From Microbacterium lushaniae (GTDB lineage: Bacteria; Actinomycetota; Actinomycetes; Actinomycetales; Microbacteriaceae), in assembly GCF_008727775.1 (NCBI RefSeq), contig NZ_CP044232.1:2046001-2110000 (forward strand): a stretch of 64,000 nt of DNA, given 5' to 3'. A model generated the notes under the pieces. It saw nothing but the letters and a program-made list of their open reading frames with translations, was not told where the DNA came from and made no database searches. A program made the translations under genes and the position numbers. Within the stretch, counting starts at the first letter, position 1; each line of letters opens with the position of its first letter. Positions 1 through 64,000 of the stretch are shown here, piece by piece.

Positions 1-25
1 CCCACCGCCCGGCCCCGTCACCGTC

Positions 26-409
26 ATGATCGATCTGAACGATGACGCCCCGGGGCCGCGCAGCATGGATGCCGCGACCTTCGAGCAGCTCGTGGTCGAG
101 GAACTGGACCGCCTCCCCGACGACATGGTCGACGGGCTCGACAACGTCGTCTTCGTCGTGGAAGACCGCCCCGAGGACGGCTCCCTGGACCTCCTGGGCC
201 TCTACGACGGCTGGTCGTTGACCGAACGCGACCGGTACGGCAGCTCCGGCGAACTGCCCGACCGCATCATCCTGTACCGCGAGTCGCATCTGGCCGCGTG
301 CGAGACGCTCGAGGACCTGCGCGACGAGGTGCACACGACGCTCGTCCACGAGATCGCCCACTTCTACGGCATCGACGATGCGCGCCTGCACGAGCTGGGG
401 TGGGCATGA
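26..409 (+). CDS. Minimal zincin-like metallopeptidase family protein
   Basis: The 127-residue product carries an HExxHxxGxxD zinc-binding signature near its C terminus (H108, E109, H112, G115, D118). This is the hallmark of the small bacterial zincin-like family often labelled DUF1025 or metallopeptidase family. The protein is little more than the catalytic helix with a short beta-rich N-terminal part and has no signal peptide, so it is probably cytoplasmic. Substrates are unknown. Its stop overlaps the clpS start in an ATGA, so the two genes are probably translationally coupled, which hints at a link to proteolysis. A second in-frame ATG lies 39 nt downstream. The upstream promoter is outside the window. 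Confidence 0.85.
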   Translation: MIDLNDDAPGPRSMDAATFEQLVVEELDRLPDDMVDGLDNVVFVVEDRPEDGSLDLLGLYDGWSLTERDRYGSSGELPDRIILYRESHLAACETLEDLRDEVHTTLVHEIAHFYGIDDARLHELGWA

Positions 410-696
410 GCGGCACCCTGATCGAAGAGGACGTGCGGCGCGACACCGCCGCCGTGTCCGATCGCCCCTGGCAGACGGTCGTCTGGAACGACCCGGTCAA
501 CCTCATGAGCTACGTCGTCCACGTGTTCCGGACGTACTTCGGTTACCCGCCGGCCGAGGCGACCCGGCTGATGCTCGCCGTGCACCACGACAGTCATGCC
601 GTCGTGGCGGAGGGGCCGCGCGAGCAGATGGAGCTGCACACCGCAGCGATGCACGACTACGGGCTGTGGGCCACCGTCCGGAAGGCTCCCGAATGA
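406..696 (+). CDS. clpS: ATP-dependent Clp protease adaptor ClpS
   Basis: This 96-residue protein has the ClpS core: the VVWNDPVNLMSYVVHVF segment that forms the N-degron pocket, followed by the helix containing MLAVHHDSHAVVAEGPRE. In known systems ClpS binds the N domain of ClpA or ClpC and delivers N-end-rule substrates to ClpP. The start was chosen at the ATGA overlap with the upstream metallopeptidase gene. Its own stop overlaps the next start in the same way. The acidic N-terminal extension of about 20 residues is typical. No clp protease subunit is encoded in the window. Confidence 0.95.
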   Translation: MSGTLIEEDVRRDTAAVSDRPWQTVVWNDPVNLMSYVVHVFRTYFGYPPAEATRLMLAVHHDSHAVVAEGPREQMELHTAAMHDYGLWATVRKAPE

Positions 697-1187
697 GCGG
701 GCGACTGCTCGTGCTCGAGCTCACGACCATCGAGGTCTCGCATCTGATCGCCATCACCGAGCAGTTCCTCGAACTGGTCGGCGATACCGGCTCGTCGCGC
801 GATCCGGCGGTCGCGCGCCTCGTGCCCGACGCCTACCCCGACGATCCGGACGCGTCCGGCGATTTCCGCCGCCTCACCTCCGGTGACCTCCTCGACCGCC
901 GCGCGGCTGACGCCCGCACACTGCTGGGCACCCTCGCCCAGCACGGTCCGGTCCCCGCCGTCGCCGACCTGGACGAGCGCACCGCGATGCGCCCGCTGAC
1001 GGTGACCCTCGACACCGAGGAATCCGCCGCGTGGCTGCGCACCCTGGCCGCGCTGCGTCTGGTCCTGGCATCGCGCATGGGCATCGTCGACGAGGACGAC
1101 GATCCGGTCGACGATCCGCGCGCCGTCCTGTACGACTGGCTCGGCCAGCGGCTGGACGCACTCGTCGCCGCCGTCGGCCCGGCCTGA
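693..1187 (+). CDS. DUF2017 family protein
   Basis: A 164-residue protein that starts in an ATGA overlap with clpS. Position and sequence match the DUF2017 family, which in Actinobacteria almost always follows clpS. It is acidic and predicted to be helical, with no membrane segment or signal peptide. The C-terminal half contains the family-like stretch TVTLDTEESAAWLRTLAALR. Function is unknown, and the conserved linkage to clpS suggests an accessory role in Clp-dependent proteolysis. A longer upstream reading in the same frame was rejected because it would cover all of clpS. Confidence 0.85.
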   Translation: MSGRLLVLELTTIEVSHLIAITEQFLELVGDTGSSRDPAVARLVPDAYPDDPDASGDFRRLTSGDLLDRRAADARTLLGTLAQHGPVPAVADLDERTAMRPLTVTLDTEESAAWLRTLAALRLVLASRMGIVDEDDDPVDDPRAVLYDWLGQRLDALVAAVGPA

Positions 1188-1235
1188 CCTACCACCGGCA
1201 GGCGAGACCGCCGCTGACGCGTAGGCTCGATGGTT

Positions 1236-1781
1236 ATGGCCGCCGGCGCAACAGTCCACACGTTCGCAGTGCAACTGGCCGACGTGGATCGAGGCGTGTA
1301 CGACGACTTCGCGCTGCGGGTGGCCCGTCACCCCTCCGAGACCGACGCGTTCATGATGACGCGCGTCCTGGCGTACTGCCTCGAGTACGAGGAGGGCATC
1401 GGCTTCAGCGAGGGCATCTCGGCCACGGATGAGCCCGCCGTACTCGTGCGCGACCGCACCGGCCGCGTCACGGCCTGGATCGAAGTGGGGGCACCGGATG
1501 CCGAGCGCCTGCACTACGGCAGTCGGCTCGCCGAGCGCACCCGCGTGTACACCCACCGCGACCCCGCGAAGCTCGTCGCCTCGTGGGCGGGGAAGCGCAT
1601 CCACCAGGCCGAGACGATCGTCGTCCACAGCTTCGATCCGGGGGTCATCGACGCCGCCGCATCCCTGGTCGAACGGCGCAACACGATGACGCTCTCGATC
1701 ACCGAACGCCGTCTCTACCTCGACCTCAACGGCACGAGCCTCGACTCGGCCGTGCACGACCTCGCGCTCGAGGCCGCCTGA
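1236..1781 (+). CDS. YaeQ family protein
   Basis: About 181 residues matching the YaeQ family, which is related in fold to PD-(D/E)XK nucleases. Visible family features are the N-terminal beta strand ATVHTFAVQLADVD, the RHPSETDAFMMTRVLAYCLEYEEGI segment, and the TAWIEVGAPDAERLH strand with a D/E pair of the nuclease-like fold. Biochemical function is uncertain. Two ATGs are possible, at 1230 and 1236. I chose the second because a TAGGCT hexamer at 1222-1227 would place transcription initiation there, as in many leaderless genes of this window. The gene ends directly against the convergent kinase gene. Confidence 0.85.
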   Translation: MAAGATVHTFAVQLADVDRGVYDDFALRVARHPSETDAFMMTRVLAYCLEYEEGIGFSEGISATDEPAVLVRDRTGRVTAWIEVGAPDAERLHYGSRLAERTRVYTHRDPAKLVASWAGKRIHQAETIVVHSFDPGVIDAAASLVERRNTMTLSITERRLYLDLNGTSLDSAVHDLALEAA

Positions 1782-2375
1782 TCACAGCAGCGTGAAGCTC
1801 GCCGTGGCGTGGCGCTGCGGCTCGTCGGCCGCCAGATGCGCGTCTTCCTGCGCGGCCCAGCGCTGCCAGTGCGGGCGATAGCCGTCGCCGTCGCGTGCCA
1901 GCGCGCGCGCCCGGCGGGCCGGCTCGGGCGCGTCCAGCCACACCCGCAGGTCGCCGAGGAGCGCGGTGCGGGGTGTCAGAAGGCCCGAGCCTTCCACGAT
2001 GAGCGGCAGAGACGGATCCACGGCGTGCGCTTCGGCGCGCTCGCCACGCGCCCAGTCCCATCGCTGCCACACCCCGACCACGCCGCGGGCGTGCGGCACC
2101 AGGACCGACGAGCGCGCGTACTCCACACCTTCCGCCAGACCGTCCCAGCCGGGGTAGAGGGAGTCCAGCGCGACCAGCTGAACGCGCCCCCGCTGGGGCC
2201 AGCGCGCGACCAGCAGCCGCGCGAAGGAGGTCTTCCCCGCACCGCTTCGGCCGTCGATGAGAACGACCGGGTTGGCCGCCGCGACGCCGCGGACGGCGTG
2301 GGCGACCGCATCCGCCGCCGTCTCCAGCGCGCGGGCGAACGGGTCGGGGCTACTTCTTGAGTGCCCGGATGACAC
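1782..2375 (-). CDS. P-loop uridine kinase-like ATP-binding protein
   Basis: A 197-residue P-loop protein. The Walker A motif GRSGAGKT is at residues 42-49 and is followed by an ARLLVARWP helix. LVALDSLYPGW resembles the substrate-binding loop of uridine/nucleoside kinases, and LIVEGSGLL looks like the Walker B strand. A basic helix (EPARRARALARDGDGYRPHW) may form the lid. The substrate cannot be deduced. The start is a GTG that overlaps the end of the upstream GerW-like gene by 26 nt, the only plausible start between that gene and the P-loop. It runs toward yaeQ and ends next to it. Confidence 0.7.
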   Translation of the reverse strand: MSSGHSRSSPDPFARALETAADAVAHAVRGVAAANPVVLIDGRSGAGKTSFARLLVARWPQRGRVQLVALDSLYPGWDGLAEGVEYARSSVLVPHARGVVGVWQRWDWARGERAEAHAVDPSLPLIVEGSGLLTPRTALLGDLRVWLDAPEPARRARALARDGDGYRPHWQRWAAQEDAHLAADEPQRHATASFTLL

Positions 2376-2670
2376 GGCTGAGAGCGCGCCCGGCCACCCA
2401 CACGAACGGGATCGCCACGGCCAGGAACGAGACGATGTTCGGCTCGAACCGCAGGTCGTCACCGCGGCGGATGTAGGCGCCCAGAGGAACCGTGTAGCCG
2501 CCACCTCCCCCGCCGCCGTTGCCGGACTCATCGGCGCCGCCGCCGAAACCGGTCCAGGTGAGGGCGACCGGCACGAGGCGGACGCCGTCGACGTCGAGCT
2601 GCTCTCCGTAGGCGGCGGTGACGCCGAACTGCGCGGCTTGTTCACCGAGTTCGAGTGCGATGTTGGGCAT
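2350..2670 (-). CDS. GerW/YtfJ-family sporulation-protein homologue
   Basis: A 106-residue protein with the YtfJ/GerW layout: a VTAAYGEQLDVDGVRLVPVAL strand pair, a long Gly-rich loop (residues 41-58, mostly Gly), a GAYIRRGDDLRFEP turn, and a C-terminal hydrophobic helix (about residues 79-95) ending in Arg/Lys residues. In Bacillus the family is a spore germination protein, and non-sporulating actinobacteria carry homologues of unknown role. The C-terminal helix suggests membrane association. The ATG is preceded at 6 nt by TACGGT, a likely leaderless -10 element. The kinase gene overlaps its end, so the pair is probably one transcript. Confidence 0.75.
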   Translation of the reverse strand: MPNIALELGEQAAQFGVTAAYGEQLDVDGVRLVPVALTWTGFGGGADESGNGGGGGGGYTVPLGAYIRRGDDLRFEPNIVSFLAVAIPFVWVAGRALSRVIRALKK

Positions 2671-2676
2671 GCTTCC

Positions 2677-2682
2677 ACCGTA
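2677..2682 (-). promoter_or_regulatory. Leaderless -10 box of the GerW-like gene
   Basis: On the minus strand TACGGT ends 6 nt before the ATG, so transcription would begin at the start codon. No clear -35 is seen. Confidence 0.5.
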
Positions 2683-2708
2683 GTGCCCGGCGGCGGCTGT
2701 TCCCAGCG

Positions 2709-3962
2709 TCACTCCCGGGAGGGCAGCGGATGCGACGGCAGCGACCCACCGTCGCGGCGCGGGCCGAGCAGTGCCGCGCGCGTGATGGCACCCCGTCCGA
2801 ACCGCTCCGCGGCCCCGTCCAGCGCATCCTCCACGGCCCGCCACTCCTCGTCGTCGTCCCACAGTCCCAGCGGGCCGGCCGCAGACCGCAGTTTCTCCGC
2901 GCGCACGCCGATCAGTCGCACCGGGAGGGGCCGGGGGATGGCGTCGAACAGCTCGATCGCCGCCTCGCCGATGCGCTGGCCCACCGCCGTCGGTTCGGCG
3001 AGGGTGCGCGAACGGCTGAGCGTGGTGAAATCCGAGAACCGCACTTTGATCGCGACGGTGGCCGACTCCACCCCGTGCCGGCGCAGGCGCGTGCCCACCC
3101 GGTCGGCGAGGCGGCGCAGCTCCACATGCAGCACGCGGGTGTCGGCGATGTCGACGGCGAACGTCTCCTCGTGACCGATGCTCTTCTCGACGTGCTCCGT
3201 CTGCACCTCGCGGGCGTCCACCCCGTGCGACAGCTGCCACACCCGCTCCCCCATCGCCGGCCCGAGCGCGCGATCGAGGATCGGACGTGGCGAGGCGAGC
3301 ACATCGGCGACGGTGCGGATGCCGCGGGATTCCAGCGCCTCGGCGGCCTTCGGGCCGACGCCCCACAGCGCGCGCACCGGACGGGCGGCGAGGAACGCGA
3401 GCGTGTCGGCTTCGGGGACGACCAGCAGGCCGTCCGGCTTGCTGATCGTGGACGCCATCTTGGCGACGTGCTTCGTCGCCGCCGCCCCGACACTGCACGT
3501 GAGCCCGGTCTCTTCGAGCACGCGGGCGCGCAGCATCCGTGCGATCTGGGCCGGACTCCCCCACAGCCGGCGCGCGCCGCGGACGTCCAGGAACGCCTCG
3601 TCGATCGAGAGCGGCTCCACCAGCGGGGTGAAGTCGCGGAAGATCTCCATGACCGCCCGGGAGAGCTCGGTGTAGCGGTCGAAGTGCGGCATGACGACAA
3701 CGGCCGTCGGGCACAGGCGCAGCGCCTGCGACACCGGCATCGCCGAGCGCACGCCGAAGCGCCGCGCCTCGTACGAGGCGCTGGAGACGACGCCGCGACC
3801 TTCGGGCGACCCGACGATGATGGGTTTGCCGCGCAGCGAGGGATCGTCGAGCGTCTCGACCGAGGCGTAGAACGCGTCCATGTCGACGTGCAGGATGCCC
3901 GCGCCGGTGTCGTCGGCGCCGTCGGCGGAGACGATGCGTCCCGATCCGTCGCCGCGTCCCAT
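2709..3962 (-). CDS. dinB: DNA polymerase IV (Y-family)
   Basis: A 417-residue Y-family polymerase that performs translesion synthesis. The catalytic metal ligands are visible in HVDMDAFYASVE (around residues 25-36) and LSIDEAFLDV (around residue 118). The steric-gate Phe-Tyr pair and the VSSASYEARRFGVRSAMP finger segment are present. A helix-hairpin-helix stretch (LWGVGPKAAEALESRGIRTVADVL) and a little-finger domain follow. The C terminus ends without an obvious beta-clamp peptide such as QL(S/D)LF, though the extreme tail could still contact the clamp. A GAGAAT hexamer lies 6 nt before the ATG. The gene stands alone between a palindrome and the GerW-like gene. Confidence 0.95.
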   Translation of the reverse strand: MGRGDGSGRIVSADGADDTGAGILHVDMDAFYASVETLDDPSLRGKPIIVGSPEGRGVVSSASYEARRFGVRSAMPVSQALRLCPTAVVVMPHFDRYTELSRAVMEIFRDFTPLVEPLSIDEAFLDVRGARRLWGSPAQIARMLRARVLEETGLTCSVGAAATKHVAKMASTISKPDGLLVVPEADTLAFLAARPVRALWGVGPKAAEALESRGIRTVADVLASPRPILDRALGPAMGERVWQLSHGVDAREVQTEHVEKSIGHEETFAVDIADTRVLHVELRRLADRVGTRLRRHGVESATVAIKVRFSDFTTLSRSRTLAEPTAVGQRIGEAAIELFDAIPRPLPVRLIGVRAEKLRSAAGPLGLWDDDEEWRAVEDALDGAAERFGRGAITRAALLGPRRDGGSLPSHPLPSRE

Positions 3963-3968
3963 ACGTCC

Positions 3969-3974
3969 ATTCTC
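3969..3974 (-). promoter_or_regulatory. Leaderless -10 box of dinB
   Basis: GAGAAT on the minus strand ends exactly 6 nt before the dinB ATG. There is no purine-rich ribosome binding site between them. Confidence 0.5.
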
Positions 3975-4008
3975 CCCGCCGCCGCCGACATCCCGGCACC
4001 GCCCCGAA

Positions 4009-4074
4009 TCAGGAGAATCGCCCGAGTCAGGACCGGATCGCTCCGGATGCTCCTGACTCGGGCGATTCTCCTGA
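4009..4074. repeat. Perfect 24-bp-arm palindrome with nested hairpin
   Basis: Arms at 4009-4032 and 4051-4074 are perfectly complementary over 24 bp and begin TCAGGAGAATCGCCCGAG. The 18-nt loop holds a further 5-bp stem (CCGGA/TCCGG at 4033-4037 and 4042-4046). The element lies just after the 3' end of gatB and before dinB. It could end gatB transcription, but no U-tract follows. The same architecture (24-26 bp arms, 18-nt loop, shared TCGCTCCG in the loop) recurs at 53323-53392, so it is a dispersed repeat rather than a one-off terminator. Confidence 0.9.
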
Positions 4075-4080
4075 TGTGGG

Positions 4081-5595
4081 CTACTGCGCGGCGCGCTCCA
4101 GCACGAGCTCGCGCACGCGCGCGGCGTCGGCCTGACCCTTCATCGCCTTCATCACGGCGCCGATCACGGCCCCGGCCGCCTGCACCTTGCCGTCGCGGAT
4201 CTTCGCCAGCACGTCCGGCTGCGACGCCAGGGCCTCGTCGATCGCGGCCAGCAGCGCGCCGTCGTCGGACACGACGGCCAGGCCGCGCGCATCCACGACC
4301 TCCTGCGGCGTGCCCTCCCCGGCGATGACGCCCTCCAGCACCTGGCGTGCGAGCTTGTCGGTGAGGGTGCCGGCGTCGATGAGGCGCTGCAGCGCGGCGA
4401 CGTTCTCCGGCGAGACGAGGTCGGTCGCCTCACGGTTCTGGGCGTTGGCGATGCGGCTGATCTCGCTCATCCACCACTTGCGGGCCGCCGCGGGCGACGC
4501 GCCCGCGGCCACGGTGGCATCGACCTCGGCGAGCAGGCCCGCGTTGACGACGCCCTGGAAGTCGATGTCGGCGAAGCCCCACTCGCCCTGCAAGCGGCGG
4601 CGGCGGGCGGCCGGCGGCTCGGGCAGGGCCGCGCGGAGTTCTTCGATGAGCTCCTCGGAGGGAGCGACGGGAAGCAGGTCGGGCTCGGGGAAGTACCGGT
4701 AGTCATCGGCGTCCGACTTGGGCCGGCCCGGCGACGTGGTGCCGGTGTCCTCGTGCCAGTGACGGGTCTCCTGGATGATGGTGCCGCCGGCGGCGAGGAT
4801 CGCCGCCTGGCGCTGGATTTCGTACCGCACCGCGCGCTCGACCGAGCGCATCGAGTTGACGTTCTTCGTCTCCGTGCGCGTGCCGAGCTTCTCCTGCCCG
4901 CGCGGGCGCAGGGAGACGTTGGCGTCGCAGCGCAGGTTGCCCCTCTCCAGCCGGGCCTCGGAGATGCCGAGGGACAGGACGATGTCGCGGATGGTCTGCA
5001 CGTACGCCTTCGCCAGTTCCGGGGCCGAGTGCTCGGCGCCGAAGATCGGCTTGGTGACGATCTCCACGAGCGGCACACCCGCACGGTTGTAGTCCACGAG
5101 GGAGTACTCCGCGCCCTGGATCCGACCGGTCGAGCCGCCCACGTGGGTCAGCTTGCCCGCATCCTCCTCCATGTGCGCGCGCTCGATCGGCACGGTCACG
5201 AGGGTGCCGTCGGGCAGCTCCACTTCGACGGAGCCCTCGAAGGCGATGGGCTCGTCGTACTGCGAGATCTGGTAGTTCTTGCCGAGGTCGGGGTAGAAGT
5301 AGTTCTTCCGCGCGAACCGGCTCGAGGGAGCGATCGAGCACCCCAGGGCGAGCCCGAGGGAGATCGAGAAGCGCACGGCCTGCTCGTTGACGACCGGCAG
5401 GGCTCCGGGGAGCCCCATGTCCACCGGAGCGACGAGGGTGTTGGGAGCGGCGTCGTGGTTGTCGGAGTGGGCGGGGTTCGGCGCTCCGGAGAACATCTTC
5501 GTGCGCGTGTTCAGTTCGACGTGCACCTCGAAGCCGAGCACGGGCTCGAACAGCTCCAGCGCCTCATCGAAGCCCATCAGCGTGTCTTTCGCCAT
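4081..5595 (-). CDS. gatB: Aspartyl/glutamyl-tRNA amidotransferase subunit B
   Basis: A 504-residue GatB. It opens with the cradle domain segment [20 protein letters not shown]. The metal-binding and substrate regions include [18 protein letters not shown] and [11 protein letters not shown], and the [11 protein letters not shown] motif follows. The C-terminal helical and YqeY-like tail ([19 protein letters not shown]) binds tRNA. With GatA and GatC it converts Glu-tRNA(Gln) and/or Asp-tRNA(Asn) to the amidated forms. The start was chosen at the TGATG overlap with the gatA stop, with GGGAGCC just upstream. A longer N-terminal reading was rejected because it extends into gatA. Confidence 0.97.
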
Positions 5596-7133
5596 CAGCG
5601 GCTCCCTCCGTTCGGTCCCTGAGCTTGGGGAAGGGCGGGTGCGCGGTCCAGCAGCGGGCCGCCCCACTCCTCCACGAGCAGCGTCTCCAGGGCAGCGCCC
5701 ACCCGGTACAGGCGGGCATCCTCCCGCGCCGGTGCGAGGAACTGGATGCCGACGGGCAGCCCGTCCTCCGCGGCCAGGCCGGAGGGGATCGATATCCCCG
5801 GCACGCCGGCGAGGTTCGCCGGGATCGTCGTGACGTCGTTGAGGTACATCTGCAGCGGGTCATCGATCTTCTCGCCGAAGCGGAAGGCCGTCGTCGGGGC
5901 CGAGGGCGTCGCGATGACGTCGACCTGCGCGAAGGCGGCGTCGAAGTCGCCCTGAATGAGGGTGCGCACCTTCTGGGCGCTGCCGTAGTAGGCGTCGTAG
6001 TATCCGGCCGACAGCGCGTAGGTGCCCAGGATGATCCGTCGCTTGACCTCGTCGCCGAAGCCCGCGTCACGGGTGGCGGCCATGACCTCCTCCACGGTGG
6101 CAGCGGCGTGCGGGGTGACCCGCATCCCGAACCGCACCGAGTCGAACTTGGCCAGGTTGCTGGAGGCCTCCGCCGGGAGGATCAGGTAGTACGCGGCGAC
6201 GCCGTACTCGAAGTGCGGCGCGCTGACCTCGACGATCTCGGCGCCCTGGGCCGCCATCGCCGCGAGCGCATCGCGGAACGACGACGCGACGCCCGCCTGG
6301 AAGCCGCTGTCGGGGAGTTCGCGGATGACGCCGACCTTCAGTCCCTTCAGGACCTGCCCGGTCGCGCCGTCGCGCGCGGCGTCGGCGAACGACGGCCAGG
6401 AGTCGGTGAGCGAGGTGGCATCGTGCGGATCGTGTCCGGCGATGACGTCGTGCAGGAGCCCCGCATCCAGCACCGTGCGCGTGACCGGCCCGACCTGATC
6501 CAGGCTCGAGGCCAGCGCGATGGCGCCGTAGCGGCTGACGCCGCCGTAGGTGGGCTTCATCCCCACCGTGCCGGTGACGTGCGCAGGCTGACGGATCGAG
6601 CCGCCCGTGTCGGAGCCGAGGGCCAGCGGCGCCTCGAACGCGGCCACCGCCGCCGCCGATCCGCCGCCGGAGCCGCCGGGGATCCGCTCGCGGTCCCACG
6701 GGTTGCGCGTCGGGCCGTACGCGGAGTGCTCGGTGGAGGATCCCATCGCGAACTCGTCCATGTTCGTCTTCCCCAGCGGCACGAGGCCGGCCGCGCGGGA
6801 GCGCGCGACGACCGTCGCGTCGTAGGGCGAGAGGTACCCCTCGAGGATCTTCGAGCCGCTCGTGGAGGGCATGTCGGTCGTGACGAGCACGTCCTTGATC
6901 GCCAGCGGCACGCCGGCGATCGGGCCGAGCTCCTCGCCGGCCGCGCGACGGCGGTCGATGTCGGCGGCGACGTCGAGGGCGCGGGCGTTGACGTGCAGGA
7001 AGGCGTGCAGGTCGCCGTCGACGGCGGCGATCCGGTCGAGGTGGGCCTGCGTGGCCTCCACGCTGGACACCTCCCCGGCCGACAGGCGCGCGGCGAGATC
7101 GGACGCGCTCAGGCGCGTGAGGTCGTCGGTCAC
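5595..7133 (-). CDS. gatA: Aspartyl/glutamyl-tRNA amidotransferase subunit A
   Basis: A 512-residue amidase-signature protein. The Ser-cisSer-Lys triad is readable: K80 in [13 protein letters not shown]155 in [13 protein letters not shown], and S179 in [13 protein letters not shown]. GatA hydrolyses glutamine and channels ammonia to GatB. Length is close to the usual 480-510 residues. Its start overlaps the gatC stop by 4 nt and its end overlaps the gatB start, which shows one tightly coupled gatC-gatA-gatB operon on the minus strand. Confidence 0.97.
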
Positions 7134-7429
7134 TGCTCCTCCCCCAGGATCGCGGTCACGCGGAAGCGGTTCTCCGCCGCATCCGGGGCGTTCTGCAGCA
7201 CCTGGTCGAGGCTCAGCACGTCGCTGGGCACGTCGGTGCGGAACACGTTCTGCAGTGGGATCGGATGACTCGTCGCGACGACGTCCGGCGTGGCGACCTC
7301 CGAGACCTTCGCGATGTTGTCGACGATCACGTCGAGCTGACCGGTGAGGCGCTCGACCTCCTCGTCGCTGAGCTGGATCCGGGCGAGCACACCGAGATGG
7401 CGCACGAGATCGGGGGTGATTTCAGACAC
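7130..7429 (-). CDS. gatC: Aspartyl/glutamyl-tRNA amidotransferase subunit C
   Basis: A 99-residue GatC with the family pattern: a start-proximal helix ([28 protein letters not shown]) followed by an extended belt ([20 protein letters not shown]) that wraps GatA. It stabilises the GatCAB complex. The start codon is GTG and is preceded at 6 nt by TAGACT, the same spacing and hexamer found before ligA and mnmA. First gene of the operon. Confidence 0.95.
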
Positions 7430-7435
7430 CCCCCC

Positions 7436-7441
7436 AGTCTA
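7436..7441 (-). promoter_or_regulatory. Leaderless -10 box of gatCAB
   Basis: TAGACT on the minus strand, then six G residues, then the GTG start. The G-run could also serve as a short ribosome binding site. Confidence 0.55.
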
Positions 7442-7506
7442 GGTTCTGCCGCGCGACCCCCCGATGCATGCGGGCGCGTGGGCGATCGGGGCCATGGCGC
7501 ACGAAA

Positions 7507-7512
7507 TAGGGT
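7507..7512 (+). promoter_or_regulatory. Leaderless -10 box of the acyl-CoA ligase gene
   Basis: TAGGGT followed by GGCGGG and then the ATG at 7519, giving a 6-nt gap. Confidence 0.5.
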
Positions 7513-7518
7513 GGCGGG

Positions 7519-9222
7519 ATGACCACGTACGACCCGCCACGACCCTGGGTGAACAGCTACGCCGACGGCGTGCCCGCCGATCTCGACCCGGTGAGCGGGT
7601 CGCTCGTCGACATCGTCGCCGCTTCGGCGCGGGATTACCCGGATGCTCCGGCCCTGGAGTTCTTCGGTCGCACGACGTCCTACCGCGAACTCGAGCAGCA
7701 GATCTCCCGCGCCGCCGAGGGCCTGCGGGCCAGGGGCGTGCGAGCGGGCGACCCCGTCGCCATCGTCCTGCCGAACTGCCCGCAGCACATCATCGCCTTC
7801 TACGCGGTGCTGCGCCTGGGCGCCGTGGTCGTCGAGCACAACCCGCTCTACACGCCCCGCGAGCTGCGCAAGCAGTTCGAAGACCACGGCGCCGCGCACG
7901 CCATCGTGTGGAGCAAGGTCGTCGGCGCGGTGCAGGCCTTCCCCGACGACGTCCGCGTGGACACGCTCGTGGTCGTCGACCTCACCCGCGCGATGCCGCT
8001 GCGCACGCGCGCCGCGCTGCGGCTCCCGATCGCGCGGGCGCGCGAGTCGCGGGCCGCTCTGCATGAGAAGGTCACCGGCACGGCGACGTGGGAAGACCTG
8101 CTGCGCGCCGAGCCGCTGCCCACGACCTATCCCCGGCCGGGCACCGACGATCTCGCCATCATCCAGTACACCTCCGGCACGACCGGCACGCCCAAGGGCG
8201 CCGCGCTCACGCACCGGAATCTGCTGGCCAACGCCGCGCAGGCGCGCGCCTGGGTTCCCGCCATCCGCCGGGGCGACGGATGCGTCGTGTACGCGGTGCT
8301 GCCGATGTTCCACGCCTACGGCCTCACCCTGTGCCTCACCTTCGCCATGTCGATGGGTGCGCGGCTCGTGCTGTTCCCCAAGTTCGACCCCGACCTGGTC
8401 CTCGCGGTGACCAAGAAACGGCCGGCGACGTTCCTGCCGCTCGTTCCCCCGATCGCGGAGCGGCTGCTGGCCGCGTCGCGGGAGAAGGGCATCTCGCTGG
8501 CGGGCACGGGGATCGCGATCTCGGGCGCGATGGCCCTGCCGCACGACCTCGTGGTGCCCTTCGAGGAGGCCACCGGCGGCTACCTCGTCGAGGGCTACGG
8601 CCTCAGCGAGTGCTCGCCCGTGCTGATGGCCAACCCCGTCGCCGACAACCGCGTGCCCGGCACCGTCGGCCTGCCCCTCCCGGGCACCGAATGCCGCGTC
8701 GTCGACCCCGACGACCCCCGCACCGACGTCCCGGCCGGCGAACGCGGCGAGCTCGTGGTGCGCGGACCGCAGGTCTTCGGCGGCTACTACGGCAAGCCCG
8801 AAGACACCGAAGCCGTCTTCGTCGACGGATGGTTCCGCACCGGCGACATCGTCACGATCGACGAGGCCGGCTTCGTGCGCATCGTCGACCGGATCAAGGA
8901 GCTCATCATCACCGGCGGCTTCAACGTCGCCCCCACCGAGGTGGAGAACGTGATCCGCCAGCATCCGCAGGTCGCCGACGTCGCCGTGGTGGGTCTTCCG
9001 AGCGACCGCTCGGGCGAAGAGGTCGTCGCCGCCGTCGTCCTGGACGACACCGACGACGACGTAGACGTGGAGGCGATCCGCACGTTCGCGCGCAGCATCC
9101 TCACCCCCTACAAGGTGCCGCGGCGCATCTTCGTGGTCGACGAGCTGCCGCGCTCGCTCATCGGGAAGGTGCAGCGCCGTCAGGTCCGCGAGCGCCTGCT
9201 CGCGCTGACGTCGGGAACCTGA
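7519..9222 (+). CDS. Long-chain fatty acid-CoA ligase family (AMP-forming)
   Basis: A 567-residue ANL-superfamily enzyme. The phosphate-binding A3 motif YTSGTTGTPKGAALTHRN lies near residue 216. VEGYGLSECSPV supplies the A5 Glu, GWFRTGDI is the A7 Asp region, and the A10 Lys lies in LPRSLIGKVQRR at the C terminus. The order and the A8 segment (RIVDRIKELIITGGFNV) match FadD-type acyl-CoA synthetases, which activate fatty acids through an acyl-AMP. Chain-length preference cannot be read from sequence. It is a single gene, divergent from gatC, with a leaderless-type promoter. Confidence 0.88.
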   Translation: MTTYDPPRPWVNSYADGVPADLDPVSGSLVDIVAASARDYPDAPALEFFGRTTSYRELEQQISRAAEGLRARGVRAGDPVAIVLPNCPQHIIAFYAVLRLGAVVVEHNPLYTPRELRKQFEDHGAAHAIVWSKVVGAVQAFPDDVRVDTLVVVDLTRAMPLRTRAALRLPIARARESRAALHEKVTGTATWEDLLRAEPLPTTYPRPGTDDLAIIQYTSGTTGTPKGAALTHRNLLANAAQARAWVPAIRRGDGCVVYAVLPMFHAYGLTLCLTFAMSMGARLVLFPKFDPDLVLAVTKKRPATFLPLVPPIAERLLAASREKGISLAGTGIAISGAMALPHDLVVPFEEATGGYLVEGYGLSECSPVLMANPVADNRVPGTVGLPLPGTECRVVDPDDPRTDVPAGERGELVVRGPQVFGGYYGKPEDTEAVFVDGWFRTGDIVTIDEAGFVRIVDRIKELIITGGFNVAPTEVENVIRQHPQVADVAVVGLPSDRSGEEVVAAVVLDDTDDDVDVEAIRTFARSILTPYKVPRRIFVVDELPRSLIGKVQRRQVRERLLALTSGT

Positions 9223-9344
9223 CACCCGCGATGAGTGCCCGCCCCGGTGGGGGCAGCTGCCGAAACAGCACGGTAACGCGGGGGAACCGGCGCCGAAATC
9301 CGTCCTCGCCACACTGAGGTCCTCGACAGAAAGCGACGGACCCC

Positions 9345-10709
9345 ATGGCCACGACCGTTCCCCCGACCCTCACGAGCGCGCCCCCCGCCCCGACCAGGGC
9401 GCGACGCTACGGGAGAGCGTTTCGCCACCCGGCCGCCCTCATCGGCATCGCCGCGATCGCGGGCATCGCCTTCGGCCTGCTGGTGGGCGACTGGGCGGCC
9501 AACGTCAAGTTCATCGGCGATCTGTTCATCCGCCTCATCCAGATGTCCATCGTGCCGCTGGTGATGGTCTCCGTCATCGTCGCGACCGGATCGCTCAGCG
9601 GCACCGGGATGGGCAAGCTGGCCGGACGCACGTTCTCGTGGATGATCGGGTTCTCGGCCGTCGCCGCCCTCGTCGCCTGGGGACTCGGCACCCTCATCCA
9701 GCCCGGCGCGGGAATGGTCTTCGACGGCGAGCTGGATCCCGCCCTGGCGGAGTCGGCCTCGCAGGCGACGGGATGGCAGGACACGATCCTCGGTTTCGTC
9801 TCGACGAACATCTTCTCGGCCATGTCGACGGCGACGATGGTGCCGATCATCCTGTTCTCGCTGCTGTTCGGCCTCGCCTTGAACAGCTACATCGCCAAGA
9901 CCGGCAGCCGCCTGGTGCTGGACTTCCTCGACCAGGTGCAGCAGATCGTCCTGACGATGATCCGCTTCGTGATGTACATCGCCCCCATCGGGGTCTTCTG
10001 CCTGCTCGCGGCGCTGGCCGGCGACGTCGGCTTCGCCGTCATCACCTCCGCGGTGGCCTACCTCGGCACGACCCTCCTCGGTGTCGTGATCATCACGGCG
10101 CTGTTCGTCGTGGTCGTGACCGTCCGCACGCGTCTGAGCCCGTGGCGCCTTCCCGCCAAGCTCGCCGAGCAGACGGTGGTGGCCATCACCACGACGAGCT
10201 CGGCGGTGACCTTCCCCACCGTCCTGCGCAACGCCGTCGAGAAGGTGGGCATCAGCCGGCGGGTGGCGAACTTCACCCTGTCGGTCGGGCTCACGATGGG
10301 CTCGTACGGTGCGGTCCTGAACTACATGATCGTGGTGATGTTCCTCGCCCAGGCCGGCCGGGTGGAGCTGACGGCGGGTCAGGTGGTGCTCGGGATGGCG
10401 CTGGCGATCCTGCTCAACATGGGCACGATCACGGTTCCGGGCGGGTTCCCCGTGGTCGCGATGTTCCTCGCCACCTCCATCGGGCTCCCCATCGAAGCGG
10501 TCGGACTCCTCATCGCCGTGGACTGGTTCACCGGGATCTTCCGGACGTTCCTCAACGTCAACGGCGACACGATGGTGGCGATGCTCGTGGCGCAGTCGAC
10601 GGACGAGATCGACCGCGACGTGTACAACGGCACGGCCGCAGCCGCCCCCGTGCACGTCGACGTGGCCGAGCACCAGGATCGCTTCGCCCGCGCCGACGCC
10701 GCCGACTGA
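9345..10709 (+). CDS. Dicarboxylate/amino acid:cation symporter (DAACS family)
   Basis: A 454-residue membrane protein with the fold and motifs of the SDF/DAACS family. After a charged N terminus come roughly eight helices plus two re-entrant hairpins. The Ser-rich hairpin-1 motif reads TTTSSAVTFPTVLRN, and the Asn/Asp ligands of TM7-TM8 are in GSYGAVLNYMIVV and AVDWFTGIFRTFLNVNGD. Such transporters import glutamate, aspartate or C4-dicarboxylates with Na+ or H+. The exact substrate is not clear. A purine-rich stretch (GAAAGCGACGGA) lies just before the ATG. A strong GC hairpin follows the stop. Confidence 0.92.
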   Translation: MATTVPPTLTSAPPAPTRARRYGRAFRHPAALIGIAAIAGIAFGLLVGDWAANVKFIGDLFIRLIQMSIVPLVMVSVIVATGSLSGTGMGKLAGRTFSWMIGFSAVAALVAWGLGTLIQPGAGMVFDGELDPALAESASQATGWQDTILGFVSTNIFSAMSTATMVPIILFSLLFGLALNSYIAKTGSRLVLDFLDQVQQIVLTMIRFVMYIAPIGVFCLLAALAGDVGFAVITSAVAYLGTTLLGVVIITALFVVVVTVRTRLSPWRLPAKLAEQTVVAITTTSSAVTFPTVLRNAVEKVGISRRVANFTLSVGLTMGSYGAVLNYMIVVMFLAQAGRVELTAGQVVLGMALAILLNMGTITVPGGFPVVAMFLATSIGLPIEAVGLLIAVDWFTGIFRTFLNVNGDTMVAMLVAQSTDEIDRDVYNGTAAAAPVHVDVAEHQDRFARADAAD

Positions 10710-10723
10710 CCCTGCCCGCGCTC

Positions 10724-10759
10724 ACCGGCCGGCCCGCATCCACCGAGGGGCCGGCCGGT
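10724..10759 (+). terminator. Terminator-like hairpin after the symporter gene
   Basis: A perfect 12-bp stem (ACCGGCCGGCCC at 10724-10735, complement at 10748-10759) around a 12-nt loop, 15 nt after the symporter stop. There is no U-tract, as is common for actinobacterial terminators. Confidence 0.65.
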
Positions 10760-10790
10760 CCGTGCGCCGGTCGACGCGGGCCGCGTGTGC

Positions 10791-10821
10791 TTGACATGGT
10801 GTGCGCTCCAGATGGTTTCAT
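10791..10821 (+). promoter_or_regulatory. MerR-type promoter with 19-bp spacer
   Basis: A consensus TTGACA (10791-10796) is separated by 19 bp from TTTCAT (10816-10821), which ends 6 nt before the ATG at 10828. Overlong spacers are the known mark of promoters activated by MerR-family proteins through DNA distortion. The spacer holds an imperfect dyad, TGGTGTGCGCTCCA (10 of 14 positions symmetric). The regulator is encoded by the second gene of the same transcript. Confidence 0.6.
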
Positions 10822-10827
10822 GCCCCC

Positions 10828-11775
10828 ATGACGACAGATACCGACGGCATCGCCCTGGGCACGATGTATTTCGGAACCCGGCTGGATCAGGCCACGTCCT
10901 TCGCGATCCTCGATCGCTTCGTGGAACGAGGTGGGCGCTGGCTGGACACCGCCGACAACTATGCGTTCTGGACCGACGGGTCGGGCCTGGGCGGTGCCAG
11001 CGAGACGGTGATCGGAGCGTGGCTCCAGAGCAATCCGGGCGTGCGCGAGGAGGTTCTCCTCTCGACCAAGGTCGGCGCGGATCCGACCGTCGCCGGAGTG
11101 TGGCCCGAATCCATGGAAGGGCTGCGGCCGGACACCATCCGTGACGCCCTCGCCCGCTCCCTCGCCCGGCTGGGCACCGATCACGTCGACCTGTACTGGG
11201 CGCACGTGGAAGACCGCTCGGTCGACCTCGACGCCCAGGTGGAGGCGTTCGGCGCACTCGCCGCAGACGGCCGCGTGCGCCGGCTGGGAGCATCCAACCA
11301 CGCGACCTGGCGCGTCGAGCGAGCCCGGAGCCTCGCCCGGTCCCGCGGAGTGGAGCCCTTCACGGCCGTGCAGCTGCGGCACACGTACCTCCAGCCGATT
11401 CCCTTCGCCCCGCTCCCGGACCAGGGCCACGTCGTGGCGACCCCCGAGGCGCTGGACTACACCGGGTCGGAGGGACTGGCGGTGTGGGCCTACAGCACCC
11501 TGCTCACCGGTGCGTACACGCGGGAGGAACGTCTGCAGGAGCCGTACCGTCACGCGGACACCCGGCGTCGCCTGGCTGCGCTGGACCGCGTCGCCGCACA
11601 GCTCGGCGCCACGAGGAACCAGGTCGTGCTGGCGTGGCTTCTCGGCTCCACCCCGCAGGTCACCCCCATCGTGGGGGTGTCGGGCATCAGTCAGCTCGAC
11701 GAGACGATGGACGCGCTCGAGCTCCACCTGGGTGCCGACGCGCGAGCCGTCCTGGACGAGGAGGTGGCCCGATGA
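10828..11775 (+). CDS. Aldo/keto reductase
   Basis: A 315-residue TIM-barrel oxidoreductase of the AKR superfamily. The catalytic Asp-Tyr region is WLDTADNY, the Lys lies in LLSTKVG, and the His lies in VDLYWAHVED. The C-terminal GSTPQVTPIVGVSGISQLDE is the NADP(H) 2'-phosphate-binding segment typical of the family. The substrate is unknown. The start is the ATG directly after the MerR-type promoter, and no ribosome binding site is seen, so the mRNA looks leaderless. The stop overlaps the merR-family start (ATGA). Confidence 0.9.
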   Translation: MTTDTDGIALGTMYFGTRLDQATSFAILDRFVERGGRWLDTADNYAFWTDGSGLGGASETVIGAWLQSNPGVREEVLLSTKVGADPTVAGVWPESMEGLRPDTIRDALARSLARLGTDHVDLYWAHVEDRSVDLDAQVEAFGALAADGRVRRLGASNHATWRVERARSLARSRGVEPFTAVQLRHTYLQPIPFAPLPDQGHVVATPEALDYTGSEGLAVWAYSTLLTGAYTREERLQEPYRHADTRRRLAALDRVAAQLGATRNQVVLAWLLGSTPQVTPIVGVSGISQLDETMDALELHLGADARAVLDEEVAR

Positions 11776-12179
11776 GCGCGACGTTCACGATCGGCGAGGC
11801 GAGTGCGTCGAGCGGACTCTCACCCGACGCACTCCGCTACTACGAGGAGGAGGGGATCATCGGCCCGCTGGGTCGGGACGCCTCGAACCGTCGGCGGTTC
11901 AGCGAGAGCGACCTCGCGTGGATCGGGGTCGTCACGTGCATGCGGGAGGCGGGCCTGGGGATCTCCGAGCTGCGGGTGTTCGCCGCACTGCTGCGCGGTG
12001 GCGACACGTCAGAGGACCCCGTGACCTTCCTCCGGGGGCGCCGGGCAGCGCTCACTGCGCGCGCCGACCTGCTCGCGAAGGCGATCGGCGTCCTCGACGA
12101 CAAGATCGCGTACTTCAGCCGGATGTCCGCGCCGGCCGCGGAGGATGCTGCGGCGGCGCGCGTGCACGTCTCCGGTTAG
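11772..12179 (+). CDS. MerR family transcriptional regulator
   Basis: A 135-residue MerR-type protein. The winged helix-turn-helix reads FTIGEASASSGLSPDALRYYEEEGI and is followed by the wing (RRRFSESDLAWIGVVTCMREAGLGI) and a dimerisation helix (GRRAALTARADLLAKAIGVLDDKI). It has no Cys at the metal-binding positions of metal-sensing MerR proteins, so it more likely senses a small organic molecule or belongs to the aldo/keto-reductase-linked group. Translationally coupled to the upstream reductase, whose promoter has the 19-bp spacer expected of its target, so it probably autoregulates. Confidence 0.9.
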   Translation: MSATFTIGEASASSGLSPDALRYYEEEGIIGPLGRDASNRRRFSESDLAWIGVVTCMREAGLGISELRVFAALLRGGDTSEDPVTFLRGRRAALTARADLLAKAIGVLDDKIAYFSRMSAPAAEDAAAARVHVSG

Positions 12180-12269
12180 CACCAGCCGCCGCCGCGCCAC
12201 GGGTCGCCGTCCAACTCCCCCGCCACACGCCGGGTCAACGCGAACGAACGCCGGGGCGCCGGGTCGCTC

Positions 12270-15361
<3,092 letters not shown>

Positions 15362-15451
15362 GAGAGGGGCACCGACGCCGCCCCGCCCTTGCGCAGGTCC
15401 CAGACCGCCACCCGGCGCAGGCATGCGGCGAGCGCGCGCGGCACTGCGGCT

Positions 15452-16549
15452 TCAGGCGGGGACGGGAACCGCCGACACCGTCCGGTCGATCGTGAACTGA
15501 CCGATCACCCGGGTGCCGTCGTACAGCACGGCGGTCTGACCAGGCGCCACGCCGTCGAACGGGGCGTCAGGGACGACGGAGAGGGTGCCGTCCGCCCACA
15601 TCGCGCGTGCGGGCACAGGGTCGGCGTGAGCTCGGATCTGCACGTGACACGCGAACTCCCCCGGCTCGGGCGCGCGGCCCGCCCACGTGTACCGCGAGCC
15701 CGAGATCTCCGACGTCGCGAGGGCCTCCTTCGGCCCGACCACCACGGTGTTGCTCACCGGACGCACTTCGAGGACGAAGCGCGGCTTGCCGTCGGGCGCC
15801 GGAGTGCCCAGCTGCAGGCCGCGGCGCTGCCCGACGGTGTAGGCGTGCGCACCCTCGTGGGAGCCGACGACCGCACCGGCACGGTCGACGATGGGGCCCT
15901 GCTCGGCGCCGACCTTGTCGGCGAGCCATCCGCGGGTGTCACCGTCGGGGATGAAGCAGATGTCATGGCTGTCGGGCTTGTGCGCGACGGTGAGGCCGCG
16001 CGCCTCCGCCTCGGCCCGCACGAGCGCCTTGGACGGCGTGTCGCCCAGCGGGAAGTACGTGTGCGCGAGCTGGTCGGCCGTCAGGACACCCAGGACGTAC
16101 GACTGGTCCTTCGCGGCATCCGACGCCCGGTGCAGCTCACGTCCATCGGGCCCGTCGATCAGCGTCGCGTAGTGCCCCGTGCACACGGCGTCGAAGCCGA
16201 GTTCGAGCGCGCGCTCGAGCAGGGCGGCGAACTTGATCTTCTCGTTGCACCGCATGCAGGGGTTCGGCGTGCGGCCCGCGCGGTACTCGGAGATGAAGTC
16301 GTCGATGACGTCGTCGCGGAAGCGCTCGGAGAAATCCCATACGTAGAACGGGATGCCGAGGCGGTCGGCGGCGCGACGGGCATCCATCGCGTCTTCGATG
16401 GTGCAGCATCCGCGGCTCCCGGCGCGGAGGGTTCCGCCGGCTCGGGAGAGCGCCAGATGCACGCCGACCACATCGTGCCCCGCTTCCACGGCGCGGGCAG
16501 CCGCGACCGCGGAGTCCACTCCCCCGCTCATCGCCGCCAGAATCCGCAT
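15452..16549 (-). CDS. mnmA: tRNA-specific 2-thiouridylase MnmA
   Basis: A 365-residue MnmA that thiolates U34 of tRNA wobble positions. The ATP PP-loop is [12 protein letters not shown] near the N terminus. The catalytic Cys pair is the one in [10 protein letters not shown] and the one in [10 protein letters not shown]. The C-terminal beta barrel is present. Sulfur normally comes from a cysteine desulfurase, and one is encoded upstream on the same strand across the palindrome array. Start: ATG with GGAGGA directly before it and TAGACT ending 6 nt before it, so the hexanucleotide could act as a ribosome binding site or the mRNA could be leaderless. Confidence 0.96.
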
Positions 16550-16555
16550 TCCTCC

Positions 16556-16561
16556 AGTCTA
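16556..16561 (-). promoter_or_regulatory. -10 box of mnmA
   Basis: TAGACT on the minus strand ends 6 nt before the mnmA ATG. It shows mnmA can be transcribed apart from the upstream desulfurase gene. Confidence 0.55.
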
Positions 16562-16611
16562 CGAGCGCGCCCCGAGCGCGGGCTGGGCGGACGGCGGGTT
16601 CTCCGCGCCCC

Positions 16612-17134
16612 TGCGCAGAATTCAGGAGATCCGGGCGTTTCGCCGCCCCGGAGCCGACACCCACCGGCGTGTCTCCTGAGTTTTGCGCAACGGCAGGGCG
16701 GCGCCCAGGCGTCCACGGAGGCCCGAACGCCGGGCGGCAGGACGGCATGACGGACGCGGCGTCGACCCACCACTCCCCGTCACCGCCACCGCCACCCCGG
16801 GGTCGGCCCGGCCATCCGCCGGCGGCACTGCGCAAAACTCAGGAGATCCGGGCCCCTGGCCGCCCCGGAGCCGACACCCACCGGCGTGTCTCCTGAGTTT
16901 TGCGCAACGGCAGGGCGGCGCCCAGGCATCCACGGAGGCCCGAACGCCGGGCGGCAGGACCGCATGACGGACGCGACGTCCACCCGCCACTCCCCGTCAC
17001 CGCCACCGACAGCCCGGGGCAGGCCCGCGACAGCCCGGGCCATCTGCCGGCGGCACTGCGCAAAACTCAGGAGATCCGGGCCCCTGGCCGCCCCGAACGC
17101 CACCCCCACCGGCGTGTCTCCTGAGTTTTGCGCA
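16612..17134. repeat. Tandem array of three palindromic units in a 659-bp intergenic gap
   Basis: The gap between mnmA and the desulfurase gene holds three copies of a hairpin with 18-bp arms, TGCGCAAAACTCAGGAGA and its complement. Left and right arms lie at 16612-16629/16672-16689 (two mismatches), 16829-16846/16889-16906 and 17057-17074/17117-17134 (both perfect). Unit periods are 217 and 228 bp. Loops and the long spacers between hairpins are themselves similar, so whole units were duplicated. I see no credible coding frame here. The final copy ends about 75 bp from the desulfurase stop, so transcription read-through could meet all three. The TCAGGAGA core is shared with the palindromes at 4.0, 53.3 and 54.4 kb. 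Confidence 0.9.
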
Positions 17135-17208
17135 ACGGCGGGTGGAGACCCGACCTCGACGGCGGACGCGAACGCCGGGCGGCAGGGCGTCGGCCGGTGA
17201 GCCGGGCG

Positions 17209-18387
17209 TCAGCGGCGAGCGCGGGCGGCGGCGGATGCGGCGCGCGCGTACGCGTCGGGAAGGGCGGCGAGGAAGGCGGACACGTCGGCCTCGGTCGAGG
17301 TGCGCCCCAGGGTCAGGCGCAGCACCGAGCGCGCCTCGCGCTCGGAGCGACCCAGGGCGAGCACCACGTGCGACGGCTCCGCGACGCCGGCCTGACACGC
17401 CGAGCCGGTCGAGACGGCGATGCCGGCCTGATCCAGGAGGAACAGCAGGGTCTCCCCCGCCGCGTCGGGGAACAGGACGTGCACGTTGCCGGGAAGGCGC
17501 TCCTGCGGGTCGCCGAGCAGCTCCGCTCCCGGGACGAAGGCGCGGATGCCGCGCACCAGCGTGTCGCGCAGCTGCGAGAGTCGCGCGGCCTCCCCCTCGC
17601 GCTCGGCCTCGGCCAGCTCGGCGGCGACGGCGAACGCGGCCGCTCCGGCGACGTCCTGCGTGCCGGCCCGCAGGCCCCGCTGCTGTCCCCCGCCGTGCAC
17701 GAGCGCGCCCAGACGCGCCGAGCGGGCCACCACGAGCGCTCCCACCCCGACCGGCCCGCCCACCTTGTGCGCCGACAGGCTCATCGCGACCAGTCCGGCG
17801 CCGGCCTGCGCTTCACCGCGCCACGCGGCGAAATCCACCGGCACGTGTCCGAGGGCGGAGACCGCGTCCAGGTGCAGCGGCGCGCCGGCGCGGGCGGATG
17901 CGGCGGCCAGCGCCGCGGCATCCTGCACGGTGCCCACCTCGTTGTTGGCGACGAGCGCCGTCGCGAGCGCCGACTCCGCGGCGGCCTCCTCGAACAGGCC
18001 CGGATCGATGCGTCCCACCCCGTCCAGCGGCACGCGCCGCAGGGCGGCGCCTTCGCGCTCGACGAGCCACGCCACGGTGTCGGTCGTGGCGTGATGCTCC
18101 CCGTCGGGCAGGGCGACGGCGCCGGGGCGATCGCCTCGCGCCCACCACAGTCCCTTCACCGCCGTGTTGATCGACTCGGTGCCGCCGGAGGTGAAGACCA
18201 CCTCCACCGCCTCGCATCCGAGGACGGCGGCGAGGCGCTCACGGGCCTCCTCCAGCACGCGCCGCGCGGCCTGACCGCCGCCGTGGATCGAGGAGGCGTT
18301 GGCGCCGACGGATGCGGCCGACAGCCACGCCTCGGCCGCTTCCTGCCGCAGCGGCGTCGTCGCGGCGTGGTCCAGGTAGACCGGCAT
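17209..18387 (-). CDS. Cysteine desulfurase (NifS/IscS family)
   Basis: A 392-residue PLP enzyme that removes sulfur from cysteine as a persulfide. Evidence: the N-terminal VYLDHAATTPLR, the GTESIN loop, the EHHATT segment, the PLP Lys in MSLSAHKVGGP, and the catalytic Cys in VSTGSACQAG. The active-site loop is short, as in NifS-like class I desulfurases. Together with mnmA downstream it probably supplies tRNA thiolation, though general Fe-S supply is also possible. GGGAGG lies 7 nt before the ATG, so this start was preferred over an upstream in-frame ATG. Confidence 0.93.
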   Translation of the reverse strand: MPVYLDHAATTPLRQEAAEAWLSAASVGANASSIHGGGQAARRVLEEARERLAAVLGCEAVEVVFTSGGTESINTAVKGLWWARGDRPGAVALPDGEHHATTDTVAWLVEREGAALRRVPLDGVGRIDPGLFEEAAAESALATALVANNEVGTVQDAAALAAASARAGAPLHLDAVSALGHVPVDFAAWRGEAQAGAGLVAMSLSAHKVGGPVGVGALVVARSARLGALVHGGGQQRGLRAGTQDVAGAAAFAVAAELAEAEREGEAARLSQLRDTLVRGIRAFVPGAELLGDPQERLPGNVHVLFPDAAGETLLFLLDQAGIAVSTGSACQAGVAEPSHVVLALGRSEREARSVLRLTLGRTSTEADVSAFLAALPDAYARAASAAARARR

Positions 18388-18428
18388 CCGCCACCTCCCG
18401 TCGTCACGCGCCCGACGCACGACCTAAC

Positions 18429-18434
18429 TACTGT
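18429..18434 (+). promoter_or_regulatory. Probable leaderless -10 box of glgX
   Basis: TACTGT ends 7 nt before the glgX ATG at 18442. No ribosome binding site lies between. The same TACTGT precedes the EamA transporter gene. Confidence 0.45.
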
Positions 18435-18441
18435 AGATCGC

Positions 18442-20529
18442 ATGGCGCGACCCGAAGCTGATCCCGTGCCTCCCGTCCGGGCGGGCCTGCTGGACGCCGT
18501 CTACGACGATCTCGGGGTGCGTCAGGGGCCCGAGGGCGGCACGCTGCGGGTGTGGTCGGGGCATGCCGACACCGTCGAGCTCGTCGTCTTCGACGACGTC
18601 GACCTGGACTGGGCGATCGCGACCCTTCCCCTCGCACCGGTGGGGGGCGGGGTGTGGGCGGTCACCACGGAGCTGCTGCGGCCAGGGGCACGGTACGCCC
18701 TGCGCGCCGACGGTCCCGCTGCGCCCGGCAACACGTTCAACCGCGAGACGCTCCTGCTCGATCCCTATGCGCGCGGGATCGTCACCGGCGGGTTCGGCGA
18801 TCACCGGGCCGTCGTCGTGGACGGCGGGTTCGACTGGGGCGGGGTGCCCAAGCCGGCCGTGCCGCTGGATCGCACCGTCATCTACGAGGCGCACGTGAAG
18901 GGACTCACCAAGCGCCACCCCGGCGTCCCGCCGGCCCTGCACGGCACCTACGCCGGCCTGGCCCACCCCGCGATGATCGAACACCTCGTGGCGCTGGGGG
19001 TCACGAGCGTCGAGCTGCTGCCTGTCCACGCCTCCGCGACCGAGCCGCGCCTGCTCAACCTCGGGCTGACGAACTACTGGGGGTACAACTCCGTCAACTT
19101 CTTCACGCCGCACGCCCGCTACGCGACCGCCGAGAATCGTCGCAGCGGCCCCGAGGCGGTGCTGCGGGAGTTCAAGGGCATGGTCCGGCTGCTGCACGAA
19201 GCAGGGCTCGAGGTCATCCTCGACGTCGTCTACAACCACACCGCCGAAGAGGGGCTGGGCGGCCCGCGGTCGAGTCTGCGCGGACTGGACAACCGCTCGT
19301 ACTACCGGCAGCACGACGACGGGACCTACATCGACGTGACCGGATGCGGCAACTCCGTCGACACCGCCACCGACGCCGCCGCGCGGCTCGTGCTGGATTC
19401 GCTGCGATATTGGGCCGACGACGTGCAGGTGGACGGGTTCCGTCTCGACCTGGCCGTCACGCTCGGTCGCGACGGCGCGCACACGTTCACGCCGGATCAT
19501 CCCCTGCTGCGCGCGATCGTGGACGACCCCGCCCTCGCCGGGGTCAAGACGATCGCCGAACCGTGGGATGTCGGCATGGGCGGCTGGCAGACCGGGAACT
19601 TCGGAACCGGCTGGCACGAGTGGAACGACCGCTATCGCGACCGCGTGCGCAATTTCTGGCTGAGCGACGTGGATTACGCCCGACGCGCCGACACCTCCCC
19701 GACCGGTATCGGCGGGTTCGCCACGCGCCTGGCGGGATCGTCGAACACGTTCAGCGCCGAGCGCGGCCCCCTCGCCAGCGTCAATTTCGTCACCTCCCAT
19801 GACGGGTTCACGCTGCACGACCTGGTCTCCTACGACGTCAAGCACAACCTCGCCAACGGCGAGCACGGCAGGGACGGCGCCGACACGAACCGTTCCTTCA
19901 ATCACGGCATCGAGGGTCCCACCGACGACGAGCGCATCCTCTCCGTGCGGCGCAAGGCGATGCGCAACCTGCTGGGAACGCTGCTGCTGTCCGCCGGTAT
20001 CCCGATGATCGCCGCCGGCGACGAGTTCGGTCGGACGCAGCGCGGCAACAACAACGCGTACTGCCACGATTCCGCGCTGACGTGGCTGTCGTGGGAGCAC
20101 GCGGACTGGCAGGAGGATCTCGCCGCCCACGTGCGGCGGCTCCTGCAGCTCCGGCGGGAGAACCCCGCGCTGCGCCCCAGCCGGTTCGCGCGTCCGGGTG
20201 CCCGCACGCCCTCGGCCTCCGTCATGCAGTGGTACGACGAGCACGGGGAGACGATGTCGATCCAGCGGTGGACCAGCGCCACCCACCGCACGCTGCAGTA
20301 CGTCGCCGCCTCCACTCCGGAGCACGAGGAGCCCAACCGCATCCTGCTCGTCGTCCATGGCAACGAGACGCCCATCGAAGTGACCCTCCCCCCGCTCGAC
20401 GGAGCGGACCGCTTCATCTCGCTGTGGACCAGCATCACCGAGCGCCCCACGGAGGAATCGCGGGAACTGCAGCCCGGCGAAGTGGTCGTCATGCCCGACA
20501 CCTCGATGCATCTGTTCCGGGTGGTCTGA
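18442..20529 (+). CDS. glgX: Glycogen debranching enzyme GlgX
   Basis: A 695-residue GH13 isoamylase-type debranching enzyme. An N-terminal beta-sandwich (CBM48-like, about residues 20-140) precedes the catalytic barrel. The four conserved regions are readable: DVVYNHTAEE, DGFRLDLAVTLGRD (nucleophile Asp), KTIAEPWDVG (acid/base Glu) and VTSHDGFTLHDLV. It hydrolyses alpha-1,6 branches, giving short maltodextrins. It is the first of three glucan genes on this strand. A much longer in-frame upstream reading starting near 17.1 kb was rejected because it crosses the palindrome array and lies antisense to the desulfurase gene. Confidence 0.93.
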   Translation: MARPEADPVPPVRAGLLDAVYDDLGVRQGPEGGTLRVWSGHADTVELVVFDDVDLDWAIATLPLAPVGGGVWAVTTELLRPGARYALRADGPAAPGNTFNRETLLLDPYARGIVTGGFGDHRAVVVDGGFDWGGVPKPAVPLDRTVIYEAHVKGLTKRHPGVPPALHGTYAGLAHPAMIEHLVALGVTSVELLPVHASATEPRLLNLGLTNYWGYNSVNFFTPHARYATAENRRSGPEAVLREFKGMVRLLHEAGLEVILDVVYNHTAEEGLGGPRSSLRGLDNRSYYRQHDDGTYIDVTGCGNSVDTATDAAARLVLDSLRYWADDVQVDGFRLDLAVTLGRDGAHTFTPDHPLLRAIVDDPALAGVKTIAEPWDVGMGGWQTGNFGTGWHEWNDRYRDRVRNFWLSDVDYARRADTSPTGIGGFATRLAGSSNTFSAERGPLASVNFVTSHDGFTLHDLVSYDVKHNLANGEHGRDGADTNRSFNHGIEGPTDDERILSVRRKAMRNLLGTLLLSAGIPMIAAGDEFGRTQRGNNNAYCHDSALTWLSWEHADWQEDLAAHVRRLLQLRRENPALRPSRFARPGARTPSASVMQWYDEHGETMSIQRWTSATHRTLQYVAASTPEHEEPNRILLVVHGNETPIEVTLPPLDGADRFISLWTSITERPTEESRELQPGEVVVMPDTSMHLFRVV

Positions 20530-20599
20530 CCCGAAACCGGCCCCCTTGTCAACCACCGGGTCCCGCCTGTGCCGCTTCCGGCGACCGGGGTAGGTTCGG

Positions 20600-22681
20600 A
20601 TGGTGGCAGCTCCGACACGACCTTCGACCCCCCGTCCGTGGCGCAGCGGCAGCGCGATCCCCGTCCGGCCGGCGATGGATTCCGTCGCCGCGACCGTGAC
20701 TCCGCGCATTCCGATCGCCGCCCCCCGTCCCTCGGTGCCGGGTGATCGCTTCCGCCCGTCGGCGTATGTCGAGGAGGCCGTGCCCTTCACCGTCACCGCC
20801 TTCCGGGAGGGGCACGACCTGATCGGCGTGCACGTGCGGCTCTTCTCCCCCGCCGGGGAGGAATCGCTGCACCGCCTGTCGCCCCTCAACGACGGTCTCG
20901 ACCGATGGTCGACGCTCGTCGCACCGCTGGAACAGGGCGTGTGGCGGTTCCGCTTCGAAGCGTTCGCGGATGACTTCGCCACGTGGCAGCACGCCGCCGA
21001 GGTGAAGATCGCCGCGGGTGTGGACGCCGCGCTGATGCGCACGTCCGGCGCGCTGCTGTTCGATCGGGCGATCGCCGACAAGACTCGCCCCCGCGCCGAG
21101 CGCACCGCGCTGCAGGGCGCCGCGAAGGCGCTGCGGGATGCCACGGTCACCGACGAGGGTGCCCTCGCGATCGTGACCGACCCGGAGCTGGCGGAGTACT
21201 TCGCCGATCGTCCGCTGGCAACGCTCGGTTCCGTCGGCGACGAGCTGGAACTGCTCGTGGAACGGCAGCGGGCCGGCGTCGGCGCCTGGTACGAGTTCTT
21301 CCCGCGCTCCGAGGGCGCCCGGCACCTCAAGGACGGCACCGTCAAGAGCGGCACGTTCCGCACCGCCGCCAAGCGCCTGCCCGCCGTGGCGGCGATGGGC
21401 TTCGACGTGCTCTACCTGCCGCCCATCCATCCCATCGGGCAGACCAACCGCAAGGGACCGAACAACACCCTCGACCCCGCTCCGGGCGACCCCGGATCGC
21501 CGTGGGCCATCGGGTCGTCTGCGGGCGGGCATGACGCCGTCCACCCCGACCTCGGCACCCTCGCCGATTTCCGGGCGTTCGTGCGCGCCGCGCGCGCCGA
21601 GGGCCTCGAGGTCGCGCTCGACCTCGCGCTGCAGGCCTCCCCCGACCACCCGTGGGTGGCGGAGCACCCGGAGTGGTTCACGACGCTCCCCGACGGCTCG
21701 ATCGCCTTCGCCGAGAACCCGCCGAAGAAGTACCAGGACATCTATCCGGTCAACTTCGACAACGATCCGGAGGGCATCCGCGCCGAAGTGCTGCGGATCG
21801 TGCGCCACTGGATCGCGCAGGGCGTGCAGATCTTCCGCGTCGACAACCCCCACACCAAGCCGCTGCAGTTCTGGGAATGGCTCATCGCGACCGTCAACGC
21901 GGAGTCCCCCGACGTCGTCTTCCTCGCCGAGGCGTTCACGCGTCCGGCCCCGATGCAGGGACTGGCGATGGCCGGCTTCCAGCAGAGCTACACGTACTTC
22001 ACGTGGCGCAACACGAAGGACGAGCTCGAGGAGTTCCTCACGGCGCTGGCCACCGAGACCGACGATTTCCTCCGGCCCAACCTGTTCGTCAACACCCCCG
22101 ACATCCTCACCGAGTACCTGCAGTTCGGCGGCCGGGCCGCCTACAAGGTGCGTGCGGCGATCGCGGCCACCGCGGCCCCCAGCTACGGCGTGTACGCCGG
22201 GTACGAGCTGTTCGAGAGTGTGGCCAGGCCCGGATCCGAAGAGAACATCGACAACGAGAAGTACGAGTACAAGTTCCGCGACTGGGAGGGCGCGGAAGAG
22301 CGTGGCGAGTCGCTCGCGCCGTACCTGCGGATGCTGAACGCGGCACGCCGCGCACATCCCGCGCTCGCGCAGCTGCGCAACCTCTCGGTGCATTGGAGCG
22401 ACGACGACTCGATCCTGGTCTACTCCAAGCATCTGGATGCCGCGCTCTCGCCCACCGGCGCCTCCGACACGGTCCTGCTGGTGGCCAACGTCGACCCGCA
22501 CTCGGTGCGCGAGACGATGGTGCACCTCGACACGACGGTGTGGGGCATCCCGCCGGGCCGGCCGTACGAGGTCGAAGACCTCGTCACCGGCGCGACGTGG
22601 ACCTGGACCGACCACAACTTCGTGCGTCTGGATGCGTTCACCGAACCGGTGCACCTCCTGCACGTGAAGGAGTCACGATGA
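20600..22681 (+). CDS. glgE: Alpha-1,4-glucan:maltose-1-phosphate maltosyltransferase GlgE
   Basis: A 693-residue GH13_3 enzyme. Domain N and a helical insertion (residues about 45-220) precede the barrel. GlgE-type landmarks are the WYEFFPRSEGA start of the catalytic domain, LPPIHPIGQTNRKGPNN, the nucleophile Asp in IFRVDNPHTKPLQFWEW, and the acid/base Glu in VVFLAEAFTRP. NIDNEKYEYKFRDW is also family-specific. It extends alpha-1,4-glucan using maltose-1-phosphate. The start is uncertain: ATG at 20600, or a GTG at 20603 that lies 6 nt after TAGGTT, or ATG at 20675. Coupled to glgB by an ATGA overlap. Confidence 0.94.
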   Translation: MVAAPTRPSTPRPWRSGSAIPVRPAMDSVAATVTPRIPIAAPRPSVPGDRFRPSAYVEEAVPFTVTAFREGHDLIGVHVRLFSPAGEESLHRLSPLNDGLDRWSTLVAPLEQGVWRFRFEAFADDFATWQHAAEVKIAAGVDAALMRTSGALLFDRAIADKTRPRAERTALQGAAKALRDATVTDEGALAIVTDPELAEYFADRPLATLGSVGDELELLVERQRAGVGAWYEFFPRSEGARHLKDGTVKSGTFRTAAKRLPAVAAMGFDVLYLPPIHPIGQTNRKGPNNTLDPAPGDPGSPWAIGSSAGGHDAVHPDLGTLADFRAFVRAARAEGLEVALDLALQASPDHPWVAEHPEWFTTLPDGSIAFAENPPKKYQDIYPVNFDNDPEGIRAEVLRIVRHWIAQGVQIFRVDNPHTKPLQFWEWLIATVNAESPDVVFLAEAFTRPAPMQGLAMAGFQQSYTYFTWRNTKDELEEFLTALATETDDFLRPNLFVNTPDILTEYLQFGGRAAYKVRAAIAATAAPSYGVYAGYELFESVARPGSEENIDNEKYEYKFRDWEGAEERGESLAPYLRMLNAARRAHPALAQLRNLSVHWSDDDSILVYSKHLDAALSPTGASDTVLLVANVDPHSVRETMVHLDTTVWGIPPGRPYEVEDLVTGATWTWTDHNFVRLDAFTEPVHLLHVKESR

Positions 22682-24858
22682 CACTGTCCATCACCCCCGA
22701 CGACGCGCTGCTCGACGCCGTCGCCGCCGGCACGCATCACGATCCGCACTCGGTGCTGGGGGTGCACCCCGCCGGCGACGGCGCGTGGATCATTCGCACC
22801 CGGCGACCGCTCGCCGCCACCGTCACAGCCGACCTCGCCGGCGGATCCAGCGCCAGGCTGGAGCATGTGCGTGCGGGCATCTGGGCCGCCCGCGTGCAGA
22901 CCCGCCCCGGCGCCTACACGATCACCGCGACCTATGAAGGCGGCACCGACTACACCGCGGACGATCCGTACCGCCACCTGCCCACTCTCGGCGAGATGGA
23001 TCTGCACCTCATCGGGGAAGGCCGGCACGAAGAGCTGTGGCGGGTCCTCGGCGCACACGTACGGACGCTCGACGGGTCCACCGGCGTCGCGTTCGCGGTG
23101 TGGGCACCCGATGCCCGTGCCGTCCGCGTGGCCGGCGACGTCAACGGGTGGGACGGCACCGCCCACGCGATGCGCTCGATGGGTGGCAGTGGCGTGTGGG
23201 AGCTGTTCGTGCCCGGGATGGCCGCCGGCGACACGTACAAGTTCGAGATCCTGACCCGCCGGGGCGATTGGATCCTCAAGGCCGACCCGATGGCGCGCTT
23301 CGCCGAGATCCCCCCGGCCACCGCATCCGTCGTCACCGACTCCTCGTACACGTGGGGCGATGACGCGTGGATGGCGCGGCGGGGCCGCACCGCGCCGGTG
23401 TCGGCTCCGATGTCGATCTACGAGATCCACCTCGGCTCGTGGCGGCCCGGCCTGTCGTACCGCGACGCGGCCGACCCGCTCATCGACTACGTCACCGCGC
23501 AGGGGTTCACGCACGTGGAGTTCCTTCCCCTGGCCGAGCACCCGTTCGGGGGCTCGTGGGGGTACCAGGTGACGGGGTACTACGCCCCCACCAGCAGGTT
23601 CGGGCAGCCCGACGACCTGCGCTATCTCATCGACCGGCTCCACCAGGCCGGCATCGGCGTGATCATGGACTGGGTCCCCGGTCACTTCCCCAAGGACGCG
23701 TTCGCCCTCGCCCGTTTCGACGGCGAGCCACTGTACGAGCACCCCGACCCCAGGCGCGGTGAGCACAAGGACTGGGGCACGCTGATCTTCGACTACGGGC
23801 GCAACGAGGTCCGCAACTTCCTCGTCGCCAACGCGCTGTACTGGCTGGAAGAGTTCCACGTCGACGGTCTGCGGGTGGATGCCGTGGCCTCCATGCTGTA
23901 CCTGGACTACTCCCGCAACGACGGCGAATGGGTACCCAACCAGTACGGCGGCCGCGAGAACCTGGAGGCGATCCGCTTCCTCAAGGAGGTCAACGGCACC
24001 GCGTACAAGCGCTACCCGGGCATCGCGATCATCGCGGAGGAGTCCACCAGCTTCCCCGGCGTCACCGCCCCCACCGACCACGCCGGACTCGGCTTCGGGT
24101 TCAAGTGGAACATGGGCTGGATGAACGACTCGCTGCAGTACATGGCCCGCGATCCGCTGCACCGCTCGCACCACGAGGGCGAGCTGTCGTTCTCGTTCGT
24201 CTACGCCTTCAGCGAGAACTTCATCCTCCCCGTCAGCCACGACGAGGTCGTGCACGGCAAGGGGAGCCTGTTCGGGCGGATGCCCGGCGACCACTGGCAG
24301 AAGCTCGCCAACATGCGCGCGTTCCTGGCGTACATGTGGGGTCACCCCGGCAAGCAGCTGCTGTTCATGGGGCAGGAGTTCGGGCAGAGGTCCGAATGGG
24401 CCGAGGGCCGGAGCCTGGACTGGTGGATGCTGGAGCAGCCCTCGCACGCGCAGCTGCACGACTTCGTGGCGACGCTGAACCGCACGTACCGCGAGCAGGC
24501 GGCGCTGTGGTCGCGCGACGCCGACGGCGCGGCGTTCACGCGCCTGGGTTCCCCGTCCTGGAACCCCAACGTGCTGGCCTTCGCGCGACGGGACTGGCAC
24601 GGCAACACCGTCGCGGTGGTGTGCAACTTCTCGGGGGCGCCCCTGCACGGCTACGAGCTGACGCTGCCCGAACACGGCGTGTGGGAGGAGATCCTCAACA
24701 CCGATGCCGCCGAGTACGGCGGGTCGGGTGTCGGAAACCTCGGGGTCGTGCACGCCGACGACTCCGGCCGCGCCGTACTCAGCCTGCCGCCGCTGGGGGT
24801 CCTGTGGCTGCACCACCGTCGCGACGGCGTCCGCCTTCCCGCACCCCGCAGGGGCTGA
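22678..24858 (+). CDS. glgB: 1,4-alpha-glucan branching enzyme GlgB
   Basis: A 726-residue GH13_9 branching enzyme with two N-terminal sandwich domains (the second around VAFAVWAPDARAVRVAGDVNGW). Catalytic regions: DWVPGHFPKD, DGLRVDAVASMLYLDYSR (nucleophile Asp), IAIIAEESTSFPG (acid/base Glu) and LPVSHDEVVHGKGSL. It introduces alpha-1,6 branches into the glucan made by GlgE. GAAGGAG lies 6 nt before its ATG inside the glgE end. No treS or maltokinase gene is present in the window, so the supply of maltose-1-phosphate must be encoded elsewhere. Confidence 0.97.
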   Translation: MTLSITPDDALLDAVAAGTHHDPHSVLGVHPAGDGAWIIRTRRPLAATVTADLAGGSSARLEHVRAGIWAARVQTRPGAYTITATYEGGTDYTADDPYRHLPTLGEMDLHLIGEGRHEELWRVLGAHVRTLDGSTGVAFAVWAPDARAVRVAGDVNGWDGTAHAMRSMGGSGVWELFVPGMAAGDTYKFEILTRRGDWILKADPMARFAEIPPATASVVTDSSYTWGDDAWMARRGRTAPVSAPMSIYEIHLGSWRPGLSYRDAADPLIDYVTAQGFTHVEFLPLAEHPFGGSWGYQVTGYYAPTSRFGQPDDLRYLIDRLHQAGIGVIMDWVPGHFPKDAFALARFDGEPLYEHPDPRRGEHKDWGTLIFDYGRNEVRNFLVANALYWLEEFHVDGLRVDAVASMLYLDYSRNDGEWVPNQYGGRENLEAIRFLKEVNGTAYKRYPGIAIIAEESTSFPGVTAPTDHAGLGFGFKWNMGWMNDSLQYMARDPLHRSHHEGELSFSFVYAFSENFILPVSHDEVVHGKGSLFGRMPGDHWQKLANMRAFLAYMWGHPGKQLLFMGQEFGQRSEWAEGRSLDWWMLEQPSHAQLHDFVATLNRTYREQAALWSRDADGAAFTRLGSPSWNPNVLAFARRDWHGNTVAVVCNFSGAPLHGYELTLPEHGVWEEILNTDAAEYGGSGVGNLGVVHADDSGRAVLSLPPLGVLWLHHRRDGVRLPAPRRG

Positions 24859-24894
24859 GGTCGGCGCGGGGCACGCTCTCCACCCCCGCGGTGC

Positions 24895-26295
24895 TCACCC
24901 GGCGAGGCACTCCCCGATGACGCGGACGGCGTCGGGGAAGGCCCCGGGATTGGGCCCGGAGTAGTTCAGGCGCAGGAAGCGCCCGGTCGGCTCGGCGGGG
25001 AACCAGTCGTCACCGCCCGCGATGGCGACCCCGCGGGCCTCGCAGGCGCGGATGAGGCGGGGCAGGTCGGTGTCGTCCGGCAGCTGCACCCACAGGTTCA
25101 GACCGCCGGCCGGGACGGCCTCCACGTGCGCGCTCGGCAGGTGCGTGCTGACCGCCTCGACGAGGAGATCCCGCCGCGCGGCCAGCTGCTGGCGCACGCC
25201 ACGCAGATGCGTGCGCCAGCCCGGCTGGGTGACGACGTCCAGCGCGGCGGCCTGGAGGATGCCGCTGACGTAGAGGACGTGCGCCTGAAGGTCGGCGAGG
25301 ATGCGCTCGAAGGCCGGGCCGCGGGCGATCAGCCCGGCCACCCGGATGGCCGGCGAGACGCTCTTGGTGAGCGACCGCACGTAGACCACGTGCCCGCTGT
25401 CGTCGCGGGCAGCCAGCGGCGAGGGGGTCGAGGAGATGCCGAAGTCATGCGCCCAGTCGTCCTCGATGAGGAACGCGCCGTGCGCACGGATGACGCGGAG
25501 CACCGCGTCGGCCCGGGACGGCGACCATTGCGCGCCGGTCGGATTGGCGTACGTCGGCTGCGCGTAGAAGGCCCGGGCTCCCGTCTCGGTCAGCGCGCGG
25601 TCCAGTTCTCCGGGGTCGGGGCCGTGGGCCCCGGAGGAGACGGGAACGACCTCCACGCCCGCCTGCATCGCCGCTCCGATCGCGCCCCAGTAGGTCGGCG
25701 ACTCCATCAGGAGCGGCATGCGGGCACCCACGAGACTGCGGAACAGCGTGCTGAGACCGCTCTGGCTGCCGGGGAGCACGACGACGTCCTTCGCCGTCGG
25801 GGCCGTCAGGCCTGCCGACGTGACCGCGGCGAGCTCTGTCGCGAACCACGCCCGCAGCTCGGGGACTCCCGATGAGGGGGGACGCGTGACCGCGACGTCG
25901 CCGCGCGCCGCACGGGCCAGGGCGGCCCGCACCATCCGGTGGGGAAGGAGGTCGCGCTCGGGGTAGCCCTCGTGCAGTCCGACGACGTCGGGGGACGCCT
26001 GACGCAGCGAAGTCGACTGCGGCAGACGTGCAGCGGGTGCCCCCAGTGCCGCCGTCTGCCATGAATAGTCGTGCGGCCGGGTCGCGCGCGGCCTGCTCAC
26101 GAACGTGCCGACCCCCGGCCGGGTCTCGATGAGGCCCTGTCTGGTGAGGGTGTGCAGCGCCTTCTGCACGGTCACGGGGCTGGCGCCATGGCTGCGCGTG
26201 AGCGAACGGGTGGAGGGAAGCTGCGCTCCGGGCGGAGCCGCCGCGATCCAGGAGCGCAGCTCCGCCGTGATGCGCTCACTGCTACTGTCACTCAT
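24895..26295 (-). CDS. MocR-type GntR/aminotransferase transcriptional regulator
   Basis: A 466-residue fusion. The N-terminal GntR winged helix (residues about 8-75: QLPSTRSLTRSHGASPVTVQKALHTL...GVGTFVSRP) is joined to a fold-type I aminotransferase domain with the PLP Lys in YVRSLTKSVSPAIR and the Asp/Tyr segment LIEDDWAHDF. MocR proteins use PLP or an aldimine to control transport or metabolism genes, usually a divergent neighbour. Here the neighbour is an EamA-type exporter whose start codon shares the same CATG. A good minus-strand promoter (TGGACG, 17 bp, TACCTT) ends 8 nt before the ATG, so this start looks correct. Confidence 0.9.
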   Translation of the reverse strand: MSDSSSERITAELRSWIAAAPPGAQLPSTRSLTRSHGASPVTVQKALHTLTRQGLIETRPGVGTFVSRPRATRPHDYSWQTAALGAPAARLPQSTSLRQASPDVVGLHEGYPERDLLPHRMVRAALARAARGDVAVTRPPSSGVPELRAWFATELAAVTSAGLTAPTAKDVVVLPGSQSGLSTLFRSLVGARMPLLMESPTYWGAIGAAMQAGVEVVPVSSGAHGPDPGELDRALTETGARAFYAQPTYANPTGAQWSPSRADAVLRVIRAHGAFLIEDDWAHDFGISSTPSPLAARDDSGHVVYVRSLTKSVSPAIRVAGLIARGPAFERILADLQAHVLYVSGILQAAALDVVTQPGWRTHLRGVRQQLAARRDLLVEAVSTHLPSAHVEAVPAGGLNLWVQLPDDTDLPRLIRACEARGVAIAGGDDWFPAEPTGRFLRLNYSGPNPGAFPDAVRVIGECLAG

Positions 26296-26332
26296 GAAGC
26301 CTGAAGGTAGCGCTATCGCGCCGGATCGTCCA
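26283..26332. promoter_or_regulatory. Overlapping divergent promoters of the MocR and EamA genes
   Basis: Minus strand: TGGACG (26327-26332), 17-bp spacer, TACCTT (26304-26309), 8 nt, ATG. Plus strand: TACTGT (26283-26288), 5 nt, ATG at 26294, with no clear -35, consistent with a need for an activator. Each promoter lies inside the 5' coding region of the opposite gene. Confidence 0.5.
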
Positions 26333-27310
26333 CCGCTACGCGGCCGCGGTGCCGGGCTGTGGTGGGGCGCCGTCGGGGTCCTCGCGTTCTCGTTCACGAT
26401 GCCGTTCACGCGCGTCGCCGTCGAAGGACAGGCGATGTCCCCGCTGTTCGTCGGTTCCGCTCGCGCCGTGCTCGCAGCTCTCCTCGCCGGCGCCGCCCTG
26501 GCACTCACTCGCCAGCGCGTGCCGCGCGGTCGGCAGTGGGTGCGGGTGGGGATCGTGGCCGCCGGTGCCGTCGTCGGCTTTCCACTCCTCACCTCCTACG
26601 CGCTGACGGGAGTCCCGGCCAGTCACGGAGCCGTCGTCGTGGCGCTCCTGCCCGCCATGACGGCGGTGATGGCTGTCCTGCGCGGCGGTGAACGTCCGCG
26701 CCCGTGGTTCTGGGGCGCGGCAGGGCTCGGTGCCGTCGCGGCGGTCGTCTTCGCCGCGATCCAGCACGGCGGCCTGGGCAGGGCGGGTGCGGCCGACCTG
26801 CTGCTGTTCGCCGCCGTCGTGGTGTGCGCGATCGCGTACGCCGAAGGCGGGCTGCTCTCACGCGAGCTCGGCTCCTGGCAGACGATCTCGTGGGCCCTCG
26901 TCCTCGCCTCCCCGCTCATGCTCGTCCTCACCGGCGTCGCCGTCGTGGACCGGCCGCCGGATGCGACACCGCTGGAGTGGGCGGCGTTCGCCTACCTCGG
27001 CGTCGTCAGCATGTTCCTGGGCTTCGTCGCCTGGTACCGGGGCCTGGCCATCGGCCCGATCGCGACCGTGGGACAGGTCCAGTTGACGCAGCCGGTCCTG
27101 AGCATCGTGTGGGCCGGCGTGATCCTGCACGAGTCGATCACGTGGACGACGATATCGGGCGGTGTCATCGTGGTCGCGTGCGCGCTGCTGGCAGTGCGCA
27201 CGCGGAGTGCGGCGGCGCGTGCACGCCCTCATACCCGCCGGGGTATCGGTTTCCGTGGGAGAATGGCCGCCTGTGGGCACGCACCGGCGCACACGGAGAG
27301 GCGGAGATGA
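26294..27310 (+). CDS. EamA family (DMT) transporter
   Basis: A 338-residue protein with about ten hydrophobic helices in two EamA repeats (around residues 20-145 and 160-305). Family-like pieces are AFSFTMPFTRVAVEG at the start and YRGLAIGPIATVGQVQLTQPVLSIVWAG in the second repeat. Members export metabolites or amino acids. A divergent MocR regulator fits a role in amino-acid or vitamin-B6-related efflux. The ATG at 26294 is the only reasonable start, because no other start occurs before the first helix. The hydrophilic C-terminal tail (about the last 40 residues) covers the operator of the next gene, and its stop overlaps that gene's start. Confidence 0.88.
   Translation: MKPEGSAIAPDRPPLRGRGAGLWWGAVGVLAFSFTMPFTRVAVEGQAMSPLFVGSARAVLAALLAGAALALTRQRVPRGRQWVRVGIVAAGAVVGFPLLTSYALTGVPASHGAVVVALLPAMTAVMAVLRGGERPRPWFWGAAGLGAVAAVVFAAIQHGGLGRAGAADLLLFAAVVVCAIAYAEGGLLSRELGSWQTISWALVLASPLMLVLTGVAVVDRPPDATPLEWAAFAYLGVVSMFLGFVAWYRGLAIGPIATVGQVQLTQPVLSIVWAGVILHESITWTTISGGVIVVACALLAVRTRSAAARARPHTRRGIGFRGRMAACGHAPAHTERRR
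27231..27246. promoter_or_regulatory. CsoR/CstR-type operator upstream of its own gene
   Basis: ATACCCGCCGGGGTAT: 6-bp perfect arms around GCCG. It lies 13 bp upstream of a GAGAAT hexamer (27259-27264) that could be the -10 of the regulator gene. It matches the operator found at 29554-29569. Confidence 0.7.
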
Positions 27311-27606
27311 GCGCGACGACGGATGAGGATCGACCGGGCGGCGGCGACGCGGAGACGCAGGCACAGCAGCGCAGGATCGTGAACCGGCTCCGCCGCGCTC
27401 AGGGGCAGCTGGCCGCGGTCGTCAACGCCGTGGACTCCGGAGCGGACTGCCGCGACGTCGTCATCCAGCTCTCCGCCGTCTCGAAGGCGCTCGACCGCGC
27501 GGGCTACGCCATCATCGCGTCCGCGATGCGGTCGTGCCTGACCGATCCCACCGATGATTCCGTCACTCCGGAGGAGCTGGAGAAGCTCTTCCTGACGCTC
27601 GCCTGA
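27307..27606 (+). CDS. CsoR-family regulator, CstR-like (persulfide-sensing type likely)
   Basis: A 99-residue DUF156/CsoR-fold protein with the typical RRIVNRLRRAQGQLAAVVNAV first helix. The two conserved Cys are C48 and C77, spaced 29 residues apart exactly as C36 and C65 in M. tuberculosis CsoR. The Cu(I)-ligand His (H61 there) is replaced by Ala (A73). Loss of that His with both Cys kept is the mark of CstR-type sulfane-sulfur sensors. The convergent operon encodes a rhodanese-fused reductase, and both loci have ATACCC...GGGTAT operators. Ribosome binding site GGAGAGGCGGAG; ATGA overlap with the upstream gene. Confidence 0.85.
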   Translation: MSATTDEDRPGGGDAETQAQQRRIVNRLRRAQGQLAAVVNAVDSGADCRDVVIQLSAVSKALDRAGYAIIASAMRSCLTDPTDDSVTPEELEKLFLTLA

Positions 27607-27627
27607 GCCCCGCCGACCCGACGCGAC

Positions 27628-27789
27628 TCAGCGGCCGAACAGCCGTGCGAGGAATCCCTTCGACGGTGCGGTGTCATGCCCCGGGCACCGCTGCGCACGC
27701 GGCACCCCAACCAGGACCTGGTCCACATGCTGCCCGCATCCCGCCCACGTGGTCTTCCCGCACGTCTTGCATGTCACTGCTCGACACAT
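27628..27789 (-). CDS. Small Cys-rich protein with CxxC motif, 53 residues
   Basis: A short gene with a consensus ribosome binding site (AAGGAGAT) before its ATG. The product begins MCRAVTCKTCGKTTWAGCG and contains five Cys (positions 2, 7, 10, 18, 35) plus His at 21 and 38, so a zinc-ribbon-like or redox-active fold is plausible. The C terminus is basic and ends FLARLFGR. It starts 12 nt after the stop of the rhodanese-fused reductase, so the two are likely one transcript under the CstR-like operator. I believe similar small proteins occur widely in Actinobacteria, but I know of no assigned function. Confidence 0.75.
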   Translation of the reverse strand: MCRAVTCKTCGKTTWAGCGQHVDQVLVGVPRAQRCPGHDTAPSKGFLARLFGR

Positions 27790-27801
27790 GATCGATCTCC
27801 T

Positions 27802-29492
27802 TCATCCGCCGACGAGGGCGGGCACCTTCTCGAGGATGTGATCCGCGTCGTGCCCCAGAACGGCGCGGAGGGTCTGCATGCCGCCCGACAGCGACGCGGA
27901 GTCCAGCCCCGCCTGCGCCAGCACCCGGTGCGCGATGGCAGAGCGCACGCCCGATGCGCACAGGACGCGCACCGGCCGTCCGCCCGCGTGCTCGCGCACC
28001 TCGTCCAACCGGCCGCGTAGTTCGGTATGCGGGATGTGCAGCGCGCCCGGCAGGTGACCGGAGCGCCACTCCTCCCCGCGCCGCACGTCGAGCACGAGTG
28101 CCGACGCTCGCACCTCGTCCAGTTCGTCGGCGTACCACAGCGCCAGCGTCCCGTTGCGCACGTTCTCCCCCACCATGCCGGCGAGGTTGACGACATCCTT
28201 CGCCTGCCCGTAGGGCGGCGAGTAGGCCAGGTCGAGGTCGATGAGGTCCTCCACCGAGAGACCGGCAGCGATCGCGGTGGCCAACACGTCGATGCGCTTG
28301 TCGACACCGTCGCGACCGACCGCCTGAGCGCCGAGCAGACGCCCGCTGTCGGGGTCGAGGTGCACGACCAGGTGCACGGGGCTCGCGCCGGGGAAGTAAC
28401 CCGCATGCTGGTTCGCGTGGAGGTGCAGCGTGGCGTGCGGCACGTCGGCTGCTGCCAGCGTTGCACGATTGGCACCCGTGAGCGCCGCGGTCAGCGCGCC
28501 CACCCGGACGATGGCGGTGCCCGCCGGCTGGGTGATGGGGCGAGCCAGCCCCGGCCTCAGGATGTCGTCGGCGACGAGACGTCCGGCGCGATTGGCCGGC
28601 CCGGCCAGCGCGACGGGACGACGAGCCCCCGTCACCGGATCAGTGCTCGCGGTGGCATCCCCCACCGCCCAGATGCCTGCGACGCCCGTTCGACCGTGCT
28701 CGTCGACGATCAGCGCGCCGCGTTCACACGGGATCCCCGCGCGCTCGAAGATCGCCGTCTCCGGACGCACGCCCACCGACACGACCACGAGATCCGCCGA
28801 CAGGCGCGTGCCGTCGGCGAGGACGACGGCGTCGGCGGCTGAGCCGGATTCCACGGCGGTCGCCGCGACTGCGGTGTGCACGTCCACGCCGAGGCGGCGC
28901 AGCTCCTGCGACACCCACCACGCCAACTCCGGCTCCAGCGGGGGCAGCGGGTGTGCGGCCATCTCCACGAGGGAGACCTCGAGCCCCTGTGCCGTCAGCG
29001 CCTCGGCGGCTTCGACCCCGATGAAGCCGGCGCCGAGGATCACCGCCCGCCGGGCGCCGGAGGCCACCTGATCGCGGAGGGCGACAGCATCCTCCACGGT
29101 ACGCAGCGCCCGCACGCGCGGCGATCGGATGCCAGGGATGGGTGGCAGGAACGCCGTGGCGCCCGGGGCGAGCACGAGCGCGTCGTAGGACAGCTGCTCG
29201 ACGCGCCCGTCGGCGCGGACCGTCACGCTCTTCGCGTCGGGATCCACCCCCACGACCTCGTGTCCGGGACGCACATCAAGTGCCAGGGACGCCCGCAGAG
29301 ACGCGGGCGTCTGCACCAGCAGGGCATCCGGATCCTCGATCTCGCCTCCGACGAAGTACGGCAGACCGCAGTTGGCGAAGGACACGTGGGGGCCGCGCTC
29401 GAGCACGATGATCTCGGCATGCTCGTCCAGGCGCCGCGCACGAGCCGCGCAGCTCATCCCCCGGCCACTCCGCCGACGATGACGATCCTCAC
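27802..29492 (-). CDS. CoA-disulfide reductase-like FAD/NAD oxidoreductase with C-terminal rhodanese; apparent frameshift
   Basis: The 551-residue body from the ATG at 29457 has the CoADR active site SFANCGLPYFVGG (Cys about residue 42 of the full protein), the NAD-binding AVILGAGFIGVEAAE, the GIWAVGDAT FAD motif, the dimerisation domain and a C-terminal rhodanese domain with CASGVRS as the Cys loop. The N-terminal FAD Rossmann strand (VRIVIVGGVAG) is present just upstream but one base out of frame: a run of five G (29458-29462) where six would join the frames. The intact gene would start at GTG 29492. This is either a sequencing error in a homopolymer or a recent inactivation. Likely role: per- or polysulfide handling with the CstR-like regulator. 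Confidence 0.85.
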
Positions 29493-29544
29493 TTTCGGAC
29501 TCCCGCGACGTCGCACATACGTGGCTCCTCTTCTCTCTGGATCC

Positions 29545-29569
29545 AGCGTAGCGATACCCCCAGGGGTAT
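29545..29569 (-). promoter_or_regulatory. Promoter with CstR-type operator for the reductase-rhodanese gene
   Basis: ATACCCCCAGGGGTAT (29554-29569) is a perfect palindrome with 7-bp arms. On the minus strand it sits within the spacer just upstream of TACGCT (29545-29550), a fair -10. A repressor bound here would block RNA polymerase directly. Confidence 0.7.
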
Positions 29570-29624
29570 ACCTGTGATCGTTCTCAGGAACAGGCCGCGC
29601 CTGCTTCCGGGCACGCCGACGCAG

Positions 29625-29646
29625 GCGCCCGCCGTGCGGCGGGCGC
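29625..29646 (-). terminator. Terminator-like hairpin after the thioredoxin-TPR gene
   Basis: A perfect 9-bp stem (GCGCCCGCC/GGCGGGCGC) with a 4-nt loop, 15 nt beyond the stop of the minus-strand gene. No U-tract follows. Confidence 0.5.
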
Positions 29647-29661
29647 GGTCGGCGGATGACC

Positions 29662-30612
29662 TCAGAACAGGAGCGAGGAGAGACGGCCGCGGGCCTGCGT
29701 CACGCGCGGATCGGCGTCGCCGACGAGGCCGAACAGCTCCAGGAGGCGCTCACGCACCGGTGCCCGCCGATCCTCGGGGAGCACCGCGAACAGGTCCAGC
29801 AGCCGGTCGAAGGCGTCTTCGACGTGACCGCCGGCGATGTCCAGGTCGGCGACGAGGAACTGCGCGTCCAGGTCTGCCGGGTCGGCAGCGGCGGCGGCAC
29901 GGGCGGATTGCAGGTCGGCGCCCTGCACGCGCGCGAGCAGGCGAACCTGCCCGAGGCCGGCGCGGGCATCGGCGTCGTGCGGGTTCTCCGCCAGCGCCTG
30001 CTCGTACGCGCGGACCGCGCGGTCGTAGTGGCCGCTTTCGATCGCCTCGAACGCCTCGGCGTGCAGCGGCGGGAGGGCCGGCTCCGCGGCGGCCTCCTCG
30101 CCGTCGGTGTCCTCGGCTCCGGCCACCGCGACGGTGCCGGTCACGCCGTTCTGGGCAGCCAGCTGCAGCAGCTGGGCGAACACCTCGCGCACCTGCTGCT
30201 CGGGCACGGCACCGGTGAACAGCGGCACGGGCTGCCCGCCGACGAGAGCGACCACCATCGGGATCGACTGCGCGCGGAAGCCCTGCGCCAGCTGGGGGTT
30301 CGCGTCGACGTCGACCTTGGCCAGCACCAGACGCCCGCCGAGCTCGGTGACGACCTTCTCCAGGACGGGCGAGAGCTGCTTGCACGGCCCGCACCACTCC
30401 GCCCACAGATCCACCACGACCGGCACCGTGCGGGAGAGTTCGAGCACCTGACCGAACGTCGCGTCGGTGACATCCATCACCAGCGACGGCACCGCGCCGG
30501 CAGGAGCATCCGCCTGCTCCGCCGTGGGAGCCGCGGGCGCTTGCGGGCGGTTGCGCAGCGCGGACAGATCGACAGCGCCACGCAGGACGGCACCAGGCTG
30601 GGGAGTGCTCAC
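29662..30612 (-). CDS. Thioredoxin-TPR co-chaperone (CnoX/YbbN-like)
   Basis: A 316-residue two-part protein. A thioredoxin domain (residues about 43-150) has the intact redox motif WCGPCK at 73-78 and cis-Pro in QSIPMVVAL. A TPR-like helical region (about 185-316) begins LPPLHAEAFEAIESGHYDRAVRAYEQALAENP. This layout matches CnoX/YbbN, which protects proteins under oxidative stress and hands them to chaperones. The N-terminal 40 residues are low-complexity Ala/Pro. Its start overlaps the end of the upstream membrane-protein gene by 4 nt. Confidence 0.88.
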   Translation of the reverse strand: MSTPQPGAVLRGAVDLSALRNRPQAPAAPTAEQADAPAGAVPSLVMDVTDATFGQVLELSRTVPVVVDLWAEWCGPCKQLSPVLEKVVTELGGRLVLAKVDVDANPQLAQGFRAQSIPMVVALVGGQPVPLFTGAVPEQQVREVFAQLLQLAAQNGVTGTVAVAGAEDTDGEEAAAEPALPPLHAEAFEAIESGHYDRAVRAYEQALAENPHDADARAGLGQVRLLARVQGADLQSARAAAAADPADLDAQFLVADLDIAGGHVEDAFDRLLDLFAVLPEDRRAPVRERLLELFGLVGDADPRVTQARGRLSSLLF

Positions 30613-32423
30613 TCGAGGACCTTCGCTTCCAGGATGTTTGACCGGTAACCCAGGAGGCGAATCGGTTCGTTCTCGCCTTCGAGGGGGACGTAGAAGAAGA
30701 GCTGATCGGCGTAGGTGGTCTGGAAGCCCGTCGCCGACTGCTCCACGCCGGTCAGGGCGCGCACAGCAGGGTTCTCGGGCAGCCGGATCACGGCGTCGGC
30801 GTTGGTGGGACGGACGATGTCGCTCTCGCGGACCTCGACGGCCACGATGGCCCCGCCGTCCAGCGTCGTCAACGCCATGGGCGCACCCGACCCCGCCGTC
30901 GCCTCGAACTCGAGGCTCGACGTACCCGACCCGGTCTGGTTGAGCTGATCGAGGCGCTGCTGCTGGTTCTCGCGGATGCTGGGCAGGAGCAGGTCGCCCG
31001 CGGTGTCGAAGTCGTTCCAGTACTCGCTGTTCTCGCCGTTGTTGATGAGGTCGGCGTATGCGGCGGCGACCTCATCCGGACGCAGACGGAGGAACGGGGA
31101 ATCCGGCGGGGCCAGCACGGCCCCGACGTAGGTGGCCGGCAGGTCGGGCAGCAGCGTGGCCGCCTCCAGCCCCGCGATGTAGGTGGCCTTGTACTCCGAC
31201 CACGGGTCGGCCTGGGTCATCACCATGATCGTGGGGGCGACCGTGGTGTCGTCAGAGGCCTCCACGACCGTCATGAACGAACGCGGCCATTCGTCGAAGG
31301 CCTGCGGCAGCACGATCTCGACGGGACGGTCGGGGATGGGCGCGAGCGGGGTCTGCTCCGGAAGCTGCGCGCGCAGGCCGTAGTTCGTCTGCCGCTCGGC
31401 CAGTGCGGGCCCGGCCAGACGCGACGCGGCCAGGTCGGCGTCGGCTGCCGCATCCGCCTCCGCCACCGTCGTGGAGATGCGCGCGAGGATGCGCTCGGCC
31501 TGGGTCTCCGTGACCGCCGGCGACTGCTGACCCTCCGGGACGATGACCGACGCGGTGGGAGATGGAGTGGCCGACACGGAGAGGTCGGGCCAGGCATCGG
31601 ACGAGCAGCCGGCGAACAGCAGGGTCGACACGGCGATGGCCGGCACCACGACGAACGGACGCCGGGCCTTGATCGCCTTGCGTCGTCCGGAGCTGATGAC
31701 GCCCTTCTTGCGGCCTTCGACGGCCAGGTCGATGGGCTCGGTGGGCGGAAGCGGGAGCCCCTTGCGGCGCGGCCCGCGCGAGCGCCGGGCATGGCGGATG
31801 CCCAGCAGGTACAGGATGACCCCGGCCACCAGCACGATGCCGCCGCCGACGATGAGCGGCCCGGCCCATGGCGTGCTGCGGTCGACCGGCCACGTGACGG
31901 TGATGTCGGCGGGAGCGGGCGCGGTGCCGTCCGATGCCACCAGGACGCTCATGTCCTCCGGCAGCTGCAGGGGCGTGGACAGTCGGCGCTCCTGCTGGAA
32001 CTCGTCGAGCCAGAGGTCCGAGCCCACCGGGGTGCGTCCGGCGGCCTCTGTCCCCTCCGCCTCCTCGGCGGCATCGGCGGGCTCCTCGGCGGCGGGGTCG
32101 ATCTCGGGTTCGACCACACGCGTGCGGAACTCTCCCCCGTCCACCGTGATGTGGTTGTACGGCACGTCGGCAAGCCACGCCTGCACGTCGGCGGTGCGTC
32201 CGTAGGCGGCGAAGAGCGTGCCCTCCCCCTCCACCGTGAGGGTCTGAGCGCCGGGGAACAGGTTCAAGACCTCGCCGTCGATGACGGTGTAGGCCTCCTC
32301 CTCACCGGCGGGCAGGGCGGTGGCCTCGGCGGGGGGCGGCTCGAAGATCGTGCGTTGGGCGATGCCCGCACCGATCATCAGCGCAGCGATGACGAACGCT
32401 GCGACTGCCCACACGAAACGCAC
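30609..32423 (-). CDS. Conserved membrane protein with three TM segments, function unknown
   Basis: About 604 residues. TM1 lies at the N terminus (WAVAAFVIAALMIGAG), then an acidic extracytoplasmic domain, TM2 (LIVGGGIVLVAGVILYLLGI), a very basic cytoplasmic stretch rich in Arg/Lys, and TM3 (FVVVPAIAVSTLLFAGCSS), which resembles a lipoprotein signal with a Cys at the lipobox position. A large C-terminal domain follows. The layout looks like a membrane protein fused to a lipoprotein. I do not recognise a family. GTG at 32423 has GGAAGG 7-8 nt upstream, and a GTG three codons earlier is possible. Overlaps the thioredoxin-TPR gene. Confidence 0.7.
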   Translation of the reverse strand: MRFVWAVAAFVIAALMIGAGIAQRTIFEPPPAEATALPAGEEEAYTVIDGEVLNLFPGAQTLTVEGEGTLFAAYGRTADVQAWLADVPYNHITVDGGEFRTRVVEPEIDPAAEEPADAAEEAEGTEAAGRTPVGSDLWLDEFQQERRLSTPLQLPEDMSVLVASDGTAPAPADITVTWPVDRSTPWAGPLIVGGGIVLVAGVILYLLGIRHARRSRGPRRKGLPLPPTEPIDLAVEGRKKGVISSGRRKAIKARRPFVVVPAIAVSTLLFAGCSSDAWPDLSVSATPSPTASVIVPEGQQSPAVTETQAERILARISTTVAEADAAADADLAASRLAGPALAERQTNYGLRAQLPEQTPLAPIPDRPVEIVLPQAFDEWPRSFMTVVEASDDTTVAPTIMVMTQADPWSEYKATYIAGLEAATLLPDLPATYVGAVLAPPDSPFLRLRPDEVAAAYADLINNGENSEYWNDFDTAGDLLLPSIRENQQQRLDQLNQTGSGTSSLEFEATAGSGAPMALTTLDGGAIVAVEVRESDIVRPTNADAVIRLPENPAVRALTGVEQSATGFQTTYADQLFFYVPLEGENEPIRLLGYRSNILEAKVLE

Positions 32424-32600
32424 GAACCACACCTTCCCGATGCCGGCCCGTCGGGTGGGGCCATGCACACGACATTCCAGCGTAGCGGGAACGACCTGAA
32501 AGTCGACCGGGAGGGGGTGCCTGCGGGGTTTGCGGGCCGCCAGTGCGTATCCTGACGGAACGAGATCGGCGGCTTCGGCCGCGGCCTGACAGGAGCCCGC

Positions 32601-33674
32601 GTGAAGATCCACAATCCATTCCGTGTCGCCCTCGTTGCGACGCTCGGGGTCGGTGTCGGCCTGCTGCTGATCAACAGCGTGCAGACCCTGTCCACGATCC
32701 TCCTGTACGTCGGGACCGCGCTGTTCCTCTCGCTGGGCCTGGACCCGGTGATCTCGTGGCTCGAGCGGCGCAAGCTCCGCCGCTGGGCCGCGGTGCTGAT
32801 CACGATCCTGGGCGTGCTGGGCATCTTCGCCGGCATCATCCTGACCATCGTCCCGGTGATCGTGAGCCAGGTGGCGCAGCTGGTCAGCCAGATCGAGGAG
32901 ATCGCCACCGACCTGCAGTGGGACGACGTCGTGCAGGACGCACGCGCGTGGGCGGAGGACACGTTCCCCGCACTCGATGTGGACAGCGCGTGGGGTTACA
33001 TCGAGAACTGGTGGACGTCTCTCGACCTCGGCACGATCTCCAGCGACCTCGGTGAGGGGATCCTCGGCTTCGTCGGCGCCGTCGTGGTGGGCCTGGGCGG
33101 CGCGTTCATCGTGCTGATCCTCACGATCTACTTCACCGCGTCCACGCCGGCGCTGAAGGCTGCCGTGTACCAGCTGGTCCCGGCATCCAAGCGGGCACGG
33201 TTCATCGACCTGGCCGAGCAGATCACCCGTTCAGTGGGCTACTACGTCATCGGGCAGGCGAGCCTGGGCGTCATCAACGGTGTGCTCAGCGCGATCCTGC
33301 TCTCGATCATCGGCGCTCCCTTCCCCGCGGTCCTCGCCGTGGTCGCGTTCTTCTTCTCGCTCATCCCGCTCGTGGGGACCCTGACGGGATCGACCATCAT
33401 CGTCCTCACGTGCCTCCTCCCGGGGCTCGGCTCCCCGACCACCGCGCTCATCGCGGCGATCTACTACCTCATCTACATGCAGATCGAGGCCTACGTCGTC
33501 TCCCCGCGGATCATGAACCGCGCCGTCGCGATCCCCGGATCCGTCGTCGTGATCGCCGCCCTCGCCGGCGGATCGCTCCTCGGTCTGCTCGGCGCGCTGG
33601 TGGCGATCCCGGTGGCCGCGAGCATCCTGATCATCTACCGGCAGGTGCTCATCCCGCGGCAGAACGAGCGGTGA
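32601..33674 (+). CDS. AI-2E family transporter
   Basis: A 357-residue protein of the AI-2E/PerM family with about seven to eight hydrophobic helices. Landmarks are the N-terminal SLGLDPVISWLERRKLRRWAAV and the C-terminal YVVSPRIMNRAVAIPGSVVVIAAL with the GLLGALVAIPVAA ending. The family name derives from TqsA, but many members are Na+/H+ antiporters or have unknown substrates, so quorum-signal export should not be assumed. The start is GTG with AGGAG 6 nt upstream. It ends 3 nt from the convergent hydrolase gene. Confidence 0.88.
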   Translation: MKIHNPFRVALVATLGVGVGLLLINSVQTLSTILLYVGTALFLSLGLDPVISWLERRKLRRWAAVLITILGVLGIFAGIILTIVPVIVSQVAQLVSQIEEIATDLQWDDVVQDARAWAEDTFPALDVDSAWGYIENWWTSLDLGTISSDLGEGILGFVGAVVVGLGGAFIVLILTIYFTASTPALKAAVYQLVPASKRARFIDLAEQITRSVGYYVIGQASLGVINGVLSAILLSIIGAPFPAVLAVVAFFFSLIPLVGTLTGSTIIVLTCLLPGLGSPTTALIAAIYYLIYMQIEAYVVSPRIMNRAVAIPGSVVVIAALAGGSLLGLLGALVAIPVAASILIIYRQVLIPRQNER

Positions 33675-33677
33675 CGC

Positions 33678-34403
33678 TCAGTCCTGCGGCACCGGACCGT
33701 CCCACGTGGTGGGCAGCGGCAGCGCCGCGGGATTGACGACACCCACGATCTCCGACAGCACGCGGCGGGTCTGGCTCTCCCCCACCCACAGGTGCTTGCC
33801 GCCCTCGACCGGGATGAGGGTGGCCTCCGGCACCGATGCGAAGCGCTCGGCGGCCTCGGCCGGGCGGAGGTAGTCGTCGAACTCCGGCACGACCACGACC
33901 AGCCGACGGCGGTCCCCCGCCCACGCGGCGAGCTCGTCGGCGCTCGTGCGGTGCAGCGGGGGTGACAGCAGGATGGCGCCCTCGACGTCGTGCTCGCGGC
34001 CGTACTTCAGGGCGAGCTCGGTGCCGAACGACCAGCCCAGGAGCCACGGATGCGGCAGCCCGCGGTCGGCGGCGAACTGCACGGCTGCGGCCACGTCATG
34101 ACGTTCGCCTTCACCGCCGTCGAAGGCGCCCTCGCTCGTGCCCCGCGGCGAGCTCGTGCCGCGGGTGTTGAAGCGCAGCACGGCGAGGTCGGCCAGCGCC
34201 GGCAGGCGCGCGGCGGCCTTGCGCAGGATGTGCGAGTCCATGAAGCCGCCCGCGGTGGGCAGCGGATGCAGCGTCACGAGCGTCGCGACCGGGTCGCGCT
34301 GCTCGGGGAGTGCCAGCTCGCCGACGAGGGTGAGCCCGTCGTCGGTGTGCAGCTCGATCTCCTCGCGACGTGCGGGCAGGGCCAGCGGTCCCCGGATTTC
34401 CAT
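33678..34403 (-). CDS. Alpha/beta hydrolase
   Basis: A 241-residue alpha/beta hydrolase. The N-terminal strand pair (IELHTDDGLTLVGELALP), the oxyanion segment LHPLPTAGGFMDS and the helix after NTRGTSSPRG are visible. The nucleophile-elbow position reads GWSFGTELALKYG (GxSxG), the acid is probably in VPEFDDYLRP, and the His lies in VEGGKHLW. The sequence resembles the dienelactone-hydrolase/YfhR-like group. The substrate is unknown. It starts 1 nt after the stop of the upstream small gene, so it belongs to a three-gene minus-strand cluster. Confidence 0.85.
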   Translation of the reverse strand: MEIRGPLALPARREEIELHTDDGLTLVGELALPEQRDPVATLVTLHPLPTAGGFMDSHILRKAAARLPALADLAVLRFNTRGTSSPRGTSEGAFDGGEGERHDVAAAVQFAADRGLPHPWLLGWSFGTELALKYGREHDVEGAILLSPPLHRTSADELAAWAGDRRRLVVVVPEFDDYLRPAEAAERFASVPEATLIPVEGGKHLWVGESQTRRVLSEIVGVVNPAALPLPTTWDGPVPQD

Positions 34404-34404
34404 G

Positions 34405-34689
34405 TCAGCCGATCCTCCAGCAGTGGGTGTGCCAATGGCGGCGGCCGGCCAGGTCGGCGGCGTCACCGAGCACGCCGTCCGCCCGCCACACCACCACGTG
34501 GGCGACACCGGGGTCGACAGTGCCGCCGCATCCGGGGCACGTGTAGGGCTTCTGTGCGGCGTGGGCGGCGACCGGCTGCACGGTCCACTCGATGCCCCGC
34601 CGGATCTCGGTGCGCTTCCATCCCGCGATCAGGCGCGCCAAGGAGTCGTCGCCGGATGACTGCGGACGGCGCCGCTTCCCGCGGGGCAC
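34405..34689 (-). CDS. Small conserved actinobacterial protein with CPGCGG motif
   Basis: A 94-residue basic protein. A CPGCGG knuckle (about residues 51-56) and a C-terminal HWHTHCW could together bind zinc. In some annotations such proteins carry the label ATP/GTP-binding protein, but I see no P-loop. The N terminus is very basic (PRGKRRRP). GTG start, 3 nt after the stop of the transglycosylase-like gene. Function unknown. Confidence 0.7.
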   Translation of the reverse strand: MPRGKRRRPQSSGDDSLARLIAGWKRTEIRRGIEWTVQPVAAHAAQKPYTCPGCGGTVDPGVAHVVVWRADGVLGDAADLAGRRHWHTHCWRIG

Positions 34690-34692
34690 CGG

Positions 34693-35424
34693 TCAATACC
34701 AGCCGCGGCTCTGCGAGCTCGCCCACGCCCCGCAGGGGTCGCCGTAGCGTCCGCCGATGTACCCCAGCCCCCACGCGATCTGCGTCGCCGGGTTCGTCTC
34801 CCAGTCTGCGCCGGCACTGGCCATCTTGCTCCCGGGCAGCGCCTGCGGAATCCCGTACGCACCGCTGGAGGAGTTGTACGCGTTGACACGCCAGCCGGAT
34901 TCCTTCTGCCACAGCGCGCGCAGGCACGCGAACTGGTCATCGCCCCAGCCGCGCGCGAGGACCATCTCGTAGGCGATCGCCTGTGCAGTGCCGGGGTCGG
35001 GCGCGACGAACGGCGGCTGCCATCCCGACGAAGACGACGCCCCGGCCGACGCCGCCACGCTGCGGGGGGTGGGGGTCGGCGTGGGCTTGGGGGTGACGTA
35101 CACGGAGTAGGCGCCGCGCTCGAGCGTGGCGGGGACGATGTCGCCGGTGGTCAGCGGATAGCTCTGCGTGTCGGCGAGGGCGCTTTCGAAAAGCGATACG
35201 CGGTCGGGATCGACCTCCGCGAGTGCGGCCCCGGTGGGACCGACGTATGCCGCCACGAATCCCAGCGCCGACAGACCGGCGAAGACGGCGAGGACGCCGC
35301 GTCGACGCGACCAGCGCGGCGCGCGGCGCGGCGGGGTGGGCGGCGGCACGACATCGATGCCGTTGCCCGGCCTGCGGACGATCGGTCCGGAGGTGGCGCG
35401 CGTCATCTCGGTGCCGGAGGTCAC
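34693..35424 (-). CDS. Secreted transglycosylase-like / aggregation-promoting-factor-like protein
   Basis: About 243 residues. A basic N terminus and one hydrophobic segment (VLAVFAGLSALGFVAAYVG) act as signal or anchor. A Pro/Thr/Ser-rich linker (YVTPKPTPTPTPRS) follows, then a lysozyme-like C-terminal domain with ACLRALWQKESGWRVNAYN, where the Glu is the likely catalytic residue, and SSGAYGIPQALPGSKMASAG. This matches transglycosylase/aggregation-promoting-factor C-terminal domains that act on peptidoglycan. The start is uncertain: GTG at 35424 lies 10 nt after TAGAAT, while ATG at 35406 is also in frame. Confidence 0.82.
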   Translation of the reverse strand: MTSGTEMTRATSGPIVRRPGNGIDVVPPPTPPRRAPRWSRRRGVLAVFAGLSALGFVAAYVGPTGAALAEVDPDRVSLFESALADTQSYPLTTGDIVPATLERGAYSVYVTPKPTPTPTPRSVAASAGASSSSGWQPPFVAPDPGTAQAIAYEMVLARGWGDDQFACLRALWQKESGWRVNAYNSSSGAYGIPQALPGSKMASAGADWETNPATQIAWGLGYIGGRYGDPCGAWASSQSRGWY

Positions 35425-35510
35425 AATGCGCTCGATTCTAGTCGCCTGCCCCACGGCCCGCCATCCGCCGAGCCGGGGGCGCGGGGCGCCGGCGCACGGC
35501 CCGGACGACG

Positions 35511-36110
35511 TCAGCCGACGGCGAGCATGACCTCGACGACGGCATCCAGCACCGCGTCGACCTGCTCCTCGCGATAGCCGCCGCGCTGCATCCGGAAGGC
35601 CACGGCCCTGACCTGATCCGCCGTCACCGGCTCCCCCGCTGCGAGGTAGCGGGCGATCTTGTCGGCGACGAGATCGACCTCGTCCACGCGGTAGCCGTAC
35701 CGCAGCACGCCGACGCCGTCGAAGCGCTGTCCGTGCGGGCGCAGCAGCCGGTCGAGGACCACCTGCGCGGTCTCGCGCGACTCCGCCACCCAGGCGCGTG
35801 CGCCCCGGCGACTCATCGCCCGCTCGCGCTCACGAGCGGCGAAGGCGTCTTCGATGCGTCCCAGCGCCGCATCCACGGCGGCGATGGCGTACCCGTGGCG
35901 GACGAGGGGGAACGCCGTGGCGCGCACCTCCGCCGAGCGCAGCGCGTCGGGCTCGTCGGATTCGAAGGCGTCACGGGCCTGCTCGAGGAACGCGTCCACC
36001 GCACGCTTCTCATAGCCCTTCTGCCGCCCGGGTGCGTCGGGGAACGGCACGCGGCTCTCGGCCGCGGCGTCGTCCGCCCGGTCGGCAGCCCGCTCCGTCT
36101 CGAGGGTCAT
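35511..36110 (-). CDS. DivIVA domain-containing protein
   Basis: A 199-residue protein with three short repeated DivIVA-like segments: GRQKGYEKRAVDAFLEQARDAF, VRHGYAIAAVDAALGRIEDAF and FRMQRGGYREEQVDAVLDAV. Each has the Gly-Tyr...Val-Asp-x-x-Leu pattern of the DivI1A/DivIVA N-terminal motif. Such proteins usually associate with polar growth or division machinery. There is no long coiled coil, so it is not Wag31 itself. Its ATG overlaps the cdsA stop, so it is co-expressed with phospholipid synthesis. Confidence 0.82.
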   Translation of the reverse strand: MTLETERAADRADDAAAESRVPFPDAPGRQKGYEKRAVDAFLEQARDAFESDEPDALRSAEVRATAFPLVRHGYAIAAVDAALGRIEDAFAARERERAMSRRGARAWVAESRETAQVVLDRLLRPHGQRFDGVGVLRYGYRVDEVDLVADKIARYLAAGEPVTADQVRAVAFRMQRGGYREEQVDAVLDAVVEVMLAVG

Positions 36111-37159
36111 GTCACCACCAGGGGGCTCAGCAGGTAGAACAGCGCCAGCGCGCCCGTGGCGGACGGCAGGATCGAATCCAGCCGGTCGAGCACGCCGCCG
36201 TGTCCGGGCAGCCACGAACTCATGTCCTTGATGCCCAGATCTCGCTTGATCATGGACTCGCCCAGGTCGCCCGCGGTGGCGGTGCCGAGGATGACGGCGC
36301 CGAAGATGAGACCCGCCCACCACGGCAGGTGCAGCATGAACAGCGCGAGCAGCACACCGGCCGCCAGCGCGGCGACGGCGGCGCCGGCGAAGCCCTCCCA
36401 CGTCTTCTTCGGGCTGATCCGCGGGGCCATCAGATGACGCCCGCCGCGACCGAAGGTCAGGCCGGAGAAGTAGGCCCCCGTGTCGGCGGCGACCGTCACG
36501 ATGAGGAAGGCGAGCACCCACCACTCCCCGTCTGGCTGACTGAGGAGCACCATCGCGAGGCTCCCCATGAAGGGCACGTACAGCTGGATGAACCCCCCGA
36601 TCAGGACATCGGAGAGCACATCGCCGTACGAGCGGCCGTCGCGCGCGAACATCTGGCCGAGGAGGCGCCACACCACCACGAGCACGACCGCCGCGATCAC
36701 GGCGACCCAGTGCAGCCACAGGCTCGTGAACGCCCCCGAGAGCAGCAGGAGGGCACCCGCCAGCAGCTGCGGGACGAGGTCGACTCGCCGTCCCGATGCC
36801 TGCAGCGCCCGGCCGAACTCGAAGATCCCGAGCGATATCGCGGTGACGGCGAAGATCAGGAAGATCCATTTGAAGAACAGCAGCGAGCCCAGCACCGCGG
36901 CGCCGGCGGCCAGCCCGATGAGGATGGCCAGCAGCAGGTTGCGTCCCGTGCGCTGGGCGATCCGCGCATTGGCCTCTTCGAACTCCGCGCGCGCGTGCGC
37001 GACCTGGCTCTCGAACTCCGTGCGTGCGGCGCGGATGTGCGTCTGGAAGCCGGCTCCGGCGTCAGCGGCGCTCTGCGCACGGCGCGCACGAGCCGCTTCG
37101 CGTCGGGAGAGCGGCGCGTCCGAAGTCGACGCGCTTTCCGGGCCGGAGGGGTCGGTCAT
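36107..37159 (-). CDS. cdsA: Phosphatidate cytidylyltransferase
   Basis: A 350-residue CDP-diacylglycerol synthase. A hydrophilic N-terminal region of about 70 residues, partly coiled-coil-like, is followed by about eight membrane helices. The CdsA signature is complete: SPKKTWEG, then GESMIKRDLGIKDMSSWLPGHGGVLDRLDS near the C terminus (quoted discontinuously: SMIKRDLGIKDMSS and LPGHGGVLDRLDS). It makes CDP-DAG for phospholipid synthesis at the membrane. It follows frr by 5 nt, the usual pyrH-frr-cdsA order. Confidence 0.95.
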   Translation of the reverse strand: MTDPSGPESASTSDAPLSRREAARARRAQSAADAGAGFQTHIRAARTEFESQVAHARAEFEEANARIAQRTGRNLLLAILIGLAAGAAVLGSLLFFKWIFLIFAVTAISLGIFEFGRALQASGRRVDLVPQLLAGALLLLSGAFTSLWLHWVAVIAAVVLVVVWRLLGQMFARDGRSYGDVLSDVLIGGFIQLYVPFMGSLAMVLLSQPDGEWWVLAFLIVTVAADTGAYFSGLTFGRGGRHLMAPRISPKKTWEGFAGAAVAALAAGVLLALFMLHLPWWAGLIFGAVILGTATAGDLGESMIKRDLGIKDMSSWLPGHGGVLDRLDSILPSATGALALFYLLSPLVVT

Positions 37160-37164
37160 GGGGT

Positions 37165-37719
37165 CTAGACCTCGAGGAGCTCGGCCTCTTTGCGCTTGAG
37201 CGCCTCGTCGATGGCGTCGACGTGCGCCTTGGTCAACGCATCCAGCTCCTTCTCGGCGCGGACGAGTTCGTCCTCGCCCACCTCGCTCTTGAGCGCATCC
37301 AGTTCATCCTTGGACTTGCGGCGGATGCCGCGGACGTGCACCTTCGCGTCCTCGCCCTTGCCACGGACGATCTTGACGAACTCCTTGCGCCGTTCGGCGG
37401 TGAGCTCGGGCAGCGTGACGCGCACGATGTTGCCGTCGTTGGTGGGGTTCGCGCTGAGGTTCGGCATCTCGCGGATCGCGGTCTCGATGGCCTTCAGTGC
37501 GGACTTGTCGTACGGCGTGACCACGAGGGTGCGGGCTTCGGGATTGTTCAGCGAAGCAAGCTGTGCCAGCGGGGTGGGGGAACCGTAGTAGTCCACCATC
37601 ACCTTCTGGAACATCTGCGGGTTCGCGCGCCCGGTGCGAACGGTGGCGAAGTCGTCTTTCGCAGCTTCCACGGCGCGGTCCATGCGCGTTTCAGCGTCGG
37701 CCAGAACATCGGCGATCAC
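37165..37719 (-). CDS. frr: Ribosome recycling factor
   Basis: A 184-residue RRF of standard length. Family landmarks: [30 protein letters not shown], the hinge around [13 protein letters not shown], and the C-terminal helix [18 protein letters not shown]. With EF-G it splits post-termination ribosomes. GTG start with GGAG upstream. A TAGACT on the minus strand near 37751-37756 could provide an internal promoter after pyrH. Confidence 0.97.
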
Positions 37720-37791
37720 GGGGACTCCATTCGTTGGGCTCGACGTCTCAGTCTAGACAAGCGCGCGCCATCCGGCTGGCGCACGCTCCGC

Positions 37792-38511
37792 TCACGCGGT
37801 GACGCGGGTTCCGATCGACTCGCCCAGCAGCGCGCGCGTGACGCTGCCGGCAGGCACCATCCCGAACACGCGCATATCCATGCCGTTGTCCATGCACAGG
37901 CTGAACGCGGTGGAGTCCACGACCTTGAGCCCGCGCTGCAGGGCATCCCGGTACGTGATGGTGTCGATGCGCGTCGCGGTGGCGTCGTGACGCGGATCCG
38001 CGGTGTAGACGCCGTCGACGCCGTTCTTGGCGACGAGGACCTCGGTGGCACCGATCTCCAGCGCGCGTTGCGCGGCGACGGTGTCGGTGGAGAAGTACGG
38101 CAGACCCGCCCCCGCGCCGAAGATCACGACACGCCCCTTCTCCAGGTGACGCTCGGCCCTGCGCGGGATGTACGGCTCGGCGACCTGGGTCATGGAGATC
38201 GCCGACTGCACGCGCGTGGCCGCCCCGGCCTGCTCGAGGAAGTCCTGCAGCGCGAGGGCGTTCATGACCGTCCCCAGCATCCCCATGTAGTCGGCTCGCC
38301 CGCGGTCCATGCCGCGCTGGCTGAGCTCGGCTCCGCGGAAGAAGTTCCCCCCACCCACGACGACGGCGACCTCGACGCGGTCCACCGCCGCGGCGATCTC
38401 ACGGGCCATCTGGCTGACGACGTCGGGATTGACTCCCAGCTGCCCCCCGCCGAAGGCTTCGCCCGACAGCTTCAGCAGGACGCGGCGGCGTCCCGTGGCC
38501 TCATCGATCAC
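37792..38511 (-). CDS. pyrH: UMP kinase
   Basis: A 239-residue amino-acid-kinase-fold UMP kinase. Motifs: [11 protein letters not shown] at the N terminus, [28 protein letters not shown], and [28 protein letters not shown]. It phosphorylates UMP to UDP. The GTG start at 38511 was preferred because AGAGGAAG lies at a good distance and a TAAGTT -10 (38534-38539) gives a short leader. An ATG 13 codons upstream lacks such a site. Confidence 0.96.
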
Positions 38512-38550
38512 GTGTCTTCCTCTCGTCGGGTACAACTTATCGTCGGGCAT

Positions 38551-38584
38551 GGGAAAGGCCCGCACCGGTCAGCGATGCGGGCCT
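38551..38584 (-). terminator. Rho-independent terminator of rpsB-tsf
   Basis: A 9-bp stem (AGGCCCGCA/TGCGGGCCT at 38556-38564 and 38576-38584) with an 11-nt loop, about 10 nt beyond the tsf stop. On the minus strand it is followed by TTTCCC. It separates tsf from the pyrH promoter. Confidence 0.75.
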
Positions 38585-38594
38585 CTCACTCGTG

Positions 38595-39422
38595 TTACGC
38601 GCCGACCTTGAAGCGAGCGAAGTCGGTGATCGTGATCCCGGCGTCCTTGGCGACCTGCGCCACCGACACCTTGTTGTCCTTGGCGTAGTCCTGGTCCAGG
38701 AGCACGACCTGCTTGAAGAACGCGTTCACGCGACCTTCGACGATCTTCGGCAGCGCCGCCTCGGGCTTGCCCTCGTTGCGGGAGATCTCGGTGACGATCT
38801 CGCGCTCCTTCTCGACGTCGGCCTCGGGCACGTCCTCGCGCGCGAGGTAGCTCGGGTTGGCGAACGACACGTGCTGCGCGATGCTGCGCGCGGCCTCCGC
38901 GTTCTCGCCGGTGTAGGCGACGACGACGCCGATCTGCGGCGGCAGGTCCTTGCTGGTCTTGTGCAGGTAGACCGAGAAGTGCTCGCCGGTCAGGGTGCGC
39001 ACGCGGCGCAGCTCGACCTTCTCGCCGATGATGGCCGCCTCGTCGGAGATCAGCTCGGCGACGGTCTGGTCACCGGCGGGAGCGGCCAGGGCCGCCTCGG
39101 CGGAGTCTGCGGAGGCGGCGGCAGCCGCTTCGACGACCTTGTCTGCCAGCGCGATGAAGCGCTCGTTCTTGGCGACGAAGTCGGTCTCGCATGCGAGCTC
39201 GAGCAGCGTCACGGCGCCGTCCTGCTCGCGGGCGGTGACCAGGCCCTCGCTCGTGGAGCGATCGGCGCGCTTGGCGTTGCCCTTCGCGCCCTTCAGACGC
39301 AGGATCTCGACGGCCTTCTCGACGTCGCCGTCGGCCTCCTCGAGCGCCTTCTTGGTGTCGACCATGCCCGTGCCCAGCTGCTCACGCAGCGCCTTGATGT
39401 CGGCGATCGTGAAGTTTGCCAT
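38595..39422 (-). CDS. tsf: Translation elongation factor Ts
   Basis: A 275-residue EF-Ts, the nucleotide exchange factor of EF-Tu. The N-terminal UBA-like domain (IADIKALREQLGTGMVDTKKALEEADGD, quoted in part) and the TDFVAKNERF signature are both present. It is followed by the dimerisation part and VLLDQDYAKDNKVSVAQ at the C terminus. It lies 94 nt downstream of rpsB, as in most bacteria, and ends at a clear terminator. Confidence 0.97.
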   Translation of the reverse strand: MANFTIADIKALREQLGTGMVDTKKALEEADGDVEKAVEILRLKGAKGNAKRADRSTSEGLVTAREQDGAVTLLELACETDFVAKNERFIALADKVVEAAAAASADSAEAALAAPAGDQTVAELISDEAAIIGEKVELRRVRTLTGEHFSVYLHKTSKDLPPQIGVVVAYTGENAEAARSIAQHVSFANPSYLAREDVPEADVEKEREIVTEISRNEGKPEAALPKIVEGRVNAFFKQVVLLDQDYAKDNKVSVAQVAKDAGITITDFARFKVGA

Positions 39423-39516
39423 GTGTGGTGGCTCCTAGTTCTGATGAGTTCTGAGGGAGACGTCGGCGAGGTCGCTGGTCACGACCTCGCCGACGGGAGT
39501 GTGGTGCAGGTGCCGA

Positions 39517-40479
39517 TTACTTCTCGGCGGACTCGGCCGAAGCGGCCTCGTCGGTGTTCTGGTCTGCGGCGGCAGCCGCCTCGGCGTCGGCGGCCGACTC
39601 GGTCGCGGCTTCGCCCTCGATGGCCTGCTCGTCGGCGACGAGCTCGCTCGCCTCGGCGGTGGCCTCGGCGACGTCGGCGACCTTCTCGGTCTCGGCGGAG
39701 GACTGCGACGGGGCACCCTGCTCGAGCAGCTCGCGCTCCCACTCGGTCAGCGGCTCGGCGGCGACCTCGGTCGCCTCCCCTGCCGGCTGGTGACGCTGGA
39801 TGAGGCCCTCGGCTGCGGCGTCGGCGATGATGCGGGTGAGCAGGCTCACCGAACGGATCGCGTCGTCGTTGCCGGGGATCGGGTACTGGAACTCGTCGGG
39901 GTCGGCGTTGGTGTCGAGGATGCCGATGACGGGGATGCCGAGCTTCTTGGCCTCATCCACGGCGAGGTGCTCGCGCTTGGCGTCGACGACCCAGATCGCG
40001 GAGGGGGTCTTCTGCAGGTTGCGGATACCGCCCAGGGACTTGTGCAGCTTGTCGAGCTCGCGCTTCTTGAGCAGCAGCTCCTTCTTGGTGAAGCCGCTGT
40101 TGGCGGGGGTCTCGTAGTCGAGCTCCTCGAGCTCCTTCATGCGGGCCAGACGCTTGGAGATCGTCTGGAAGTTGGTGAGGAGGCCACCGAGCCAGCGCTG
40201 GTTGACGAAGGGCTGGCCGACGCGCGTCGCCTGCTCGGCGAGCACTTCCTGCGCCTGCTTCTTCGTGCCGACGAAGAGGATCGTGCCGCCGTGGGCGACG
40301 GTCTCCTTGACGAACTCGTACGCCTTGTCGATGTAGGACAGCGACTGCTGCAGGTCGATGATGTGGATGCCGCTGCGCTCGGTGAGGATGAAGCGCTTGA
40401 CTTTCGGGTTCCACCGGCGGGTCTGGTGTCCGAAGTGCACGCCGCTGTCGAGCAGCTGGCGAATGGTGACGACGGCCAT
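39517..40479 (-). CDS. rpsB: 30S ribosomal protein S2
   Basis: A 320-residue S2. The conserved core starts [24 protein letters not shown] and includes [27 protein letters not shown] and [15 protein letters not shown]. From about residue 245 a roughly 75-residue acidic Ala/Glu/Ser-rich tail follows, which is longer than in E. coli S2 and likely disordered. First gene of rpsB-tsf. GAGAAGGAG precedes the ATG. A leader of about 190 nt upstream may carry S2 autoregulation. Confidence 0.97.
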
Positions 40480-40793
40480 GGCCGTTCTCCTTCTCTCGGC
40501 GCGGATGCGCCTGGTTGCGGTTGGTTTCGCGCCGGCCCGAGTGGGCGGCGAGCCTGGTGTCCGGCACGCATCCGCTCCCGGGCGGATGCTCGGGAGACCG
40601 GTGGATGCGGGATGCCGCGCGATGCGGTTCGTTCAGAACCGCGGTGCGCTGTGGACACGCGGAGTCACCCCGACGGACGGGGTGCCCTTCTACTGTACCA
40701 GCCGCGCCTCCCCAGCACCCCGCATCGTCGGCACCGTCCACCGAAGCGGTGTGCGGGCGACGCGCGACGGTGGTGACGGGCGATCCTGAGGCC
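40480..40793. promoter_or_regulatory. rpsB leader and promoter region; 314-bp gap to the divergent M23 gene
   Basis: On the minus strand TACAGT (near 40691-40696) is a candidate -10 for rpsB, giving a leader close to 200 nt. Within it lies a perfect 8-bp hairpin, GCATCCGC/GCGGATGC, at 40568-40589. A structured leader fits translational feedback by S2, known for rpsB in other bacteria. On the plus strand GATCCT lies 6 nt before the M23 gene start. I see no further gene here. Confidence 0.45.
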
Positions 40794-41279
40794 ATGTCGC
40801 ATCCGTTGCACCGTCTGTCGGCCGTGGCCGTCGCCGCCGTGTGGGCGCTGACTGGGACCGCACCTCCCGTGCCGGTGGAGCGGGGGTGGACGTGGCCGAC
40901 CGCGCCCGTGCAGATCGTCCGCCCGTTCGTGGCACCGGCGCACGCCTACGGCGCGGGGCACCGCGGCATCGACCTGACCGCCGACGGTGCGGTGCGCTCC
41001 CCCGCCGACGGCGTGATCGCGTACAGCGGGATCGTGGTCGACCGCGGCGTGCTCACGATCGATCACGGCGATGGGCTCGTGACCACGTTCGAGCCGGTGG
41101 AGTCGGCGCTGCGCGCGGGTGAGGCCGTGACGCGCGGCCAGGAAGTCGCCGAGGTCTCGTCGGGTGGCCACACCGCCGATGGCGCCGTGCATTTCGGGGT
41201 GCGCCGGAACGGCGACTACATCAACCCGTTGCTGATGCTGGGCGGCGTGCCGCGCGCCATCCTCCTGCCGTGCTGCTGA
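40794..41279 (+). CDS. M23 (LytM-like) peptidoglycan endopeptidase family protein
   Basis: A 161-residue secreted protein. A signal-like hydrophobic stretch (residues about 8-22) is followed directly by a LytM fold: AYGAGHRGIDLTA (zinc ligands H56 and D60), DGVIAYSGIVVDRGVLTIDHGDGLVTTFE (quoted in part), and GAVHFGVRRNGDYINP. The first His of the usual HxH motif is Ala here, as in other short actinobacterial members I recall, so activity may be altered or the protein regulatory. The C terminus ends in two Cys. Confidence 0.85.
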   Translation: MSHPLHRLSAVAVAAVWALTGTAPPVPVERGWTWPTAPVQIVRPFVAPAHAYGAGHRGIDLTADGAVRSPADGVIAYSGIVVDRGVLTIDHGDGLVTTFEPVESALRAGEAVTRGQEVAEVSSGGHTADGAVHFGVRRNGDYINPLLMLGGVPRAILLPCC

Positions 41280-41289
41280 GCGGGCCGCG

Positions 41290-41847
41290 TCACTGGATGG
41301 AGTTGCGGGCCCCGCCGTCGGAGATCACGGCGTCATCGTCGATCCCGCGGACGACATTGTCATTGCCGTCCACCGTGACGGCGTCGATGGAGTCCGTCGC
41401 GGTGACGGTGTTGCGGTCGCCGGTCATGGTCAGGTCGTCGATGTCGCGCGCAGTGACGGTGGAGTCGTTGCCCTGCAGCGTGAGCGAATCCGTCTCCCCC
41501 ACCGTGACGGTGAGGCGATCACCCTCGACCCCCAGCACGTCGATGTCGGCGGCGGACAGGTCCACCGCCAGGTCGTTGCCCTCCACCTGCACGGAGGGGC
41601 AGTCGCCGCGCAGGACGAGGGAGGGCGAACCCGCCGTGAGCGCGACCGGAGCGCCGGCGCAATCCTGCACGGTGCCGGGATCGGCCGACGGGACGGCGGG
41701 GGTCGCCGTGTCCGAGGGCGTCGCGGAAGGCACCGGGCGAGCCTGGTCGGAAGGCAGCCTGGTCACGACCGGATCGGGCACGGCGCATCCGGCGAGGATG
41801 GCCACCGATGCCACCAGAACGGCCAGCTGTGCACGTCGACGGGTCAT
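41290..41847 (-). CDS. DUF3060-containing lipoprotein
   Basis: A 185-residue lipoprotein. The signal peptide ends in the lipobox LAGC (Cys about residue 21). A Pro/Ser/Thr linker follows, then a repetitive beta-rich domain of Asn/Asp/Thr-rich strands (VEGNDLAVDL, LQGNDSTVTA, MTGDRNTVTA, VDGNDNVVRG), which is the DUF3060 pattern and probably forms a beta helix. Function unknown; surface-exposed. TACCGT ends 6 nt before the ATG. It converges on the M23 gene. Confidence 0.85.
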   Translation of the reverse strand: MTRRRAQLAVLVASVAILAGCAVPDPVVTRLPSDQARPVPSATPSDTATPAVPSADPGTVQDCAGAPVALTAGSPSLVLRGDCPSVQVEGNDLAVDLSAADIDVLGVEGDRLTVTVGETDSLTLQGNDSTVTARDIDDLTMTGDRNTVTATDSIDAVTVDGNDNVVRGIDDDAVISDGGARNSIQ

Positions 41848-41853
41848 GCTCCC

Positions 41854-41859
41854 ACGGTA
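41854..41859 (-). promoter_or_regulatory. Leaderless -10 box of the DUF3060 lipoprotein gene
   Basis: TACCGT on the minus strand, then GGGAGC, then ATG: a 6-nt gap. Confidence 0.5.
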
Positions 41860-41896
41860 GGCCCGGCCCCCACCGCCTGTCGCCGGGCCCGGAAAA

Positions 41897-41945
41897 CGAG
41901 GAGATCACGCGAATCGAGGACCCGAACCCCCGCACGCTCCTCGAT
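41897..41945. repeat. Probable half copy of the dispersed palindrome
   Basis: A left-arm-like stretch (CGAGGAGATCACGCGAATCG, continuing to 41920), a 17-nt loop and a short right arm TCCTCGAT (41938-41945). The layout mirrors the element at 4009-4074, with CGAGGA replacing TCAGGA at arm ends. The rest of the right arm is lost next to the xerC stop. Confidence 0.45.
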
Positions 41946-41955
41946 CCCCGCGGCG

Positions 41956-42858
41956 CTACGCGCGCGGATGGGCGAGCCGGTACGACTCCTTCAGCCGCTC
42001 GCTCGAGACGTGGGTGTAGATCTGCGTCGTGCCCAGGCTCGCGTGCCCGAGGATCTCCTGCACGGCGCGGAGGTCGGCGCCGCCGTCCAGGAGGTGGGTG
42101 GCGGCGGAGTGCCGCAGCGCGTGCGGGCCGACCGCCGCCGAACCCACCGCCGGGCCGATGATGCGGGTGACCAGATCGTAGACCGACCGCACGCCGAGCC
42201 GTCGCCCGCGAGTTCCGAGGAACAGCGCGGCCCCGGCATCCTCGCCGCGCGCGGCCAGTGCGGGCCGGGCACGCACGAGGTATCCGTCCAGCGCGCGGGC
42301 GGCCGCCCCGCCGTACGGCACGACCCGCTCCTTCGAGCCCTTGCCCAGGACGCGCACGGTGCGCCGATCCGGATCGACGTCGTCCAGGTCGAGGCCGCAC
42401 AGCTCCGACACGCGCACGCCCGCCCCGTACAGCAGCTCGAGCACGGCGGAGTCACGCAGTATCACGGGGTCGCCCTCGGCCGCCCGGTCGGCGAGCGCCT
42501 CCAGCACGCCGCGCAGGGCATCGGCCGACGCGACCTGCGGCAGCGTCCGCCCCCTCTTCGGGCTGGTCAGGCGCAGCGTCGGATCGGACTCGATGAGACC
42601 CTCCTCCCGCGCCCACCGGAAGAGCCCGCGCACCGCGGCGGTGCGTCGCGCCAGCGTGCTGCGCGCGAGACCGTGCTGCGCCGCGCCCCACGACCACTCC
42701 CGCAGGTGCTCGACGTCCACCTCCGCCAGCGGAACGTCGCCGATGGTGGCGGTCAGATCGTCGAGGTCGGACCGGTAGGCCCGCACGGTCGCCGGCGCGA
42801 GCCTACGCACCGACTCCAGGTCGGCGAGGTAGGCATCGATCGCGGCACTGATCAGCAC
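41956..42858 (-). CDS. xerC: Tyrosine recombinase XerC
   Basis: A 300-residue tyrosine recombinase. The N-terminal SAM-like core-binding domain (AIDAYLADLESVRRLAPATV) is followed by the catalytic domain with the full set: Arg in GAGVRVSELCGL, Lys in GKGSKERVVPYG, HALRHSAATHLL (HxxR), the second His in LGHASLGTTQ and the nucleophile Tyr in IYTHVS. It resolves chromosome dimers at dif with XerD. GTG start with GGGAGG immediately upstream, a tight spacing. The position after dprA is typical of actinobacteria. Confidence 0.93.
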   Translation of the reverse strand: MLISAAIDAYLADLESVRRLAPATVRAYRSDLDDLTATIGDVPLAEVDVEHLREWSWGAAQHGLARSTLARRTAAVRGLFRWAREEGLIESDPTLRLTSPKRGRTLPQVASADALRGVLEALADRAAEGDPVILRDSAVLELLYGAGVRVSELCGLDLDDVDPDRRTVRVLGKGSKERVVPYGGAAARALDGYLVRARPALAARGEDAGAALFLGTRGRRLGVRSVYDLVTRIIGPAVGSAAVGPHALRHSAATHLLDGGADLRAVQEILGHASLGTTQIYTHVSSERLKESYRLAHPRA

Positions 42859-42910
42859 CCTCCCAGGATGCCCCGCCGCGTCGTCCGTGGGGGGCGGACG
42901 CGCGGGCGGG

Positions 42911-44080
42911 TCACCGGGTCGGCGCGCGCCGCCACCCGTCCCCGTCGGCCACGAGATCGCCCGACAGGGACGCCAGTCCCACGAGCGCCTCGACCTCGGC
43001 CACGGCGAGCCCGCTGCGGCGAGCCAGTTCCAGGGCGGGCACCGCGACACGCGTGCTCGCCGCATCCAGGAGGCGCGTGAGCTCGGCGGAGCGGCCCCCG
43101 GACAGGGCCGGGGCGGAGACGGAGAGTCCGAGAAGCTCGCGCACATCGTCGGCGCGGGTGATGCACACGCCGTCGAACTCCCGCAGGACGCGGTGCGCCC
43201 CCGCGGATGCGGCGCTGGTGACCGGTCCGGGAACCGCCCCGAGCGCGCGGCCGAGCGAGGCCGCGTGCGCGGCGGTGTTGAGCGAACCGCTGCGGGCCCC
43301 CGCTTCCACGATGATCGTGGCGTCGGACAGCGCCGCGATCAGCCGGTTTCTCGCGAGGAAGCGCCATTTGCTGGGCGCGGTGCCGCAGGGCGTCTCCCCC
43401 GCGACCACGCCGTGGCTTGCGATGCGCCGGATGAGGTCGGTGTGACCGGTCGGGTACGGGCGGTCGATACCGCCGGCCAGGAGCGCCACGGTGCGTCCGC
43501 CGGCGGACAGCGCCGCGCGATGGGCGACCCCGTCGATCCCGTACGCGGCGCCGGAGACCACGGTCACCCCGCCGCCGGCCAGGTCGGACGCCAGCTCCGC
43601 TGCGACGTGCTCGCCGTATCCGGTCGCCGCGCGGGCCCCCACCAAGGCGACGGCCGGGGTGGCGTCCCACTCGTCGGGTGTCCCCTGCATCCACAGGACG
43701 TGCGGCGCATGCTCGCCCAGGTCGTCCAGGCGCGCGGGCCACTCCGCGTCTCCGGGCACGACCAGGCGCGTGCCCGACCGGCGGGCTCGTTCCAGCGCCG
43801 TGGCGACGAGAGCGGGGTCGGCACGCGGCATCCATCGCTCCCGTGCGGCCGCCACATCCCGCGGCGACAGCGGCACCTCCTCCGTGTCGCCCGACAGGGC
43901 GTGCCGCAGCGCCGAGGCCGCACCCAGGTGGGCGATCAGCGCCCCGGCGACACGGTCGCCCGGCTCGGTGAGCACGCTCCACACGGCGCGGGCGTACACG
44001 TCGGCGGATGCGTCGGATGCCACGTGCACGCCGCGCAGCGCCGCGGCACAGGCGCCGGGCGACAGATCGAACCCCCTCAT
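42911..44080 (-). CDS. dprA: DNA-processing protein DprA
   Basis: A 389-residue DprA/Smf. The Rossmann-like ssDNA-binding domain carries VALVGARAATGYGEHVAAEL, TVVSGAAYGIDGVAHRAAL, the LAGGIDRPYPTGHTDL loop and VEAGARSGSLNTAAHA. A C-terminal winged-helix-like domain (ELTRLLDAASTRVAVPALELARRSGL, quoted in part) follows. It loads RecA on incoming DNA during transformation in competent species and is widespread elsewhere. ATGA overlap with comM. Confidence 0.94.
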   Translation of the reverse strand: MRGFDLSPGACAAALRGVHVASDASADVYARAVWSVLTEPGDRVAGALIAHLGAASALRHALSGDTEEVPLSPRDVAAARERWMPRADPALVATALERARRSGTRLVVPGDAEWPARLDDLGEHAPHVLWMQGTPDEWDATPAVALVGARAATGYGEHVAAELASDLAGGGVTVVSGAAYGIDGVAHRAALSAGGRTVALLAGGIDRPYPTGHTDLIRRIASHGVVAGETPCGTAPSKWRFLARNRLIAALSDATIIVEAGARSGSLNTAAHAASLGRALGAVPGPVTSAASAGAHRVLREFDGVCITRADDVRELLGLSVSAPALSGGRSAELTRLLDAASTRVAVPALELARRSGLAVAEVEALVGLASLSGDLVADGDGWRRAPTR

Positions 44081-45609
44081 GCCATGACCCCCCTCTTGAG
44101 GAAGAGCGCCCGGCCGATGTCGGCCACATCCACGGTGGCGCGCCCGGCGAGGTCGGCGAGGGTCCAGGCGACCCGAAGGACGCGGTCGTACCCGCGCAGG
44201 GTGAGGGCGCCGCGGTGCAGAGCGGCATCCAGCGGGCGACGGACGATCGGTGCCAGGGCGAGCGGCCCCTGCCGCAGCCACGTCCCCGGTACATCGGCGT
44301 TGCGGCGCCACGGCGTGTCGGCCAGCCGCGCAACGGTGCGGTCGCGCGCGGCGAGCACCCGCTCGCGCGCGGCGGCACTGGTGGTGGCAGAAGGTGCGGC
44401 GTCACGGTGAGCGACGGAGACCCGCCGCAGCGACAGCTCGATGTCGATGCGGTCCAGCAGCGGTCCCGACAAGCGCCCGAGGTAACGGCGGATCGCGTGC
44501 GGCGGGCACACGCACGTGCCGCCGGGGACGCCGTACTGACCGCACGGGCACGGATTGGTGGCGAGCACCAGCTGGAACCGAGCGGGATACGACGCGTGCG
44601 CTCCGGCGCGGTGGATGGCGATCGTGCCGGACTCCAGTGGCTGACGCAGGGCATCCAGCGCGGAGGCGGCGAACTCTCCCGCTTCGTCGAGGAACAGCAC
44701 GCCGCCGCTGGCGCGCGCGATGGCGCCGGGGCGCACGATGCGCGATCCCCCGCCCACGAGCGCGCCGACACTCGCACTGTGGTGGGGCGCCTCCCACGGG
44801 GGCGTACGGGAGAGGGCGGTCACGGACGCGCCCGCGAGCGAGCGCACGCACGCGGCGGTGAGCGCTGCATCGTCATCCAGCGGCGGCAGGATGCCCGGCA
44901 GCCGCCGGGCGAGCATCGTCTTGCCCGCACCGGGCGGTCCGCTCAGCAGCACGTGATGCCCGCCGGCGGCGGCGACCACCATCGCCTCGACCGCCTCGGG
45001 CTGTCCGATGACGTCCGCGAGGTCGGGCACCTCGTCGGACGCCACCGGCTCGACCCCGCCCAGTGCGGTGACGGCGTCGAGTTCGGGGGCATCGGTGGCC
45101 GCCCCGTGCCAGCGCAGCACGTCGGCCAGGCACACGGCGCCGAAGACCTCGATGCCGTCCACGAGCAGCGCCTCCTCCCGGTTCGCCCACGGCACGACGG
45201 CGCGGGTGACGCCGCTCCTGGCGGCGGCGAGCACGGCGGGGAGCACCCCGGGCAGCGGGCGCAGGCGGCCATCCAGGCCGAGCTCGCCGATGTGCACGGT
45301 CGCCGCCAACCGTGCCGCATCCAGGGGATGCTCCGTGGCCAGGGCGGCGACGGCGATCGCCACGTCGAAGCCCGAGCCGTGTTTGGGCACGCTCGCCGGG
45401 GAGAGGTTCACGGTCAGCCGACGCCGCGGAAGGGGCAGATTGCGGTTGGCGCACGCGTTGGTCACCCGCTGCACGGCCTCGCCGATCGCCTTGTCGGGGA
45501 GCCCGATGACCCGGAATCCGGGTGTCTGCGGCGTCAGATCCGCCTCGACCTCGACAACGGCGCCGTCGAGTCCCGACAGGGCGATCGAGAGCGTTCGCGC
45601 CGTGGTCAC
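44077..45609 (-). CDS. comM: YifB family Mg chelatase-like AAA ATPase (ComM)
   Basis: A 510-residue ComM/YifB protein. The N-terminal Lon-protease-like domain (FRVIGLPDKAIGEAVQRV, LTVNLSPASVPKHGSGFDVA) precedes the AAA+ core with Walker A SGPPGAGKTMLAR and Walker B GGVLFLDEAGEF. A zinc-ribbon-like insert CPCGQYG...CVCPP and a C-terminal helical lid follow. ComM is a bidirectional helicase promoting branch migration during transformation. GTG start in a GTGA overlap with yraN, and an ATGA overlap with dprA, make yraN-comM-dprA one coupled unit. Confidence 0.93.
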   Translation of the reverse strand: MTTARTLSIALSGLDGAVVEVEADLTPQTPGFRVIGLPDKAIGEAVQRVTNACANRNLPLPRRRLTVNLSPASVPKHGSGFDVAIAVAALATEHPLDAARLAATVHIGELGLDGRLRPLPGVLPAVLAAARSGVTRAVVPWANREEALLVDGIEVFGAVCLADVLRWHGAATDAPELDAVTALGGVEPVASDEVPDLADVIGQPEAVEAMVVAAAGGHHVLLSGPPGAGKTMLARRLPGILPPLDDDAALTAACVRSLAGASVTALSRTPPWEAPHHSASVGALVGGGSRIVRPGAIARASGGVLFLDEAGEFAASALDALRQPLESGTIAIHRAGAHASYPARFQLVLATNPCPCGQYGVPGGTCVCPPHAIRRYLGRLSGPLLDRIDIELSLRRVSVAHRDAAPSATTSAAARERVLAARDRTVARLADTPWRRNADVPGTWLRQGPLALAPIVRRPLDAALHRGALTLRGYDRVLRVAWTLADLAGRATVDVADIGRALFLKRGVMA

Positions 45610-45968
45610 AATGCGTCCTCGAGATGCTCCAGCATCGCCGTGGCCGGGTCGATGCCGGTCAGGGCGATGGCGTCCACGCGCAGACGCCGGCCGCGCGCAT
45701 CCGCCGGGTGTGCGGCGATCCACGCCAGTGCCAGTCGCCACAACCGGGCCCCTTTGCGCTCGTCGATGGCCTCGAGGGGATGCCCGAACGCCTCCGAGCG
45801 ACGCGACTTGACCTCCACCACCACGAGGTCGCGCCCGCGCACCGCGACGAGGTCGATCTCGCCCTGCGGACACCGCCAATTGCGGTCGAGGACGGTGTAC
45901 CCGTGCGCCCGCAGGTGCGCGGCGGCGCGTTCCTCGCCCGCCCTGCCGAAGTCGTCTTTGGCTGCCAT
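45606..45968 (-). CDS. YraN family (UPF0102) nuclease-like protein
   Basis: A 120-residue protein of the UPF0102 family, an endonuclease-like PD-(D/E)XK fold. GRAGEERAAAHLRAHGYTVLDRNWR is the N-terminal family stretch. GEIDLVAVRGRDLVVVEVKSRR holds the D...ExK residues. Its biochemical role is unsettled, and the linkage to comM and dprA suggests DNA processing. I chose the ATG at 45968 to match the usual family start. Another in-frame ATG lies 7 codons upstream. Confidence 0.9.
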   Translation of the reverse strand: MAAKDDFGRAGEERAAAHLRAHGYTVLDRNWRCPQGEIDLVAVRGRDLVVVEVKSRRSEAFGHPLEAIDERKGARLWRLALAWIAAHPADARGRRLRVDAIALTGIDPATAMLEHLEDAL

Positions 45969-46064
45969 GCGCCCAGCCTGCTCGTGCACGCACGGGCGGC
46001 TACGCGCTCGGGCGTCATCCGTGGACGGCGCGCGAAACGGCGGGCTTGGGGAGGAGAGGCGGGA

Positions 46065-46388
46065 TCAGCCGTCGAGCGAGAGCTCTTCGGGAAGCTGGAA
46101 GTCGCGGCGCGACAACTCCTCGACGTTGACGTCCTTGAACGTGAGCACGCGCACGGACTTCACGAACCGGTCGGCCCGGTAGATGTCCCACACCCACACG
46201 TCGTTCATCGAGATCTCGAAGTAGAAATCGTGCTCGGTGTCGCGGCGCACGACGTTGACCTCGTTGGCGAGGTAGAACCTGCGCTCGGTCTCTATCACGT
46301 ACTGGAACTGCGAGACGACGTCGCGATACTCGCGGTACAGCGCGAGTTCGAGTTCGCGGTCGTAGTCCTCGAAGACATCGTCATCCAT
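46065..46388 (-). CDS. DUF2469 family protein
   Basis: A 107-residue acidic protein matching DUF2469, a small family tightly conserved next to rnhB in Actinobacteria. It starts MDDDVFEDYDRELELALYRE and has an aromatic-rich middle (FQYVIETERRFYLANEVN, FYFEISMNDVWVWDIYRA). No catalytic motif is recognised and the function is unknown. TAGGAT lies 9 nt before the ATG, and GGAAAC in between could serve as a ribosome binding site. Confidence 0.88.
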   Translation of the reverse strand: MDDDVFEDYDRELELALYREYRDVVSQFQYVIETERRFYLANEVNVVRRDTEHDFYFEISMNDVWVWDIYRADRFVKSVRVLTFKDVNVEELSRRDFQLPEELSLDG

Positions 46389-46451
46389 GGTGTTTCCATC
46401 CTAGGGCGCGCCGTGCGGGTGCGGTGGGCCACGGCGCGTGGGCTCGGCGGG

Positions 46452-47111
46452 TCAGAACAGCGTCGGGGCGTCGGCGATCGCCCACGACTGGCGGTGATGC
46501 GGGCTCATCCCGTGCGCCCGGATCGCGTCGCGATGCTCGGGGCTGGCGTAGCCCTTGTTGCGCACCCACTGGTACGCCGGAGTCTCGTCGTGCAGGCCGG
46601 TCATCACGGCGTCTCGGGCGACCTTGGCGATGACGGATGCCGCGGCGGCGCTCGCGCAGTCGCGGTCGGCCTTGATCACCGGCGTGACGTGGAGCCCTGC
46701 CGCCCCGGCGGGGGTGATGTAGTCGTAGTTGCCGTCGAGGATCACGATCGCGTGCTCGGGGACGACACCGTGGCTGCGCAGATCGGCGATGGCCCGGATG
46801 GCCGCGAGCCCGAGCGCCCGCATGATCCCGACCTGGTCGATCTCCGCGGAACTCGCCCACCCCACGGCGCTGGCGGCGACCCACGACGACGCCCGCGCGG
46901 CCACCTCAGCACGCTTGGGCTCGGGCACGAGCTTGGAGTCGCGCAGCCCCGCGGGGATGCGCTTGCGCGAGCGCTCCGGGTCGATCACCGCCGCGCCGAC
47001 CGCCACGGGTCCCGCGAGGGCGCCGCGGCCCACCTCGTCGCACGCGATGATCAGCGCGTGCTCCTTCAGCAGGCGCCGCTCGAGCGTGAGACGAGGTTCG
47101 ACGACGGTCAT
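46452..47111 (-). CDS. rnhB: Ribonuclease HII
   Basis: A 219-residue RNase HII, which nicks at ribonucleotides in DNA. The catalytic carboxylates are visible in IIACDEVGRGALAGPVAVGA (D, E) and in VILDGNYDY. KADRDCASAAAASVIAKVARD is the third signature. Standard length. Its ATG overlaps the lepB stop by 4 nt, giving a lepB-rnhB operon on the minus strand. Confidence 0.96.
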   Translation of the reverse strand: MTVVEPRLTLERRLLKEHALIIACDEVGRGALAGPVAVGAAVIDPERSRKRIPAGLRDSKLVPEPKRAEVAARASSWVAASAVGWASSAEIDQVGIMRALGLAAIRAIADLRSHGVVPEHAIVILDGNYDYITPAGAAGLHVTPVIKADRDCASAAAASVIAKVARDAVMTGLHDETPAYQWVRNKGYASPEHRDAIRAHGMSPHHRQSWAIADAPTLF

Positions 47112-47872
47112 GGCGCGTCCTCGGCGGAGGGGATGCCGGCGAAGACGTCATGGTGGAAGTCGATGGGACCGAAACGGCTCATCGGCCATGTCTTGAGGAA
47201 CGCGCGGCCCACGACGTTCTCCAGCGGGACGAAGCCCTCCCCAGGCTGATCCTGGTTGTATCGCGAGTCTCGGGAGCTGTCGCGATTGTCGCCCAGGACC
47301 CACAGCGATCCCTCCGGCACGTCGATCTCGTACGGCACCGGCTCGGCGGCATTGCGGCCCGGCGGGAGGTTGAGGTAGTCGGTCTCGTCGATCGGGACGC
47401 CGTTCACGCTCACCTGACCGAGGGCGTTGCAGCACACGACGTGGTCGCCGGCGACACCGACGACCCGTTTGATGAGGTGATCGTCGCTGTCGGGCGCCGA
47501 GAGCCCCACGAGGGACAGCAGCCACTCCCCCGCCTCCACGATGGCCGGGCGGGGTGCTCTCACCGACGGTGGGAGCCATCCGCCCGGATCGCGGAAGACC
47601 ACCACGTCGCCGCGCTCGTAGCCGCCGAAGCGCGGCGTCACCTCGTCGACGAGGATGCGGTCGTCCACGAGCAGCGTCTGCGCCATCGAGCCGGACGGGA
47701 TGTAGAACGAACGCACGACGAAGGTCTTCACGAGGAACGACACCAGCAGTGCCACGACCATGATCACCACGACGTCGCGCAGGAAGATCAGCCAGCCGCG
47801 CCGGCGATCCTGCTCCCCGCCCACGGGACCGGCGGCCGCCGACGGGACGGATGCGGTCTGCTCGCTGCTCAT
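47108..47872 (-). CDS. lepB: Signal peptidase I
   Basis: A 254-residue type I signal peptidase. One N-terminal membrane helix (DVVVIMVVALLVSFLVKTFVV, about residues 33-53) anchors the catalytic domain outside. The nucleophile is S62 in YIPSGSMAQTL and the general base is K135 in LIKRVVGVAGD. GSLWVLGDNRDSSRDSRY is the box E region. It cleaves signal peptides of exported proteins. The ATG at 47872 has AAGGAT just upstream; a GTG four codons earlier is possible. Confidence 0.95.
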   Translation of the reverse strand: MSSEQTASVPSAAAGPVGGEQDRRRGWLIFLRDVVVIMVVALLVSFLVKTFVVRSFYIPSGSMAQTLLVDDRILVDEVTPRFGGYERGDVVVFRDPGGWLPPSVRAPRPAIVEAGEWLLSLVGLSAPDSDDHLIKRVVGVAGDHVVCCNALGQVSVNGVPIDETDYLNLPPGRNAAEPVPYEIDVPEGSLWVLGDNRDSSRDSRYNQDQPGEGFVPLENVVGRAFLKTWPMSRFGPIDFHHDVFAGIPSAEDAP

Positions 47873-47976
47873 GGGATCCTTCACCGGGCTCGCAGGGACG
47901 ACGCGAACCGCCCGTCAAGCGTCGCACACCTGGCGCGCGCAGCGGGAATCCACCCAGCGGTTCAGCGGGAAACGCA

Positions 47977-48004
47977 GAACGCCCCGGCCGAAGCCGGGGC
48001 GTTC
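47977..48004 (-). terminator. Terminator of rplS
   Basis: A perfect 12-bp stem (GAACGCCCCGGC and its complement) with a 4-nt loop, 16 nt beyond the rplS stop, followed on the minus strand by a weak T-containing stretch. Confidence 0.75.
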
Positions 48005-48020
48005 TCGGACGAAGCTGCGC

Positions 48021-48368
48021 TCAGCGGTCGCGCTTCTCCTTGATCTTGGCCTTCTTGCCGCGCAGGGCACGGAGGTAGTAGAGCTTGGCGCGGCGGACGT
48101 CACCGCGGGTCACGACCTCGATGTGGTCGATCACGGGGCTGTGCACCGGGAAGGTGCGCTCCACGCCCACCTGGAAGCTGATCTTGCGAACGGTGAAGGT
48201 CTCGCGCACACCGTCACCCGAGCGACCGAGCACGATGCCCTGGAAGATCTGGATACGAGAGCGGGTGCCCTCGGTGATGTTCACGTGCACCTTGACGGTG
48301 TCGCCGGGACCGAAGTCGGGGATGTCCGAACGGAGCGAGGCCGCGTCGACGGCATCGAGGATCTGCAT
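48021..48368 (-). CDS. rplS: 50S ribosomal protein L19
   Basis: A 115-residue L19 of standard length. Conserved parts: [55 protein letters not shown] (quoted in part) and the basic C terminus [20 protein letters not shown]. It sits at the 30S/50S interface. It is expressed from its own promoter, separately from the trmD cluster. Confidence 0.98.
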
Positions 48369-48493
48369 GATCTTCTCTTCCTGCGACCGCCACAGGTCGA
48401 TCGCACGATGGTTGGTGAGGTTTCGAGTGTGCCCGAGGCCGCGGGAACGCGGCGGACTCCCCTGTGGCAGAGCCGGTCAGGGCACAAGCATCC

Positions 48494-48522
48494 ATTCTGC
48501 CATGGATGCGGTGGGCCCCCAA
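48494..48522 (-). promoter_or_regulatory. Promoter of rplS
   Basis: On the minus strand TTGGGG (48517-48522), a 17-bp spacer and CAGAAT (48494-48499). It gives a leader of about 120 nt before the L19 start. The GGCAGAAT context recurs upstream of rpsP. Confidence 0.5.
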
Positions 48523-48526
48523 ACCG

Positions 48527-49024
48527 TCAGGCGTCCGGCGTCCGCTCGACGACGACGATCACGGGCGTCTCGCTCGCCTTCGGCTGCGGCTGCTGCTGCG
48601 GCGGCGGAAGGTAGGCGGTGCCGTCGGCGGCGCGCAGGTACGCCCGCGCGCCGTCTCGCGCCTCACGGAACAACTGCCACAGCGTAAGCCAGAACAGGGC
48701 GACGGCGACGAACAGGGCCATGACGAGGACCGGGGCGAACCACGTCGCGCTGAACAGTCCCGTGGCGATGACGAGGGCATGCCAGACACCGAAACCCAGC
48801 ACGTCCCACCACGACACGGCGCGCATGATGCGGACGCTGGAGCGCGCACGCACGAGGAACGCGAGGATCAGTTGGGCGACGAACACCGACGGCATCGCGA
48901 GGAACAGCACCCACAGCAGGGCCCAGCCGCTCGCGTCGAAGGCGATCCAGCCGGCCAGCAGCCACGCCGGAAGCACGACGGCAGCCGGGAACAACCACCA
49001 GAAGAACGCGCGACGAAGCCACAT
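48527..49024 (-). CDS. Small integral membrane protein, function unknown
   Basis: A 165-residue protein with about four hydrophobic helices (residues about 7-27, 32-58, 70-92 and 96-118). A hydrophilic C terminus of about 45 residues follows, rich in Pro/Gln. The N terminus is Trp- and Arg-rich (MWLRRAFFWWLFPAAVV). I recognise no family or catalytic motif. It lies upstream of the rplS promoter and is divergent from map. Confidence 0.65.
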   Translation of the reverse strand: MWLRRAFFWWLFPAAVVLPAWLLAGWIAFDASGWALLWVLFLAMPSVFVAQLILAFLVRARSSVRIMRAVSWWDVLGFGVWHALVIATGLFSATWFAPVLVMALFVAVALFWLTLWQLFREARDGARAYLRAADGTAYLPPPQQQPQPKASETPVIVVVERTPDA

Positions 49025-49131
49025 GCTCCGATGCTAACGCCGGGGTCGCGCGGCCGTCTCGGGCCCGGGCTTTCCCTCGGCATCCTCTCGGCTGGCACAT
49101 GACCGACAATGGAGGGGACGGAAGGACACCC

Positions 49132-49914
49132 ATGATCGAGTTGCGCACCCCGGCGGAGATCGAAGCGATGCGGCCGGCGGGCCGCTTCGTGGCGGAGGCG
49201 CTGGCGACCCTGCGTGATGAGACGAAGGTGGGCACCAACCTGCTCGCGATCGATCGGCGCGCGCACGACATGATCCGTCGCGCCGGTGCCCAGTCGTGCT
49301 ACATCGACTACCACCCCTCGTTCGGGGCGAGCCCGTTCGGGAAGGTCATCTGCACGTCGATCAACGACGCCGTGCTGCACGGGCTGCCGCACGACTACGC
49401 GCTGCGCGACGGCGACCTGGTGACGCTGGATTTCGCCGTGTCGATCGACGGATGGGTCGCCGATTCGGCCGTGTCCTTCGTCGTGGGCACGCCCCGTGAC
49501 GAAGACCTCGCGCTCATCGACACGACCGAGCGCGCGCTGGATGCCGCGATCGCCGCCGCCGTGGTGGGCAATCGCATCGGCGACATCTCGGCCGCCATCG
49601 CCGCCGTCGCGCACGGCGATGGGTACTCCATCAACACCGACTTCGGCGGCCACGGCGTCGGCCGGGAGATGCACGGCGACCCGCACGTGCCCAACGACGG
49701 CAAGCCGGGCCGGGGCTACCCGCTGCGCGCGGGCCTGGTCATGGCCCTGGAGCCGTGGTTCCTCGCCACCACCGACCGGCTCGTGACCGACCCGGACGGC
49801 TGGACGCTGCGCAGCGCCGACGGATCGCGCGGCGCCCACTCCGAGCACACGGTGGCGATCACCGCCGAGGGCCCCATCATCCTGACCGACCGGTCGTTCC
49901 TCGGCGTGGACTGA
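49132..49914 (+). CDS. map: Methionine aminopeptidase, type I
   Basis: A 260-residue type I MetAP that removes initiator Met. The metal ligands fit the pita-bread fold: DLVTLDFAVSIDGWVADSAV (two Asp), GHGVGREMHGDPHVPN (His), MALEPWFLA (Glu) and HSEHTVAIT (Glu). The start at 49132 has GGAAGGA at good spacing. An ATG 11 codons upstream was rejected for lack of such a site. It converges on trmD. Confidence 0.95.
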   Translation: MIELRTPAEIEAMRPAGRFVAEALATLRDETKVGTNLLAIDRRAHDMIRRAGAQSCYIDYHPSFGASPFGKVICTSINDAVLHGLPHDYALRDGDLVTLDFAVSIDGWVADSAVSFVVGTPRDEDLALIDTTERALDAAIAAAVVGNRIGDISAAIAAVAHGDGYSINTDFGGHGVGREMHGDPHVPNDGKPGRGYPLRAGLVMALEPWFLATTDRLVTDPDGWTLRSADGSRGAHSEHTVAITAEGPIILTDRSFLGVD

Positions 49915-49941
49915 GCCCGCCGGGTCAACGCGCCGGCGCGC

Positions 49942-50631
49942 TCACTCGGCCAGGAGGTCGGGGCGGCGGAGGCGGGTGCGCTCCAGCTGCTGTTCGCGCC
50001 GCCACGCGGCGATGGCGCCGTGATTGCCGCTGAGCAGGATCGGCGGCACTTCCCGACCGCGCCACACGGCCGGCTTCGTGTACGACGGATACTCCAGGAG
50101 ACCGTCCTCGTGCGACTCCTCCACGAGGCTCTGCGGGTTGCCGACGACGCCGGGGACGAGTCGCCCGATGGCTTCGATCATGGCCATCGCCGCGACCTCT
50201 CCGCCGTTGAGGACGTAGTCGCCCAGGCTGATCAGCCGCACCTCGCCGAGGCTCGCCGCCTCCGCGAACACGCGCTCGTCGATCCCCTCGTAGCGGCCGC
50301 ATCCGAAGACCAGGTGCGGCGCGTGCGCGAGTTCGCGGGCGGTTGACTGGCGGAAGACCTCGCCGGCCGGAGACGGGAACACGAACACGGGGCGCTCGGA
50401 CGTGTCGCGTGCGATGTCATCGAGCGCCTCGCCCCACGGCTCGGGTTTCATGACCATGCCGGCCCCGCCACCGTAGGGGGTGTCGTCGACGGTGCGGTGG
50501 CGGTCGTGGGTCCAGTCGCGCAGGTCGTGCACGCGGATGTCGAGAAGGCCGGCGCCGCGGGCCTTGCCCAGCAGCGAGACCTCGAGCGCGTCGAAGAAGG
50601 ACGGGAAGATCGAGACGACGTCGATGCGCAC
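49942..50631 (-). CDS. trmD: tRNA (guanine-N1-)-methyltransferase TrmD
   Basis: A 229-residue SPOUT methyltransferase that makes m1G37. The trefoil-knot SAM site is visible in [15 protein letters not shown] and [19 protein letters not shown]. The N-terminal [20 protein letters not shown] and [15 protein letters not shown] are typical. GTG start with GGAGGAC upstream, 1 nt after the rimM stop. It ends near map, with only a short palindromic stretch (CGCGCCGGCGCG) between the two stops. Confidence 0.97.
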
Positions 50632-50632
50632 G

Positions 50633-51286
50633 TCAGTCCTCCCGGTGATCGTCCTCGTCGGGCGTCGCGTCGGCTGCCTCGGCCTTCGTATCGGCGGGCT
50701 CCGGTTCGTCGTCCGCCGCGGGAGGCAGGTCTTCGAACAGCCCTGGCGGCGGAGTGACCACCACACGCCCGGCGGTGACGTCGACCTCGGGGACGATCGC
50801 CTTGACGAAGGGCACGAGCACTTCGCGCTCCCCCACCGTCACGGTCAGCAGATCCTGCGCGGGCATGTGATCCACGCGGGCCACGCGTCCGACCACCTCG
50901 CCGTCGCGCACGACGTCCAGGCCCACCAGCTGGTGGTCGTACCACGCGTCGTCTTCGGCGGGAGCGGATGCGGCATCCTCATCGATCCAGAGGATGGCGC
51001 GGACGAGCTCCTCCGCGCCGGAACGGTCGTCCACGCCCTCGAAGAACGCGACCGCGTGGCTGTTCATCCACCGGAATTCCCGCACCGTGAGCGTCTTGCC
51101 GTGCCACGGCGAGGACGTCGGCACCTGCAGCGTGAACGTCGCGCCCGGGACGAACCGGCCGTCGGGGTCATCGGTGTACAGCTCGAGCTTGAGGGCGCCC
51201 TTGAGCCCGTGCGCCTTGACCAGCCGGCCCACGCGCAGCTGTGTGCGCGGCGGCTTGGCGGGACGGGACTGTGCTGCGTCCGACAT
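50633..51286 (-). CDS. rimM: Ribosome maturation factor RimM
   Basis: A 217-residue RimM assisting 30S assembly by binding S19. The N-terminal barrel ([25 protein letters not shown], quoted in part) and the PRC-barrel part ([21 protein letters not shown]) are clear, with [21 protein letters not shown] at the core end. An acidic tail of about 35 residues extends the C terminus. Its start overlaps the KH gene stop. Confidence 0.95.
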
Positions 51287-51516
51287 CAGTCGTCGGCGAC
51301 GTCGACGCGGACGCGACGACCGTCCGCGAGCGCCGAGATGAGAGTGCGCAGTGCCTTGGCCGTGCGTCCGCCGCGCCCGATCACGCGCCCCCGGTCGTCC
51401 GGGTGCACGCGCACCTCCAGCACGTCGCCACGCGGGGACGTGCTGGAGCGGATGGTCACGTCGTCGGGGTGATCCACGATCCCCTTGACGACGTGCTCGA
51501 GCGCGGCGGCCAGCAA
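51286..51516 (-). CDS. KH-domain RNA-binding protein (KhpA-like)
   Basis: A 76-residue single KH domain with the GxxG loop in VIGRGGRTAKALRTLI. This small protein is routinely encoded between rpsP and rimM. Homologues (KhpA) bind RNA with KhpB and influence cell division and growth in Gram-positives. The start codon appears to be TTG, only a few nt after the rpsP stop, which suggests low or coupled translation. Confidence 0.9.
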   Translation of the reverse strand: MLAAALEHVVKGIVDHPDDVTIRSSTSPRGDVLEVRVHPDDRGRVIGRGGRTAKALRTLISALADGRRVRVDVADD

Positions 51517-51520
51517 CGGA

Positions 51521-51934
51521 TTACTCGGAGTCGGACGCCACGGCGGCGTCGTCGGCAGCGGCGTCGGCCGCGGGGGCCTTCTTCTCCGCCTTGGGCTTGA
51601 CGACGGACTTCTTGGACGAGTCGATCTCGAACGGCGCCTTCGGCTCGGCGACGCGCACCTTCGAGGCGGTGTCCTTCTCGCCCTTGAACTTGGCCCAGTC
51701 GCCGGTGAGCTTCAGCAGCGCGGCGACCTGCTCGGTCGGCTGCGCGCCGACACCGAGCCAGTACTGCGCGCGGTCGGAGTCGACCTCGATGAACGAGGGC
51801 TCCTCGGTGGGGTGGTACTTGCCGATCTCCTCGATGACACGACCATCGCGCTTGGTGCGCGAGTCGGCGACGACGATGCGGTAGTAGGGCGCGCGGATCT
51901 TTCCGAGACGCTTGAGACGGATCTTGACAGCCAC
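51521..51934 (-). CDS. rpsP: 30S ribosomal protein S16
   Basis: A 137-residue S16. The conserved core is [20 protein letters not shown] through [21 protein letters not shown]. From about residue 100 a charged Lys/Ala/Asp extension follows, longer than in E. coli S16 (82 residues) and likely disordered. First gene of the rpsP-KH-rimM-trmD operon. Translation signal CAGGAGAAT upstream. Confidence 0.97.
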
Positions 51935-52054
51935 GATTCTCCTGGTGGTATGGATGGTGACGAACCGGTCGCCGGAGTGGGGTACGCATCCGGCGGAAGC
52001 TCAAATGGTCGGACCGGGGCTGGATAGAGGGTCGAGCACACGGTCCAGCCCTCT

Positions 52055-52084
52055 ATTCTGCCAGACATCCGGGGATGCTGCGAA
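52055..52084 (-). promoter_or_regulatory. Promoter of the rpsP operon
   Basis: On the minus strand TTCGCA (52079-52084), 18 bp, CAGAAT (52055-52060). The GGCAGAAT context matches the rplS promoter. The leader is about 115 nt. Confidence 0.45.
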
Positions 52085-52111
52085 ACGCGCGGCCGCTGTG
52101 CATCCCCATGT

Positions 52112-52117
52112 CAGACT
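52112..52117 (+). promoter_or_regulatory. Possible leaderless -10 box of the glutamate-cysteine ligase-like gene
   Basis: CAGACT ends 6 nt before the ATG at 52124. It supports that ATG over the in-frame GTG six bases earlier. Confidence 0.4.
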
Positions 52118-52123
52118 GTGGCC

Positions 52124-53287
52124 ATGACGGTCCCGTTCGCGCCCTCTGCACGTTCGTCGGTCGGGATCGAGTGGGAATTGATGCTCGCCGACCGCGAAAG
52201 CGGTGATCTCGTCCCCCGCGCACCCGACATCGTCGAGCCGCTGGAAGAGAGCACGAAGCTCGAGCGCTTCACCATCACGCAGGAGCTGCTCACCAACACG
52301 ATCGAGCTCACCAGCGGCGTGGGCGACACCGTGGCCGCCGCCGTGGACGACATCGCCGACGCGATCGCCGCCGTACGCACGCAGACCGAGCCGCTCGGCG
52401 TCGAGCTCCTGTGCGCCGGAAGCCACCCGTTCGCGCAGTGGTACGACCAGCAGGTGACGGACAAGACCCGCTACCACAGGCTCATCGAGCGCACCCAGTG
52501 GTGGGGGCGGAACATGCTCATCTGGGGCATCCACGTGCATGTGGGCGTCGAAGACGTCAACAAGGTCTTCCCCCTCATCGACGCCCTGTCGGTGTACCTG
52601 CCGCACCTGCAGGCGCTGTCGGCGTCGAGCCCGTTCTGGGCGGGAGAGCGCACCGGCTACGCGTCGAACCGGGCGCTGGTCTTCCAGCAGCTGCCGACGG
52701 CGGGGCTGCCCTGGCAGCTGGAGAACTGGGCGCAGTACGAGGCGTACCTGGACGACATGATGCGCACCGGCGTGATGGCCGACGCGACCGAGGTGCGGTG
52801 GGACATCCGCCCCGCACCGCGGTGGGGCACGATCGAGATCCGCGCGTGCGACGGGATGTCGACCCTCCCCGAGCTCGCTGCCGTCGCGGCCCTCGCCCAG
52901 ACGCTCGTGGAACGCTTCTCCCGCGACCTCGACGAAGGGCGGCCGATCCCCCGCATCCCGCCGTGGTACATCCGGGAGAACAAGTGGCGCGCAGCCCGGT
53001 ACGGCCTGGGCGCGCGCATCATCGTCGACGCCGAGGGCACGCAGGCCCCCGTCGTGGAGCACCTGCGCGAGACGATCGACGGGATCGCCGACATCGCCGT
53101 GGAGCTGAAGTGCGGGCGCGAACTCGCCGCGCTGGAGACGATCCTGAGCACCGGCGGGAGCTCGGCTCGTCAGATCGCCGTGGCCGAGGCCGCCGACGGC
53201 GATCTGCGCGAGGTCGCGCAGCACCTGATCCGGGAGTTCCGCAGCGGCCCGACCCTCCGCGAGCACCTGCGCACCTTCGCCTCCTGA
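52124..53287 (+). CDS. Carboxylate-amine ligase / glutamate-cysteine ligase-like (YbdK family)
   Basis: A 387-residue GCS2-type enzyme. The N-terminal SVGIEWELMLADRESGDLVP holds the first metal-binding Glu residues. Further features are LLTNTIELTSGVGDTV, WGIHVHVGVEDVN, RPAPRWGTIEIRACDGMS and the Arg/Lys-rich RENKWRAARYGL. E. coli YbdK has weak gamma-glutamylcysteine synthetase activity, and actinobacterial members have also been called carboxylate-amine ligases. Actinobacteria mostly use mycothiol, so glutathione synthesis should not be assumed. It is divergent from rpsP and is followed by a palindrome. Confidence 0.88.
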   Translation: MTVPFAPSARSSVGIEWELMLADRESGDLVPRAPDIVEPLEESTKLERFTITQELLTNTIELTSGVGDTVAAAVDDIADAIAAVRTQTEPLGVELLCAGSHPFAQWYDQQVTDKTRYHRLIERTQWWGRNMLIWGIHVHVGVEDVNKVFPLIDALSVYLPHLQALSASSPFWAGERTGYASNRALVFQQLPTAGLPWQLENWAQYEAYLDDMMRTGVMADATEVRWDIRPAPRWGTIEIRACDGMSTLPELAAVAALAQTLVERFSRDLDEGRPIPRIPPWYIRENKWRAARYGLGARIIVDAEGTQAPVVEHLRETIDGIADIAVELKCGRELAALETILSTGGSSARQIAVAEAADGDLREVAQHLIREFRSGPTLREHLRTFAS

Positions 53288-53322
53288 CCCCGGCCCCGGC
53301 CCCGGCCCCGCCCGGGCCCCCG

Positions 53323-53392
53323 ATTCAGGAGAATCGCCGGATTCAGGACCCAATTCGCTCCGTTGCTCCTGATCTCGGCGATTCTCCTGAAT
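53323..53392. repeat. Dispersed palindrome, copy flanking the DUF559-type gene (3' side)
   Basis: Arms 53323-53348 and 53367-53392 match at 23 of 26 positions around an 18-nt loop. The arm begins ATTCAGGAGAATCGCCGG. Arm design and loop length equal those of 4009-4074, and the loops share TCGCTCCG. It lies between two convergent gene ends, 28 bp from the DUF559-type stop. Confidence 0.85.
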
Positions 53393-53419
53393 CCGGTGAG
53401 CAGCGGCGGGCGGTCGTGA

Positions 53420-54265
53420 TCAGCGAGCGGCGACGTGGAGGCGCTGCGCGATGGCGAGCACCACGGTCTCCTCGACGTACGCCCAGTCGAACAGCACCTG
53501 CTGGAAGTCGAACCGGAGCACCGTGTAGCCGCGGAGCCGGAGTCGAGCGTCGTGCGCGATGTCCCGCCGGCGGTCCGCGGCCCGGTGATGCGCGAAGCCG
53601 TCCAGCTGCACCACGAGCCGCTCCCCGATGAGCACGTCCACGGGGTGGCCATCCAGCCAGATCTGCTGGCGCACGGCGACCCCGAGGGCACGCATGCCCG
53701 CGATGAAACGGGACTCGAGTCCGGAATCCGAGAGGAAGGATGCCGCGTCGGCCAACTCCCGCGCCGCGGGGCTTCCCCACTGAACGGCCTGCAGAACGGC
53801 CGCGTCGGCGAGCCGCACCCGTAAAGCGGACTCCCACACGACCATCGCCTCCGTGCGTGGAAGACACCGCGCCGCATGAAACAGCACGTTGACGAGCGGG
53901 TCTTCGTTCGACGTCGCGGCCACCGGCGCGGGCCCCGCGCCCCAGTGCACGACGAGGCCGGCCGCGTCGAAACGAGCGGCGTTCGAGGCGACGGCGACGT
54001 GCACCCCGTCGTGGTTCGGAACCCACAGCCCGAGGAGGACGGCCTGCGTGACACACGTCGTCCGGCCGCTGACCGCCGCTGCCGCCGCCCGCCGGGGATC
54101 GGCGTCGGGTGCGACGACCCAAGAACGGCGAACGCGGCGCAGCAACCCGAGTTCCACGGCGCGAGCGACGTCAAGCTTGCTGAATCCGGCGGCGCGTGCG
54201 GCCGACGTGTGGGCCACGCCGTTGCGCTCGCGGACCCACTGCAGGAGTGCGAGGTGTCGAGACAT
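53420..54265 (-). CDS. AbiEi-like N-terminal wHTH plus DUF559 (Vsr/PD-(D/E)XK-like) protein
   Basis: A 281-residue protein. The N-terminal half (HLALLQWVRERNGVAHTSAARAAG...LLRRVRRSWVV) resembles the winged-helix domain of AbiEi-type antitoxins. The C-terminal 90 residues fit DUF559, a Vsr-like nuclease fold: ESRFIAGMRALG, DGHPVDVLIGERLVVQLDGFAHH and RRRDIAHDARLRLRGYTVLRF. The usual Glu before the second Asp is Gln here (QLDG). Such proteins are common in Microbacteriaceae, and the biological role is unknown. No AbiEii-type partner lies nearby. Palindromes lie on both sides. The ATG at 54265 follows the hexamer CACTCT by 6 nt. Confidence 0.8.
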   Translation of the reverse strand: MSRHLALLQWVRERNGVAHTSAARAAGFSKLDVARAVELGLLRRVRRSWVVAPDADPRRAAAAAVSGRTTCVTQAVLLGLWVPNHDGVHVAVASNAARFDAAGLVVHWGAGPAPVAATSNEDPLVNVLFHAARCLPRTEAMVVWESALRVRLADAAVLQAVQWGSPAARELADAASFLSDSGLESRFIAGMRALGVAVRQQIWLDGHPVDVLIGERLVVQLDGFAHHRAADRRRDIAHDARLRLRGYTVLRFDFQQVLFDWAYVEETVVLAIAQRLHVAAR

Positions 54266-54370
54266 GTCCCGAGAGTGCCGCCGGGCCGCCGCCGGTCGGC
54301 ACCTCGGCGCGGGATCCGTGGAGAGGACGCGCCGATCGCCACGTGGGGAGGAGGCTCCGCCGCATCCGAG

Positions 54371-54438
54371 TTCAGGAGATCTGCCCGGATCAGGACGCCT
54401 GGGGCCGATGCCGGCCTGAATTCGGCGAATCCCCTGAA
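54371..54438. repeat. Decayed dispersed palindrome flanking the DUF559-type gene (5' side)
   Basis: A left arm TTCAGGAGATCTGCCCGG (continuing to 54395) and a right arm at 54415-54438 pair imperfectly around a 19-nt loop. The copy is in the same orientation as the one at 53323-53392. It sits between the DUF559-type gene and the end of ffh. Confidence 0.75.
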
Positions 54439-54476
54439 TCCGGGCGCGGGGACGGAGGGACGGAGGGGCGGGCGGG

Positions 54477-56042
54477 TCAGCCGCGGCCGAGGAGCTTCTG
54501 CAGTTCGGCGAGGTCGGCCTCGCTCGGCTCGGCCGCACCGGCGCCGCCGCCGAGGCCGAAGCCCGACCCGGTCGGGGCTGCGGGGCCGGATGCGGCCAGG
54601 CCGGCGTTCTCCGCGGCCCGCTTGGCCGGGTTACCCGACCGCGATCCCTTGGATTTCTGCTGCTTGCCGCGCTTGGACGACGCTCCGGGGCGACCGGCGC
54701 CGGGGACCGGACCCATCCCGGGGATGTTCGGCACACCGCCGCGGGCCATGGTCTTCATCATCTTCGCGGCCTGCTCGAACCGCTGCACGAGGGAGTTCAC
54801 GTCGGTCACGGTCATACCCGAACCGCGCGCGATCCGCAGGCGTCGCGAGCCGTTGAGCAGCTTCGGGTTGCGCCGCTCGGCGGGCGTCATGGAGCGGATG
54901 ATCGCCTCGGTGCGGTCGATCTCGCGTTCGTCGAAGTTCTCCAGCTGCTGCTTCATGGAGCCGACACCCGGGAGCATCCCGAGCATCTTCTTCATGGAGC
55001 CCATCTTCTTCATCTGCTGCATCTGCTCGAGGAAGTCCTCGAGCGTGAAGGTCTCCGTCGCGAGCTTCTCGGCGACCTTCATCGCCTCGGTCTCGTCGAA
55101 GGCCGACTGGGCCTGCTCGATGAGGGTCAGGATGTCGCCGAGGTCGAGGATGCGCGACGCCATGCGGTCGGGGTGGAACGGCTCGAAGTCCTCGAGTCCC
55201 TCTCCCGTGGAGGCGTAGATGATGGGGCGGCCGGTGACGGATGCGACGGACAGGGCCGCGCCGCCGCGGGCGTCGCCGTCGAGCTTGGACAGCACCACGC
55301 CGGTGAAATCGACGCCCTCCTGGAACGCCTTGGCGGTGTTGACGGCGTCCTGACCGATCATCGCGTCGATGACGAACAGGACCTCATCCGGGTTGGTCGC
55401 GCGGCGGATGTCGGCGGCCTGCTTCATCAGCTCGGCATCCACGCCGAGGCGTCCGGCGGTGTCGATGATGACGGTGTCGTGCTGCTGGCGGCGCGCGTAC
55501 TCGACGCCGTCACGCGCGACCTTCACGGGGTCGCCGACGCCGTTGCCCGGCTCGGGGGCGTAGATCGCCGCCCCGGCGCGCTCGGCCACCACCTGCAGCT
55601 GGTTCACGGCGTTGGGGCGCTGCAGGTCTGCTGCGATCAGGAGCGGCGTGTGCCCCTCCTTCTCCAGCGAGCGCGCGAGCTTGCCGGCGAAGGTCGTCTT
55701 CCCCGAGCCCTGGAGGCCGGCGAGCATGATGATCGTCGGCGGGTTCTTGGCGAACTGCAGGCGACGCTGCTGCCCGCCGAGGATGCCGACGAGCTCCTCG
55801 TTGACGATCTGCACGACCTGCTGGGCGGGGTTGAGCGCACGATTGACCTCGTCGCCGAGGGCGCGCTCGCGCACCGCCGCGGTGAAGTCCTTCACCACCG
55901 GCAGCGCCACGTCGGCCTCGAGGAGGGCGCGACGGATCTCGCGGACCGTTCCGTCCACGTCCGCGGGCGTGAGCTGGCCCTTCTTGCGGAGGTTGCGGAA
56001 GGTGTCGGTGAGCCGATCGGAGAGCGTGCCGAAGGTAGCCAT
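54477..56042 (-). CDS. ffh: Signal recognition particle protein Ffh
   Basis: A 521-residue SRP54. N domain (residues about 1-90), G domain with GLQGSGKTT at 109-117, the IIDTAGRLGVD and SKLDGDARGGAAL motifs, then a Met-rich M domain (LEQMQQMKKMGSMKKMLGMLPG, quoted in part) that binds 4.5S RNA and signal sequences. A Gly/Ala-rich tail of about 80 residues with a basic patch (SSKRGKQQKSKGSRSG) ends the protein. TAAACT lies 9 nt before the ATG. The SRP RNA gene is not in the window. Confidence 0.97.
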   Translation of the reverse strand: MATFGTLSDRLTDTFRNLRKKGQLTPADVDGTVREIRRALLEADVALPVVKDFTAAVRERALGDEVNRALNPAQQVVQIVNEELVGILGGQQRRLQFAKNPPTIIMLAGLQGSGKTTFAGKLARSLEKEGHTPLLIAADLQRPNAVNQLQVVAERAGAAIYAPEPGNGVGDPVKVARDGVEYARRQQHDTVIIDTAGRLGVDAELMKQAADIRRATNPDEVLFVIDAMIGQDAVNTAKAFQEGVDFTGVVLSKLDGDARGGAALSVASVTGRPIIYASTGEGLEDFEPFHPDRMASRILDLGDILTLIEQAQSAFDETEAMKVAEKLATETFTLEDFLEQMQQMKKMGSMKKMLGMLPGVGSMKQQLENFDEREIDRTEAIIRSMTPAERRNPKLLNGSRRLRIARGSGMTVTDVNSLVQRFEQAAKMMKTMARGGVPNIPGMGPVPGAGRPGASSKRGKQQKSKGSRSGNPAKRAAENAGLAASGPAAPTGSGFGLGGGAGAAEPSEADLAELQKLLGRG

Positions 56043-56054
56043 GATGCGGCAAGT

Positions 56055-56663
56055 TTACGCGAGCGCGCCGTCCGCCTGGTCGAGGCTGTCGGCGCGCGGC
56101 ACGACCGCCAGTGCGGCGGCCAGCACATCGGCAAGCTCCGTCCTGCCGGGGCCCCGCACGGCCCACCGCCAGATGGCCGCGAGCACGGCGCCCCCGTACG
56201 CTGCCCCGACCACGTCGGCGTGGAGCGCATCGACGCCCTCGCGCCGGAGCCGCTCGGCGATCGCCTCCGCGATGCGCGCCCTGCGCACCCCCGCCTCACG
56301 CTGGAGGTCGTCGCGGATGCCCATCGCCTCGGACTGCGCCGCCGCCAGCGCAAGGCTGTCGGGGCGGAAACCGTCGGCGAGGGCGGCCACGGCGCTGCGC
56401 ACCTCGGCGTCCGCGTCGCCCGCAGGCTGGTCGCGCAGGCGTCGCGTCAGCGCGAGGATGCGTTCATCCAGCGCCGCCCACAGCACGTCGCCCTTCGTGG
56501 CGAAGTAGTTGAAGAAGCTCGAGCGGCTCACACCCGCGCGCGTGGTGATGTCGGACACCGAGGTGGCGTCATACCCCTGCTCGAGGAACAGTTCGCATGC
56601 GGCTTCGGCGAGGATCTCGCGGGACGAGGCCCTCGGGCGTCCGCTGCGTCCCTCTGCCGGCAT
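56055..56663 (-). CDS. TetR/AcrR family transcriptional regulator
   Basis: A 202-residue TetR-type regulator. The N-terminal HTH is textbook: EILAEAACELFLEQGYDATSV, SDITTRAGVSRSSFFNYFATKGDVLW (quoted in part). The C-terminal ligand domain is Ala-rich and helical and gives no clue to its ligand. It ends 12 nt before ffh on the same strand and has its own TAGCCT -10 at 6 nt from the ATG. No divergent target gene is adjacent, so the target is unclear. Confidence 0.92.
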   Translation of the reverse strand: MPAEGRSGRPRASSREILAEAACELFLEQGYDATSVSDITTRAGVSRSSFFNYFATKGDVLWAALDERILALTRRLRDQPAGDADAEVRSAVAALADGFRPDSLALAAAQSEAMGIRDDLQREAGVRRARIAEAIAERLRREGVDALHADVVGAAYGGAVLAAIWRWAVRGPGRTELADVLAAALAVVPRADSLDQADGALA

Positions 56664-56669
56664 CCCCCC

Positions 56670-56675
56670 AGGCTA
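56670..56675 (-). promoter_or_regulatory. Leaderless -10 box of the TetR-family gene
   Basis: TAGCCT on the minus strand, six G residues, then ATG. Confidence 0.5.
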
Positions 56676-56746
56676 GTCCGCACCGCCCGGGGATCGTCGG
56701 ACGCTTGGACGCGCTCAGCGACCGACCCCTCCCGGCAGAGGCACCG

Positions 56747-57247
56747 TCAGTCGGCGCTGGTGACCGACTGGACGTGCCCGTCGGAGGCGAGGTTCACCAG
56801 GAGCACGTCGTCGGTCGCGTCGGGATCGAGCGCGTACTCGAGCACCGCGAAAGGCTCGCTGCCGCCGTGCTCGTCGGCGAGGATGGTCATGCTCATCAGC
56901 TGCAGCGAGCGGATGACGTCCACGTGCACGTCACCGGAGACATCGACCATGAGGTCCTCCAGCTCATCGCCCAGCACCTGCTGCTGCTGGAGGATGTACT
57001 CGATCACCTCGCTCGTGCGGTCATCGAGCTCGGACACCATGGCGTTGCGGGCCGTGCGGTCGATCGCCTCCAGAGACGACACCATCGCCGCCGCAACATC
57101 CAGCGCGCCCTGCGACACGTCGTCCTGATCGGGCGCGGTCAGGTCGACCGTCACCGTCTGGTCGCCCAATTCGACGTTCTCGGACCAGAAGATGGATCCG
57201 TCCGGGCCCGACTCGAGGAGTCCGAAGAAGTCGTGCTCGATCGCCAT
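56747..57247 (-). CDS. DUF2004-like protein
   Basis: A 166-residue acidic cytoplasmic protein beginning AIEHDFFGLLESGPDGSIFW. Alternating beta strands (VELGDQTVTVDLTAPD) are followed by a helical middle and a C-terminal beta region. The pattern resembles DUF2004 proteins of Actinobacteria, though I am only moderately sure of the family. Function unknown. It follows ftsY by 45 bp with its own TTTCAT hexamer 6 nt before the ATG. Confidence 0.7.
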   Translation of the reverse strand: MAIEHDFFGLLESGPDGSIFWSENVELGDQTVTVDLTAPDQDDVSQGALDVAAAMVSSLEAIDRTARNAMVSELDDRTSEVIEYILQQQQVLGDELEDLMVDVSGDVHVDVIRSLQLMSMTILADEHGGSEPFAVLEYALDPDATDDVLLVNLASDGHVQSVTSAD

Positions 57248-57253
57248 GGCCCT

Positions 57254-57259
57254 ATGAAA
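57254..57259 (-). promoter_or_regulatory. Possible leaderless -10 box of the DUF2004-like gene
   Basis: TTTCAT on the minus strand ends 6 nt before the ATG. It is the same hexamer and spacing as the aldo/keto reductase promoter. Confidence 0.4.
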
Positions 57260-57292
57260 CCAGTCCCTTCCGTACTGCGATAGTCGCCGTGG

Positions 57293-58165
57293 TCAGTCCA
57301 CGAGCGACGCGGCGAAGACATGCGGCGTGAACCCGGTGAGGTCGCCGATCCCTTCGCCCTGGCCGAGGAGTTTCACCGGGATGCCGGTGCGCTCCTGAAC
57401 GGCCAGGATGAACCCGCCCTTGGCGGACCCGTCGAGCTTGGTGATGACCAGCCCGGTGACGCCCGCGTGCTCGAGGAAGGCCTGCGCCTGCATGACGCCG
57501 TTCTGCCCGGTGGTGGCATCCAGCACGAGCAGCACCTCGCTGATGGGGGCCTGCTTCTCGATCACGCGGCGGATCTTGCCGAGCTCGTCCATGAGCCCGC
57601 CCTTGGTGTGCAGGCGCCCTGCGGTGTCGACCAGGACGATCTCGGTGCCGGTCTCCTTCGCGTAGGCGATGGTCTGGAAGGCGACGGATGCGGGGTCCTG
57701 ACCCTCGTGCTGGGGCCGGACGATCGCCGCTCCCCCGCGTTCGGCCCACGTCGCCAGCTGGTCGACGGCGGCGGCGCGGAACGTGTCGGCGGCCCCGACC
57801 ACGACCGACCTGCCGTAGCGCTGGAGGAACTTCGCGAACTTGCCGATGGTCGTCGTCTTGCCCACGCCGTTGACCCCGACCACGAGCACGACGGCGGGAC
57901 GCTCGGTGAGGCGCAGCGTCGTGTCGAACTTCGCGAAGTGCTCCTCCAGGGTCTCCCGCAGCATCCGCTGGAGATCACGCGGGTCTGTCGTGTGGAACCG
58001 CTCGACCTTCTCCCGCAGCTCGTCGACGATGCGCTCGGTGATGTCGGGTCCGAAGTCGGCGGTGAGCAGCGCCGTCTCGAGGGCTTCCCACGTCGTCTCG
58101 TCGATCGTGGGCTTGACGAACAGTCCGCGCAGCGCGCGACCGAGCGACCAGGAGTTCTCCGCCAT
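57293..58165 (-). CDS. ftsY: Signal recognition particle receptor FtsY
   Basis: A 290-residue FtsY made of only N and G domains, without the acidic A domain of E. coli. Motifs: GVNGVGKTTTIGK (P-loop, residues 97-109), AADTFRAAAVDQL, VLVDTAGRLHTKGGLMDEL and VITKLDGSAKGG. A short basic/amphipathic N terminus (SWSLGRALRGLF) probably gives membrane contact. It docks Ffh-ribosome complexes at the membrane. TAGGCT ends 6 nt before the ATG. Confidence 0.97.
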   Translation of the reverse strand: MAENSWSLGRALRGLFVKPTIDETTWEALETALLTADFGPDITERIVDELREKVERFHTTDPRDLQRMLRETLEEHFAKFDTTLRLTERPAVVLVVGVNGVGKTTTIGKFAKFLQRYGRSVVVGAADTFRAAAVDQLATWAERGGAAIVRPQHEGQDPASVAFQTIAYAKETGTEIVLVDTAGRLHTKGGLMDELGKIRRVIEKQAPISEVLLVLDATTGQNGVMQAQAFLEHAGVTGLVITKLDGSAKGGFILAVQERTGIPVKLLGQGEGIGDLTGFTPHVFAASLVD

Positions 58166-58171
58166 GCCTCC

Positions 58172-58177
58172 AGCCTA
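58172..58177 (-). promoter_or_regulatory. Leaderless -10 box of ftsY
   Basis: TAGGCT on the minus strand, then GGAGGC, then ATG. The GGAGGC could also act as a close ribosome binding site. It lies in the 22-bp gap after smc. Confidence 0.5.
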
Positions 58178-58187
58178 CGGGCCGCGG

Positions 58188-61100
58188 TCAGGCCGACGCG
58201 CGGTCGCCGACGCGCTGGCCCACGACCGCCGAGACGCCGTCCTGGCGCATCGAGACGCCGTAGAGGGCATCGGCGATCTCCATCGTGCGCTTCTGGTGGG
58301 TGATGACGATGAGCTGGCTGCTCTCGCGCAGGCGCTCGAAGACGCCGAGGAGCCGGCCGAGGTTGGCGTCGTCGAGGGCGGCCTCCACCTCGTCGAGGAT
58401 GTAGAAGGGGCTCGGCCGGGCTTGGAAGATCGACACCAGGAAGGCCACCGCCGCCAGCGACCTCTCGCCGCCGGAGAGCAGCGAGAGCCGCTCGATCTTC
58501 TTGCCCACGGGACGCACCGAGACCTCGATCCCGGTCGTCAGCGGCGAATCCGGGTCGGTGAGGGTGATGCTGCCGGTCCCGCCGGGGAAGAGGATGGGGA
58601 ACACCTCCGCGAACGCGGCCTTGGTGTCTTCGAAGGCCGCGACGAAGATGGTCTGCATCCGCTCGTCGAGCTCGTCGATGATGGTCAGCAGGTCTTTGCG
58701 CGTCTGCGTGAGGTCGCCCAGCTGCTCCGTGAGGAACGCGTGACGCTGCTCGAGGGCCGCGTACTCCTCCAACGCGAGCGGGTTCACGCGCCCGAGCTGG
58801 GAGAGCTTTCTCTCGGCGTCGGCGAGGCGGCGCTTCTGTGCCGCGCGGTCGAACGCGACCGGCGGCGGCGCGTCTTCGCCCTCGGCGGCGGGCGCATCGG
58901 AGGGGATCGGCTGGTCGGGGCCGTATTCCCGAACGAGAATATCCTCGTCGAGGCCCAGTTCGGAGTGCACGCGCTCGAGCAGGCTCGTCACGTGCAGACG
59001 CTTCTCGTGGATCTGCAGCTCGAGGCCGTGCACGTTCTCGGTGAGCGCGCCCAGGCGATCGCGCAGGGCGGCCTCCTGGCTGCGAGCCTGGGCGAGTTCG
59101 GCCGTCACCGCCGTGCGTGCCGACTCGGCCGCGGCCAGGTCCACGCGCGCCTGACTGACCGAGCGGTCGACGGAGTCCAGAAGCGCGGGAAGCTGGGCTG
59201 CCACATCGGCGGCGATCTCCCGCTGCGCACGCCGCACGACGGCGCGGCGGGCCGCTTCCTCGGCGGCCGCGCGTTCACGTTCGCGCTGGCGTTCGAGCTG
59301 GATGACGCGGGCCTCGCCCGCACGCACGCGCTCGCGGAGCGTCTCGACGTCCAGCCGCGCGCGCATCTCGGTGTCGCGCGCCTGTTCGAGGGCTGCGAGC
59401 AGGCCGTCGCGGGCTGAGGCATCCAGGATCGGGCGCGGCGCCTCCAGCGCTCGCTCGAGCGCGCCTCCGGCCGCGCGCTCCGCGGCCTCCGCGTCGGCCA
59501 CGGCGGCCTGCGCCTGGGCGAGTCCGGCCTGAAGCCGCTCGCATTCGGCGACGGCAGCCTCGTGGCGGACGGTGGCGCGGTTGACCTTCTCCGCGTGGGC
59601 GGCGAGGGCGGCGTCCTGTGCGCGGAGCGCGTTCAGCGTCTCTCGCGCGCGCTGGCGTGCCGAGTCCTGCGCGGCCACCGCATCCACCAGCGCCTCGCGC
59701 AGCGAGTCGGCGATGACGGTCACCTCGGTCAGGCGCTCCGCCGCAGCGTCGCGCTCGGCGGCCAGTTCGAGGCGTGAGCGCCCGGCACCCGAGCCGGCGC
59801 GCACGGTCACGGCCGTGACGACCTCGCCGGCGCGCGTGACGATCGTGAAGGGGGCCGGTGCGTCCCCGAGCTCGGCGAGGGCGGCGCGGGCGGCAGGCAG
59901 ATCGTCGGCCACGAGCACCCACGACAGCAGCGCCCTCACCCCGTCGGGGGCGGTGACGACGTCGGCGGCCGCGACGACCCCTGCGATCGCGGGCGGCTCG
60001 GCGCGGCGGGCGCTGGTCTGCGCGGTGAGGATGTCGACGACTCCCAGGTCGCCGTCGCGCGCGAGGAGCGCCGTGGCGAAGGCGTTGTCGCGCGTTTCCA
60101 CGAGGAGGCCTTCGGCCAGCGGGCCGAGAGCCGCAGCGACGGCGGCTTCGAAGCCCGCACGGACTTTCACCGCGTCGCTGACGAGCCCGCGGATGCCGGC
60201 TCCTCCCCCGGCCACGAGCTCGGCGGCGGCGTTGCGCACATCCAATGCGCGGCCCAGCGCGGTGGTCTGCGCCGTGAGCGCCTCCACCTCGCGTTCGGCG
60301 GCGTGGAGCCGTTCGCGCAGCCCCGCCACGGCCGTCTCGGCCTCGTGGGCTTCCCGCTGCGCGCGTTCGTATGCGGCCGAATGCTCGGCGGCCGACTCCT
60401 CGGGCGCGAACTCGGGTTCGAGCCCCTCCCGCTCGGCCTCGGCTTCGGCGCGACGCAGGAGCGCGGCATCCAGCGCCCGCTGCTGACGCTCGACGGCGGA
60501 TCGCACGGCCCCCAGGGCGGATGCTGCGGCCTCGGCCGTGCCGCGCAGCGCGGTGATGCGCATGTCGTGCTCCGAGACCAGCGCGCTCTGGGCGGCGATG
60601 TCCACGTCGAGGGCATCGAGTTCGGCGCGGGCGCGGGTGACGGCGCGGGCGGCCTGGGCGGCGGCATCCTGCGCGTCTCCCAGCCCCGCGGAGATCTCGT
60701 CGATCTCGGCGCGGGCGTCATCGATCATGCCCCGCGAGACGGTGGCGGAGAACCCGCCGGGGTCGTCGTCGTCCGCCGAGAGGAGGGTGAGCCGCTGGCC
60801 GGCGAGGGAGTACAGTCCGCGCAGCCGCTCCTGCACCTGCTGCAGCGAGAACGCCACCCGCCGCGCACGGTCGACCGCTTCGGACCGCTGGTCGTTCTCG
60901 AGCCGCTCGATGCGCACCCGCAGGTTCTCGGCCTGGTCCTGGAGCACGACCCGTTCGGTGTGCCGCTCGTTCTCGGCCCGGGCGTGATCGGCCAGCTGCG
61001 TGCGCAGCGCCACGAGCTCGTCGGCGAACAGGCGGGCCTTCGCGTCTCGGACGACAGCGGCGATCGTCGCCGCCTCCCGGGCGATCTCCGCCTGGCGCCC

Positions 61101-61715
61101 GAGAGGCTTCAGCTGGCGGCGCAGCTCGCCGGCCAGATCGCTCAGGCGCGTGAGGTTCGTCTCCATCGCCTCGAGCTTGCGGAGGGTCTTCTCCTTGCGG
61201 CGACGGTGCTTGAGGATGCCGGCCGCCTCCTCGATGAACCCGCGTCGGTCCTCCGGCGTGGCCTGCAGCACGCTGTCGAGGCGTCCCTGCCCGATGATGA
61301 CGTGCATCTCGCGGCCGAGGCCGGAGTCGCTCAGGAGTTCCTGCACGTCCAGGAGGCGGCAGGTCTCGCCGTTGATCGCGTATTCGCTCGCCCCGTTGCG
61401 GAACAGCGTGCGACTGATCGTGACCTCGGCGTACTCGATGGGCAGCGCGCCGTCGCTGTTGTCGATGGTCAACTGCACTTCGGCCCGGCCGAGCGGTCCT
61501 CGCGTGGAGGTGCCGGCGAAGATGACGTCCTCCATCTTGCCGCCGCGGAGGGTCTTCGCGCCCTGCTCGCCCATGACCCACGCGAGCGCGTCGACGACGT
61601 TGGACTTACCGGAGCCGTTGGGCCCGACGATGCAGGTCACGCCCGGCTCCAGAGCGAAGGTCGTCGGCTGGGCGAACGACTTGAAGCCCTTGAGCGTGAC
61701 GCTCTTCAGGTGCAT
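58188..61715 (-). CDS. smc: Chromosome segregation protein SMC
   Basis: A 1175-residue SMC. Head motifs: the N-terminal Walker A GPNGSGKSNVVDAL (residues about 31-44), and at the C terminus the signature LLSGGERSLAAVAFL with Walker B FYILDEVEAALDD. Two long coiled coils flank a hinge around AAELVAGGGAGIRGLVSDAV to RAGEVVTAVTV (about residues 490-645). It forms the condensin-like complex with ScpA/ScpB, which are not in this window. GGAAGG precedes the ATG. The order smc-ftsY is widely conserved. Confidence 0.97.
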   Translation of the reverse strand: MHLKSVTLKGFKSFAQPTTFALEPGVTCIVGPNGSGKSNVVDALAWVMGEQGAKTLRGGKMEDVIFAGTSTRGPLGRAEVQLTIDNSDGALPIEYAEVTISRTLFRNGASEYAINGETCRLLDVQELLSDSGLGREMHVIIGQGRLDSVLQATPEDRRGFIEEAAGILKHRRRKEKTLRKLEAMETNLTRLSDLAGELRRQLKPLGRQAEIAREAATIAAVVRDAKARLFADELVALRTQLADHARAENERHTERVVLQDQAENLRVRIERLENDQRSEAVDRARRVAFSLQQVQERLRGLYSLAGQRLTLLSADDDDPGGFSATVSRGMIDDARAEIDEISAGLGDAQDAAAQAARAVTRARAELDALDVDIAAQSALVSEHDMRITALRGTAEAAASALGAVRSAVERQQRALDAALLRRAEAEAEREGLEPEFAPEESAAEHSAAYERAQREAHEAETAVAGLRERLHAAEREVEALTAQTTALGRALDVRNAAAELVAGGGAGIRGLVSDAVKVRAGFEAAVAAALGPLAEGLLVETRDNAFATALLARDGDLGVVDILTAQTSARRAEPPAIAGVVAAADVVTAPDGVRALLSWVLVADDLPAARAALAELGDAPAPFTIVTRAGEVVTAVTVRAGSGAGRSRLELAAERDAAAERLTEVTVIADSLREALVDAVAAQDSARQRARETLNALRAQDAALAAHAEKVNRATVRHEAAVAECERLQAGLAQAQAAVADAEAAERAAGGALERALEAPRPILDASARDGLLAALEQARDTEMRARLDVETLRERVRAGEARVIQLERQRERERAAAEEAARRAVVRRAQREIAADVAAQLPALLDSVDRSVSQARVDLAAAESARTAVTAELAQARSQEAALRDRLGALTENVHGLELQIHEKRLHVTSLLERVHSELGLDEDILVREYGPDQPIPSDAPAAEGEDAPPPVAFDRAAQKRRLADAERKLSQLGRVNPLALEEYAALEQRHAFLTEQLGDLTQTRKDLLTIIDELDERMQTIFVAAFEDTKAAFAEVFPILFPGGTGSITLTDPDSPLTTGIEVSVRPVGKKIERLSLLSGGERSLAAVAFLVSIFQARPSPFYILDEVEAALDDANLGRLLGVFERLRESSQLIVITHQKRTMEIADALYGVSMRQDGVSAVVGQRVGDRASA

Positions 61716-61851
61716 GGATGCGCCTTCCCGGCCGGGTTCCTCACCGGCTCACGGTACCCGAACGTGTCTGAGAACCCGGCGCGGCGTGCCGTGCGGACGC
61801 GCTGCCGCCGGCTCCGACACGCCCGGAAGCAGGGGCTTCCTGAGAAAACGC

Positions 61852-61896
61852 TTGACGTGGCCGCCCGCGCGCGCTAACGTCTCAGATCGCGTCTGA
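61852..61896 (+). promoter_or_regulatory. Near-consensus promoter with operator-like palindrome
   Basis: TTGACG (61852-61857), a 17-bp spacer and TAACGT (61875-61880). Just after it TCAGATCGCGTCTGA (61882-61896) is a palindrome with perfect 5-bp arms overlapping the expected transcription start. This is the clearest sigma-70-type promoter in the window and drives the 32-residue ORF. Confidence 0.7.
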
Positions 61897-61917
61897 AGTC
61901 GAGAGGAGGTCACAGCC

Positions 61918-62016
61918 ATGATTCAGCCCATTGCGTTTCGCATCACTCCGATGGGAACCCCGTCCGGGGCCCGCGCTGTGACCGTCTCCTTCTGCGCCAC
62001 CCCCACAGCCTGCTGA
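61918..62016 (+). CDS. Short 32-residue ORF, leader peptide or small-peptide gene
   Basis: The reading frame has a strong ribosome binding site (GAGAGGAGG, 8 nt before the ATG) and a near-consensus promoter. The product starts MIQPIAFRITPM and ends TVSFCATPTAC, with Cys at 26 and 32 and several Ser/Thr near the C terminus. It has no signal peptide or membrane helix. No similar peptide comes to mind. It could be a leader peptide for attenuation of the downstream genes, since hairpins follow the stop, or a functional microprotein. No RiPP-modifying enzyme is encoded beside it. Confidence 0.55.
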   Translation: MIQPIAFRITPMGTPSGARAVTVSFCATPTAC

Positions 62017-62022
62017 GCGGCT

Positions 62023-62091
62023 TCCGGGAAGAACTCCGTCTTCTGGCCGGAGACCCGTCCACCCCCGCGGCTTCGGCTGCCGCTGTGCGGC
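62023..62091 (+). promoter_or_regulatory. Consecutive and mutually exclusive hairpins after the 32-residue ORF
   Basis: Hairpin 1 (62023-62051): TCCGGGAAGA pairs with TCTTC and CCGGA across a 3-nt bulge, starting 7 nt after the stop codon. Downstream, GCCGC (62079-62083) can pair either with GCGGC at 62067-62071 or with GCGGC at 62087-62091, but not both. This is the geometry of an attenuator, though such short GC stems also arise by chance here. Confidence 0.4.
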
Positions 62092-62175
62092 ACCGTCCCG
62101 CATCCCGCGCGCTTGTCGCCGCGCCCCTTCGCGCCCCATCGGGCGATGACCTCCTCGACCCACGAAAGCCCTCTG

Positions 62176-62442
62176 ATGAACACCTCTCTCGACCTCGCCC
62201 GGTCACACGACGGCACCGATCGCGACGTCCTGAACGACCTGCGCTCCCTTGCGCACGCCGTGCGGCCGATCGATAGGCTGTCACTGCGCCTGGGCCTGTG
62301 GCTGCTGCTGCACGGCACCCGCAGCATCCAGCCCGCCCCCGGTCACGACGTCCACTCGCGGCGGCGCTCTGCCCAGCGCGCCCGCGAGGCGCGCGAACTG
62401 ACCGCCCAGCGGATGGCCGCGCTCCTGCCCACCCGATCCTGA
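62176..62442 (+). CDS. Small basic protein, function unknown
   Basis: An 88-residue protein starting MNTSLDLARSHDGTDRDVLN. The middle is a possible amphipathic or membrane-associated helix (RLSLRLGLWLLLHGTR). The C terminus is rich in Arg and Ala (RRRSAQRAREARELTAQRM). No family is recognised. An in-frame ATG 10 codons upstream is an alternative, and neither start has a strong ribosome binding site. It lies between the 32-residue ORF and the GNAT gene on the same strand, probably in one transcript. Confidence 0.55.
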   Translation: MNTSLDLARSHDGTDRDVLNDLRSLAHAVRPIDRLSLRLGLWLLLHGTRSIQPAPGHDVHSRRRSAQRAREARELTAQRMAALLPTRS

Positions 62443-62512
62443 TGCCTGCGTCGGGGCCGCCGCACGGCGGCTCCGACGCGGTAGCCCTGCCCCGACTGCG
62501 TGAAGGAATCCC

Positions 62513-63610
62513 ATGAGCACTCCCCCTCCGGGCCTTGAGCTGCGGCCGCTGCCCCTCCCGGCTTCTGCCGACGCCGACGACGCCGGCGATTTCGTGGAGA
62601 TGGTGCGCGTGCGCAACCTCGTCTCCACCGAGATCTCCGGACACGACGACTTCCACCTCACCCCGCACGAGCTGCTCCCCGCCTACGCGCCCGGGCCGCA
62701 CGAACACCGGATGCTGTGGACCGTCGTCCTCGACGGCGACATCGTCGGCCGGATCGGCGTGGACATCCCGCTGGAGGAGGGCTCCCGCGTGGCCTACTGG
62801 CTCGTGGAGCTGCGCCGCGCGGTGTGGGGCCGCGGGATCGGCAGTGCGGCCTACGAGTTGGTCGAGCACACCGCACGCGCCCACCGACGCACGGTGCTGC
62901 AGTCGTGGGCGCAGCATCCCGCCTCTGACGAGAGCCGTCTGCCGTCGCCGACCGGATACGGCAGCGTCCCGCGCGATCATGCGGCCCGCTTCTACCTGCG
63001 GCACGGTCATTCCCTCGAGCAGGTGGAGCGGGTCGGTGCCCTCGACCTCACCGATCCCGGCCTGCCCGACCACCTCGACCGGTTGCTGCAGCGGGCGACG
63101 CTGGCGGCCGAGGGCTATCGCGTCGTGCAGTGGGAGCTGCCGACACCGCCGGAGTTCGTCGACGGGTACGCGTGGATGAAGTCGCGCATGGTCACCGACG
63201 CGCCGGCGGCCGGTTTGGAGTTCGACGAGGAGGCGTGGGATGCCGATCGCCTGCGCCGTCACGAACGGTTCTACCTGGACGCACGTCGCCGGATGCTCGT
63301 GACCGCCGCTCAACACGTCGACTCCGGTGACATCGTCGCGTTCAACGAGCTCGTCATCGGGGGCGATGGCACCCAGGCCACCCATCAGGAGGACACCCTC
63401 GTCCTCTCCGAGCACCGCGGCCACCGGCTGGGGATGCTCGTCAAGTGCGCAGCCCTGATCGCATGGCGAAGCGTCGCACCCCACTCGCCTCGCGTGGTGA
63501 CCATCAACGCGGAGGAGAACCGGCCCATGCTCGACATCAACGAGGCCATCGGCTTCGCCCCGATCGCCTACGAGGGCGGCTGGAAGAAGGTGCTCTCACC
63601 GGGCGAGTGA
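62513..63610 (+). CDS. GNAT family N-acetyltransferase, tandem-domain type
   Basis: A 365-residue protein with two GNAT-like halves. The first has the acetyl-CoA-binding segment AVWGRGIGSAAYELVEHTARA. The second has VLSEHRGHRLGMLVKCAAL followed by VVTINAEENRPMLDINEAIGFA. Tandem GNAT layout is seen in mycothiol synthase (MshD) and in antibiotic or peptide acetyltransferases. Similarity to MshD is only architectural, so I leave the substrate open. GAAGGAA precedes the ATG. Confidence 0.85.
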   Translation: MSTPPPGLELRPLPLPASADADDAGDFVEMVRVRNLVSTEISGHDDFHLTPHELLPAYAPGPHEHRMLWTVVLDGDIVGRIGVDIPLEEGSRVAYWLVELRRAVWGRGIGSAAYELVEHTARAHRRTVLQSWAQHPASDESRLPSPTGYGSVPRDHAARFYLRHGHSLEQVERVGALDLTDPGLPDHLDRLLQRATLAAEGYRVVQWELPTPPEFVDGYAWMKSRMVTDAPAAGLEFDEEAWDADRLRRHERFYLDARRRMLVTAAQHVDSGDIVAFNELVIGGDGTQATHQEDTLVLSEHRGHRLGMLVKCAALIAWRSVAPHSPRVVTINAEENRPMLDINEAIGFAPIAYEGGWKKVLSPGE

Positions 63611-63682
63611 ACCTGCCGGGGCTGCGGGTGGACACCTCTCTGAGCCGGGCTGAGCGCGTGAACGCAGACCAGATCTCAGAGC

Positions 63683-63997
63683 TCAGGCAACCTGCAGGCG
63701 ACGATCGCCGGAGACGTACTCCACGACCAGATCGCCGCCGACGGCCTCAAGGTACTTACGGATGGTGCCTACCTTCGCGCTATCGAGGTCGCCGTGCTCG
63801 ATCTTCGAAACCTGACGCTGGCCGACGCCGATGCGCTTGGCCAGCTCTGCCTGGGTCAGTCCCAGCTGCTCGCGCAATTCACGCAACCGGTAGGCGCGGA
63901 CCTCAGAGAGCATCCGCTCCTTGTGCGCATCGACACGCTCACGATTGACGGGGTGATCGGCGACGAAGTCCTTCAGCGATACGGCCATCGCGCTCAC
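63683..63997 (-). CDS. XRE-family HTH protein, probable HigA-type antitoxin
   Basis: A 104-residue protein with a Cro/CI helix-turn-helix (LREQLGLTQAELAKRIGVGQ, then RQVSKIEHGDLDSAKVGTIRKYLEAVGG) and a short C-terminal beta tail (DLVVEYVSGDRRLQVA). The N-terminal extension and the tail resemble antitoxins of HigBA-type pairs with the toxin encoded upstream. The GTG start is followed by A (GTGA), the form of a 4-nt overlap with an upstream gene, but that gene would lie beyond the window end. An ATG three codons later is an alternative start. Confidence 0.75.
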   Translation of the reverse strand: MSAMAVSLKDFVADHPVNRERVDAHKERMLSEVRAYRLRELREQLGLTQAELAKRIGVGQRQVSKIEHGDLDSAKVGTIRKYLEAVGGDLVVEYVSGDRRLQVA

Positions 63998-64000
63998 TTT

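Follow-up and report, generated by a model that had tools for sequence, protein, structure and literature searches.

REPs and REPINs are the classic extragenic repeats of bacterial chromosomes. To our knowledge, the only partner enzymes known for them are tyrosine transposases, i.e. the RAYTs and the related TIRYTs. A different way of life is followed by EDxHD homing endonucleases, which cut alleles without their gene and are copied into them. RAYT systems are described as a single-copy, vertically inherited nuclease gene lying between members of its own repeat family, the elements of which are inverted pairs of conserved motifs around a variable middle that are dispersed over extragenic sites (PMC3116915, PMC8049555). 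CGTC-tagged palindromic extragenic repeats lacking a dedicated transposase are also on record, and the authors could not link these to a RAYT (PMC3733652). The organization described here, a DUF559-type gene bracketed by palindromes in Microbacterium and some relatives, looks like a previously undescribed repeat-spreading system. A literature search of limited coverage returned no report of it, and the titles and abstract openings of publications mentioning DUF559 contain nothing on palindromes flanking such genes.

The gene of the window and its palindromes

The window, i.e. the whole stretch of 64,000 nucleotides that was analysed, corresponds to C1:2046001-2110000 of a 3.65-Mb single-contig genome (G000). 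The following features are relevant.

53420..54265, minus strand: AbiEi-like plus EDxHD/Vsr-type nuclease gene (Pfam DUF559), 281 aa; the window gene
53323..53398, plus strand: downstream cognate palindrome, family A, TCAGGAGAATCG..., its core ending about 29 bp past the window gene stop
54369..54444, plus strand: upstream cognate palindrome, family A, partly decayed, about 105 bp before the window gene ATG
54344..54353, minus strand: CTCCTCCCCA motif (CTCCTCCCCAGG-type) between the window gene start and the upstream palindrome
4009..4074, plus strand: dispersed extragenic family A copy, one of seven exact 65-66-bp copies in the genome
16622-16679, 16839-16896 and 17067-17124, plus strand: three 58-bp family B palindromes, cognate to another paralogue

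The window protein comprises an AbiEi-like DNA-binding module (residues ~2-179) followed by an EDxHD/Vsr-type nuclease module (residues ~181-276). Profile and fold matches to AbiEi and EDxHD/Vsr are in line with the earlier note on this DNA, which had proposed a Vsr/PD-(D/E)XK-like nuclease with an N-terminal wHTH. A Pfam scan up to E 1 retrieved DUF559 (E 1.7e-8), weak hits to MTES_1575 and AbiEi_4 and nothing else; NCBIfam and PADLOC gave weak DUF559/AbiEi matches or none. The predicted model of the protein aligns with AbiEi plus EDxHD folds, the fold matches taken up from Foldseek and VIA being AbiEi, I-Bth0305I, 3hrl and Vsr, and the homing enzyme I-Bth0305I is the closest solved structure for the nuclease domain by both fold and profile. 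Assignment to the EDxHD class draws on fold, profile and acidic and His residues conserved among aligned relatives, which are probably the catalytic residues. A HUH/Y1 (TnpA_REP) transposase domain is absent from the protein, as judged from the same Pfam scan and from a model made up of AbiEi and EDxHD folds. The gene lies between a GCS2-type ligase gene on one side and ffh/SRP54 on the other, and these two flanking genes include neither a DUF1814 toxin nor a methylase.

A palindrome past the stop and a decayed copy before the start, as reported in the earlier note, are indeed present, and full alignment of the two agrees with the same orientation stated there (direct score 31 vs. inverted 19). 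Orientation is nevertheless a weak feature since both window copies are near-palindromes: automatic scoring on shortened arms called the pair “inverted”, and over 78 loci the flanking palindromes were scored as direct in 43 cases, inverted in 16 and ambiguous in 19, with arms partly shortened. The window contains 11 occurrences of TCAGGAGA where 1.42 would be expected, and none of 100 shuffles attains 11. The exact pattern TCAGGAGA-N30-60-TCTCCTGA has 31 sites in G000 and none when read backwards; seven are of family A (65-66 bp, with an inner TCAGGA or like repeat) and 24 of family B (57-59 bp). Of the further copies of the gene's palindrome previously placed elsewhere in the window, the one at 4009-4074 does belong to family A, but the trio at 16622-17124 is of family B, whose cognate paralogue is located 0.4 Mb away at ~2498.2-2499.0 kb of the genome. 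The members of the trio are spaced by ~217-228 bp with similar DNA between them, which has the appearance of a local segmental duplication.

The CTCCTCCCCAGG-type motif is found upstream of 28 of 78 bracketed genes vs. 4 of 442 control genes; it was chosen after inspection of the six G000 genes of this type, which are included in the 78.

Bracketing in the genus and beyond

Genes of this kind are present in 37 of 39 genomes of the genus, with a total of 150 matches, some of which are pieces of one gene, and up to 10 matches per genome. G000 carries six, each with its own palindrome (TTCAGGAGA; GTTCAAAACTCAGGAGA; GGTCGGAGGATCG; GGAGGGGATGTCG; GCACAACGGCGGAGATC; CCGAACTCCTCAA) and with like palindromes on both sides in all six cases. 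Bracketing was defined by a hairpin with 12-bp arms, two mismatches allowed, within 450 bp on each side, whose arms agree across sides within one mismatch. This setting was retained from four compared on the first 35 loci, where it recovered 29/35 vs. 5.0 % of 1190 flank pairs across loci; all six G000 genes pass, three of them with identical arms. Flanks were analysed for 78 of the 150 matches, namely the six G000 genes and one best locus from each of 29 other genomes, then 40 loci and then three more.

The 40 further loci lie in 20-kb stretches that were picked from the match table before their flanks were seen. With the rule fixed, 33 of them are bracketed, 27 with identical arms, compared with 8 of 387 control genes in the same stretches, none with identical arms, despite the wider windows granted to the controls (Fisher p = 8e-35). 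Excluded from the controls were 77 genes too near a DUF559 gene, three of which passed. When flanks of different DUF559 genes were paired with each other, 22 of 400 combinations passed. Two of the three extra loci also pass, bringing the genus total to 64/78. The enrichment around DUF559/AbiEi-like genes over control genes that the earlier note had asked for is thus found with thresholds preset on the other 35 loci, and the bracketing observation is confirmed as real and general.

The association of gene and palindrome weakens outside the genus. Loci from the order's other genera and families are bracketed in 16/28 cases vs. 30/756 mismatched pairs. Farther out these genes become rare, a sample of the phylum containing them in 9 of 149 genomes, four of these in the order (G000 counted), and a single locus out of six outside the order is bracketed (in G113). 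Loci below the bracketing threshold thus number 7/40 in the genus, 12/28 in the order and 5/6 outside it. At the G113 locus (L190), a near-perfect long palindrome, CGAACTTCGGGTGATTAGTGTCGC, flanks a distant relative of the gene on both sides. By eye, an inner CGACACGCCG / CGGCGTGTCG-like motif is common to the palindromes of many genes despite their different outer arms (L019, L021, L046, L051, L058, L061, L073, L081, L087, L124, L126, L132, L134 and L194).

Repeated palindromes were also scanned for independently of any gene in 400 kb each of G007, G013 and G024, with overlapping registers merged and two-site families set aside. G007 yielded three families, G013 a single one with four sites spread over two stretches, and G024 a short one. 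Two of the G007 families turned out to be the palindromes of bracketed genes already known (L042, L077). The third, CATAAACGC, has at least 52 pattern matches, overlapping registers counted; two lie ~1.2 kb apart and enclose a 341-aa ORF that has no Pfam match and, by eye, a related layout. These orphan palindrome families are absent from the three DUF559 gene loci examined first. Among the retrieved stretches, tblastn with the 341-aa ORF detected a G013 gene exactly between two orphan palindromes, a G024 gene and a fourth, partial match at a stretch end (L057). Three genes thereby define a second subfamily; each shows GE(F/I)DG..KY by eye, lacks a Pfam match and has identical-arm palindromes on both sides (in windows 50 bp wider than in the main test).

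L289:833-1858: second-subfamily gene of G007
L242:5587-6471: second-subfamily gene of G013
L268:14424-15221: second-subfamily gene of G024

Orphan palindromes led to, or enclose, two of these three genes. The subfamily has 459 database relatives at E <= 1e-8, called hypothetical or AbiEi-type where named among the 120 matches listed. G024 was discarded as a gene-free negative control, as it holds a divergent bracketed gene and palindrome families were found there too. Its dispersed palindromes TGTCCA-GACACCC, GCGTGAGGGGTCGGAAAC and GCACGACTCCTGC make up three weak families without a located gene (L251, L255, L266, L267, L269, L204, L210).

Element populations and evolution of the gene

Genome-wide counts cover five palindrome patterns, and the reversed patterns used as controls give no site. 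The GAACTCCTCAA palindrome occurs 32 times in G000, four times at its cognate gene and 28 times elsewhere, and is absent from the 38 other genomes. The gene of G031 that has both neighbours of the G000 GAACTCCTCAA gene is 60 % identical to it and has a variant palindrome, represented by eight elements in G031 (three at the gene, five elsewhere) and by none in the 38 others, G000 included. The TCAGGAGA pattern has 31 sites in G000, 13 in G028, one each in G012 and G017 and none in 35 others; three of the G028 sites bracket a DUF559 gene at C45:101708-102538, the G012 copy is beside such a gene and the G017 copy is not near one. Wide dispersal is not true of every family, because CACAACGGCGGA is almost confined to its gene, with two copies in G000 and one in G006, all at the cognate gene, one orphan in G016 and none in 36 other genomes. 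The palindromes are gene-specific, and most of the families counted have further copies elsewhere in their genome. Palindromes equally common in genomes without the gene, which would have spoken against the link suggested earlier, were not seen in the counted families (32 in G000 and 0 in 38; 8 in G031 and 0 in 38); exceptions are the single orphans of G017 and G016 and the three weak families of G024.

A scan of 84,980 named genomes, from which records very close to the window's genome may be omitted, found the G000 variant of GAACTCCTCAA in four stretches, from M. timonense, M. aurantiacum (two) and Solirubrobacterales. In M. timonense and M. aurantiacum, the best relative of the GAACTCCTCAA-gene protein is 54-56 % identical and bracketed by palindrome variants, as judged by the rule in M. 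aurantiacum and by eye only in M. timonense (d 4; gene with an internal stop). Together these two species provided 11 matches, of which 10 were flank-tested and seven passed. For the Solirubrobacterales palindrome (L175), the lone weak protein match in that genome (E 1.9e-4, 98 residues) was taken as chance.

Since 51 of 75 genus loci can be sorted into 14 groups in which different species have both neighbouring genes in common, and none of the 78 within-genome gene pairs compared exceeds 61 % identity, the genes are single-copy and mostly sit at conserved loci. Protein identity averages 57 % at the same locus (102 pairs) vs. 36 % between different loci (1173 pairs). Same-locus identity is 46 % in the winged-helix part and 68 % in the nuclease, i.e. 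the DNA-binding part diverges fastest. Palindromes and proteins co-diverge in a species-specific manner: among the 78 passing loci of 103, arms are identical in 2/2 pairs with at least 70 % protein identity, in 12.5 % of 48 pairs at 60-70 %, 8.7 % of 252 at 50-60 %, 1.3 % of 373 at 40-50 % and ~1 % lower down. Allowing one mismatch between arms raises the background (35, 32, 16, 13 and 10 % from the 60-70 % class downward).

In 23 of 101 pairs with the same two neighbours the gene is reversed, which in our reading amounts to at least three events, including one at the window locus (G000 vs. G013). The reversed loci are the window locus vs. L026/L106, L053, L059 and L071 vs. seven loci, and L089 vs. 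L091. It looks as if the flanking palindromes recombine. At the ligase-ffh junction, G000 and G013 carry the gene, whereas G015 and G019 have neither gene nor palindromes. No match was found for the window protein or one second-subfamily protein in 72,556 plasmid records, nor for the window protein in 50,697 phage records; P0188, a second-subfamily relative labelled plasmid, is on a 3.15-Mb contig.

Element length ranges from 58 to 76 bp in the families measured and is exactly 76 bp for 28 of the 32 GAACTCCTCAA elements, whose symmetry reaches outward to CCGAACTCCTCAA, plus one more C in most. The interiors of distant GAACTCCTCAA copies agree with a mean of 0.460 vs. 0.335 when shuffled (highest 0.75), which suggests common descent, a likeness to which shared constraint may contribute. 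Target-site duplications of at least 5 bp accompany 0/32 copies of one family vs. 36/640 mismatched flank pairs. Interior complementarity within vs. between copies is 0.385/0.414 (28 copies), 0.692/0.715 (12 copies) and 0.754/0.695 (6 copies), and within-copy covariation was not detected in these three families beyond a small excess in the family of six. Because interiors are barely more complementary within copies, the symmetry is ascribed to inverted sequence motifs, of which an arm holds one or two depending on the family, and not to selected base pairing; a selected hairpin or hairpin intermediate, lacking such covariation, was dropped as unsupported. With genes placed by a rough gene caller, the 28 dispersed GAACTCCTCAA copies are distributed between convergent genes (13), co-directional genes (9) and divergent genes (3), with three inside predicted genes, at most 112 bp from a gene end.

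Mechanism, rival readings and comparison with known systems

On balance we consider it probable that the gene and its palindromes constitute a two-part system working like REPIN-RAYT with an unrelated enzyme, in which elements spread because the protein binds and cuts them. The AbiEi-like winged helix would recognize the inverted motifs of the protein's private palindrome family, each arm of which has one or two, and the EDxHD nuclease domain would nick or cut at or beside them. Such breaks could lead to the copying or moving of short elements to other extragenic sites, and the same process might keep the elements uniform within a genome. The gene would then reside in one copy and be passed on mostly by vertical inheritance, with the short elements as its non-autonomous population. 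This role as a mobiliser is the leading, albeit unproven, reading, and it is built on organization, co-divergence and conserved nuclease residues. The computed results cover bracketing, private specificity, the dispersal of most counted families, species-specific co-divergence, nuclease residue conservation and the conservation of loci, while binding, cutting and copying by the protein are inferred. Several observations weigh against this reading: movement of an element was not seen, one family lacks target-site duplications, CACAACGGCGGA is almost confined to its gene, some palindromes (in G017, G016 and G024) have no located gene, interiors give no support to a hairpin intermediate, part of the loci fall below the bracketing threshold, and P0188 is labelled plasmid.

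The nuclease could instead belong to a homing-type selfish gene that cuts lone palindromes or gene-less alleles, repair then copying the whole palindrome-gene-palindrome cassette and element spread being a by-product. The I-Bth0305I nuclease domain as closest solved structure, the GCS2 ligase-ffh junction that holds the gene in G000 and G013 and lacks it in G015 and G019, and the change of gene orientation between the same neighbours in 23/101 pairs would all fit. We nevertheless regard homing as rather unlikely, for the gene is apparently not spreading into lone palindromes (61 % identity is exceeded in none of 78 within-genome pairs), 28 of the 32 G000 GAACTCCTCAA copies are away from the gene, and plasmid and phage collections returned no match, although P0188 is labelled plasmid. 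No better chance is given to a regulator or nucleoid organiser for which the palindromes would be binding sites, serving autoregulation and a dispersed regulon, with the nuclease domain otherwise employed. A matching palindrome is found downstream of the gene as well as upstream, one family has 13 of its 28 dispersed copies in convergent intergenic regions, off promoters (as far as a rough gene caller places them), and the nuclease residues are conserved. The near-fixed length of the elements and the likeness of distant interiors (0.460 vs. 0.335 shuffled, to which shared constraint could add) also argue against plain binding sites, with which the small or absent interior covariation would on the other hand agree; moreover, AbiEi proteins are described as binding to inverted repeats at the promoter that drives them (PMC7319586).

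A function in defence or self-recognition, whereby palindromes would mark or guard the chromosome, the nuclease attack invading DNA and an arms race change the specificity, appears improbable. The weak AbiEi matches in a defence-system library and the fast divergence of the DNA-binding part can be quoted in its favour, but the window gene is flanked by a GCS2-type ligase and SRP54 with no toxin or methylase, and dispersed extragenic copies would presumably not be needed for defence. Ordinary terminator hairpins matched by chance through high GC, a reading with next to no credit left, would account for the many copies near gene ends; they are contradicted by the control genes (8/387) and by the cross-paired flanks of DUF559 genes (22/400), and reversed patterns give 0 sites.

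The system differs from several known ones. EDxHD homing endonucleases such as I-Bth0305I, and Vsr, are unlike the present case, in which dispersed palindromes bracket a free gene whose product has an AbiEi-like DNA-binding module. Unlike the AbiEi antitoxin of the type IV AbiE system, the window protein carries a nuclease domain and has no DUF1814 toxin adjoining. MITEs and insertion sequences are distinguished by the target-site duplications that are missing here (one family, 0/32). The CGTC-tagged palindromes (PMC3733652), compared by description, resemble the present elements in being palindromic, extragenic and not tied to a RAYT by their authors.

The closest parallel remains REPIN-RAYT. 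The enzyme here is of AbiEi + EDxHD/PD-(D/E)XK type, whereas RAYT is HUH/Y1, and the window's three family A copies do not contain GTAG, the tetranucleotide found at the foot of the REPIN-RAYT repeat. Since the enzyme is unrelated and the elements are without GTAG where inspected, the system is not a member of the REPIN-RAYT family. It further departs from it in that a selected hairpin finds no support and in the multiplicity of genes, with up to 10 matches per genome and six G000 genes each having its own element. In organization, however, the match is close, as anticipated by the earlier note, which had spoken of an analogous but unrelated REPtron-like system. Like REPIN-RAYT (PMC3116915, PMC8049555), the system has a nuclease gene lying between its own repeats (here 33/40 vs. 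8/387), an element in which two conserved motifs in inverted orientation enclose a variable middle and which is dispersed over extragenic sites, and a single-copy, vertically inherited gene (here 51/75 loci conserved and no pair above 61 %). RAYT genes were, according to the same texts, not observed on plasmids, and the plasmid records held no match here, but P0188 is labelled plasmid. In both, dispersed extragenic copies are found mainly in gene-bearing genomes, with the exception here of orphan copies and of one hardly dispersed family.

We are inclined to see here another class of resident nuclease with private REPIN-like populations, second to the known one and evolved independently of it, which is common in Microbacterium and also occurs in other parts of the order. 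Each of many AbiEi-EDxHD paralogues per genome would read its own inverted motif, fast winged-helix change would re-set its specificity with the element population rewritten to follow, and the class would include further hypothetical or AbiEi-type proteins revealed by palindromes alone. If so, a function would be indicated for DUF559/AbiEi-type genes now annotated as unknown, and the 64/78 bracketed genus loci would be natural co-diverging protein-element pairs that could show how a winged helix changes its DNA specificity. As a second, unrelated enzyme family with the organization of REPIN-RAYT, it would make a resident nuclease with private repeats a recurrent way of life.
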